Assembly: GCA_937858365.1 (NCBI GenBank)
Contig: CALLYK010000129.1
Coordinates: forward strand, 1 to 36,283
Direction: 5' to 3'
Length of the DNA stretch: 36,283 nt
DNA from: an uncultured Isosphaeraceae bacterium
GTDB taxonomy: Bacteria; Planctomycetota; Planctomycetia; Isosphaerales; Isosphaeraceae
The notes below the pieces were generated by a model, which did no database searches, had not been told where the DNA came from, and worked only from the letters and a program-made list of their open reading frames with translations. Of this stretch, positions 1-36,283 are shown in pieces. The number at the start of each line of letters is the position of its first letter. Position 1 is the stretch's first letter. Made by a program: the position numbers and the translations under genes.

Positions 1-1
1 C

Positions 2-274
2 GACGAGCGGCGGCTCGGCGGCGACGAAGGTGCCGCCCTTGCGCCCGCGCAGGGAGACGAGGTGGCCGCTCTGGACCAGCGTGGTCAGCGCCTGGCGCAG
101 GGTCGAGCGGGAGATCCGCAGCTGCTTGGCGAGCTCCCGCTCCGGCGGCAGCTTGCTGCTCGGGGCGAGGAGTCCGAGGCGGATCGCGGTGCCGAGGCGC
201 TCGACCGTCTCCTCGAAGGTGCTGGGTGGCTGGACCGGCATGAAGACCGCTTCCAGAGCGGCGTCGTGCTCCAT
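2..274 (-). CDS. GntR/FadR-family transcriptional regulator, N-terminal part (cut by window edge)
   Basis: Reading the minus strand from an ATG at 272-274 gives 91 open codons running off the left edge. Residues about 20-90 form a winged helix-turn-helix of the GntR type: the segments LPPERELAKQL and ISRSTLRQALTTLVQSG, then a wing with SLRGRKGGTFV, are the classic GntR pattern. These proteins bind operator DNA as dimers and respond to a small ligand through a C-terminal domain, which lies outside the window, so subfamily (FadR-like or other) and ligand cannot be told. The next gene on the same strand is a DUF4337-like protein ending 36 bases upstream of this start. The style of the protein recalls Actinobacteriota rather than planctomycetes. 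Confidence 0.85.
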   Translation of the reverse strand, partial: MEHDAALEAVFMPVQPPSTFEETVERLGTAIRLGLLAPSSKLPPERELAKQLRISRSTLRQALTTLVQSGHLVSLRGRKGGTFVAAEPPLV

Positions 275-310
275 GGGCGGAACGGTACCGCCGAGTTAGC
301 GCTCGTGGGG

Positions 311-802
311 CTACACCAGCAGACCGACCACCAGCGCGACCACGCTGGCGGCGCCTACCGCGCTGCCGATCCCGAGCAGCCAGCGGCGGATGATGATCGA
401 GACGGAGGCGAGGACGAGGCCGACCTCGGCGAACTCGTAGGCGAGGTGCCTGTCGTCGTAGTTTCGACGTGGTGTCGTCGTCGCGAATCTCGTGGCGGAG
501 GCGGGCGTCGGCCGGGGCGAGTTCCTTCTGCACACGCACCTCCCGTTCACGCGCCTCAACTGCAGCTCTTCTGCCTCCTTGCCGCCGCCGATGACCCGCA
601 GCAGTTCGGCGTTGCCTTCGATCACGTCGGTCTTCAGGAGGTTGGTCTCGAGCCGGGCAGTGGCGTCGGCGCGATCGGTCTCGCCGGCGACTACTTCCTT
701 CACCGCCTTGTTGGCGAGGAAAGCTGCGAATGCCAGGAAGGCGGCCATCAGGAGGCGTCCGTTGACTTTGGCGATCCGCCCGGCGAACAGCGGCTGGATC
801 AT
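311..802 (-). CDS. DUF4337-like membrane protein with probable compensating frameshifts
   Basis: The ORF encodes 163 residues with an N-terminal hydrophobic helix (about 16-32, LLMAAFLAFAAFLANKAV) followed by KEVVAGETDRADATARLE, and a C-terminal pair of hydrophobic segments around LVLASVSIIIRRWLLGIG. This two-ended membrane layout with a helical middle is like DUF4337 proteins of unknown function. Between roughly 465 and 557 the annotated frame turns into a low-complexity Arg/Thr stretch, while a neighbouring frame reads REREVRVQKELAPADARLR and HEIRDDD, which fits the expected helical middle. Two compensating indels, real or sequencing errors, explain this. The ATG overlaps the stop of the dehydratase remnant upstream (ATGA, 799-802), so the two were probably co-transcribed. 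Confidence 0.5.
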   Translation of the reverse strand: MIQPLFAGRIAKVNGRLLMAAFLAFAAFLANKAVKEVVAGETDRADATARLETNLLKTDVIEGNAELLRVIGGGKEAEELQLRRVNGRCVCRRNSPRPTPASATRFATTTPRRNYDDRHLAYEFAEVGLVLASVSIIIRRWLLGIGSAVGAASVVALVVGLLV

Positions 803-1475
803 TGAATCTTACGGAGCACCAGCGTGTCGGTCGGCGCAGAGCAGGAATAGATGAACCTGTCGACAAGACCTTGAAGGAACGAGGCGTCCACAAACACATC
901 TGGCATTCCTTGCGCCTGCGCTTACTCGCGGTCGTCCGGATACCAGTCCCAAGTCGAAGCAGCGGCCTGGCAGGCTCGTGAGTAGGTGATCGGAAGCGTC
1001 ATCGAGGACGAGTCTCCGCCGGGTACGAATTGTAGTGCCCGCGGAGATTCCAAGTCCGACTCTCCCGTTCTCGGTGTGAATCGGAACGATACGACGGTAT
1101 CGACGGCGCACAGGCGATCGTCTTGGTTGAAATAGCTCCAGCCTACGGTCACGAGATGTCCAGGTCCCAACGCCGTCTGCTTCTCCTCTCTCAGCGAGAG
1201 CAACTCCTCCGTAAGGCGAATTTCGTCTCCTACTCGTATGAGGTGATGGAGCTCAGTTTCAACCGATTGACCGACCAGCGAGGCACCGGGGAGGGGAACC
1301 TCGAAGACCATGGGGAGCTCGGTGTCCGTCTTTACGGGAATCCAAGGCAGCGAAAGGCTGAATGCCACGTGCATCCCGGGAGGGCAAAGATCTCCCGCGA
1401 CGAGCATCTCGTCTTCGGCCATCCCGAGACCGGGGAGCCACTGGCCTGGACCCCGTCCCCGCGTTGACACCCACC
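799..1475 (-). pseudogene. FAS1-like / MaoC-type dehydratase remnant, 5'-truncated next to the IS3 element, with in-frame stop
   Basis: On the minus strand the frame from about 1475 down to 925 carries motifs of double-hotdog acyl dehydratases (FAS1-like dehydratase/HTD2 group): LPGASLVGQSVETEL, VGDEIRLTEELLSL, ALGPGHLVTVGWSYFNQ and, near the end, ASTWDWYPDDRE. It meets TAA at 922-924. The same frame then continues AQAQGMPDVFVDASFLQGLV and DRFIY down to a TGA at 799-801; FLQGLVDRF is a typical motif of this family, so the TAA replaces what is usually a Tyr codon (TAC to TAA is the simplest change). The N-terminal part is missing where the IS3-like region begins at about 1480. Such enzymes dehydrate 3-hydroxyacyl thioesters. 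Whether the nonsense codon is biological or a sequence error cannot be decided here. Confidence 0.6.
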
Positions 1476-1489
1476 TGGGCTGAATAAGT

Positions 1490-1530
1490 CCGGATGCCGA
1501 GGAGGGGCGAAGCCCCGACGAGGCATCCGG
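1490..1530. repeat. Imperfect inverted repeat ahead of the IS3 orfA
   Basis: CCGGATGCC at 1490-1498 pairs with GGCATCCGG at 1522-1530, and inside it GGGGC (1504-1508) pairs with GCCCC (1512-1516) around a GAA loop. It lies between the truncated dehydratase and the transposase start at 1573. It may belong to the left end of the IS element or act as a hairpin that limits readthrough into the transposase. A matching right-end inverted repeat was not found after 2738. Confidence 0.45.
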
Positions 1531-1572
1531 GATGGCACCCAGGATGGCCGCTCGACCACCAAGGAGATCGAG

Positions 1573-1865
1573 TTGGCAGAGCAACGGAAGAACCGCAGCG
1601 CGCAACAGAAGCTGGAGATCGTCCTCGCCGGGATGAGGGGCGACAGATCGGTGAGGGACGTCTGCAGGGAGCACGACGTCGCCGAGGCCCTCTACTACTC
1701 TTGGCGCGACAAGATCCTCGAGGGCGGCAAGGCCGCGCTCGCGGGCAAGGACGAGCGCCAGGCGGAGAAGGATCTCCGCAAGAAGATCGGGGAGCTGGAG
1801 CGCGCCCTCGGGCGAAAGACCTACGAGCTCGACATAGCGGGGAAGCATTGCGGGGCTGGGAGTGA
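1573..1865 (+). pseudogene. IS3-family transposase OrfA (helix-turn-helix protein), frameshifted near its end
   Basis: A TTG start at 1573 is preceded by AAGGAG at good spacing. The product begins MAEQRKNRSAQQKLEIVLAG and has the HTH pattern of IS3 OrfA (SVRDVCREHDVAEALYYSWR), followed by a leucine-zipper-like coiled coil (KDLRKKIGELERALGRKTYE). After ELDIAG the frame is lost at a G-run (1839-1842). With one extra G it reads EALRGWE and stops at 1863-1865, which is the expected OrfA ending, overlapping the OrfB GTG by GTGA. OrfA binds the IS ends and normally acts with OrfB. Because of the missing base, the frame as given runs on to 2133 as an out-of-frame tail. Confidence 0.75.
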
Positions 1866-2738
1866 GAGAGCGCGTCGCCCGGTCCCGCGTGATGGTCGCC
1901 CGTGGCCGCAGGGTCGCGGCGGTGGCGCGCGTCATGCAGATCTCCCGGCAGGCGATCTACCGGGTGCCAAAACAAAGGCCGGCTGCCATGAGACGGCTGG
2001 CCACCGGCACGGTCGACCGGGCGATCGTCGAGATCACCAGGGCGAACCCGACCGATGGCACCCGCATGGTGGCGGCGCTGACCCGGCCGCGAGCTGGAGC
2101 GCCCGATCTCACGCAAGCGGACGCAGCGCGTGATGCGGGCCGAGGGCCTGCTCCAGCGTCACCGTCCATCGGGCCGTCGCCGTCGACCGGGTTACTTCCG
2201 GGTCGAGCGTCCCGATCAGCTCTGGCACATGGACATGACAAGAATCTGGGTGGCAGACCATGGTTGGTGTTACCTCAACGCGATCGTCGACTGCTGCACC
2301 CGCGAGATCCCCGGATGGGCGCTCGACCTGCGCTGCCGACGCCAGGAGGCGGCGGCCGTGGTCGACGCCGCCGTCGCCGGCCACGAGATCAGGCCCGGCC
2401 GGCTGACGCTCGGCACCTATAACGGAACCGCCTACACATCGCGCGGCTTACCCTCCCACCTCGCCGGGCTCGGTGTCGCCCACCGCCGAGGCGGCTACCG
2501 CGACCCCGAGTCGCAGGCCTGCATCGAGTCGTGGTTCTCGAAGCTGAAGGAGCGCATGGTCTGGCGCTCCGAGTTCGAGACCCTTGATGAGGCGAGGGCG
2601 GCGATCGCCGCCTACGTGGAGACCTACCACCACCGACCCCACTCGGGGCTCGGTTACCGGCCCCCGAAGGAGGTGAGGAGGACCTGGGAGGATGCCCAGG
2701 AGTCGGAAGCGTCTACGAAATCATGCGGCCTCGGGTGA
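1862..2738 (+). pseudogene. IS3-family transposase OrfB (DDE integrase), frameshifted and missing one catalytic Asp
   Basis: OrfB starts with GTG at 1862, overlapping the corrected OrfA stop. The first part (MRERVARSRVMVARGRRVAA and on to NPTDGTRMVAAL) is the IS3 HTH_21 region. An extra G at 2085-2086 then breaks the frame; removing it gives TRRELERPISRKRTQRVMRA, continuous with the integrase core. The core has the first acidic residue in HMDMTRIW (codon 2232-2234) and the Glu in CIESWFSKLK (codon 2526-2528). The second Asp, normally in GTDNGTAYTS, is Tyr: the text reads GTYNGTAYTS, with TAT at 2418-2420. The element is therefore inactive as written. The reading frame ends at 2738 with an unusual tail after KEVRRTWEDAQ. 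Confidence 0.85.
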
Positions 2739-2971
2739 CAACGTTGGTGGGGTCCAAGCCATATATGCTCGCCAAGGACCTGATCGCGACGACGGTAGTG
2801 GTCCGAGATCTGTCGAGCACGGCTCGTGGGGGCGGCCACCCCCGGTCGAGATCGCGAAGGCGATCGACGACCTCGGCGAGGCAGGACTCCTCGAGCGGGA
2901 CGGGTGATCTCCTCAAGCCGACCCCAGCCGCCGTCCACTCTTACGAACTGCTGACACGTTCCCGAGCATGA
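2723..2971 (+). pseudogene. Small winged-helix-like protein remnant with two frameshifts
   Basis: No single frame gives a convincing protein, but joining frames does. LAKDLIATTVVVRDLSSTAR in the frame from 2723 is followed, after a slip at the C-run 2839-2843, by PVEIAKAIDDLGEAGLLERDG, and after a second slip at GGG 2902-2904 by DLLKPTPAAVHSYELL. The composite looks like the short winged-helix proteins common in actinobacteria, with a recognition helix followed by a wing and a GLLERDGDLLKPT-type turn. Both slips lie at homopolymers, so sequencing error is as likely as decay. It begins within the last codons of the IS3 OrfB, so its true 5' end is unknown. Confidence 0.35.
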
Positions 2972-3278
2972 TCCCTTTGGCACGGGCGACTTCACGAAAG
3001 GGGCAGAGGAGCCGGACTTTGGGCACCGGCAACAGGTTGACCTCCACGATTTCGTCGAAAGTGAGCTTGACGTGCTCGATGCCCGCTCGCGGAAGATCAT
3101 CCGCCTCCGATTCGGGCTACCCGATGGCGAACCGATGACGCATAAGGGGATCGCGGAGGTCCTCGAAGGTACGATCAGCCGCGTCGCCCAGATCCAGAAC
3201 GACGCGTTCAGGAAACTGCACCGAGCGCGCGATCCCAACTGGCCTCGGAGTTCCTCTCCTCCTTGGCGCCGGACCTAG
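2953..3278 (+). CDS. Sigma-70 region 4-like fragment
   Basis: The frame is open from just after a TGA at about 2950 to a TAG at 3276-3278; the first usable start inside it is a GTG at 3072. Residues from LDARSRKIIRLRFGLPDGEP through THKGIAEVLEGTISRVAQIQ to NDAFRKLHRA match sigma-70 region 4, the -35 binding helix-turn-helix, where the common pattern is LRFGL, then a helix and RVRQIE.ALRKL. Here the recognition helix is divergent (ISRVAQIQNDAF). Regions 1 to 3 are absent, so this is either an orphan region-4 protein, a C-terminal fragment of a broken sigma factor, or part of a chimeric stretch. Its stop overlaps a converging minus-strand stop in a CTAG. Confidence 0.45.
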
Positions 3279-3472
3279 AGTCCGAACTCTTCACGGGCCT
3301 GCGCCCCCTTGGCCGGAGGCGGCGCTTCGGATTCCGGTACGACCGCTTCAGGTTCCGGGGCCGGTTCGACCAGTTCGGGTGCCACTTCGGCGGGCGCTTC
3401 GAGACCCTCTTCGGCCTCGCCGGCGTGGGCGACATTCTCACGACCTGCTACAGCCATTTCGGCCGAAACCAC
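3275..3472 (-). CDS. Acidic Pro/Ala/Glu-rich C-terminal tail, probably a fragment
   Basis: The minus strand encodes up to 65 residues rich in Ala, Glu and Pro (for example EAPAEVAPELVEPAPEPEAV) ending EEFGL. Such tails occur on many ribosomal and translocation proteins, and nothing specific identifies it. The upstream half of the ORF (about 3420-3472) lies antisense to solid gpsA coding sequence, so only about 3275-3410 is likely to be genuine. The gene it belongs to would have been cut at the junction near 3.39-3.42 kb. The stop codon overlaps the sigma fragment stop tail-to-tail. Confidence 0.3.
   Translation of the reverse strand: MVSAEMAVAGRENVAHAGEAEEGLEAPAEVAPELVEPAPEPEAVVPESEAPPPAKGAQAREEFGL
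3389..3420. other. Probable sequence junction (foreign-like left end to planctomycete gpsA)
   Basis: Both strands look coding across this short interval: plus-strand GpsA residues (ETLFGLAGVGD) and the minus-strand acidic tail (EAEEGLEAPAEVAPEL). Real genes do not normally overlap antisense in this way, and each is cut here. A microhomology join between two DNA sources would give this picture. Everything left of it carries frameshifts, nonsense or truncation; genes to its right are intact. Confidence 0.55.
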
Positions 3473-3703
3473 CGAGTCGGTGAGATGATCGGCCAGGGCC
3501 TCCCGCCATCGACCTTATTGGAGAACCTCCCCTACGTCGCGGAAGGGGTCTTCACGACGCGGAGCGTGAACGCGCTCGCGCGCCAGGAAGGGGTCGCGAT
3601 GCCGATCACGAGCGAGGTCCATCAAGTCCTTTTCGAGGGGAAGGACCCACGCGAGGCCGTCGCCGACCTGATGCTCAGGCCGCCCCGTGGAGAATGGCTG
3701 TGA
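3389..3703 (+). CDS. gpsA: NAD(P)-dependent glycerol-3-phosphate dehydrogenase, C-terminal part only
   Basis: From about 3389 the frame reads GGRFETLFGLAGVGDILTTC, then SHFGRNHRVGEMIGQG, YVAEGVFTTRSVNALAR and MPITSEVHQVLFEGKDPREA. These are the C-terminal substrate-binding helices of GpsA, including the GLAGxGD and GRN motifs. GpsA reduces dihydroxyacetone phosphate to sn-glycerol 3-phosphate for phospholipid synthesis in the cytoplasm. The N-terminal Rossmann domain (roughly 200 residues) is absent: upstream the frame becomes Arg/Phe-rich nonsense antisense to an unrelated acidic tail. The gene is therefore truncated by a rearrangement or assembly join, not by normal gene structure. Its stop overlaps the start of the DUF1802 gene by 10 bases. 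Confidence 0.85.
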   Translation, partial: GGRFETLFGLAGVGDILTTCYSHFGRNHRVGEMIGQGLPPSTLLENLPYVAEGVFTTRSVNALARQEGVAMPITSEVHQVLFEGKDPREAVADLMLRPPRGEWL

Positions 3704-4323
3704 GCGTCGCGAACCCAGCGTTGAAGCCCCCTCCTTATTGCGAGACAGCCTTAAAGGAATGGGCCGGTGTCTGTTGCACGCTGGCGAGCGGTCGGCAGTC
3801 CATCCTCCTTCGGAAAGGAGGCATCGCCGAACCCGCCGGGCGGTTCACGCCCTCGCGGCCTTGGTTCTGGCTCTGCCCCACCTCGCTGCATCAAGGGCAA
3901 CAAGGATTGATCGAAGACCCAACGCTCGTCCCGCCGCCGAGTCCTGACACATCGACAAGTGGCGTACTGGTGGGCGTGGCTGGCGTGCGGTGGATCAGCA
4001 ACCTTGAAGAACTCTTGGAGCTGACCGACCTTCATGTTTGGACGGAAGAAACCGTCCGGAAGCGATTCGATTACAAACGCCCAGGGACCTGGCTGATGCT
4101 CGTCCGTGCCCATGTGGGCACTTTGGCCCAAGGAATCACCCAGCCGCCCGAGTTCGCCGGTTGCTCTAGTTGGGTGACGCTGCCCGCCCCACTCACCACG
4201 GACGGCCTGCGACCCGTGCTCAACGACCACGACTTCCAACGCCTGCTTGATCGCTTGGGGCCGTTCCCGTCGGACCCAACGAGGCCCACCACGGCCGACC
4301 CTTCAGACGAGCCCCGATTCTGA
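3694..4323 (+). CDS. DUF1802 family protein
   Basis: The 209-residue product contains the DUF1802 signature near its start: ALKEWAGVCCTLASGRQSIL followed by LRKGGIAEPAGRF and, after a Trp/Pro-rich stretch, CPTSLHQGQQGLI. The middle and C-terminal half (LLELTDLHVWTEETVRKRFD, KRPGTWLMLVRAH) also fit the family. The function of DUF1802 is unknown; the proteins are soluble and occur in cyanobacteria and planctomycetes among others. The ATG at 3694 lies inside the end of gpsA (10-base overlap), and the stop (TGA, 4321-4323) shares its last base with the ATG of the rhomboid gene, so gpsA, this gene and the rhomboid gene probably form one transcription unit with translational coupling. Confidence 0.8.
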   Translation: MAVSVANPALKPPPYCETALKEWAGVCCTLASGRQSILLRKGGIAEPAGRFTPSRPWFWLCPTSLHQGQQGLIEDPTLVPPPSPDTSTSGVLVGVAGVRWISNLEELLELTDLHVWTEETVRKRFDYKRPGTWLMLVRAHVGTLAQGITQPPEFAGCSSWVTLPAPLTTDGLRPVLNDHDFQRLLDRLGPFPSDPTRPTTADPSDEPRF

Positions 4324-5639
4324 TGCGTAGCCTCTTCGCCCGCCATCCCGCCACTGCCTCGCTGATGTCCCTTTGGGTCGTCGTTTACTTGTTGATGGTC
4401 TGGCAATCGACCATCCTTCCCGCCTTGCCTCCACCTCTGGTCTGGCCGGTGACCACCAGACTCTTCGGCGACTTGCGGGCCCTCGACCTTGCCCAGGGAC
4501 AATTCTGGCGCACCCTCACCGCGAATTTCATTCATTACAATTTCCTGCACTTGACGATCAACCTGGTCGGCCTACTCCAACTCGGCCGGATGGTTGAGGA
4601 ATGGTATGGGGGCGCCCGAACGTTCTTGGTCCTTTTGTTGATCGGCCTGGGTGGTAACCTGGCCTCGGTGGTCGCGAAGCTTCTTCTCTTGCCGCGCCTT
4701 CCCGCCGGTTTCGACGTGGTCCGAGCGATCCTGGGCCGGTCGATCGACACACCGAGCGCTGGGGGGTCGGTCATCGTGTGCGGCCTTGTCGGTTTGATCG
4801 CGGTGGTCGGCTGGCGGTCGAGCACGCGCTTCGGCCAGTTCGTCAAGGGCCAGATGTTGGCGATCCTGGGGTTCACGGTCTTGCTGGGCATCGCGATGCC
4901 CTGGATCGACCCCAAAGGGCAAGTCATGCTGGACAACCTCGGACACGTCGGCGGAGCGGCGGCCGGCGCCTTGATCGGTCTCGCCCACCGTGGCCTCTTG
5001 GCGCGATCGGAAGGGCGAAGATCGCAGGTCGCGGCCTCGGTGGCGATCGTCCTTCTACTGGGCGTCGCGATCGTTGCCCAAGCCGGGGCCCATCGCAGGG
5101 AACTGGCCGCGATCGTCAAGCAGGGCGAACAAATCAAGACGATGGCGGTCGCCGAGTTCCTCCGGGCCCAAGGGCGTCATCGGCTGGAATTGCTTGTCAC
5201 CCTGGAGGCGCTGGGGCAATCCTACCAGGTGGTCGCCAATGGCCATGCCCAACGGTTGGCGCCGCTCGATCGCGCCTTCGCGCGGTGGGCCCAACGCATG
5301 GGGGAGCATCCACCCTTGCTCTCTTGGCCGCCGCCCTGGCCCCCGGCGCCCGAGGACCAACGTCGGCTTACGTTCTTGGTGAAACGCTTGACCGAGCCCG
5401 CCGTCACGATCCAAGGGCCCCTGGATGCGCCCCTACGGCTTGGCCCCGCCAAGGAGACGTATCTGTCCTTGAGGGCGCGGGCGTTCCGGGCCGCCTATGT
5501 TCGACCGACCCACCTCTCTGTCAATCTCTTCGCGGAGGAGTGGCGCGAACTCATGGGCCAGTTGGCACGCGAGATCGAAGACATCGAAAAGCAACTCGCG
5601 ACCCAAGCGGCAAGGCCCGCGCTTCCAGACGCATCCTGA
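4323..5639 (+). CDS. Rhomboid-family intramembrane serine protease with long C-terminal extension
   Basis: Residues 1-225 form a rhomboid core with about six membrane segments. The conserved amphipathic entry HYNFLHLTIN is at 71-80. The catalytic serine motif is GGSV (147-150, Ser149) where most members have GxSG, and the catalytic His208 sits in NLGHVGGAAAGALIG. Rhomboids cleave transmembrane substrates within or near the bilayer. After a further membrane helix (about 236-253) comes a charged, mostly helical domain of about 180 residues containing a Trp/Pro-rich segment (LLSWPPPWPPAPEDQRRL), with no recognised family. The motif variant leaves activity plausible but unproven. The gene is coupled to DUF1802 upstream (TGATG) and converges with the PHP gene 13 bases downstream. 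Confidence 0.8.
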   Translation: MRSLFARHPATASLMSLWVVVYLLMVWQSTILPALPPPLVWPVTTRLFGDLRALDLAQGQFWRTLTANFIHYNFLHLTINLVGLLQLGRMVEEWYGGARTFLVLLLIGLGGNLASVVAKLLLLPRLPAGFDVVRAILGRSIDTPSAGGSVIVCGLVGLIAVVGWRSSTRFGQFVKGQMLAILGFTVLLGIAMPWIDPKGQVMLDNLGHVGGAAAGALIGLAHRGLLARSEGRRSQVAASVAIVLLLGVAIVAQAGAHRRELAAIVKQGEQIKTMAVAEFLRAQGRHRLELLVTLEALGQSYQVVANGHAQRLAPLDRAFARWAQRMGEHPPLLSWPPPWPPAPEDQRRLTFLVKRLTEPAVTIQGPLDAPLRLGPAKETYLSLRARAFRAAYVRPTHLSVNLFAEEWRELMGQLAREIEDIEKQLATQAARPALPDAS

Positions 5640-5652
5640 GGCCCATCTCGTA

Positions 5653-6288
5653 TTACCCGAACGGCCCGCTGACCCAGGGTCCATGCTCGCCGTGTGCGGG
5701 ACGATACCGTCGCCCCCGAAGCGCGCCCACGAATTCGGTGATGTTAGTGATCTTGGCCTCAAAGCGCGTGAAGTAGCAACCCAGCGTGGCGGGTTCATGG
5801 GCGTCGCTGGAGCCGGTCGCGCCCATCGGGTGGCGGTTGAGCAGAGCCGTGGCGAGGGCGCGCGTTTGGGTGCTGACGTTGTTGCTCACGAGTTCGACCG
5901 CGTCGAAGACCGGCCCGTGCCGATCGACGATCGCGTCGAAGTCTTGCTCCCATCGATACGGATGGGCCGCGACGATCGCCCCTTCATGTCCACGGACCAC
6001 TCGCACCAAGTCCGCCAAGGGAATGCCCGGTCCCACGTCGCCTAGGTGTGGCAAACCGAAGACCAGAAAGTGCCCTTCCCGCGCTGAGATTTCGGCGCCG
6101 GAGAGGACGAGCAAGTCAGGGGCGAGCGCGGCGAGGTCGGCGACTTCGTCGTCGGGCCAGAGAAAGTCGTGGTCGGTGATGACGACCCCATCGAGGCCCA
6201 CTTCACGGGCCCGACGCAAGAGTACTTCCGGGCGAATGCAGCTATCCGGGGAATGACGCGATGTATGCAGATGATGGTCGATCTTCAT
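5653..6288 (-). CDS. PHP-domain metal-dependent phosphoesterase
   Basis: Starting at the ATG 6286-6288 the product is 211 residues and begins MKIDHHLHTSRHSPDS, the PHP motif I (HxH). ITDHD (motif II), SGAEI, AAHPYRW and GSSDAHEP follow in the expected order. These His/Asp residues bind a two- or three-metal centre that hydrolyses phosphoesters; related proteins act on small phosphates or nucleic acid ends, and the substrate here is unknown. An in-frame start 42 codons upstream would add a non-conserved leader, so the shorter form is chosen because family members begin right at the HxH motif. The gene converges with the rhomboid gene and is divergent from the small coiled-coil gene at 6616. 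Confidence 0.85.
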   Translation of the reverse strand: MKIDHHLHTSRHSPDSCIRPEVLLRRAREVGLDGVVITDHDFLWPDDEVADLAALAPDLLVLSGAEISAREGHFLVFGLPHLGDVGPGIPLADLVRVVRGHEGAIVAAHPYRWEQDFDAIVDRHGPVFDAVELVSNNVSTQTRALATALLNRHPMGATGSSDAHEPATLGCYFTRFEAKITNITEFVGALRGRRYRPAHGEHGPWVSGPFG

Positions 6289-6615
6289 CGGTTCGGCGCA
6301 GGCCTCCGGTCCGGGGCGAGAACGGCAAGAAGACTTTTCGTGAAGAGGACCGTCCCGAGGTCCACCGACTTGCCTCGCGCCCGCTTGGGAGCCGCTCCCA
6401 AGAAAAAGGTACACGATCGAGACTAGCGCGGGTCGGCCTCGCTTGTCGAGTGCAACTCTCTCGGCCCGACGCCAACCGGGGAGCGATGACGCCCCCGCCC
6501 GAGGCGCGAGGCATGCCTCTGGCGAATTCCGTCCAACCGACCGCCGGTCATCGCCCTCAATTTCAACTCAAGGAGTGGGATGGGTTCGAACGGGGATTTC
6601 AGGGAGGAGGTCGCC
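6289..6615. other. Divergent intergenic region, no gene seen
   Basis: Between the PHP gene (-) and the 6616 gene (+) there are only short shadow frames with poor composition. The last 15 bases hold a very strong ribosome binding site (AGGGAGGAGG) for the downstream gene. No convincing -35/-10 pair, hairpin or RNA gene was recognised. Confidence 0.4.
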
Positions 6616-6939
6616 ATGAAGCCATGCACTTCGACGCGAGGTCGCCAATCGGAAGTCGCCTCGAGACTCGTCAAGCGCCTTGAGAATGGCCTCGCACGCA
6701 TTCAACGTGGCCTCCTGGCCGTCCAGGAACTGGACCGACGTCTTGACTGCGCCTTGGCGTACAGCCTCGACCCGAACGCGAACCCGAACCTTGCTCGGGC
6801 CTATTTTCAGCTCATGCTCAAACAGCGAGCTGACGTTCTGGAACGCCTTCGCTTCGATCGCGAACAAACGAACACCCTTCTCACCAATATGGAACGGCAA
6901 TCATCAGCAAACCCAGCGGGTCTGGGAACCCGAGCGTAA
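6616..6939 (+). CDS. Small helical (coiled-coil) protein, function unknown
   Basis: The ATG at 6616 is preceded by AGGGAGGAGG five bases away, which decides the start over an in-frame ATG at 6580. The 107-residue product starts MKPCTSTRGRQSEVASRLVK and is largely alpha-helical with heptad-like leucines (LENGLARIQRGLLAVQELDR and LMLKQRADVLERLRFDREQT). No signal peptide or membrane segment is visible. The family is not recognised. The 3' end overlaps by 36 bases the converging AGE-family gene. The start and composition make it a credible gene, possibly a structural or regulatory helical protein. Confidence 0.6.
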   Translation: MKPCTSTRGRQSEVASRLVKRLENGLARIQRGLLAVQELDRRLDCALAYSLDPNANPNLARAYFQLMLKQRADVLERLRFDREQTNTLLTNMERQSSANPAGLGTRA

Positions 6940-8091
6940 CCATTCGAGCTCACGAATCATCATTACAATATGATATAATGTAGTGGAAGGTAGGTAGTTC
7001 GTCCGCGGGGTGAGGTCTCGATCCAGGACCTCCGCCCATGTGCCGTCAGTCGCGTGAAGATAGTGGTCCCAGAAAAGGCAGCCCAACGCCTCGGCTTCAC
7101 GATCTAGGTCGGCGAGGCCGCCTCGGACTGCCGATGCGAAACGCAAGGCCTTCACGGCCTCGCAGACGGGCCAGATGCGCTTGGTTTCCTTGAGGACCTT
7201 TCCTTCGGGGCCAACCTCGTCGAAGACCCCGCCGAATTCGCGGTCGGTCCCTCGCGCCAGGGCCCAGGCGAGGAACCGGTCGGCAACCTCCTCAAGTTGG
7301 TCCGCGCGGGTTGGGAATTCCCGCTCGCGGGCCAACCGCAACCAACGATGGATGAGCCAGACCCATTCAAAATGATGTCCCGGCTCGCGGACCGAGCCAA
7401 GCTCGGCGTTGGGCGACCAGTCCTCGTCGAAATGCTCGACCAACGTGAACGTCTCGCGGTCGATGAAGGCCTTAAGGAAGGGCCCCAACACGGCGTTCGC
7501 CACCTCTCCGAAGACTTCTTCCCGAGTTTCCTCGAAAAGGAACAAACACGCCTCGAAAAGGTGCATGTGCGGGTTTTGCTGACGCAACGCTCCGGTGTCT
7601 CTCATGTCCTCGTCAAGCGCCGTGACGAAACCCTGGTCGGGCGCCCGAAACCTCTCGTTGAGAAAGGAAACGGTCTCGCGGGCGAGGACCAACGCGTGTT
7701 CGTCGCCGCACGATCGAAACTGGGACCAGCAGGCGAGAAGGACGAATGCATGCGCATAAAGCTGGCGGGTCTCCGAGGGGAGGGGGCCTCGGTGACCCAG
7801 GGCGAACTTCCATCCCCCCCTGGCGCTGACTCGATAGTGTTGGCACAGATGCTCAAACCCGCGCCTAGCGATATCAGCCGCCCAGGGAAGGTCGCCCAAG
7901 GCGGCCCCTTCCGCGAACGTGAAGACCTGTCGGCATTGCGTCAGAAGGCGGCGATAGGGCAGGGCGACCGGCTCGAGCCTTAAGTCGAGCCGTTCGTGGA
8001 ACCCGCCGGAAACGGGGTCGACCCCACGCGTGCGCCATGCCGGCAGGAGGGACCGGACCAAATGCTCCTTGATCCGTTCATCGAACGTCAT
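6904..8091 (-). CDS. AGE-family sugar epimerase/isomerase (N-acylglucosamine 2-epimerase or mannose isomerase type)
   Basis: The 395-residue protein has the usual length and (alpha/alpha)6-barrel motifs of the AGE superfamily: RLLTQCRQVFTFAEGA, the catalytic-site segment QNPHMHLFEA (about 172-181), EPGHHFEWVWLIHRW (about 236-250), KRIWPVCEAVKALRFA and TLYHIVMMIRE near the end. Members interconvert N-acyl-glucosamine and -mannosamine, or mannose/glucose and fructose, in the cytosol; sequence alone does not settle the substrate. It follows a small membrane protein gene on the same strand after 15 bases and is likely co-transcribed with it. Near the C-terminus the codons at about 6952-6980 (TTA, TAT, ATT, GTA) are strikingly AT-rich for this genome. 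Confidence 0.85.
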   Translation of the reverse strand: MTFDERIKEHLVRSLLPAWRTRGVDPVSGGFHERLDLRLEPVALPYRRLLTQCRQVFTFAEGAALGDLPWAADIARRGFEHLCQHYRVSARGGWKFALGHRGPLPSETRQLYAHAFVLLACWSQFRSCGDEHALVLARETVSFLNERFRAPDQGFVTALDEDMRDTGALRQQNPHMHLFEACLFLFEETREEVFGEVANAVLGPFLKAFIDRETFTLVEHFDEDWSPNAELGSVREPGHHFEWVWLIHRWLRLAREREFPTRADQLEEVADRFLAWALARGTDREFGGVFDEVGPEGKVLKETKRIWPVCEAVKALRFASAVRGGLADLDREAEALGCLFWDHYLHATDGTWAEVLDRDLTPRTNYLPSTTLYHIVMMIRELEWLRSGSQTRWVC

Positions 8092-8106
8092 GATGGTCCG
8101 CTCAAT

Positions 8107-8571
8107 TCAACCAACCGGGTTTCGGACCTCGGCCCGTTCGGACGGAACGAAGGACTCGGGTGCGGGGGCCCCGATACGCGCGTTGGAGATGTTACCGGTC
8201 GGTATCAAGCGACCAAGCAGTTCGCGAAGCGGTCCACCTCGGATCGTGATCGTGTCGGCCGGTGGTGGGGGCGTCATGACCATCGTCTCGACCGACCGCG
8301 CAGGTGTCCTGTCCTCCAAGTACATTTCCTTGAGGGCCCGCACCTTCTCGCGCATTGCCTGGTTCTCCTCCTCCAGTCGCTGGATCTCGCGCTGCGAGTA
8401 ACGCGAGTCTTGGTTCAGGCCGACCGCGTAGCAACCTCCGCCGACGGCCGCTACCGTGACGATCAACTGCAACTTGGCCTCGGAGACATAAATCAGACCA
8501 TAAATGAAAATCGCGCCGACGGTGCAGATACCCAGGGCGAAAATCAAATGCTTGGTCCCGATCGGCGGCAT
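8107..8571 (-). CDS. Small membrane protein with coiled coil, function unknown
   Basis: The 154-residue product has two N-terminal hydrophobic helices (about 9-28, LIFALGICTVGAIFIYGLIY, and 33-50, KLQLIVTVAAVGGGCYAV), then a coiled coil (YSQREIQRLEEENQAMREKV RALKEMY, about 58-86), then a Pro-rich linker and a tail. It looks like a membrane-anchored scaffold. The family is not recognised. The ATG at 8571 has AAGGA at good spacing, and a promoter-like TTGAGC-18-TATAGT lies upstream on this strand. It is the first gene of a probable two-gene unit with the AGE-family enzyme. Confidence 0.65.
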   Translation of the reverse strand: MPPIGTKHLIFALGICTVGAIFIYGLIYVSEAKLQLIVTVAAVGGGCYAVGLNQDSRYSQREIQRLEEENQAMREKVRALKEMYLEDRTPARSVETMVMTPPPPADTITIRGGPLRELLGRLIPTGNISNARIGAPAPESFVPSERAEVRNPVG

Positions 8572-8630
8572 GGCCAGGTCCTTCGAGCGAGAGGTGGTGG
8601 CGTCGCGGAGCGCTCCTCAAGAGAAAACCG

Positions 8631-8660
8631 ACTATAAGGCCAATCAGCCCCCGGGCTCAA
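8631..8660 (-). promoter_or_regulatory. Predicted sigma-70-type promoter for the 8571-6904 unit
   Basis: On the minus strand TTGAGC (8655-8660) and TATAGT (8631-8636) are separated by 18 bases. The match to the consensus hexamers is 4/6 and 5/6. Transcription would start near 8624, giving a leader of about 50 bases before the ATG at 8571. It is back-to-back with the rplM promoter. Confidence 0.45.
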
Positions 8661-8684
8661 GGTCGTTACGTCGCCAGAGGGACC

Positions 8685-8712
8685 TTGACGCCGGTGGCGC
8701 CACCGGTAACAT
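8685..8712 (+). promoter_or_regulatory. Predicted rplM-rpsI promoter whose spacer is a perfect palindrome
   Basis: TTGACG (8685-8690) and TAACAT (8707-8712) are separated by exactly 16 bases, and those 16 bases (8691-8706) are the perfect palindrome CCGGTGGCGCCACCGG. The start of transcription would be near 8719. A palindrome filling the spacer suits a dimeric regulator bound on the face of the promoter; it could also be coincidence in GC-rich DNA. Confidence 0.45.
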
Positions 8713-8742
8713 GGGTGTTTCTTCGCTAGCCGCGACCGGCGA

Positions 8743-8800
8743 GTGCGCGGGTCCTTTCCCGCCGCCTTGATGGACCGCCGGCCCCCAACGGACCTCGCAC
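8743..8800 (+). promoter_or_regulatory. rplM: Candidate rplM leader RNA structure
   Basis: GTGCGCGGGTCC (8743-8754) can pair with GGACCTCGCAC (8790-8800): GTGCG with CGCAC and GGTCC with GGACC, closing just four bases before the rplM ATG at 8805. No Shine-Dalgarno sequence is seen before that ATG. A helix at this position would control access to the start codon and recalls the autoregulatory r-protein leaders known for other bacteria, but it is not a recognised L13 leader family. Confidence 0.35.
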
Positions 8801-8804
8801 ACTC

Positions 8805-9437
8805 ATGAATTGCTTTCAATCCAAGGCGGGACAACTCGCCCCCCAGTGGTACGTGATCGACGCCTCGAACCAGGTCGTCGGCCGCCTCGCCGCTCAGATC
8901 GCCCCCATCCTCATGGGCAAGCACCGTCCCACCTACACGCCCCATATAGACACCGGCGACTACGTGATCGTCACCAACGTCGACAAGGTCGTCTTCACCG
9001 GGAACAAGTGGCGGCAAAAGAGCTACCAGCGGTACACGGGACACCCCGGGGGTCAGCGTGACGAAGTGGCCTGGAAGCTCTTCGAACGCCACCCCGAACG
9101 CATTCTGGAAATGGCGATCAAGCGTATGATGCCCAAGAACAAGATCGCCCGCCACATGATGGGCAAACTCAAGCTCGTCGTCGGCGCCGATCACGAGCAC
9201 CAGGCGCAGCAGCCCATTCCCCTTGCGGCCGTCACGGGCCGGCCGGCCTCAGTGGGGGCCCTTTGGGCGCCTCCTCCCGTTCCCGCGGGTGAACCCGGCG
9301 CGCGTCGGCGGAAGGCCAAAGAGAAGGCCAAGGCCGAAGCGGTCAAGCGCGCGAGCGAGACGGAAGCGTCGTTGCCCGCCCCGCCCGTGGAAGCGTCGCT
9401 GCCCGCTCCCGATCCCGAAAACACTCCGGCTGAGTGA
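8805..9437 (+). CDS. rplM: 50S ribosomal protein L13 with C-terminal extension
   Basis: Residues about 10-150 are a full L13: WYVIDASNQVVGRLAAQIAP, GKHRPTYTPHIDTGDYVIV, VVFTGNKWRQKSYQRYTGHP, then the ERHPERILEMAIKRMMPKNK segment. L13 is an early-assembling protein of the large subunit. Typical L13 is about 140-150 residues; this one has 210. The extra 60 residues are Ala/Pro/Lys/Glu-rich (RRRKAKEKAKAEAVKRASET and ASLPAPPVEASLPAPD) and look disordered. The rpsI gene follows after 27 bases, the conserved rplM-rpsI order. Expression is probably driven by the promoter at 8685-8712, with a structured leader. Confidence 0.95.
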   Translation: MNCFQSKAGQLAPQWYVIDASNQVVGRLAAQIAPILMGKHRPTYTPHIDTGDYVIVTNVDKVVFTGNKWRQKSYQRYTGHPGGQRDEVAWKLFERHPERILEMAIKRMMPKNKIARHMMGKLKLVVGADHEHQAQQPIPLAAVTGRPASVGALWAPPPVPAGEPGARRRKAKEKAKAEAVKRASETEASLPAPPVEASLPAPDPENTPAE

Positions 9438-9464
9438 TCCCTATCCTCAAGGACCGCACGACTC

Positions 9465-9866
9465 ATGGCCACGTCTGAGAAGATTTATTGCTGGGGGACC
9501 GGGCGCCGCAAGACGGCCGTCGCTCGCGTCCGCGTTCGTGAAGGCACGGGTCTGTTTCTGGTGAATGACCTGCCGGTTGACGAGTATTTCACGGTCGAGG
9601 GGGAGCGAGGGACCGTTCGCGGGCCCATCGCGGCCACCGAGATGGGTGATCGCGTGGACATCTTCGTGAACGTCCATGGCAGCGGCAAATGCAGCCAGGC
9701 CGACGCGATCGTGATGGGACTGGCGCGGGCCCTCAAGGAGCACCGCCCCGACCTGGAACCGGCCCTACGCGCGGGTGACTTCATGACCCGCGACCCGCGT
9801 AAGGTCGAACGCAAGAAATACGGACATAAGAAGGCCCGTAAGTCGTTCCAGTTCTCCAAGCGTTGA
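9465..9866 (+). CDS. rpsI: 30S ribosomal protein S9
   Basis: The 133-residue product has the S9 hallmarks: WGTGRRKTAVARVRVREGTG at the N-terminus, VHGSGKCSQADAIVMGLARA in the middle and the basic tail DPRKVERKKYGHKKARKSFQ ending FSKR, which reaches the P-site tRNA in the small subunit. The length is normal. It follows rplM by 27 bases with a weak AAGGA upstream, and a strong hairpin at 9879-9908 ends the operon. Confidence 0.96.
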   Translation: MATSEKIYCWGTGRRKTAVARVRVREGTGLFLVNDLPVDEYFTVEGERGTVRGPIAATEMGDRVDIFVNVHGSGKCSQADAIVMGLARALKEHRPDLEPALRAGDFMTRDPRKVERKKYGHKKARKSFQFSKR

Positions 9867-9878
9867 TCTTGGCCAAAA

Positions 9879-9908
9879 GGAAGAGGACTGGGGACCCAGT
9901 CCTCTTCC
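9879..9908. terminator. Bidirectional hairpin between rpsI and fhs
   Basis: GGAAGAGGACTGGG (9879-9892) pairs perfectly with CCCAGTCCTCTTCC (9895-9908), a 14-base stem with a minimal loop. It sits between the converging rpsI (+) and fhs (-) genes, 12 and 28 bases from their stops. There is no long T-run on the plus strand; on the minus strand a run from the preceding AAAA (9875-9878) gives TTTT after the stem, so it fits best as an intrinsic terminator for fhs while also shielding rpsI. Confidence 0.75.
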
Positions 9909-9936
9909 GTGTCCTGATCGTCGCCGGAACTCGTGC

Positions 9937-11604
9937 TTAGGTGAGTCCGATGATGTTCCCCTCCCGGTCCACGTCGATCCGTTCGGCGGCCGGGCGGTGG
10001 GGCAATCCGGGCATCCTAACGATGTCGCCCGTGAGCGCCACAAGGAAGCCCGCGCCTGCGGCCACTTCGATGTCGCGCACCGTGATCGTGAAGCCTTGGG
10101 GACGACCCCTGAGCTTGGGGTTGTCTGAGAGGGAGTCTTGCGTCTTGGCCATGCAGATCGGCAAGTCGCCGTGGCCGAACTTGCGGGCCCGCTTGAGCTT
10201 CACCTGGGCGTCGTGAAGAATGCTCACGCCATCGGCGCCGTACATCGCCTTGGCAATGATTTCCAGCTTCTCCTCGGCAGGCGTTTCGAGCGAATAGAGG
10301 GGCCGATAGGGGGTCTCGGGACCGGCCGTTGCCGCGACCACGAGTTCAGCCAACTCCACCGCGCCAGCACCGCCGTGGGCGAAGACGTTGGCGGTGGCGC
10401 AGGGGACGCGTCGGGCCGCGCAGAAGTCGTGGATCACTTGAATCTCGTCGTCGCCATCTTCGCCTCGCTGGTTGATCGCGACGATCGTGGGCTTGCCGAA
10501 GTGATGGGCCGCGTCGAGGTGGGCGGCCAGGTTCTCGATGCCTCGCGCGACGGCCTCGGGGTCGTTGTGGGTCAGCTCATCGATGGGGGTCCCGCCGTGC
10601 ATCTTCAGGGCGCGCACGGTGGCGACGATCACGATGGCCGCTGGGTTCAGGCCGCCGATTCGGCACTTGATGTCGAAGAACTTCTCAGCTCCCAGGTCAA
10701 ACGCAAAACCGGCCTCGGTGATCGCGAATTCGCCGAAGGCCAGGGCCATGCGGGTCGCCAGGATGGAGTTGCAGCCGTGGGCGATATTGGCGAACGGGCC
10801 GCCGTGGACGAACGCGGGCGTTCCCTCGCGCGACTGGACCAGGTTGGGCAAGAGGGCCTCGTTCAAGATGGAGCAAAGGGCCCCTGTGGTCCCCATCGAC
10901 CCCGCGTAAACCGGCATTCCCTGCCGCGTGTAGCCCACCAGGACACGTTCGAGGCGGGCCTTCAGATCGCTTGGGGAATCGGCCAGGCAGAGGATGGCCA
11001 TGATCTCGCTGGCGGCTGTGATGTCGAAGCCCGACTCCCGGGCCGTCCCGCCCACGTTTGCTCCGCCAAGGCCGATCACGATCTTGCGCAAGGCCCGATC
11101 GTTCATGTCAAGGCAGCGCTTCCAGAGGACGCGCGCGGGGTCCACGTCCGTTTCGTCGAAGTGAATGCGATTGTCAATGATTGCAGCGAGCAAGTTATGA
11201 GCGGCCGTGATCGCGTGAAAATCGCCCGTGAACTGAAGGTTGATCATGTCCGACGGTTCCAAACGGCAGGCGCCGCCGCCCGTGGCGCCCCCTTTCCGTC
11301 CGAAGACGGGGCCCATCGACGGTTGCCGCAAGGCGAGGTTGGCCCGCTTGCCGATCCGTCTAAGCCCTTGGGCCAGACCGATGGAGGTGGTCGTTTTGCC
11401 TTCGCCGGCCGGCGTGGGCGTGATCGCCGAGACGAGAACGAGCTTGCCCGGAGGGCGATGCGAAGCCGCGTCGCCAAGGGCCTCAAGCCGGACCTTGGCC
11501 TTGTCGCGGCCGTAAGGCTCCAGGTGTTCAGGGGAGATGCCCAGATCGTGGGCGACGTCGAAGATGGGCCTCATGCCGATCGGGGCGTGGTGGGGACCGG
11601 GCAT
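9937..11604 (-). CDS. fhs: Formate-tetrahydrofolate ligase
   Basis: The product (555 residues from the ATG at 11602-11604; an alternative ATG lies at 11574) has the FTHFS signature: ITPTPAGEGKTTTSIGLAQG (the ATP-binding P-loop), RQPSMGPVFGRKGGATGGG, FTGDFHAITAAHNLLAA and DIAASEIMAI-like TAASEIMAILCLA, and PTIVAINQRGEDGDDEIQVI. The enzyme joins formate to tetrahydrofolate using ATP, giving 10-formyl-THF for one-carbon metabolism. The length is normal (about 555-560). A longer in-frame start at 11760 would add a basic leader antisense-like in composition and is not chosen. It follows the DUF4058 gene by 26 bases on the same strand and is the last gene of the rsfS-peptidase-DUF4058-fhs run. Confidence 0.95.
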   Translation of the reverse strand: MPGPHHAPIGMRPIFDVAHDLGISPEHLEPYGRDKAKVRLEALGDAASHRPPGKLVLVSAITPTPAGEGKTTTSIGLAQGLRRIGKRANLALRQPSMGPVFGRKGGATGGGACRLEPSDMINLQFTGDFHAITAAHNLLAAIIDNRIHFDETDVDPARVLWKRCLDMNDRALRKIVIGLGGANVGGTARESGFDITAASEIMAILCLADSPSDLKARLERVLVGYTRQGMPVYAGSMGTTGALCSILNEALLPNLVQSREGTPAFVHGGPFANIAHGCNSILATRMALAFGEFAITEAGFAFDLGAEKFFDIKCRIGGLNPAAIVIVATVRALKMHGGTPIDELTHNDPEAVARGIENLAAHLDAAHHFGKPTIVAINQRGEDGDDEIQVIHDFCAARRVPCATANVFAHGGAGAVELAELVVAATAGPETPYRPLYSLETPAEEKLEIIAKAMYGADGVSILHDAQVKLKRARKFGHGDLPICMAKTQDSLSDNPKLRGRPQGFTITVRDIEVAAGAGFLVALTGDIVRMPGLPHRPAAERIDVDREGNIIGLT

Positions 11605-11630
11605 CAATCGGGACTCGCGAAAAAAGGGAC

Positions 11631-12341
11631 TCAAGCCGGTCGGCTGTGCCGACAGGCGTTGTGATAGTTGGAGTCGAGGTCGAGTCGAACCATGAGTCGC
11701 GGGCCGCGTACGAGAGGGAGCGACGGCAGCGGAGCGCCGACTTCGAGTGGTTGGACCCAAGTGTCCAGACGCTCGACCTGCGGCCGGCGTACCGGGCGAA
11801 TTGCGGTGGCATAGAGGTCAAGCCCGGTTCGCTCGGCGCCCTGCATGGCCATGAGTTCGCCGTGTAAATCGCCCGTTCGGTTCGTCACGATCGCGACGAT
11901 GACCACGCCGACCCCTTCGTGAAGAGAGGTCGCGCACTTGGCAGCGAAGGCCTTTCGCGACCCCGCACGGTCTTTGTTGCCCGGACTGATCAGCTCGACG
12001 GCCTCCACGAGCACGTTCATGTCCGAAGACACGAGGGCCTCGATTTGGTCCGGGAATTCCAGAGGAACGCGCATCGTCGGTGGCGGGGCGACCCACGTGG
12101 GGGCCTCGGCCAGGGCAGCTCCGCCTTCCGATCGCGTCGTCGGCTTGGAAAGACGCGACTCTTCGAAAGACCCGATGTCCACTTCGACTCGGCCCCCGCC
12201 GTGGGCCGCAAGTTCCGCGTGGTCGCCTTCCGGCAGGAGGCGGTCCAGAGCATTCGCGATGCTCGTGACCCACATGGAGAGAAACGACTCCCAATGTCGA
12301 GCGGGCGACAACGGCGGGTGGAAGTGGTCAAGCAACGGCAT
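11631..12341 (-). CDS. DUF4058 family protein
   Basis: Starting at the ATG 12339-12341 the product is 236 residues, beginning MPLLDHFHPPLSPARHWESF and continuing SMWVTSIANALDRLLPEG and VEVDIGSFEES. The core EALVSSDMNVLVEAVELISP followed by GNKDRAGSRKAFAAKCATSL and VGVVIVAIVTNRTGDLH is the DUF4058 pattern, which resembles a PD-(D/E)xK nuclease-like fold with an ELISPGNK motif; the biochemical role is unknown. These genes are abundant in cyanobacteria and planctomycetes. The ATG lies four bases after the peptidase stop, so the two are probably translated in tandem. Longer in-frame starts overlap the peptidase gene and are rejected. Confidence 0.8.
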   Translation of the reverse strand: MPLLDHFHPPLSPARHWESFLSMWVTSIANALDRLLPEGDHAELAAHGGGRVEVDIGSFEESRLSKPTTRSEGGAALAEAPTWVAPPPTMRVPLEFPDQIEALVSSDMNVLVEAVELISPGNKDRAGSRKAFAAKCATSLHEGVGVVIVAIVTNRTGDLHGELMAMQGAERTGLDLYATAIRPVRRPQVERLDTWVQPLEVGAPLPSLPLVRGPRLMVRLDLDSNYHNACRHSRPA

Positions 12342-12345
12342 CGCG

Positions 12346-14397
12346 TCACCGCAGGTACTTGGCCAACCAGCCGTGCATCTCGTTCCACCAGACGATGCGA
12401 TTGGCGGGCTTAAGGACCCAGTGTCCCTCGTCGGGGAAGAGGACCAGGCGGCTGGGTACACCCCGGCGCTGGAGGGCCGTGAAGAGGCCCATGCCCTGCG
12501 CCTCGGGGACCCGAAAGTCAAGGGCCCCGTGGGTCACGAGCATCGGTGTCTTGAAGTTTTGCACGAACGATGATGGTGACATTTTTTGATAAAGTTCGGG
12601 CTTGTCCCATGGGGTGCCGCCGAACTCCCACTCGGGGAACCAGAGTTCCTCGGTGGTGCCGTACTTGCTGGGGGTGTCGAAGACGCCCGCGTGCGAGATG
12701 AGGGCCTTAAAGCGGTCAGTGTGGCCAGCGATCCAGTTGACCATGAAGCCGCCATAAGAGCCCCCAGCCGCCGCCATCCGGTCCTTGTCGAGGAACGGGT
12801 AGGTCGCCAGGGCGTGGTCGAGCCCTTTCATGAGGTCCTCGTACACGCGACCGGTCCAGTCCTTGCTGATTTGGTCAGTGAACTTCTGGCCGAACCCGGT
12901 CGAGCCACGCGGGTTGATCGCTACAACGGCGTAACCAGGGGCGGCGAAGAGTTGGTAGTTCCAGCGCGCGTGCCATTCGTCGTGCCAGGCCCCTTGAGGG
13001 CCCCCGTGGATGAGGAAGAGCACGGGGTACTTCTTGTTCCTGTCGAAGCCGGGGGGACGAACCAGCCAACCTTGCACCTGGTCGCCGTCGGCGCCCGAGA
13101 ACGTGAACGACTCAGCCTTGGAAAGTTCGAGGTTGGCGACCAGGGCGTCGTTGTGGTGGGTCAAGGCGCGTTGGTCCTTGCCTTGGATATCGCAGGCGTA
13201 GAGTTCGGTGGGATGATTGGACTCGCCATGCGTGAAAACGATGACCTCGTCGCGGGCCGTCGAGAAAGCGGCGTTTGAGCCATCGGAGACGAGCCGCAAG
13301 GAAATGAGCTTGGGATTATCTTTGAGCACTCGGGCATCGTCGGCCGTCGCCGCAATCACCACACGGCCCCGATCATCGAGTACAACGAAGAAGTGGCTAC
13401 CGCTAGAGGACCAGGCGAACGATTGCACCGGGCGATCGAGAGAAGACGAGACATCGGTGGCGGGGCCCCCCGCGCGAGGCCGTCGCTTGAGGACCCAAAG
13501 GTCGGCCTCGAAACCGGCGCGGCCCTGACTGACGTAGGCGATCGACTTGCCGTCGGGGGAATAGGCCGGTTGGCCGTCGGCCCCCTCGTTGTCGGCCGTG
13601 AGATTGCGGGGCTGGCCTCCCGTTGCACTCACCGTCCATACGTCGTTGTTCGTGCTCCATGCGTGGTCCTTTAGCGGTTCGGACGTGAAGGCCAATTCCG
13701 AGCCGTCTGGCGCCCATGCGTATTCGTTCGACCCACCGAACGGCCCCGGCGGCACGTTCGCCGTCCAGTTCGGGATCAGGTCCTTCGCCTCGCCCGTTTT
13801 GGCGTCGCACACAAAAAGGTGGGAGCGCTTCCCCTCGTCCCAGGCTTGCCAATGACGAAACATCAAGTGGTCGTAAATGCGTACTTTGCTTTTGTTCGCG
13901 GCCTTGTCGGCGTCTTTCTGGGCGGTCTCGTCGACGCCCGAGCCTGGATGGACCTCCGCGACGAACGCGAGCTTGTCTCCCTTGGGGGACCAGATTGGGC
14001 CTGAGACGTCGATCGGCAGTTTGGTGAGTTGACGCGCCTCGCCACCGTCGGTCGGCAAGAGCCAGACCTGCGCCGAGCCCGAGCGGTCGGAGACGAACGC
14101 GATGGTCTTGCCGTCGGGGGACCAGCGGGGATGGTTGTCGGCCCCGGGCGCTGTGGTGAGACGGCGCGCCTCGCCGCCGGCTGTCGGGACGAGCCAGAGA
14201 TCACTGTTCGACTTCCCCGTTTCGCGATTCAGTTCCGAGACCACATAGGCCACGAGCCTGCCGTCGGGCGAGACCTGTGGGTCGGAGACCCCCCTCACGG
14301 CGAGTAGGTCATCGACCTTCATGGGCCGCTTGGTTTGGAACGCGAGGCTGGGGGCCGTCGTCAGTGAAACGACGAGCAAGGCAGGAAAAAGGCGCAT
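12346..14397 (-). CDS. S9-family serine peptidase (prolyl oligopeptidase / acylaminoacyl-peptidase type), secreted
   Basis: From the ATG at 14395-14397 the protein has 683 residues. A signal peptide (MRLFPALLVVSLTTAPSLAF) is followed by a beta-propeller of TolB/PD40-like repeats (SPDGRLVAYVVSEL, SPDGKTIAFVSDRSGSAQVW, SPKGDKLAFVAEVHPG, SPDGKSIAYVSQGRAG). The C-terminal alpha/beta hydrolase has the triad: Ser547 in GGSYGGFMVNW, Asp627 in GALDFRV and His659 in DEGHWV. Such enzymes cleave short peptides or remove acylated N-terminal residues, here probably in the periplasm. The gene begins 13 bases after rsfS and ends four bases before the DUF4058 start. Confidence 0.93.
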   Translation of the reverse strand: MRLFPALLVVSLTTAPSLAFQTKRPMKVDDLLAVRGVSDPQVSPDGRLVAYVVSELNRETGKSNSDLWLVPTAGGEARRLTTAPGADNHPRWSPDGKTIAFVSDRSGSAQVWLLPTDGGEARQLTKLPIDVSGPIWSPKGDKLAFVAEVHPGSGVDETAQKDADKAANKSKVRIYDHLMFRHWQAWDEGKRSHLFVCDAKTGEAKDLIPNWTANVPPGPFGGSNEYAWAPDGSELAFTSEPLKDHAWSTNNDVWTVSATGGQPRNLTADNEGADGQPAYSPDGKSIAYVSQGRAGFEADLWVLKRRPRAGGPATDVSSSLDRPVQSFAWSSSGSHFFVVLDDRGRVVIAATADDARVLKDNPKLISLRLVSDGSNAAFSTARDEVIVFTHGESNHPTELYACDIQGKDQRALTHHNDALVANLELSKAESFTFSGADGDQVQGWLVRPPGFDRNKKYPVLFLIHGGPQGAWHDEWHARWNYQLFAAPGYAVVAINPRGSTGFGQKFTDQISKDWTGRVYEDLMKGLDHALATYPFLDKDRMAAAGGSYGGFMVNWIAGHTDRFKALISHAGVFDTPSKYGTTEELWFPEWEFGGTPWDKPELYQKMSPSSFVQNFKTPMLVTHGALDFRVPEAQGMGLFTALQRRGVPSRLVLFPDEGHWVLKPANRIVWWNEMHGWLAKYLR

Positions 14398-14410
14398 GGC
14401 AGGCGGGCCT

Positions 14411-14920
14411 TCAAACGAGTGTGTTCGGGGTCTCTTCGCCGGTCTTCCAGTCGATGCGCGGGGCGTCGCCCCAGAGGTCTTCCAGAGCGTAGTACGATCG
14501 GGCGTCTTCGGCCAGCACATGGACGACGAAGTCGCCGTAGTCGATCAGGACCCAGCGTCCTTCCTCGTAACCCTCCATGCCGAGCTTCTTCTCGTTGACC
14601 TTCTTCATCTCGGCGTCGATCTCGCTCGCTGCGGACTGGGCCTGACGGCGCGAGACGGTCGAGACGATCACGAAGTAGTCGACGATGGGGGTCAGCTCGC
14701 GCATGTCGAGGAGGAGGACCTCCTTGCCGCGGTTGTCGGTGGCGATCTTGGCGGCGAGTCGGGCGTGTTCCAGCGCCCTGCTGAGTCGCGCGTCATCCCG
14801 GCGCGCGGCGGCATTGGCGGGTGTGGGGTCCTGGACCTCATGGGTCCGCGCGGGGCGACGAGCGGTCCGGGTGGCGATCTTGTCCAGACTCAGGTTCGCG
14901 TTCGGGTTGGTCTTGGCCAT
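14411..14920 (-). CDS. rsfS: Ribosomal silencing factor RsfS
   Basis: The ATG at 14918-14920 is preceded by GGAG. Of 169 residues, about 55-155 form the RsfS/Iojap domain: RLAAKIATDNRGKEVLLLDM, then LTPIVDYFVIVSTVSRRQAQ, LGMEGYEEGRWVLIDYGDFV and VHVLAEDARSYYALEDLWGD. RsfS binds L14 of the large subunit and blocks subunit joining when nutrients are short. The first 50 residues are a basic, low-complexity extension not found in typical short members. It heads the probable operon with the S9 peptidase, DUF4058 and fhs; that grouping is not the usual nadD-rsfS pairing. Confidence 0.93.
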   Translation of the reverse strand: MAKTNPNANLSLDKIATRTARRPARTHEVQDPTPANAAARRDDARLSRALEHARLAAKIATDNRGKEVLLLDMRELTPIVDYFVIVSTVSRRQAQSAASEIDAEMKKVNEKKLGMEGYEEGRWVLIDYGDFVVHVLAEDARSYYALEDLWGDAPRIDWKTGEETPNTLV

Positions 14921-15064
14921 CAGCTCCGTTCCGGCGAGGACCGCGATTCCCGGTTGCTCGGTCGCCCCGGGTCCTCGAAGTGGACACGACCGATGGGCGA
15001 CGGGTTCAACGCCCGTCCAACCTGGCCATACCATCCTAGCGGCCTCGATGCGTCGTGCCTATGT

Positions 15065-16285
15065 TCAGGATCGTGCGCGGAAGCGTTGATTGAAGGCTAC
15101 GGCCAGCACGACCACGGTCCCCAGCACGAGTCCCTCGATCTGAGTGCTATCGATCCGGCGAATCACGAGGCCGGTCCCCTTGATGACGATCTGGATCAGG
15201 ACTAGGCCCAGCACCGTCCCGCGAATCGAGCCGACGCCCCCGGCGAGGCTGCAACCGCCCACGACCGCCGCCGTGATGGCGTAGAGTTCGTAGGAGACCC
15301 CCATCGTCCCTTGGGCCTGTCCGCTGTTCCCGGCGAAGAGGACTCCTCCGAGCGCCGCGAGCATTCCGGAGAGTCCGTAGGCGACCGCCTTCAGTCGTCG
15401 CACCGGCAGACCGCTCAAGCGCGCCGCGGCCTCGTTTCCGCCCAACGCGAAGAGATGGCGGCCGAGCACGGTTGCCCCCATCATCACGCTCATGGCCAGA
15501 GCGGCGAAAGCAAAGAGCGGGACCGTGAAGCGATTGTCGCTGCCCCACGCCCGGAAGGCGTCGTCGGCCACGTTGATCGACCGGTTTTCGCTCAGGACCA
15601 GTGCCAGGCTACGCAGTCCCGCCATCGTCGCGAGGGTCGCGATGAACGCGGGAAGTTGAAATCGCGTGATCATGAAAGCATGGAGAAGGCCCACTTCGAG
15701 GCCGAGCATCAGGCTCAAGCCGATGGCCGCAGCGATCAGGGCGATCGGGGCCGGCTGCTTGGGGGCGACCTGGGAACCGGCGGCCAACCCGACCAGCGTG
15801 AGGACCACGATGACCAGAGCGCTAACCATACCCAGACGTTTCTGACCCAACGACCAGCCCACGCCCAGCGCGACGGCGCCAGGCAACACAAGGGCCAGGC
15901 CCTGGACGACCAAGGCGGGCAATTCGGCCGCGCCGCTAAGGACGGTCACGGGGCCTTCGAGAGTGGAGAGCGCGGGGAGCCAGGCCGTGATGAGGCGCGT
16001 GCAGACGACCGCGCTCAGGGCGACCACGGCGCCGACGGACAGGTCGATCCCGCCCGCGATGATCACGACCGCGGCGCCGATCGCCAGGACCCCAAAGAGC
16101 GCCCCATTGTGGAGGAGCGTCTTGAGGCTGTAGGTCGAGAAGAAATCGTGGGAGGGTTCGAGGAAGTAGATGGCGGCAAGGACGACCGCGATCCCGGCCA
16201 GCAGACCCCACTCAGGGGCCCTCGTCAACGTCGTCCAGAGCAATGGGCCTGAGGCGGGGGCCTTGCGCGGGGCTTTGTCGCTCAT
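15065..16285 (-). CDS. Sugar-type ABC transporter permease (RbsC-like)
   Basis: The ATG at 16283-16285 overlaps the stop of the binding-protein gene by ATGA. The 406-residue product is very hydrophobic, with about ten membrane helices, and carries the BPD_transp_2 signature: LAIGAAVVIIAGGIDLSVGA, then FIATLATMAGLRSLALVLSE, LGGNEAAARLSGLPVRRLKA and AITAAVVGGCSLAGGVGSIR. This is the inner-membrane channel of ribose/galactose-type importers. An insertion of about 60 residues after the first conserved block (ITAWLPALSTLEGPVTVLSG onward) contains an extra pair of helices. The ATP-binding subunit is not encoded next to it. Confidence 0.9.
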   Translation of the reverse strand: MSDKAPRKAPASGPLLWTTLTRAPEWGLLAGIAVVLAAIYFLEPSHDFFSTYSLKTLLHNGALFGVLAIGAAVVIIAGGIDLSVGAVVALSAVVCTRLITAWLPALSTLEGPVTVLSGAAELPALVVQGLALVLPGAVALGVGWSLGQKRLGMVSALVIVVLTLVGLAAGSQVAPKQPAPIALIAAAIGLSLMLGLEVGLLHAFMITRFQLPAFIATLATMAGLRSLALVLSENRSINVADDAFRAWGSDNRFTVPLFAFAALAMSVMMGATVLGRHLFALGGNEAAARLSGLPVRRLKAVAYGLSGMLAALGGVLFAGNSGQAQGTMGVSYELYAITAAVVGGCSLAGGVGSIRGTVLGLVLIQIVIKGTGLVIRRIDSTQIEGLVLGTVVVLAVAFNQRFRARS

Positions 16286-17355
16286 GAGGACTTGAGGCCC
16301 TTGCTCGCCAGCCACTCCTTCATCTTCTCGACGGTGACGACGTCGTCCTCCGCGTTGGCCTTGAGGACGGGCGAGTCCGCGGAAGGTACGATCACGCGGA
16401 CGCCGGTGTCGCGCGTCTTGCCGTCGGGAAGGACCTCGGTCGTCGTCTTTTCGTCCTTGGTGATCAGGGCCTTGAGCAGCTTGACGCCTTGGTAGCCCAT
16501 TTCGTAAGGGTTCTGGCAGACCGAAGCGTCGATCGTACCGCGCTCGATGTGGCCGACTGCTTGCTCATCCAGGTCGAACGTGATCACGGAGAGTTTCTTG
16601 CGCACCTCAGGCGCCTTGGCCACCTCCTCAGCGATCGCGGGCGCGTTGTACGACCAGATGCCCAGAAAGACCCCCGCGTCGGGGTACTTGCTGATCGCCG
16701 TTTGGACGTTCGTGTGCGCCCTGCTGCTGGGGTCGCTATTGTCGTCCATCACTTCTTCGCGCGTGAAGGCGCTACCAGCTCCTTGAAAGAAACCGTCGAT
16801 ACGTTCGCGCGCGTTGGCCGCCGAACTCGTGCCGACGAAACCGACCACCTTGCCACCTTGCGGTCGCAGGGCCTTGGCGGCGCGACCGGCGGCCTCGCCG
16901 GCCTTTGCATTGTTCGTGCCGATGTAGGCCCTGCGGACGTCGCCGTATTGCTCGGCCACATCGGAATCGATGCAGATGACGACCTTGCCGCGGGCCTGCA
17001 ACTCTCGGAGCTTGTCGGCGATCCCGGGCGCGTCGGCTTGATAGGCCGAGACGGCCACACCTTGAACGTCGCTGAGACTGAGGGCGTCTTCCAGGAGCCG
17101 AATCTGCCCCGGTGTTTCTTTGTCGTTGCGGCGCAGTTCGACCTGGCAGCCAAACTCCTTGCCGGCGTCGGTCATGCCCTTCTCCACGGCCGACCACCAG
17201 TCGGAGTTGCTGTTGGAAATGAACAGGAGCCTGGGTCCGCTCGCCTGCCCGTTCGGGCCGGGAGTGGTGCCGTTGTCCGTGTTCGGGCAACCGGTGAGAA
17301 AAGGTAGGAACGCCACGAGGCCCCAAACCCATGACCTGGCAAGCGACCGGTTCAC
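16282..17355 (-). CDS. Sugar-type ABC transporter substrate-binding lipoprotein (RbsB-like)
   Basis: The chosen start is the GTG at 17353-17355, preceded by GGGAG and giving a lipoprotein signal: VNRSLARSWVWGLVAFLPFL then TGC, with Cys23 as lipidation site. The mature part has the periplasmic binding protein type I fold (Peripla_BP_4): LLFISNSNSDWWSAVEKGMT, ELRRNDKETPGQIRLLEDAL, VVICIDSDVAEQYGDVRRAY IGTN, and GVFLGIWSYNAPAIAEEVAK. It delivers a sugar or polyol to the membrane permease. A weak TTCCCT-17-TAAGAT promoter (-10 at 17435-17440, minus strand) lies upstream. Longer in-frame starts lack a signal peptide and are rejected. It overlaps the permease gene by four bases. Confidence 0.9.
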   Translation of the reverse strand: MNRSLARSWVWGLVAFLPFLTGCPNTDNGTTPGPNGQASGPRLLFISNSNSDWWSAVEKGMTDAGKEFGCQVELRRNDKETPGQIRLLEDALSLSDVQGVAVSAYQADAPGIADKLRELQARGKVVICIDSDVAEQYGDVRRAYIGTNNAKAGEAAGRAAKALRPQGGKVVGFVGTSSAANARERIDGFFQGAGSAFTREEVMDDNSDPSSRAHTNVQTAISKYPDAGVFLGIWSYNAPAIAEEVAKAPEVRKKLSVITFDLDEQAVGHIERGTIDASVCQNPYEMGYQGVKLLKALITKDEKTTTEVLPDGKTRDTGVRVIVPSADSPVLKANAEDDVVTVEKMKEWLASKGLKSS

Positions 17356-17550
17356 GGCGACACTCCCGATGCGAACGAACCGAGATGATGGGGCCTCCCG
17401 GCGCGACCCGCGACGGACGGCCGACGACCGGCCCATCTTAAACCAAGCACGGACCGCAGGGAACGGGCCGCCGGTCCGAGTCTCTTGATCCCAAAGGGGG
17501 CCTTCCACCATCCTGGTGGTCTCCTGGATTCCCACCATTGAGGACCGCAC

Positions 17551-18894
17551 ATGTCATCCAAGCAACCCCAGGTCGAGGTCCCAACCGTACCATTCCAACC
17601 CATCGACACCCAGCCGGTTCGCGAGAACGAGCGCGTTCAAGCGGTGGACATCCTTCGTGGGGTCGCCTTGCTGGGGATCCTCGTGATGAACATCCCGACA
17701 TTCGCCTGGCCCGAGTTTCCCGGCAACCCCAGGGAACAAGGACCCTTCACGGGCCTCGACCGCGCGATCTGGCTCACCCAGCATGTCGTCTTCGACACGA
17801 AAATGATGACAATCTTCTCGATGCTCTTCGGAGCGGGCCTCGTGCTTATGAGCGACCGCGCGGTGAGTCGAGGGGCCTCACTGACGAGACGGTACTATCG
17901 CCGGGTCCTTTGGCTGATGGCGATCGGGGCCTTGCACGGCTACTTCATCTGGATGGGTGACATCCTCTTCTGGTACGGCGCATGCGGCCTGATCATCTAT
18001 CCGATGCGAAACCTGCGCCCGAGGGTCCTCATCGGCGTCGGGTTGGCCATGAACCTTCTCATCGCCGTGCTGGGCCTTCTGTTCTCCATGGGGGCTTACT
18101 ACGGACGGACGACCGCGGAGAACGTCGCTCGAGCCGAGGCCTCGGGTAGGTCCGTGGGCACCTTGGAAAAGGAAGTCGCCAAGGCTTGGGACGATCTCGG
18201 CAAAGAGTTGGGCGGGACCAAGGAGAAGCAAGCGGAGGAGCGAGCTAGGATCGTGGCCGTTTATCGGGGCGGATATCTGGGCATCTTGAAGGAACGAATT
18301 CCGCAAGTCATGATCATGCAACTGGTCGTCTTCCCGTTTTTCGCCTTCTGGGTTTGCGGTGGACGTATGGTGATCGGAATGGGATTGATGCGCTTGGGCA
18401 TCTTCACGGGAGACCGACCGAGTTCGTTTTACGTCCGGATGGCCGTCCTCGCTTACGTCGTCGGCTTGCCGCTGGTGCTCCTCGACGTTTGGACCTTGTT
18501 CCGCGATCAATTCCAGTTCCTCGCCGAGGTGTTGAGTATCACGGTGCTCAACCACTTGGGTGGTTTGGCGATGGCCTTGGGTCATGCGGCCGTCGTGATG
18601 CTCGCGTTTAAGGCTTGCGCCTTGCCCAGGCTTCAACGCGCGCTGGGGGCCGTCGGTCGGATGGCCCTGACGAACTACTTGACCCACGGTCTCGTGCTTT
18701 CGACCCTCTTCTATGGCTACGGATTTGGTTGGTTCGATCGTGTCGATCGCACGGGTCAAATGGGGATCGTCATAGCGATCTGGGCCTTCCAGTTGGTCGT
18801 CAGTCCGATCTGGCTTCGCCACTTCCAATTCGGGCCGGCGGAATGGGTCTGGCGTTCCTTGACCTACGGCAAAGCGCAGCCGATTTGGGCTTGA
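17551..18894 (+). CDS. DUF418 domain-containing membrane protein (YeiB type)
   Basis: The 447-residue product begins with a soluble stretch and then VDILRGVALLGILVMNIPTF, the typical first helix of this family. About eight to ten membrane helices follow, and the C-terminal DUF418 core includes GAVGRMALTNYLTHGLVLST and FQLVVSPIWLRHFQFGPAEW followed by WRSLTYG. A charged cytoplasmic or periplasmic loop (about 195-245) is rich in Lys/Glu. The biochemical role of DUF418 proteins is not established. GAGG precedes the ATG at 8 bases. A short hairpin (CCACCA/TGGTGG, 17505-17519) lies 32 bases upstream and could be an operator. The gene is divergent from the ABC transporter genes. Confidence 0.88.
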   Translation: MSSKQPQVEVPTVPFQPIDTQPVRENERVQAVDILRGVALLGILVMNIPTFAWPEFPGNPREQGPFTGLDRAIWLTQHVVFDTKMMTIFSMLFGAGLVLMSDRAVSRGASLTRRYYRRVLWLMAIGALHGYFIWMGDILFWYGACGLIIYPMRNLRPRVLIGVGLAMNLLIAVLGLLFSMGAYYGRTTAENVARAEASGRSVGTLEKEVAKAWDDLGKELGGTKEKQAEERARIVAVYRGGYLGILKERIPQVMIMQLVVFPFFAFWVCGGRMVIGMGLMRLGIFTGDRPSSFYVRMAVLAYVVGLPLVLLDVWTLFRDQFQFLAEVLSITVLNHLGGLAMALGHAAVVMLAFKACALPRLQRALGAVGRMALTNYLTHGLVLSTLFYGYGFGWFDRVDRTGQMGIVIAIWAFQLVVSPIWLRHFQFGPAEWVWRSLTYGKAQPIWA

Positions 18895-18909
18895 TCGGCC
18901 GCGCTGTGT

Positions 18910-19941
18910 TCATGCCAAGGGGAAAATGTCCCGAAAGCGGTCCAGGTCCTCGCGACGACCAAGCAGGATCAGGTGGTCTCCCTGGGAGAGCGACTCGTCG
19001 CTACGCGGCGGGAAGTCGATACGGCCGATCTCCTTCTTGATCGCGATGACCATCGCCCCCGTGAGACGGCCGACGTCCAGGTCGCGCAAGGTCCGACCGA
19101 TGAACCCGCTTCCTTCTTCCAGGGCGACTTCGGTCATCTCGAACGGAACGCCCGTGCTCTTGGTGAGAAGCTCCGAGAGACGCACCGCCTCTGGGTTGAG
19201 CAGGATCGTCACCGCGCGATGGGCCCCGATCGAGGCCGGCAAGACGACGTGGTCGGCCCCGGCCTGGAGGAGCTTCTTCTGAGTGGACGGTTGTTCGGCG
19301 CGAGCGAGGATTCGGACCTTCGGGGCCATCTCGCGCGCCGTCAGGGTGATGAACACGTTGACCGCGTCGTTGGGGATCGCCGTGACGAGGGCCCGCGCGC
19401 GTTCGAGTCCTGCTTCGCGAAGGACCGTTTCCTCGGTGGCCTCGCCGATCAAGAGGAGCCAACCGCTCGCTTCCCCATGGGTCAGGCGCTCGGATGCGTG
19501 GTCGATGACGACGAAGGGCACACCCGCCTCGGCCAGTTCCGAGCAAATGAGCGAGCCCATGCGTCCCAGGCCGACGACGATGACATGCCCATGAAGGGCC
19601 TCGATTTGTCGCTTCACGCGTTGGTGCCCCAGGAGTCGCAGGATTTCCCCCTCGGCGACGAACTGGAGCACCGAGGCGACAAAGTAAGTAAGCGTGACCG
19701 TCCCGAAGCCGAGCAAGAGGATCGTGTGGGTGCGCAAGGCCGTGGTTTCGACCGGACGGACCTCGCGAAAACCAACCGTCGAGATCGTGATCGCCACCAT
19801 GTAAGCCGAGTCGGCCAGGCTCCAGCCATTGGCGAGATACCCCAGGACCCCGAACGACGAGACGAAGCCAAGGGCCAACAGGGCAATGCCGACCCGACCC
19901 AGGGCGCGTCCTCGGAGGTCTCCGGCCATCGGTCGCGACAT
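18910..19941 (-). CDS. Potassium channel protein with TrkA-N (RCK) and TrkA-C domains
   Basis: From the ATG at 19939-19941 the protein has 343 residues. An ion-channel pore follows the first helix: the filter reads TVGFRE (55-60) where TVGYGx is most common. Helix two is RTHTILLLGFGTVTLTYFVA. The RCK domain starts HVIVVGLGRMGS with the GLGRMG nucleotide-binding motif (124-129), then VVIDHA, IGEATEETVLREAGLERARA and ITLTAREMAPKVRILARAEQ. A TrkA-C domain ends the protein (GSGFIGRTLRDLDVGRLTGA). It is a ligand-gated two-helix K+ channel in the inner membrane. A TTG start 40 codons upstream is possible but not favoured. The 3' end lies 15 bases from the converging DUF418 gene. Confidence 0.9.
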   Translation of the reverse strand: MSRPMAGDLRGRALGRVGIALLALGFVSSFGVLGYLANGWSLADSAYMVAITISTVGFREVRPVETTALRTHTILLLGFGTVTLTYFVASVLQFVAEGEILRLLGHQRVKRQIEALHGHVIVVGLGRMGSLICSELAEAGVPFVVIDHASERLTHGEASGWLLLIGEATEETVLREAGLERARALVTAIPNDAVNVFITLTAREMAPKVRILARAEQPSTQKKLLQAGADHVVLPASIGAHRAVTILLNPEAVRLSELLTKSTGVPFEMTEVALEEGSGFIGRTLRDLDVGRLTGAMVIAIKKEIGRIDFPPRSDESLSQGDHLILLGRREDLDRFRDIFPLA

Positions 19942-20200
19942 GCTGTGGGCCACCCCTCGGCGACCCTCCCGCGGGCCCGGACCGTCGCTTGGATCGAACC
20001 CAACACGCGGTCTTTCCCTCGTGATAACCCCTCCAATCGTTAGAGGCAACGCCGTGGACAAAAACTCGGGGAAAGTTCCCGGATTTCCGCATTATGACTT
20101 TCGGCCCTCACCGCGATAGTCAAGTAAGGAGGCGCGTGTCTTCCACGCATCGCGGCGGCGTCGGCCCTCGGTGGGTCGAGACGCCTTTGGGGGACCGATC

Positions 20201-20452
20201 ATGTTCAAGGGGCGGGGACCGTGGTGGGCCGTTCGAGACCGTTGGGACGACCAATGGGCCAAGCGCAGGCGCGCTGATCTGGCGCACAGGCGTTGGCTCG
20301 TGAGTTGGCAGCGCCGCGACGACGGTCAGTGGCTCGCCCGCGTCTCGTCGCCCGATTTGCCCGTCACGATTGAACGGGCCCGCTCGACTCGTTGTCGAGC
20401 CATCGAGGCGGCCGTGAAGTACCTTGCCGAACTAACCACCGAAGGGCCTTGA
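20201..20452 (+). CDS. Small basic protein, function unknown
   Basis: The ATG at 20201 follows GGGGGA by about 6 bases, favouring it over an in-frame ATG at 20171. The 83-residue product starts MFKGRGPWWAVRDRWDDQWA and is rich in Arg and Trp. The second half (WLVSWQRRDDGQWLARVSSP, then TIERARSTRCRAIEAAVKYL) has the beta-strand then helix rhythm of HicB-like partial RNase H folds, but key residues are not clear and no HicA partner lies next to it. It is the first of four uncharacterised plus-strand genes ending at 22912. Confidence 0.5.
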   Translation: MFKGRGPWWAVRDRWDDQWAKRRRADLAHRRWLVSWQRRDDGQWLARVSSPDLPVTIERARSTRCRAIEAAVKYLAELTTEGP

Positions 20453-20537
20453 ACGCACTCCCCTTGAAGCCGATCAACACGCTCTCCATTTGGACCTGAC
20501 GACCCTCCATTGAAGTCTCAACCAGGAACCGATCCTC

Positions 20538-21641
20538 ATGGCCTTGAATCCACTTCGTGATGCACTGACCCAAGCCGGCCTTCGGGCCTTCGGGCGATCG
20601 AGCGCTTTCCAAGCGACGACCGTCGAGGCCCTCGATCACTTTCGCGCCCTGAAGCGCAACCTGGAAACGGCCGTCCGACGAGGCGACCTGACTCCGAAGG
20701 TGGCCCGCGAACAGGCGGCGATCGCGGCCCGCGAGATGACGGCCGACCTGCGGAATCGGTCGAAGTCTTACTCGTCGGCCCCCCGCGTTTTTCGCGATCG
20801 CTTGAACAAAGAACACCAAGACCGCGCCATGGCTCGCGAGTCGCAGTCTCTGGACAGTCTTCAGCGCGAGACCAACCGTCTTCTGCGCCAGGTCGTTCTG
20901 GAACAACAGATCGCCCATCGCACCGCCGAGTTCGAAGGCCGCGCATTTGTGAAGTCCGGTCCTTCGGGACAACCGGCGCCTTCGATCGAGCGGTTGCTCG
21001 GTCTTCACGTTTGGTCCACTCAGGCCGGCGATGAAGCGGCGCGGGAATGGGCCCGCCGCCAGCTTGAGGCGATCCGTCCCTTGGCCTTCAGTCCCGAGGA
21101 GCAACGGCGGATCGACCTGGCCTGCGACCGCGCCGACCAGATTAATCCGAGGATCGTCGCGACTTACGTCGAAGTGATGAAGGACGGCCCCGCCGAAGAA
21201 CTTGAGGCGTTCGTCACCCAGGCGATCGCCGAGCGCGACGCCAACGCCTGCGTCGCCGCGTTCTCGCTGGCGCGGGAGGCCCCCGAAGGGGCCTACGCGG
21301 CGTGGGTCCGCAAGGTGCTCGACGGCCTACGCGAGTTCCCCGACGCCGCCTTGAACACCTTACGCACCCTGGAGGCCGATGCCCTGGCCAACGACCAGGA
21401 AGACGCTCAAGCCTACGTCAATCAAGCCAGCGCCATCGCCGAAGCCGAAGCGCGTCTCACGGGCGTCCACGCGCCGACCGAGGCGGAACTCGCGCGGAAC
21501 AACCGCATCAACCAACTACCCGCCACGGAGCTCGATGGTCCCATGGGCTTGGTCCCTACTCGCCGCGGCCTCTCCGCGGAAGAACACGCCGCCCGACAAC
21601 GCGCGATCGCGGAGCCTGAGCAACCTGACGCAACCAACTGA
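20538..21641 (+). CDS. Helical protein, function unknown (367 aa)
   Basis: The protein begins MALNPLRDALTQAGLRAFGR and is almost wholly alpha-helical and soluble. Its N-terminal 130 residues are rich in Arg and Gln with heptad character (LDHFRALKRNLETAVRRGDL, SLQRETNRLLRQVVLEQQIA). The middle contains repeated acidic helices (AEELEAFVTQAIAERDANAC and onward), and the tail is polar. No membrane segment, signal or enzyme motif is visible, and no family is recognised. AGGAA lies before the start. It is followed after 70 A-rich bases by a winged-helix/zinc-ribbon protein, and the two probably share a transcript. A structural, phage-like or secretion-related role is conceivable but unsupported. 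Confidence 0.7.
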   Translation: MALNPLRDALTQAGLRAFGRSSAFQATTVEALDHFRALKRNLETAVRRGDLTPKVAREQAAIAAREMTADLRNRSKSYSSAPRVFRDRLNKEHQDRAMARESQSLDSLQRETNRLLRQVVLEQQIAHRTAEFEGRAFVKSGPSGQPAPSIERLLGLHVWSTQAGDEAAREWARRQLEAIRPLAFSPEEQRRIDLACDRADQINPRIVATYVEVMKDGPAEELEAFVTQAIAERDANACVAAFSLAREAPEGAYAAWVRKVLDGLREFPDAALNTLRTLEADALANDQEDAQAYVNQASAIAEAEARLTGVHAPTEAELARNNRINQLPATELDGPMGLVPTRRGLSAEEHAARQRAIAEPEQPDATN

Positions 21642-21711
21642 ACTTGGGCGCGACAAACAAGCGAACTTCAAAACTCCACAAAAATCAAAGATACCTCTTG
21701 GAGACACAACC

Positions 21712-22587
21712 ATGGACGATCTACCCGACAATTGGAAGCGCATGCTCTCCGCTTTGGCCGACGCCCCCATTGCTTGGGTGGCGCCGACCGTTTTGGCCGA
21801 TCGCTTGGGCTTGGAACCAGCGGTGACCGAGGACTTGCTCGCCGACCTCGACATCGCGGGTTGGATCTGCGTTTGGGACCAGGAGGACGGCCCGACCGTC
21901 ACGTTGACCAGTTGGGGCGCGTCGCAGCTTGGGCTCCATCTGGTCGAAATTGGTGAGGAAGAGTCTCCCCGCTGGTGGCCCGTGGGCGACCCGGCACCGC
22001 CGGCGCCGCGCGCTCGGCAGGTCTTCGCCAAAGAACGATCGGCCCTCCTCGACTTCGTGGTAGACCCCTGTCCCAGCCCCCTCGAAGAGGCGATCGCCGC
22101 GGAAGCGCGCACTGGCCTCCTCACCGCTCCGGAACGCAACTGGCCACGCCCTCGTCTCTTGGTCGGCTCGGGGCTAACACCCTGGCCGGGCCCCTCGGCC
22201 GACGCGAAGCACAATTGCCCAGCATGCGGCGAGATGCCCCTTCCCGCCCACGCCTACTGCGTGCGGTGCGATCGCTGGGGACTCGACGCGGACTTGAGCG
22301 AGGCCCTCGACTGCCAAGGCGAGACCCCGCCGGACCAGCGCAAGGGCCCACCGAGTTTCGCCGCGAGGCAGCGCAACATCGATAGGCACCGGCAGCGATT
22401 GAAGGTCCGGCGCGACCGGCTCAAAGACAAGTTCGCCGCAAAAAACGACCGTCAGAAGGCCGCAAAGGCCCGTGCCACTTCGGTCCCGAACCCGCCGCGA
22501 TGGATCGGTGCCGACGGATCGACGTGTGCGTGGGGACTTTCGGAAGACCGATGCTCTGGTTGGGCCGTCGAGCGGTATGCCCCATGA
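21712..22587 (+). CDS. Winged-helix and zinc-ribbon protein, function unknown
   Basis: The ATG at 21712 has GGAG upstream; a longer open frame from 21379 overlaps the previous gene and is rejected. The 291-residue product starts with a winged-helix-like domain (about 8-75: MLSALADAPIAWVAPTVLAD, LGLEPAVTEDLLADLDIAGW). A zinc ribbon follows with C169/C172 and C183/C186 (CPACGEMPLPAHAYCVRC), and then a strongly basic segment (RQRNIDRHRQRLKVRRDRLK, about 219-240) suited to nucleic-acid binding. A DNA- or RNA-binding role is inferred; no named family is recognised. A hairpin followed by a T-run lies downstream. Confidence 0.7.
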   Translation: MDDLPDNWKRMLSALADAPIAWVAPTVLADRLGLEPAVTEDLLADLDIAGWICVWDQEDGPTVTLTSWGASQLGLHLVEIGEEESPRWWPVGDPAPPAPRARQVFAKERSALLDFVVDPCPSPLEEAIAAEARTGLLTAPERNWPRPRLLVGSGLTPWPGPSADAKHNCPACGEMPLPAHAYCVRCDRWGLDADLSEALDCQGETPPDQRKGPPSFAARQRNIDRHRQRLKVRRDRLKDKFAAKNDRQKAAKARATSVPNPPRWIGADGSTCAWGLSEDRCSGWAVERYAP

Positions 22588-22634
22588 TGACTGGTCGATT
22601 GGGCCGCCCGACGGCAAGATAGCTAGTAGGTCGA

Positions 22635-22654
22635 GGACCGCCGCCAGGCGGTCC
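22635..22654 (+). terminator. Hairpin between two uncharacterised genes (possible terminator)
   Basis: GGACCGCC (22635-22642) pairs with GGCGGTCC (22647-22654) around a GCCA loop, and TTTT follows eight bases later. It lies 47 bases after the zinc-ribbon gene and 30 before the next start, so it may weaken transcription into 22685. The distance from stem to T-run makes a classical intrinsic terminator uncertain. Confidence 0.35.
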
Positions 22655-22684
22655 CGGACCGCTTTTCTCGGGGAGGCAAGGTGG

Positions 22685-22912
22685 ATGACCGCTGAGAAGC
22701 TGCTCGGTTTTGTGCGTGCGGTCCCCTTTCGGCCCTTCACCATCTATTTGGGGGACGGCAGGAGTCTGGTCGTGCCTCACCCCGAGATTCTGCTGGTCTC
22801 CAAGGACCTTGAACTCGCAACCTGGCATGGGCCCGACGAGGAGACCGAGGGCTTCGCACTCGACGAGGTCTTAAAGGTCGTTCGCAAGCCCGCGAAACGT
22901 CGTCCCCAATAA
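22685..22912 (+). CDS. Small conserved planctomycete-type protein
   Basis: The ATG at 22685 follows GGGGAGG, which decides the start. The 75-residue product (MTAEKLLGFVRAVPFRPFTI, YLGDGRSLVVPHPEILLVSK) matches a short family frequent in planctomycetes, in which a PFRPFxI.L.DGR...V.HPE pattern is conserved. It is likely a small beta-rich domain; its function is not known. The gene converges with the PPC-domain protein 13 bases downstream. Confidence 0.7.
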   Translation: MTAEKLLGFVRAVPFRPFTIYLGDGRSLVVPHPEILLVSKDLELATWHGPDEETEGFALDEVLKVVRKPAKRRPQ

Positions 22913-22925
22913 ACAAACGTGCAAG

Positions 22926-24992
22926 TCATGGCTTGGGCGCGACGGTCACACGAATCGGCGCTGTGCTGTAGGCCGTCTTCACGACGAAGTTGATCGACAC
23001 GTGCCCCATCACCGCGATCGGCACGGCCTCGCAGGGCGCGGCGTCCGCTTTCGTTTCGAGGAGGATTCTCCCAGCGGTCTCCGTCGGCCCCAGAAGCGTC
23101 TTGCTCCCGTCGGCCTTCACGGTCACACCGGGGGGTAGGCCCGATGCGAAGACCTGGCCGAGATGGGACAGTTCCACCGCCAGGTTCACGGGCTTGTCAA
23201 ATCCGTCACGCCTCTTGACCGACACGTCGATCGCCGCCGTGCCGCCCGGCAAGAGCGTGACCTGATCGGTGGACGCTTCTAGGGTGATGTCGGAAGGAGC
23301 GGTCACACCGACGGCGAGTGTGGCCACATCGAAGAGGCCACGTCCGCCCCCGGGCAAGTAAATCTCCTGGCGGGCGACGGCCCGACGCACCAGCGGTTCG
23401 GCATCGGGCAGTTCCGCCTTGCCCACGATGGAAACCAAGGACCCGCCCACGGCGACGTCGGGCGCGGCGGCGAGGACGATCTCGCCCTGAGTCATCTTGG
23501 CGGGGATCGTGAGTGGGCTCGCCGAAACGCCGGTTGGAAGGCCCTCGAACTCAATCGCCACCGCCCCTTGGAAACCGCCTCGCCGCTCCACTTTGACGAA
23601 GACGGGTGTGCGCGCGCCTGGTCCCAGATTGAGCTTGTCGGGGTCGCAGGTCAGGACGAAATCGGGACGGGCCACTTCCGCGAGAAGCACGTAGGGAAAC
23701 GCATCGGCACCGCGTCCATGCAGGTCGGTCACGACGACAGCGTAGGTCCCATCCGCGGGCGCGGTCCATTCGACACGCGGGTCCTTGCCGAACGTGTCGT
23801 CCACTTCCACAAGCTGCTTCCCCTTCTCGTCCATGATCTTCAAAACGGGGTCGGCTTGAGAGAAGGCCCGCCGCGACCAGACCTCGAAACTATGGATCGC
23901 CCCTTTTCTCGCTTCGAATTTGTAGCAATCCACATCGTTGGGTTTGCCGAAACGACCGTTCATCGCCACGGGTAAGGGGAGCGCCGGGGCTTCCGCGATA
24001 ACATCGGAAGCGTCTCCTTCCTCACGCGCGATCGGCAGCGAAGTCACCACGAGCGCTGTGGGCGGGGTCTCGCCTTCGCTGGACGAAAGTGGAAAGAGGC
24101 CCACCCCGGCCTTCGCCGTCACCGGGACCTCCGCTCGGACCAATTCGTTCGGGTCGATGTTTGGCCCCAGCGCGTTCAACTCTGCCTTCACGCCTGGGGC
24201 GACGGCCAACGGGAAGACCGTGGTCGCGTAGGGCCCCGTGGTCGCCAGGACGACATAAGACCAGTTGGCGTTGCCCGCGTATGTCGTGTCGCGCACTTGC
24301 ATATAATACATGCCGGATTGCTCAAAACGATGGATAAGCAGTGGGTCGGCGTAATCGCGGTTGTCGTCGGCGGCCAACTCGCGTCCGTTTTCGTCGTGCA
24401 ATTGCAGGATCGGGTCGAAATGCGCTTGCAGGTCATGGATCACGTTTTCGAGACGGTTCGCCCAAACGCTGAATGCGACAGTCTGCCCCGCTTCCACGTT
24501 GAACGCGTACCAATCGACGTCTTCCGCCTTGCCGATGTTCCCCGTGAGCACGGCGGGCAAGTCAACCTTCTGGGCCTTCTCAGGGGTGTCATTGGCCTTA
24601 TCGTCCATCTCGGCGACGACCGGGTCGGCCACGATCATCAAGACGCCCGTGGATGAGACTCCCTGCGGCGTGACGACCCGAAACTCGCGAGGACCGAGCG
24701 CCGCGTTCGCCGAGACCGTGACCTTGGCCTTGCACGAGGTGATCGCCGAGGGCCTCGCGCCGGCCGCGGCCTCCTTGCGCGGTTCGACCGTCACTTCGGC
24801 GGTCAGGCCATCACCATCGAACAAGAGGGCCGAGGCGCCGCCGAAGTCCTGCGTCCCGGCGATCGTGACCTCGAACGTCTGACCGCGCTGAAGGGCCGTG
24901 GGTTGGCAACGCGAGAGCATCGGGTACGACGTCTGCGCAAAAACGGGCGCGGCGAAGAAGGTCAAGACAAGGAAGCAAGCGGAGCACTTCAT
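22926..24992 (-). CDS. Secreted protein with bacterial pre-peptidase C-terminal (PPC) domains
   Basis: The 688-residue protein has a signal peptide (MKCSACFLVLTFFAAPVFAQ) and then an Ig-like start (LQRGQTFEVTIAGTQDFGGA). Two PPC-type beta-sandwiches follow: AVLTGNIGKAEDVDWYAFNV with GQTVAFSVWANRLEN, and MNGRFGKPNDVDCYKFEARK with YAVVVTDLHGRGADAFPYVL. The rest consists of beta domains with PGARTPVFVKVERRGGFQGA-type repeats. It has no peptidase domain, so it is a binding or surface scaffold of the kind common in planctomycetes. AAGGAACA precedes the ATG. It is the last gene of the minus-strand cassette starting at 29453, 18 bases after the cytochrome-WD40 gene. Confidence 0.85.
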   Translation of the reverse strand: MKCSACFLVLTFFAAPVFAQTSYPMLSRCQPTALQRGQTFEVTIAGTQDFGGASALLFDGDGLTAEVTVEPRKEAAAGARPSAITSCKAKVTVSANAALGPREFRVVTPQGVSSTGVLMIVADPVVAEMDDKANDTPEKAQKVDLPAVLTGNIGKAEDVDWYAFNVEAGQTVAFSVWANRLENVIHDLQAHFDPILQLHDENGRELAADDNRDYADPLLIHRFEQSGMYYMQVRDTTYAGNANWSYVVLATTGPYATTVFPLAVAPGVKAELNALGPNIDPNELVRAEVPVTAKAGVGLFPLSSSEGETPPTALVVTSLPIAREEGDASDVIAEAPALPLPVAMNGRFGKPNDVDCYKFEARKGAIHSFEVWSRRAFSQADPVLKIMDEKGKQLVEVDDTFGKDPRVEWTAPADGTYAVVVTDLHGRGADAFPYVLLAEVARPDFVLTCDPDKLNLGPGARTPVFVKVERRGGFQGAVAIEFEGLPTGVSASPLTIPAKMTQGEIVLAAAPDVAVGGSLVSIVGKAELPDAEPLVRRAVARQEIYLPGGGRGLFDVATLAVGVTAPSDITLEASTDQVTLLPGGTAAIDVSVKRRDGFDKPVNLAVELSHLGQVFASGLPPGVTVKADGSKTLLGPTETAGRILLETKADAAPCEAVPIAVMGHVSINFVVKTAYSTAPIRVTVAPKP

Positions 24993-25010
24993 GAGGGCTG
25001 TTCCTTGGGG

Positions 25011-26582
25011 TCATTCCGACTCGATCGGTTCGCCGCGCAGGGCTTTTCTCAGACGCTCGGGATCGACCAGAGGACCTGCGTCGTCTTCGGAGTCGCCCAC
25101 TCTTCGGCGGAGAAGGCCCTTGAGTGCGTCGGAGGTGCTTAGCACGCCGACCGGGGCGACCACCAACCAGGCCGGGTCCGACCACTCGATCGGCAATGGT
25201 TGCAAGAGGACCGCGATGAGCTTCCCGCCGGCGACGTCCCAAACGCGCACCAGGCCGTCCCAGCCGGCCCCCGCCGCGAACTTCCCTTCGCTGGAGATCG
25301 CCGCGGCATATTGCCAATCGACGGCGCCCGCGAGGGTCTTTTCCAAGCCGCCGGAACGACCGTCCCAGATCCGAATCGTGCCATCGGCACCGGCCGAGAC
25401 CAAGCGCCGTCCATCGGCTGTGAAGGCCAGTTGATGGACGGGCCCCCCGTGACCCCCTTGCCGCTTCGAGGGCTTGTCGCCGTCCACTTTCCAGAAGCGA
25501 AGTTGGGGTTCGTTGCCCGCCGAAACGAACTCCGAACCGTCGGGCCGAATCGCCAGCGCGAGCACATCGTCGTTGTGGTCGGAGTAGGTGCGCAGTCCTT
25601 TCCCGGTTTGGGCGTCGAACCGTTTGATCGACCGGTCTTTGCTCGCGGTGAAGACCGATAAACCATCGGCCGCGAAGACGATCTCATTCACGAAGTCGGA
25701 ATGTCCCTTCGAGACCGCGACTTCCTTCCCGCTCGTCGTCTCCCAGATGCGCACTGTGCCGTCGAGCGAAGCGCTTGCGAGGCGTTGGCCGTCAGGAGCG
25801 AAGGCGAGCCCGGAAACGACGTCCTCGTGCCCGTACATTTCCGCGAGGAGTTGTCCATCCAGTCGGTACAGGCGAACGAACGCCGATCGCGCGGCGAGCC
25901 CGCCGCCGATCGCGAGGGCCTGCCCGTCGGGCCGGAAGGCCAGCGCATGGACCGAGCCGGGAAGGTCGCCGAGCACGAGCGCCGGCTCGCCTTCGTCGAG
26001 GTCCCAGACGATCGCTTGACCGACCGTGCCCGCCGCGAGCCAGTGCGAATTCGGTCGAAACACGAGGGCCGTGACGGCCGGCAACGGGCCGACCTTTAGG
26101 AGGACCTTCACCGGCTTATTGTCGAGTTTGAGGTCGACGGGAATGGAGACGTCCAGCGTTCGGACGACTCGTCGCGGCCGCGTTGGCGCTACCGACTTCT
26201 TCGCCTCGCCCCGGACCATTCCAGCATCCAGCCAGCGCTGAAGGACCAAGCGATCGGCCTCATCGACTGGGTCAGCGTCCTTGGGCATGCGCTTCTCTTC
26301 GTCCTGTTCGATCAGACGCAGGAACAGCGGACTTTCCCGTGCATGGCCGGCCTTGGCGATCGGCCTGTCTTTCAGCCCTTTTTGGATCGCGTCGAAGGAA
26401 TCGAGAACCAGGCCCCCCGAAGTCTCGAGGGCCTCGGCCTTGCGCGCGTTGTGGCAGATCGTGCAGTGCTTGCGGAGTACCGGACGAACATCACGTTCGT
26501 AAGTTGGCGGGTCGTCGGCCTGCGCGAGCGTCGCCGCGAACCCAATGCTGAGCAACCCAGTTAACCATGTTGAGCGAGTCAT
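25011..26582 (-). CDS. Planctomycete cytochrome c-like / WD40-repeat secreted protein
   Basis: From the ATG at 26580-26582 the protein has 523 residues. After a signal peptide (MTRSTWLTGLLSIGFAATLA) comes a cytochrome-like domain with CTICH (C40, C43, H44), RDVRPVLRKHCTICHN and the MPKDADPVDEADRLVLQRWL end typical of PSCyt1. Seven or so WD40 blades follow (for example GHEDVVSGLAFAPDGQRLAS, GTVRIWETTSGKEVAVSKGH). It probably binds haem covalently and uses the propeller for partner contact outside the cytoplasm. Its ATG overlaps the stop of the DUF3052 gene by four bases. A 22-codon longer start lies inside that gene and is rejected. Confidence 0.9.
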   Translation of the reverse strand: MTRSTWLTGLLSIGFAATLAQADDPPTYERDVRPVLRKHCTICHNARKAEALETSGGLVLDSFDAIQKGLKDRPIAKAGHARESPLFLRLIEQDEEKRMPKDADPVDEADRLVLQRWLDAGMVRGEAKKSVAPTRPRRVVRTLDVSIPVDLKLDNKPVKVLLKVGPLPAVTALVFRPNSHWLAAGTVGQAIVWDLDEGEPALVLGDLPGSVHALAFRPDGQALAIGGGLAARSAFVRLYRLDGQLLAEMYGHEDVVSGLAFAPDGQRLASASLDGTVRIWETTSGKEVAVSKGHSDFVNEIVFAADGLSVFTASKDRSIKRFDAQTGKGLRTYSDHNDDVLALAIRPDGSEFVSAGNEPQLRFWKVDGDKPSKRQGGHGGPVHQLAFTADGRRLVSAGADGTIRIWDGRSGGLEKTLAGAVDWQYAAAISSEGKFAAGAGWDGLVRVWDVAGGKLIAVLLQPLPIEWSDPAWLVVAPVGVLSTSDALKGLLRRRVGDSEDDAGPLVDPERLRKALRGEPIESE

Positions 26583-27016
26583 CGGCCCTTCCCCTTTGCC
26601 GCCGCGGGCCTGTCCACGAGACGAAAGACGAACTTCAGTCCCGACCAAATGTCATCCACCGCGCAGACCTTGGTGTCGACGAGCCCATAGGCCAGGCCGA
26701 CCTCGCGAACCACGGAGTCGGTCAGGTCGCCGGCCAGCCCTGACGTCTTCTTGGGCCAAGCGACCCAGATCATGCCGTCGGGCTGAAGTCGCTCCCTGAA
26801 GCGAGGGAACGACTGCTCCATGGCCGACCGTTCGCGAACAAAGAGCAAAGCGAAATCGAGGGGCCCCTCGTCGACAGCCATTGGTTCGCCCATGTCGATC
26901 GCGATGGGACCGAGCGTCTTGGCGAAGTCGTCCGGCGCGTCCACGAGGACGGCGCGCGCGTCGGCCTTCAGTCCCAGCTTCTTCCGCAGTGGCGTCCCGG
27001 AGTAACCGGACGGCAT
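26579..27016 (-). CDS. DUF3052 family protein
   Basis: The 145-residue product starts MPSGYSGTPLRKKLGLKADA, the DUF3052 N-terminal signature (GYSGTPLxKKLG). The rest (DFALLFVRERSAMEQSFPRF, PDGMIWVAWPKKTSGLAGDL, VDTKVCAVDDIWSGLKFVFR) also fits the family. It is a small soluble protein of unknown function. Unlike its neighbours it has no signal peptide, so it is a cytoplasmic member of an otherwise exported cassette. It starts 16 bases after the DUF1549/1553 gene and overlaps the cytochrome-WD40 gene by ATGA. Confidence 0.85.
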   Translation of the reverse strand: MPSGYSGTPLRKKLGLKADARAVLVDAPDDFAKTLGPIAIDMGEPMAVDEGPLDFALLFVRERSAMEQSFPRFRERLQPDGMIWVAWPKKTSGLAGDLTDSVVREVGLAYGLVDTKVCAVDDIWSGLKFVFRLVDRPAAAKGKGR

Positions 27017-27032
27017 GGTCGCCCCGAATTCA

Positions 27033-29453
27033 TCAGTGATTGAATAAGAACTCTTTAGCGTTGAGCAGGCCCCAGAAGAGGTCTTGGGCGCCCAGGTCCC
27101 GGCTGGGGGCGTCAGCGATGACTAGCTTGGCGATGGTCAATTCATCCTCGCGCGCGGGCCGACCGAACGTCACCTTGTAAAGCGCCTGAACGAGGGGGCC
27201 ATCGTCTTTCGACTCCTTGAGCAAGGTCGCCAATCGACCCTTGGCGTCGGCCAGTTTTCGGTTAATAGTGTCGCCGTTCATGAGGTGAAGGGCCTGACCC
27301 AGCGTGGGGTCGGCCGAACGCTCGCACTCGCAGGCGATCGCTCGGTTGGGCCGACCGAACATGTCCAGAAAATAAGAGGCGTAGTTGGTGTCGGGTAGGT
27401 CGATCGCACGTTTTCCGGCAGGCATGTTGGTGAACTTCTCAGTCGTGCCCGTGGCCCGGTTCAAGGCGTCGAGCAACTGTTCCGCCCCGAGGCGCTTGAT
27501 GGTGTAGTGGGTGAAGAAGGTCGAATCCAAGCGGTTCTCGGGCGTTGCCTCTGAACTGAGTTCGTAGAGACGGCTGGTCATGATCCGGCGCAGGAGGGCC
27601 TTCAGGTCGAAACCGCTCGCGACGAAGTCGGCGGCGAGGCCGTCCATCAGGTCGGGGATGACGGGCGGGTTCGTCTCGCGGAGGTCGTCGATCGGATTGA
27701 CCAGGCCGCGCCCCATGAGGTAGCCCCAATAGCGGTTCACGACGTTCTTGGCGAACCAGGGGTTGTCGGGCTTGGTGAGCCACGCGGCCAGGGCCCGACG
27801 GCGATCGACAGGGTCGTCGGCGGGGGCGTCGTTGAGCGGTGTCGGCGTCATCACCTTGCCGGTCTTGGGATGGCGGACGTCCCCGGAATTCGACACATAC
27901 ACCACTTGTTCTTGCACGAAGATGCCGAATTCTTGGCTGCGTTTGGACTTGATCCGCGTGAAGTACGCGGCCAGGCCGTAGTAGTCGTCTTGACCGTAGG
28001 CCTCGAACGGATGGTGATGGCACTTGGCGCATTGAAGACGCACGCCCATGAAGACTTGCGCCGTGTTCTCGGCCAGGTCTTCGGGGCTGGTCGCGACGCG
28101 GAAGTAGTTCGCCGGCCCGTTACTGAAGATCGAGCCCTGCGCTGTGACCAGTTCCTCCACCATCTTGTGTGCGGGCTTGTTGTCGCGGAACGAGTCGATC
28201 AGCCAGCGATTGAACGCGAGCATTCCTTGCGCGCCGAGTTTCGTGCCGTTGACGCGCAGGAGGTCTCCCCACTTCAGGACCCAATACGAAACATATTCAG
28301 GTCTCTCCAAAAGGCGATCGACAAGCTTGACGCGCTTGTCGGGGTCGGTGTCCGCGAGGAAGGCGTCCACTTCCTCGATCGTGGGGGTCGTGCCAATGGC
28401 GTCGAGCATCGCCCGGCGGAGGAACTCGGCATCGGCGGCGGGGCCGGACGGGGCCAAGCCGAGGGATCGCCATTTGGCCGCGGCCTTCTCGTCGATGAAA
28501 TTGCGGGGGGACCAGGCGAACGCCTTTTCCGGACCATAAGGGACCACGAAACGGGCCATGGCCGCGCGTCCCTGATAGCGGACCATCACGTTCGTCTCGC
28601 CCTTCGCCACCACCTGGGCGAGACCATCGCGTGTCACGGTCGCGAGTCCCTCGTTGAGCGAGTCGAAGCGGGCGTGGTCCGTCACGTCACGGACCGTGCT
28701 GTCGGAGTAGGAGGCCATCACGACGAGCCGTTGGGTGGCGCCGGGCCCACCCAGACGTTCGGCTGGATAGACCCATAAGGCGCTGATCGCCGGGTCTTTG
28801 GGGTCGGGCGGCGAAGCCCCTTGTTCAAGCCAAAGCTGGATCAACTCGTAGTCCGAGGACTGGACGTCCAGCTTCTTGCCCCCGCCGTGAGGCACTTGAA
28901 GGGTCGGCTTGAGTATCAAGAGGCTGTCATCGGGCAAGGCCGGCGAAGCGCGTCGGCCCTCCGCGCTCTTGACGATCGCGGTGTAATCGGCTTCCGGCTC
29001 GAAGCCCAGAAGCGACAACTTGAAGCCCCCCTTGCCATGCTGCGAACCGTGACAGGCCCCTTGATTGCATCCCAACTTCGTCAGGACCGGGACGATCTCG
29101 TGGCGGAAGCTCACCCGTCGCTCACCCGTGGCCCGATTGACATGAACAGGGACTTTTGCTTGAGTCGAGCCGACGCGGACTTCGATCGATCCTTCACCGT
29201 CGCGAACGGGTCGGACCTTCCTCGCCTCGTCGAGGCGGACGAGCGACGAGTCTCCGAGTTGGACCACGGAGGCATCGGTCATGTCCGTGCGCGAACCGTC
29301 TTCCCGGACCCCAACAACGATGAGTCGTTGAGACGCCTCCGGGCCGTCGAGTCGGACCTCGGGGGGATAAACCTCCAAGCGAACGACGTCTTGGGCAAAG
29401 GCGAGAGCCGGCCAAAGCGAAAGTGCGACAAGTAATAGCGAGCGCCGGGGCAT
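27033..29453 (-). CDS. DUF1549 and DUF1553 domain protein with Ig-like and cytochrome motifs
   Basis: The 806-residue protein has a signal peptide (MPRRSLLLVALSLWPALAFA). An Ig-like region follows (RLEVYPPEVRLDGPEASQRL), then the motif CNQGACH (C129, C134, H135). A second Ig-like block precedes DUF1549 (FIDEKAAAKWRSLGLAPSGP onward, DAFLADTDPDKRVKLVDRLL, with CAKCHHHPFEAYGQDDYYGL carrying CxxCH). DUF1553 ends it (NPWFAKNVVNRYWGYLMGRG, LNRATGTTEKFTNMPAGKRA). The function of this planctomycete family is not established; the Cys/His motifs suggest haem or metal binding outside the cytoplasm. It heads the cassette with DUF3052, the WD40-cytochrome protein and the PPC protein. The usual DUF1501 partner is not in the window. 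Confidence 0.93.
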   Translation of the reverse strand: MPRRSLLLVALSLWPALAFAQDVVRLEVYPPEVRLDGPEASQRLIVVGVREDGSRTDMTDASVVQLGDSSLVRLDEARKVRPVRDGEGSIEVRVGSTQAKVPVHVNRATGERRVSFRHEIVPVLTKLGCNQGACHGSQHGKGGFKLSLLGFEPEADYTAIVKSAEGRRASPALPDDSLLILKPTLQVPHGGGKKLDVQSSDYELIQLWLEQGASPPDPKDPAISALWVYPAERLGGPGATQRLVVMASYSDSTVRDVTDHARFDSLNEGLATVTRDGLAQVVAKGETNVMVRYQGRAAMARFVVPYGPEKAFAWSPRNFIDEKAAAKWRSLGLAPSGPAADAEFLRRAMLDAIGTTPTIEEVDAFLADTDPDKRVKLVDRLLERPEYVSYWVLKWGDLLRVNGTKLGAQGMLAFNRWLIDSFRDNKPAHKMVEELVTAQGSIFSNGPANYFRVATSPEDLAENTAQVFMGVRLQCAKCHHHPFEAYGQDDYYGLAAYFTRIKSKRSQEFGIFVQEQVVYVSNSGDVRHPKTGKVMTPTPLNDAPADDPVDRRRALAAWLTKPDNPWFAKNVVNRYWGYLMGRGLVNPIDDLRETNPPVIPDLMDGLAADFVASGFDLKALLRRIMTSRLYELSSEATPENRLDSTFFTHYTIKRLGAEQLLDALNRATGTTEKFTNMPAGKRAIDLPDTNYASYFLDMFGRPNRAIACECERSADPTLGQALHLMNGDTINRKLADAKGRLATLLKESKDDGPLVQALYKVTFGRPAREDELTIAKLVIADAPSRDLGAQDLFWGLLNAKEFLFNH

Positions 29454-29553
29454 GGGGGGTGTCCTCAGCGGCGAACGAGTCGGTTTGGGAGGGTCCGAAA
29501 CGGCGGGCGTTCAGGCGGGGAGTCGGATCGAGTCACGCTTCAAGATTGCGAAG

Positions 29554-29567
29554 CCCGACAAGTCGGG
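29554..29567. promoter_or_regulatory. Short inverted repeat upstream of the DUF1549/1553 cassette
   Basis: CCCGAC (29554-29559) and GTCGGG (29562-29567) flank AA, about 100 bases before the first start of the minus-strand cassette. On the minus strand TTGACC lies immediately beside it, but no good -10 follows. It could be an operator; support is limited to symmetry and position. Confidence 0.25.
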
Positions 29568-29659
29568 TCAAGACGGGATTGGTGGATTGTCCATTTCTTG
29601 TTGGAGAATGACGACTCTCTTTCCGAATCGGCGAGTTTGAGGCGTCGAAGCTGTCAGAA

Positions 29660-29689
29660 TTGGACGGTTCGCGGGCAAAGTGATAAGAT
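29660..29689 (+). promoter_or_regulatory. Predicted promoter giving a leaderless transcript
   Basis: TTGGAC (29660-29665) and TAAGAT (29684-29689) are 18 bases apart. Transcription seven bases after the -10 would begin at 29696, the A of the second of two adjacent ATG codons (29693 and 29696). There is no room for a ribosome binding site. Confidence 0.45.
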
Positions 29690-29692
29690 TTA

Positions 29693-29968
29693 ATGATGAG
29701 GTGCCGCGTGTGCGGGCGCCTTGGGCGGTGGACTCACCTCGTCGGTTTCCTTCCGGGGTCCCGCAACCTGGCCGAGCTCAAAATCAACTTGACGAAAGAC
29801 CAGGAAAAGCTCCTCGACGACCTTGCCGTGAAGTTGGGGGCGTCCGGCCATACCGACGTGCTCAGTCACGCCTTGGCCCTCACCAAACTCGTCGTCGAAA
29901 CCACGATGGACGAGAAGAAAGACCTTACGTTCCAGTCATCTGGACAAGTGAAGAAGTCTTTGAAGTAG
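29693..29968 (+). CDS. Small ribbon-helix-helix-like protein
   Basis: The frame encodes 91 residues from ATG 29693 (or 90 from 29696). The first 27 (with CRVCGRLGRW) look unlike the rest. From about residue 28, ELKINLTKDQEKLLDDLAVK and GASGHTDVLSHALALTKLVV give a beta-strand followed by two helices, as in CopG/Arc-type ribbon-helix-helix regulators, and the tail is Lys-rich. Start choice is open: a promoter places the transcript start at the second ATG, giving a leaderless message, while family members usually begin just before the strand. No toxin partner is adjacent. The call as a DNA-binding regulator is tentative. Confidence 0.5.
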   Translation: MMRCRVCGRLGRWTHLVGFLPGSRNLAELKINLTKDQEKLLDDLAVKLGASGHTDVLSHALALTKLVVETTMDEKKDLTFQSSGQVKKSLK

Positions 29969-30080
29969 AAGTGGTTCGTCGTTCGCGATAGGCCCAACAG
30001 TCCATTGAACGTCGGCACGGAGGGCCCGGAGGCATCACCTTGCGGACACGACCGTTCCTCCTGAAAACACGCCACCCAAG

Positions 30081-30638
30081 TTGGAAGAGATCACCGACGC
30101 AACTGCGACCGGGACCGGAAACGCGGGAGCGGCGGCCCCGCAAGGACCGTCCAGGGCGGAAGGCCCCGCAGGACCGGAAGGCGGGAACAACGGCGCGGGT
30201 GCCGCCCCAGCGGCCCAAGGGGACGGTCATGGAATCGGGGGCGGCGATGGTGACGACGGCGGTGGTGACGACGGCGATGACGAACTCGAGGAGTCGCTCG
30301 GTCGGCTCATGGCGGCCATCAATCCTCGCGTTCTGGGGACCGGAGTCACGGAAGTCCAGGTCCAACAGGACAAGACGTGGACATGGATCGCCCTTTATCT
30401 CACATGGGCGATCATCCTCATTTCCTTCATTTTCGCCATCGTCACGGCTCTACTGATGTGGGTCCAGGGAAGCCAACCGACCACGAGCGACGGCAAAGGG
30501 GGACCGAACAACCTCGAAAAACTGATGCCCTTTGTCACGCTCCTGATCGGCCAGACGCCTTACCCCTTGGCGACCATTGCGATCGGCTGGTACTTCGCGG
30601 CGCGTCAGAACGAGCCCACAGGCGGGGACAAGCATTGA
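30081..30638 (+). CDS. Acidic Gly-rich N-terminal membrane protein, function unknown
   Basis: The frame opens with TTG at 30081 (MEEITDATATGTGNAGAAAP). Residues 8-70 are low-complexity: first Gly/Ala/Pro, then an acidic Asp/Gly run (GGGDGDDGGGDDGDDELEES). Two membrane helices follow (about 101-127, WIALYLTWAIILISFIFAIV, and 150-172 including QTPYPLATIAIGWYFAA). The tail ends EPTGGDKH. The start is uncertain, since no clear ribosome binding site precedes the TTG; an ATG at 30309 would keep both helices and drop the acidic run. Its stop overlaps the Nudix start as TTGA (30635-30638), so the two are translationally coupled. Confidence 0.6.
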   Translation: MEEITDATATGTGNAGAAAPQGPSRAEGPAGPEGGNNGAGAAPAAQGDGHGIGGGDGDDGGGDDGDDELEESLGRLMAAINPRVLGTGVTEVQVQQDKTWTWIALYLTWAIILISFIFAIVTALLMWVQGSQPTTSDGKGGPNNLEKLMPFVTLLIGQTPYPLATIAIGWYFAARQNEPTGGDKH

Positions 30639-31186
30639 GCGACGAGAACCCATGGACGACGCTCGACAGTCGCCACGTTTACGAGAACCCCTGGATTGAC
30701 GTTCGCGAAGACCAGGTTGTCCGACCCGATGGGCGCCTGGGTATCTACGGGGTCGTTCATTTCAAGAACAAGGCGATCGGTGTCCTGCCCGTGGAAGATG
30801 ATGGCCATGTCTGGCTTGTCGGGCAGTATCGCTATCCGCTAGGTCACTATTCCTGGGAAATCCCGGAAGGGGGCTGTCCCGAGGGGGAAGACCCAAGAGA
30901 ATGCGCCGTGCGCGAACTCCGAGAGGAGACGGGGCTGGTCGCATCACATCTCGAGATCATCGCCGTTTCGCACCTCTCCAATTCGGTCTCGGATGAGGAA
31001 GCGATCATCTACCGGGCCACTGGATTGATCCACGGCCCCAGCGACCCCGAGGGCTGCGAACGCCTCCAAGTGCGACGCGTCCCATTCGAGGAGGCCCTGG
31101 CGATGCTCGATCGGTTTGAGATCACCGACTCGCTCAGCGCGATCGCCTTGCTGCGCGAGGCCGTTCGTCGAAGTCGCGCCGATTAA
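30635..31186 (+). CDS. Nudix hydrolase (ADP-ribose pyrophosphatase type)
   Basis: The TTG at 30635 overlaps the preceding stop and follows GGCGGGG. The 183-residue product carries a full Nudix box at about 79-101 (GGCPEGEDPRECAVRELREE then TGL), the metal-binding loop-helix-loop, after YRYPLGHYSWEIPEG. The N-terminal strand set (VYENPWIDVREDQVVRPDGR) is that of ADP-ribose or sugar-nucleotide hydrolases such as NudF. These cut nucleoside diphosphates linked to another group, giving AMP and a sugar phosphate when ADP-ribose is the substrate. The actual substrate is inferred from similarity only. Its end overlaps the converging TPR gene by four bases. Confidence 0.88.
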   Translation: MSDENPWTTLDSRHVYENPWIDVREDQVVRPDGRLGIYGVVHFKNKAIGVLPVEDDGHVWLVGQYRYPLGHYSWEIPEGGCPEGEDPRECAVRELREETGLVASHLEIIAVSHLSNSVSDEEAIIYRATGLIHGPSDPEGCERLQVRRVPFEEALAMLDRFEITDSLSAIALLREAVRRSRAD

Positions 31187-32121
31187 GGGGCGGGAGACTT
31201 GGGGTCCTCAGCCTTGGGTTCGGGCTGGTCTTTTTCTTTTTCCGCCGGCGTGTCTTTTGCTGGCACTTCCTTGGAAGGGGCGTCTTTGGTCTCGGGTTCA
31301 AAGACAGGTGGCAGGTTGCTCGGCGTTGTCGGCAGGGGCGGCGGGTTTTTCAGGAGACCGTCCAGCACCGAACCAGCCGTCACGCCGCCGGGTGCTCGGT
31401 CACTCCCTCCCAGGGGCGGAAGCGTGACCTCGGGGGCCTTGTAGGCGTAAAGCTGGTTGTAGAACCGTTCGTCGGCGGGTTTCTTCAGTTCCGCCCTCAG
31501 GAGATTGGCCAGCTTCTTGGACTGGACGGCCTCGGACGTGTCGGGGTAGTCGCGGACGATTGTTTCGTACTGCGCGATCGCCTTGTCGAGTTCGTTACGC
31601 ACTTCGAGAGTGCGCGCCAGCCCGAACGCGGCGTGACGCGCCAAGAGCGAGCTCTTGGGCGATCGTTTCAGGGCCTCTTCGAATTGGTCTTGGGCCTTCA
31701 CCAGGAGGGGCTTGGCCAGGTCGATGCTCGTGGGCAAGCGTTCCGAGCCGTCGTTCAAGTTCAGGGCGGCCGACTGAAGCAGGGCCCAAGGCGCCGCCTT
31801 CGAGTCCGGGAAATCACTGGCCACTTCGGCTTGCTCAGAAGCCGTCTTGGCCTCGAACATCTTCTCCCAGGCCTCGGAACCGCTGGTGTCCTCGCCGCTC
31901 AAGGCCCGCCAGACTAGCGGCGCGATGATCACGGCGGCAAGGAGCGCGGCCAGGGGGCCCCACGTCTTTGGGCCTCCGGCGACGATGTTGCGTCGGACCC
32001 ACCGTTCCAGTTCGGTCTGGTTTTCCTCAGGGTGGTGGATAAGGAGGGCCTCGGAATCGCCCTTGGCGGGTTTGGCCTCGGTTTTGGGGGGTTTGGCGTT
32101 GCCCGTGGGGTTCGTCTTCAT
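31183..32121 (-). CDS. Membrane-anchored tetratricopeptide-like protein with Pro-rich tail
   Basis: The ATG at 32119-32121 follows GGAAATGGAA; earlier in-frame starts are rejected as non-conserved. The 312-residue product has a cytoplasmic N-terminus (MKTNPTGNAKPPKTEAKPAK), one membrane helix (about 52-69, WGPLAALLAAVIIAPLVWRA) and helical repeats resembling TPR (AQDQFEEALKRSPKSSLLAR, FGLARTLEVRNELDKAIAQY, ETIVRDYPDTSEAV). A Pro/Glu/Lys-rich tail ends the protein (PSKEVPAKDTPAEKEKDQPE). The layout is that of YfgM/TPR_21-like ancillary proteins of the cell envelope. It is divergent from the phosphatase pair and convergent with the Nudix gene. Confidence 0.75.
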   Translation of the reverse strand: MKTNPTGNAKPPKTEAKPAKGDSEALLIHHPEENQTELERWVRRNIVAGGPKTWGPLAALLAAVIIAPLVWRALSGEDTSGSEAWEKMFEAKTASEQAEVASDFPDSKAAPWALLQSAALNLNDGSERLPTSIDLAKPLLVKAQDQFEEALKRSPKSSLLARHAAFGLARTLEVRNELDKAIAQYETIVRDYPDTSEAVQSKKLANLLRAELKKPADERFYNQLYAYKAPEVTLPPLGGSDRAPGGVTAGSVLDGLLKNPPPLPTTPSNLPPVFEPETKDAPSKEVPAKDTPAEKEKDQPEPKAEDPKSPAP

Positions 32122-32269
32122 CGTCGTTCCATTTCCAGGACCGCGGGCCCTTGATACCAACCAAAAAGGCGCATCGGGGCACTGTACCGCCCCGCCTTGA
32201 CGAAGGTCAAGCCGCCTCGAAGAGAGTTGAAGCGCGGTCCGCAACATGTTGAGAGACGGTCCCTTGACC

Positions 32270-32297
32270 TTGTCGCTCGTGCTCGACCCGCTAGAAT
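32270..32297 (+). promoter_or_regulatory. Predicted promoter of the phosphatase pair
   Basis: TTGTCG (32270-32275) and TAGAAT (32292-32297) are 16 bases apart, with 4/6 and 5/6 consensus matches. A start near 32304 leaves a leader of about 36 bases that includes GGAGG just before the ATG at 32340. Confidence 0.4.
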
Positions 32298-32339
32298 CCG
32301 TCCTCTCTTCGGTCTTGCCGATGACGGGCGGAGGCATGG

Positions 32340-32933
32340 ATGGCCCCTCATAAGCGACGCACCCTTACGGCTCTCGGCGCGGGCGTCGCGCTCTTGGCGG
32401 TCCTGGGCTGGATACTCTGGGACGACCGGGTCCCTCGGCGCCTCGCGGTGGTGGTGCCCAACCAGGTATACCGGGGGGCCTGGCAGTCCCCGAAGGCCTT
32501 GCGCCACTTGATCACAAGTCATCACATTCGCACGATCATGACTTTGACGGCGATCAGCGTTGACGATCCCAAGTACGTCGCCCAGAAGCCGGTCGTCGAT
32601 GCGACGGGCCTCACCTGGGTCATCGTGCCCATGCGCGGTTCGACCGCGACGCCTGCGCAGCTGGAAGAAGCCGCGGACCTCATCGCCGACCCAGCCCGCC
32701 GGCCGGTCTTCTTCCATTGTGTCGGCGGCCATCATCGTAGCAATCTCGTACAGATGGCTTATCGCATCCGCCACGAGGGCTGGGACGCCGATCAGGCTTG
32801 GGAGGAAGTCCGCGCTTTCCCCTGGACCCGACCCGAGGCCGACGCCGACCAGCGCGATCGGGCCCTCATCAACGCCTTCGCGGCAACTCAGCGCGCGAAA
32901 GCTCGACTCGTCGCCGGGAGGGCCACGCCTTGA
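32340..32933 (+). CDS. Membrane-anchored Cys-based (dual-specificity-like) protein phosphatase
   Basis: GGAGG precedes the ATG at 32340. The 197-residue product has a membrane helix near the start (about 9-27, LTALGAGVALLAVLGWILW) and a CX5R phosphatase loop, FFHCVGGHHRSN, with Cys127 and Arg133, after VVPNQVYRGAWQSPKALRHL, the entry strand of Tyr/dual-specificity phosphatase-like domains. The Cys acts as nucleophile on phosphoester substrates (proteins, inositol phosphates or sugars; unknown here). The double His in the loop is unusual. Its stop overlaps the TTG of a second phosphatase gene (TTGA, 32930-32933). Confidence 0.8.
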   Translation: MAPHKRRTLTALGAGVALLAVLGWILWDDRVPRRLAVVVPNQVYRGAWQSPKALRHLITSHHIRTIMTLTAISVDDPKYVAQKPVVDATGLTWVIVPMRGSTATPAQLEEAADLIADPARRPVFFHCVGGHHRSNLVQMAYRIRHEGWDADQAWEEVRAFPWTRPEADADQRDRALINAFAATQRAKARLVAGRATP

Positions 32934-33655
32934 CCTTCGCTCGCAGAATCCGCTGGGGCGTCCGCTTGATGGTGCTGATGGCCTTGGTCCCATCCGTTTG
33001 GCTCTTCGCTCGATGGTGGAGTGGGAACGTGGACACGGTCATCCCGGGACGCTTCTATCGTTCGGCCCAACTCGGCCCCGATCATCTCACAGGGCTAATC
33101 GCTCGCCACGGCTGCCGCACCGTGCTCAATCTACGCGGTCCGAACCCATCGGCACGCTGGTATCGCGAGGAACGCGACGCCACCCTTCAAGCCGGCGCCA
33201 CCCAAGTTGATTTGCCCATCGCATCGGACCTGTGGCTCTCGAAGGCGCAAGCACAAGCGTTGATGGAGGTCCTTGACTCGGCCGAGAAGCCCATGTTGGT
33301 CCATTGCCAATGGGGGGCCGAAAGAACGGGTCTGGCCTCTGCGTTTGTGGTGCTGCTTCGTCCGGGGGGCACGCTGGACGAGGCCGAACAGTGTTTCTCG
33401 ATACGATACCTATTCGCGCCAACTCGTGATGGGCTGACGATGCTCGGGCACGTCACGGCGTATCGGCGATGGCTTGCCAACCAGGGTTGGCAACACTCCC
33501 CAGAACGGTTTCGCCATTGGGTGCGCCATGAATATCAACCTGGGCCCGGAAGTCCCGAGTATTGGCCCTACAATCCGAACCCCCTCATGGTCGTGACCAG
33601 CCCCATCGGTCCGCCGCGGACCTTGGCCGTTCGAGAAGAAATGAGCAGACATTGA
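32930..33655 (+). CDS. Second membrane-anchored Cys-based protein phosphatase
   Basis: The start is the TTG at 32930, overlapping the previous stop and preceded by GGGAGG; a longer in-frame start at 32798 lies inside the first phosphatase and is rejected. The 241-residue product has a membrane helix (about 10-27, GVRLMVLMALVPSVWLFA). The phosphatase loop VHCQWGAERTG has Cys126 and Arg132 (CX5R) and follows VIPGRFYRSAQLGPDHLTGL and CRTVLNLRGPNP. This resembles DSP-like plant/fungal and bacterial phosphatases of the Siw14 group. It shares the general plan of its neighbour (N-terminal anchor, PxxxYR strand, CX5R), suggesting an old tandem duplication. Confidence 0.82.
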   Translation: MTFARRIRWGVRLMVLMALVPSVWLFARWWSGNVDTVIPGRFYRSAQLGPDHLTGLIARHGCRTVLNLRGPNPSARWYREERDATLQAGATQVDLPIASDLWLSKAQAQALMEVLDSAEKPMLVHCQWGAERTGLASAFVVLLRPGGTLDEAEQCFSIRYLFAPTRDGLTMLGHVTAYRRWLANQGWQHSPERFRHWVRHEYQPGPGSPEYWPYNPNPLMVVTSPIGPPRTLAVREEMSRH

Positions 33656-33673
33656 TTTCGCGGAGGAAGCGCC

Positions 33674-34081
33674 ATGGCCGAGAGCTACGACATTCCGATT
33701 CGGGTCCGCTACGCCGAGACCGACCGCATGGGCCTTCTCCACCACGCGAACTACTTCATCTACTTCGAAATGGGCCGCACGGAACTGCTTCGTCAACGCG
33801 GAGTGTCTTATCGCGAAATCGAAGACGCTGGATTTCTGCTCGTGATCGTCGAGATCGGCTGCAAGTTCCGCAAACCGGCCCGCTATGACGACCTGCTGAG
33901 CCTGCGCACGACCGTCCAGCGCGTCACGCACGTGAAGATCGTCCATCGCTACGAACTCTTCCGCGACGGCGAGCTCTTGGCCGAAGGGCAATCTACACTT
34001 GCTTGTGTCGACCGCGAAGGTCGCCCGCGACAGTTGCCTCCCGAACTCCGTGGGGGCGACGACCGGCCAAACCCGAGTTGA
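33674..34081 (+). CDS. Acyl-CoA thioesterase, YbgC/4HBT hotdog family
   Basis: GGAGGAAGCGCC precedes the ATG. The 135-residue product has the normal length and the family motif at the N-terminus: RVRYAETDRMGLLHHANYFI, with Asp17 as the probable catalytic residue and the HxxNY element, then YFEMGRTELLRQRG and KFRKPARYDDLLSLRTTVQR. These enzymes hydrolyse acyl-CoA or acyl-ACP thioesters in the cytosol; YbgC homologues are linked to Tol-Pal and phospholipid turnover, but tol-pal genes are not in this window. It lies between the phosphatases and a glycosyltransferase on the same strand. Confidence 0.9.
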   Translation: MAESYDIPIRVRYAETDRMGLLHHANYFIYFEMGRTELLRQRGVSYREIEDAGFLLVIVEIGCKFRKPARYDDLLSLRTTVQRVTHVKIVHRYELFRDGELLAEGQSTLACVDREGRPRQLPPELRGGDDRPNPS

Positions 34082-34158
34082 CCCTTCCGGGAACTTGGTC
34101 CATGATGCCGCGCCTTGTAAGGCAAGCCACGACGAACCTCCAGGATGGGGAGCACTTG

Positions 34159-34959
34159 ATGCGAACGGATGCGACACCTCGCCTTCTCGTCTCGCTCGCG
34201 ACTTACAACGAAGCGGGCAACCTTCGGCCTCTGGTCGAGACGATCCATCAATACGCCCCTCATGCCGAGGTCCTGGTCATTGACGACGCTTCTCCCGACG
34301 GGACGGGCCAAATCGCCGACGCCCTCCACGCCGAGGGTCGAGTGGCCCATGTCATCCACCGGGCGGGGAAGCTGGGCCTGGGGACCGCGGTGCTGGCCGC
34401 GATGCGTTACGCGATCGCGGAGCGCTTCGATTTCCTGATCAATCTCGACGCCGACTTCAGCCATCCCCCCCGTTTCATCCCCGCGCTTCTGGCCGGGATG
34501 GACCGCAACGACGTGATGATCGGCTCGCGCTACGTGCCCGGAGGCGGCGTGGAGGGTCAGTTCGGTCTCAAGCGCAAGTTCATGAGCACGGGCATCAATC
34601 TCTACGCTCGACTGCTTCTGGGTCTATCCACCAAGGACAACAGCGGCTCGTACCGCTGTTATCGGGTGAGCAAGCTCGCGCGGATCGACCTCGACCGGGT
34701 CCGATCGCGCGGCTACTCGTTCATGGAGGAGGTGCTCTATCACTGCCGGCAGGTCGGCTGCAAGATGGGCGAGACCCCCATCCTCTTCGAAAACAGGCGA
34801 TCCGGGACGTCGAAGATCAATCAGATGGAAGCGCTGAAGGCCCTGGCGGTCATCGCCAGGATCGGCGTGGAAAGGCTGGCAGGCGGACCGAGGCGTCTAG
34901 CGACACCCGGTCCCGGTCCCCATCGGATCATGGCCCGGAACGTCGCCCGGGCGAAATGA
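34159..34959 (+). CDS. Family 2 glycosyltransferase, polyprenol-phosphate mannosyltransferase type
   Basis: The ATG at 34159 follows GGGGAG; a longer frame from 34003 overlaps the thioesterase and is rejected. The 266-residue product has the GT-A motifs: LVSLATYNEAGNLRPLVETI, VLVIDDASPDGTGQIADAL, the metal-binding DAD in LINLDADFSHPPRFIP, GSRYVPGGGVEGQ and NSGSYRCYR, ending near IGVERLAGG. The enzyme transfers a sugar (mannose in DPM1-type members) from a nucleotide sugar to a polyprenyl phosphate at the membrane. It lacks the C-terminal membrane helices seen in some bacterial members. A terminator hairpin lies 17 bases downstream. Confidence 0.88.
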   Translation: MRTDATPRLLVSLATYNEAGNLRPLVETIHQYAPHAEVLVIDDASPDGTGQIADALHAEGRVAHVIHRAGKLGLGTAVLAAMRYAIAERFDFLINLDADFSHPPRFIPALLAGMDRNDVMIGSRYVPGGGVEGQFGLKRKFMSTGINLYARLLLGLSTKDNSGSYRCYRVSKLARIDLDRVRSRGYSFMEEVLYHCRQVGCKMGETPILFENRRSGTSKINQMEALKALAVIARIGVERLAGGPRRLATPGPGPHRIMARNVARAK

Positions 34960-34975
34960 AGACGGGAGAAGAGAC

Positions 34976-34997
34976 GGGGCCCACGATGTTGGGCCCC
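34976..34997 (+). terminator. Hairpin after the glycosyltransferase gene
   Basis: GGGGCCCA (34976-34983) and TGGGCCCC (34990-34997) form a perfect 8-base stem with a six-base loop, between the glycosyltransferase (+) and the converging small gene (-). No T-run follows, so if it terminates transcription it may need assistance. Confidence 0.5.
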
Positions 34998-35002
34998 ATG
35001 CG

Positions 35003-35323
35003 TTAGATGAGGTCATGCTCGCGCACGGTGATGTAAACTTCTTGACAAGTCTCCGCGATCCGGTCGCCCAGGCCCTGGTGTTTGCTTTCCAGTTGGGCCG
35101 AGTACATGCTGAGCACGCGACAAAGGAAGGCGGCCTGCCCCGGTTCCGTCTCCGCGCTGAGTTGGCCGAGCGAGTCTTCGATCTGGTCGGCCAGGTAGAG
35201 GATGAACTGGGCCTGACCCTTCAGTTCCGCCAGCACGCGCGTGAACTCGGGTGGACTCGTCACGGGGGCGGGTTGGGTCTCGATCAGTTCCTCGTTCAAA
35301 GGCATTTCGGTAGCGGTGGTCAT
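35003..35323 (-). CDS. Small helical protein, paralogue of its upstream neighbour
   Basis: The 106-residue product begins MTTATEMPLNEELIETQPAP. Its core is helical: LKGQAQFILYLADQIEDSLG, AETEPGQAAFLCRVLSMYSA. An ungapped alignment of 44 residues with the neighbouring product (35320-35631) gives 12 identities, with matched positions QF..YL, AE..xG, FL..xxxM and a final L. No signal or membrane segment is seen, and no family is recognised. The ATG overlaps the upstream stop (ATGA), so the two are translated together, perhaps as a hetero-oligomeric helical bundle. Confidence 0.65.
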   Translation of the reverse strand: MTTATEMPLNEELIETQPAPVTSPPEFTRVLAELKGQAQFILYLADQIEDSLGQLSAETEPGQAAFLCRVLSMYSAQLESKHQGLGDRIAETCQEVYITVREHDLI

Positions 35324-35631
35324 GCCGGGCCTCCGTTGACGCGCGGGGCCGGGACAGCGCCGATCGCGGCCTCGATTTGACCGCAGAGCTCACCCATCAT
35401 GCGCATGTTCTCGCACTCGACGGACAGGTTCGAGGCGTGCATTTCGATGAGTTGGCGCAGGAAGATGCGCGTGCCGGCGTCGTGTTCGGCCTGATAGCGT
35501 TCCACATCGGCGACGGCCGCCCGGACGAGGTAGTCCATGAACTGGAGCTTCCCTCGAATGGAGGTGCAGACTTTATGAAGCTGGGCGGGCCCGGCTTGAT
35601 CGGGCACATTGGCGATGGCCAGCGATGACAT
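35320..35631 (-). CDS. Small helical protein, first of a coupled paralogous pair
   Basis: The 103-residue product starts MSSLAIANVPDQAGPAQLHK and has the helical core IRGKLQFMDYLVRAAVADVE, AEHDAGTRIFLRQLIEMHAS and ECENMRMMGELCGQIEAAIG. It aligns without gaps over 44 residues to the gene that follows (see 35003). Amphipathic helices with few charges on one face suggest a coiled or bundled dimer. Function and family are unknown. It is the first gene of the pair, and only 350 bases without recognised genes lie upstream. Confidence 0.65.
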   Translation of the reverse strand: MSSLAIANVPDQAGPAQLHKVCTSIRGKLQFMDYLVRAAVADVERYQAEHDAGTRIFLRQLIEMHASNLSVECENMRMMGELCGQIEAAIGAVPAPRVNGGPA

Positions 35632-35979
35632 CCGTTTCTCCCCGTCCTTGGTTAGGCTGGTCTAGATGCAGGGTGAATCCCGGCACTGAGGGAGATTACC
35701 GAGCGTCGCCCGGACGAGCAAGGCGGATTCGCGCGACGATGACCGAGTGGACCACTCGGACGATGGGTCCGCCCGGTCCCGGCCCCAACGCCCAGGCCCC
35801 ACGGGAGCGAACATGGTGAAGACCTCCCGCTCCCGCGCGAGAAATGACGGCGAGGCGATGGCTGGGGCCGTGCGATTGGTCTTGGGCGCGGATAGGATGC
35901 GATGATGCGTCGCGGGTCGCGAGTTTCCGCGGCCTGCCCCGCTGTTTCCACTTCAGACGCTCGCCGGAGTCACTCCACA
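35632..35979. other. Intergenic region without a recognised gene
   Basis: This stretch separates the paralogous pair (-) from the ThuA-like gene (+). Short frames on both strands have poor composition (for example Arg/Gly/Pro-rich minus-strand text). No RNA gene, strong hairpin or clear promoter pair was seen; it presumably carries divergent promoters. Confidence 0.4.
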
Positions 35980-36156
35980 ATGAAGCTCAATCGTCGTCAA
36001 TCGCTCTTCGCAGCTGGGGCCGCCGCGTTGGCCCCCGGTTTCCTCGCCGGGGCGTCCGCATCACCCGCGCAAGGGGCCACGAAGAAGGTCCTCTACTTCA
36101 CCAAGAGTTCGGGGTTCCAGCATTCGGTGATCGACCGAAAGGGCGGCGACCTGGCC
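35980..36156 (+). CDS. ThuA-like Tat-exported protein, N-terminal part, cut by a probable chimeric join
   Basis: From the ATG at 35980 the product begins MKLNRRQSLFAAGAAALAPG, a twin-arginine signal (NRRQSLF), with a cleavable stretch ending GASASPAQG. It then reads KKVLYFTKSSGFQHSVIDRK, the start of a ThuA/trehalose-utilisation type domain (VLYFTKSSGFxHS). ThuA-like proteins have a glutamine-amidotransferase-like fold; in planctomycetes many are secreted and of unknown substrate. After KGGDLA the frame becomes unrelated basic text that is antisense to an RND transporter fragment, so the rest of the gene is missing here. Confidence 0.7.
36145..36156. other. Probable chimeric junction at the right end
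   Basis: GGCGACCTGGC and its continuation fit both the ThuA frame (GGDLA) on the plus strand and the RND porter frame (GQVA) on the minus strand. A microhomology of about 11 bases joins two genes that are each cut at the same point, as seen in assembly chimeras. Confidence 0.6.
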
Positions 36157-36282
36157 GAGGGGGACCTGGGCGCCCGAGGCCGTCGCCACCGGGATCCGTG
36201 CCAGCGCCTCGACGTCCTCCCGGAAGTCCCGCGCGAGGCGAATCGCGATGCCGTAGCGCTCGCGGCCGATCTCCTGCCACAG
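36145..36282 (-). CDS. Heavy-metal RND efflux pump (CusA/CzcA-type) fragment
   Basis: Reading inward from the right edge on the minus strand gives 46 codons: LWQEIGRERYGIAIRLARDF then REDVEALARIPVATASGAQV and PLGQVA. The run (R)YGIxIR, then IPVATxSGxxVPLGQVA is the periplasmic porter-domain pattern of HME-type RND pumps, which export copper, silver, zinc or cobalt with a membrane-fusion partner. The reading stops making sense at about 36145, where the opposite-strand ThuA-like gene takes over. It is a fragment open at the window edge. Confidence 0.7.
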
Positions 36283-36283
36283 C

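Follow-up and report, generated by a model that had tools for sequence, protein, structure and literature searches.

Overlapping genes for two small, predicted helical paralogues as candidate subunits of an Isosphaeraceae complex

Overlapping genes that encode paired paralogous subunits are a known arrangement, and several described systems resemble the locus reported here. WXG100/ESX proteins (PF06013), such as EsxA/EsxB, carry a W-x-G motif at the hairpin turn and a YxxxD/E signal. Encapsulated ferritins, represented by Rru_A0973 of Rhodospirillum and its relatives (PDB 5da5, 5n5f and 7s8t), have conserved Glu/Glu/His ferroxidase residues, which are E32, E62 and H65 in Rru_A0973. Long helical hairpins also occur in the ING4/ING5 dimerisation domain, the C-terminal domain of Cep57 and Med11/Med22 (4afl, 8ibh and 3r84). 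Rop provides the comparison for a small regulatory helical bundle that binds nucleic acid.

We analysed two genes, A and B, in a 36,283-nucleotide stretch of Isosphaeraceae DNA, referred to in full as the window. Like WXG100/ESX pairs, they are tandem paralogous genes of about 100 codons with modelled helical hairpins and an expected heterodimer, but they do not match PF06013, lack the WXG turn, contain almost no Trp and have no recurrent same-strand partner. The encapsulated ferritins share with them a two-helix hairpin of similar length and, in A, the spacing of one Glu/Glu/His set; however, the residues are not invariant in A and are missing from B, and 10 of 10 family genomes have no encapsulin. 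The ING4/ING5, Cep57 and Med11/Med22 hairpins are among the best structural matches (Z ~8-10), but their Foldseek E values are 0.1 or worse and such Z scores are generic for helical bundles. The pair is best called an unrecognised family of familiar design, namely paired paralogous helical subunits from overlapping genes.

Gene arrangement and ancestry of A and B

Both open reading frames (106 and 103 residues) were confirmed on the minus strand where the original prediction had placed them, and their overlap is indeed ATGA (Table 1). B precedes A, immediately adjacent, in all 39 pairs examined. Counting from the A start nearest to a 4-base overlap, as our script did, the genes overlap by four bases in 34 of 39 pairs (GTGA in one) and by a single base (TGATG) in four, all from one divergent genus (g5) and two of them near-identical in sequence. 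The remaining pair (L061/L103) has no overlap, and its A gene starts with GTG at +35.

Table 1. Features of the A-B locus in the window
Feature	Position	Strand	Remark
Gene B (upstream)	35320..35631	-	ORF, 103 aa
Gene A (downstream)	35003..35323	-	ORF, 106 aa
ATGA overlap	35320..35323	-	A start codon, B stop codon
GGAGG	35330..35334	-	Shine-Dalgarno-like site for A, within last codons of B
GGGGAG	35638..35643	-	Shine-Dalgarno-like site 5' of B, upstream sequence
Glycosyltransferase family 2 gene	34003-34959	+	Pfam E 1.9e-26
ThuA-like gene start		+	other flank of the pair; grouped with relatives

In 36 of 39 pairs the final codons of B contain GGAG or GGAGG, and in two a bare GGA. This embedded ribosome site explains well why Gly-Asp or Gly-Gly recurs close to the C-terminus of B. 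No Shine-Dalgarno-like site for A was found in L061, where the overlap is lost too, and this one pair speaks against coupling. ATGA overlaps are common in bacteria and are no proof of coupling. As an arrangement, the coupled genes that had been proposed are supported by the conserved overlap and by the GGAG(G) at the end of B.

The proposed relatedness of A and B also stood up. The 44-position ungapped match reported between them extends to 55 positions (A24-78 against B15-69, 14 identities) and includes the shared QF..YL, AE...G, FL and M. Over the helical core, the two window proteins score 66 ungapped and 69 gapped. None of 1000 composition-preserving shuffles (gapped; mean 24.3, maximum 45) reached the observed score, nor did any of 1000 that kept the hydrophobic pattern (gapped; mean 25.6, maximum 54), so the similarity exceeds that of all shuffled helical cores in both sets. 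When each A is compared with the B of its own genome (39 pairs), z-scores have a median of 8.5 (range 4.1-15.5), or of 6.9 (range 3.0-13.8) with the hydrophobic pattern kept. Profile-profile comparison of A with B gives E=1.6e-8 and a probability of 95.5% over 83 columns, and single-sequence searches cross over, with A finding B orthologues and B finding A orthologues down to E ~6e-6.

In a tree of both cores, the A and B sequences fall into separate clades (support 1.0). Within each half, genus g5 is a clade of its own (support 1.0 in A and 0.90 in B); the remaining B sequences form a clade with support of only 0.53. Since the g5 clade lies inside both A and B, the duplication predates the family radiation sampled here. 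The old duplication suggested by the original prediction is supported by the profile-profile match, the shuffle scores and the A/B tree.

Distribution and neighbourhood of the pair

A joint profile matched exactly twice in 43 of the 45 Isosphaeraceae genomes, once to A and once to B, and not at all in the other two; no third copy and no solitary A or B was seen in any of the 45. The single window sequences, searched against 99 relatives with the own genome included in the count, gave the same figure, A and B each matching 43 of the 45 family genomes. In one pairless genome (G041), the close glycosyltransferase neighbour is cut at the end of contig C522, beside the expected site of the pair, so the absence coincides with a contig break. 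The other (G014) also lacks a close copy of the glycosyltransferase neighbour (best identity 33% or less); here the absence is either loss or an assembly gap.

Beyond Isosphaeraceae, 252 genomes of the class gave one weak, interrupted match to the B profile and nothing convincing, and 390 genomes of the phylum gave no match to the A and joint profiles. These large searches score 11 to 16 candidates per genome, so very distant relatives could be missed. Three weak candidates were taken as chance: this interrupted B-profile match, partial and with an in-frame stop, in G532 (E 0.006), an out-of-family match in G098 (E 0.0096) that the A profile did not recover at E 1, and an apparent third paralogue in G011 (C1:1540728, E 0.001) recovered neither by the A profile (E 1) nor by the joint profile. 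Viral contigs scanned with B held no relative, and plasmids searched for the pair held none.

Named records with the pair belong to Singulisphaera, Paludisphaera, Aquisphaera and Tautonia, and many further metagenome-assembled genomes that carry it are labelled Isosphaeraceae, Planctomycetales or less precisely. A look at other planctomycetes, as originally suggested, thus places the pair in nearly all sampled Isosphaeraceae and nowhere convincingly beyond; judged by these profiles, it is restricted to the family within our sample. It should also be noted that three records with the pair (L130, L131 and L133) are titled Candidatus Kuenenia stuttgartiensis; because the corresponding genomes are placed in the window's family, these titles are probably wrong.

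With a convergent neighbour on one side and a divergent one on the other, the pair is a free-standing two-gene unit. ThuA-like genes (a name we take from the sequence of the neighbour) lie upstream in 25 of 39 neighbourhoods and the glycosyltransferase lies downstream in 23; neither is ever on the strand of the pair. A gene for what is presumably an ExeA-like ATPase, judging from its sequence, occurs in 23 and is on the opposite strand in 22. In these counts, several of the 39 contigs end too near the pair for judging. The idea of a fixed third neighbour was not sustained, since none of the three genes that recur in the 39 neighbourhoods does so on the strand of the pair, and the conserved opposite-strand genes look like plain synteny. 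One pair (L079, in genome G019) has none of the three common neighbours, and its A is far more diverged than its B.

Two other parts of the window deserve mention. Between 36061 and 36283, the likeness of the ThuA-like frame to its relatives is lost, judged by eye, at about 36150. From there to the end of the contig, the minus strand resembles part of an RND efflux pump (Pfam ACR_tran matches at E 0.0017, which is below cut-off), and the contig may end in a chimeric join. At 32340-33655, overlapping plus-strand ORFs (32340-32933 and 32798-33655) both contain an HC.....R motif, which we take to be phosphatase-like, and are perhaps another tandem paralogue pair.

Predicted structures and conserved faces

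No Pfam family scored above cut-off for A or B of the window or for 21 orthologues of each, and no NCBIfam family reached cut-off for A or B. As far as these two collections go, the family is unrecognised, as had been supposed. Matches below cut-off were scattered over the orthologues; the most recurrent, GDH_HM2 (8/21 B, best E 0.022) and Chlamy_inclu_1 (3/21 A, best E 0.01), were treated as noise. Against PDB sequences, the A profile matched designed proteins 4D2 (E 7.9e-5) with no single stretch passing, which we ascribe to helical composition, and the B profile found nothing below E 0.9. In the literature, no title or abstract opening was found that concerns the A-B pair.

A and B were each modelled as a single chain. 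The A model has helices at 24-57, 61-82 and 85-105 (mean pLDDT 82.8, pTM 0.63) and a disordered N-terminal tail, with residues 1-17 below pLDDT 50; tail length is highly variable among orthologues. The B model is a helical hairpin (15-48 and 52-91) with a disordered N-terminus (mean pLDDT 80.4, pTM 0.59). Block pLDDT exceeds 90 in the central core of both. The possibility that A and B belong to unrelated folds finds no support in these single-chain models, both of which are predicted to be long helical hairpins, a common shape. Foldseek against solved structures gave no E below 0.1 and returned generic hairpins for both models; solved encapsulated ferritins were listed at E ~0.6 or worse amid many unrelated hairpins. 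The best structural Z, ~9-10, is what the tool says to expect of helical bundles. The A tails of several orthologues (e.g. L066, L069, L075 and L078) contain a short LG....GR-like motif, which the window's A lacks.

The conserved cores read KGQAQF..YLADQIE.......E.D....FL...L.MY..QLE in A and IRGKLQFMDYL..A..D..R...E.D.GTRIF..QL..MH in B. Helix 1 of each protein has a complete 3-4 heptad seam across orthologues: F27, L31, L34, A38, I41, A45, I48, L52 and L55 in A, and L18, V21/C22, I25, L29, M32, V36, A39, V43 and Y46 in B. Each position is at least 90% hydrophobic in 39 orthologues, with the exception of C22 of B (72%). Off this seam lies a predicted second face, F40/Y43/L44 in A and F31/Y34/L35 in B, which is the QF..YL motif and is 100% hydrophobic in the 39 orthologues. 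Such a seam together with a second hydrophobic face gives the look expected of a hairpin obliged to pack on another.

Neither protein has a stretch with the hydrophobicity of a membrane span, the highest 19-residue Kyte-Doolittle means being 0.72 (A) and 0.82 (B). Polar residues invariant in 39 orthologues include Q39 and D46 of A and R26, Q30, D33, D42, R45, E49, T54, Q60 and H65 of B. No known active site was recognised in either.

Readings of the A-B pair

We put the probability at roughly 55% that A and B are subunits of one obligate, soluble, cytoplasmic helical-bundle complex found only in Isosphaeraceae. Conserved order and overlap, paralogy and the lack of a recurrent same-strand third gene argue for it, and strict co-occurrence, the two hairpin models and the common second hydrophobic face are consistent with it. 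One pair in nearly every sampled family genome, with none convincing in sampled relatives outside, suggests a family-specific two-part complex, and the cytoplasmic location is suggested by the lack of membrane-span hydrophobicity.

In such a complex, each subunit would be an antiparallel helical hairpin closed by its own helix 1 seam, and docking through the second faces would join the hairpins in a four-helix bundle or a multiple of such a bundle. B would be translated first, with A re-initiating in the ATGA overlap from the ribosome site inside the end of B. Re-initiation would keep the subunits near 1:1 and let A and B pair during synthesis. The role is probably that of a scaffold or adaptor, a guess of lower standing than the complex itself, and the variable disordered tail of A might then serve as its flexible arm.

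Co-evolution gives a mixed picture. The distance correlation is 0.80 (r) for A with B and 0.72 for A with the neighbouring ThuA-like protein; controlling for both neighbours leaves a partial A-B correlation of 0.43 (78 genome pairs), and controlling for the glycosyltransferase leaves one of 0.62 between A and ThuA. Because the A-ThuA correlation is comparably strong, this mirror-tree test does not single out A and B. Unlike what matched co-evolution would give, A has drifted in G019 (46% identical to the window's A) and B has not (71% identical to the window's B).

This uneven divergence would suit A and B assembling as homo-oligomers apart from each other, in related but different roles and with the operon setting dosage only, as would the fact that each subunit alone has heptads and a second face suited to self-association. 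We consider that arrangement unlikely, since 43 of 45 genomes have a single A and a single B, and in all 39 pairs examined the genes are neighbours in a constant order, overlapping in 38 of them.

A dedicated export or chaperone pair, forming a secreted hairpin heterodimer like EsxA/EsxB, appears quite improbable. The tandem hairpin pair of about 100 residues per protein is there, and genuine WXG100 genes do exist elsewhere in the same genomes (at least one above-cut-off match in 10/10 family genomes), but neither the family model nor the W-x-G turn was found in A and B, and the pair is absent from PF06013 matches in its own genome. Trp is absent from both window proteins and occurs in only 2/39 A and 4/39 B orthologues, the turn is E.D.G, the window proteins have no YxxxD/E signal, and no same-strand neighbour recurs. 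The window's own genome carries a tandem WXG100 gene pair over the family cut-off at G000:C249:231-814.

It is highly improbable that the proteins form a small regulatory bundle binding nucleic acid, possibly their own leader RNA by analogy with Rop. A short G+C-rich hairpin does abut the B ribosome site in several genera (L067, L068, L071, L075, L076, L080, L085, L088, L091 and L096), and B leaders have a mean stem score of 11.9 (37 scored, not independent) against 8.1 +/- 0.8 in shuffles. However, the score is 0 in 7 of 37 leaders (the window's own and six others), fold z-scores over the whole leader are mostly weak, and the proteins of the window are both acidic, with net charges of -11 and -2.

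We give almost no weight to a diiron hairpin like that of encapsulated ferritins: A has E49, E79 and H82 at the Rru_A0973 spacing, and that protein is in the Foldseek lists for both models (only at E ~0.6 or worse), but H82 is kept in 34/39 A orthologues (Tyr in 4, Asn in 1) and E79 in 38/39 (Gly in 1), B has no equivalents at those columns, and encapsulin PF04454 is absent from 10/10 family genomes by a search that finds it in 3/14 control genomes.

Returning to A and B as subunits of one complex, it is conceivable, if doubtful, that one duplication at the base of the Isosphaeraceae gave a family-defining complex, kept as one A and one B since, that serves some aspect of cell organisation specific to these cocci, which form chains and aggregates. 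Curated models in Pfam and NCBIfam do not cover the A-B sequence family, which behaves as a signature of the whole bacterial family within our sample. A and B can act as marker proteins for placing metagenome bins in Isosphaeraceae. Their invariant polar residues are natural mutation targets, and the pair offers a small, testable target for what distinguishes Isosphaeraceae from other planctomycetes.
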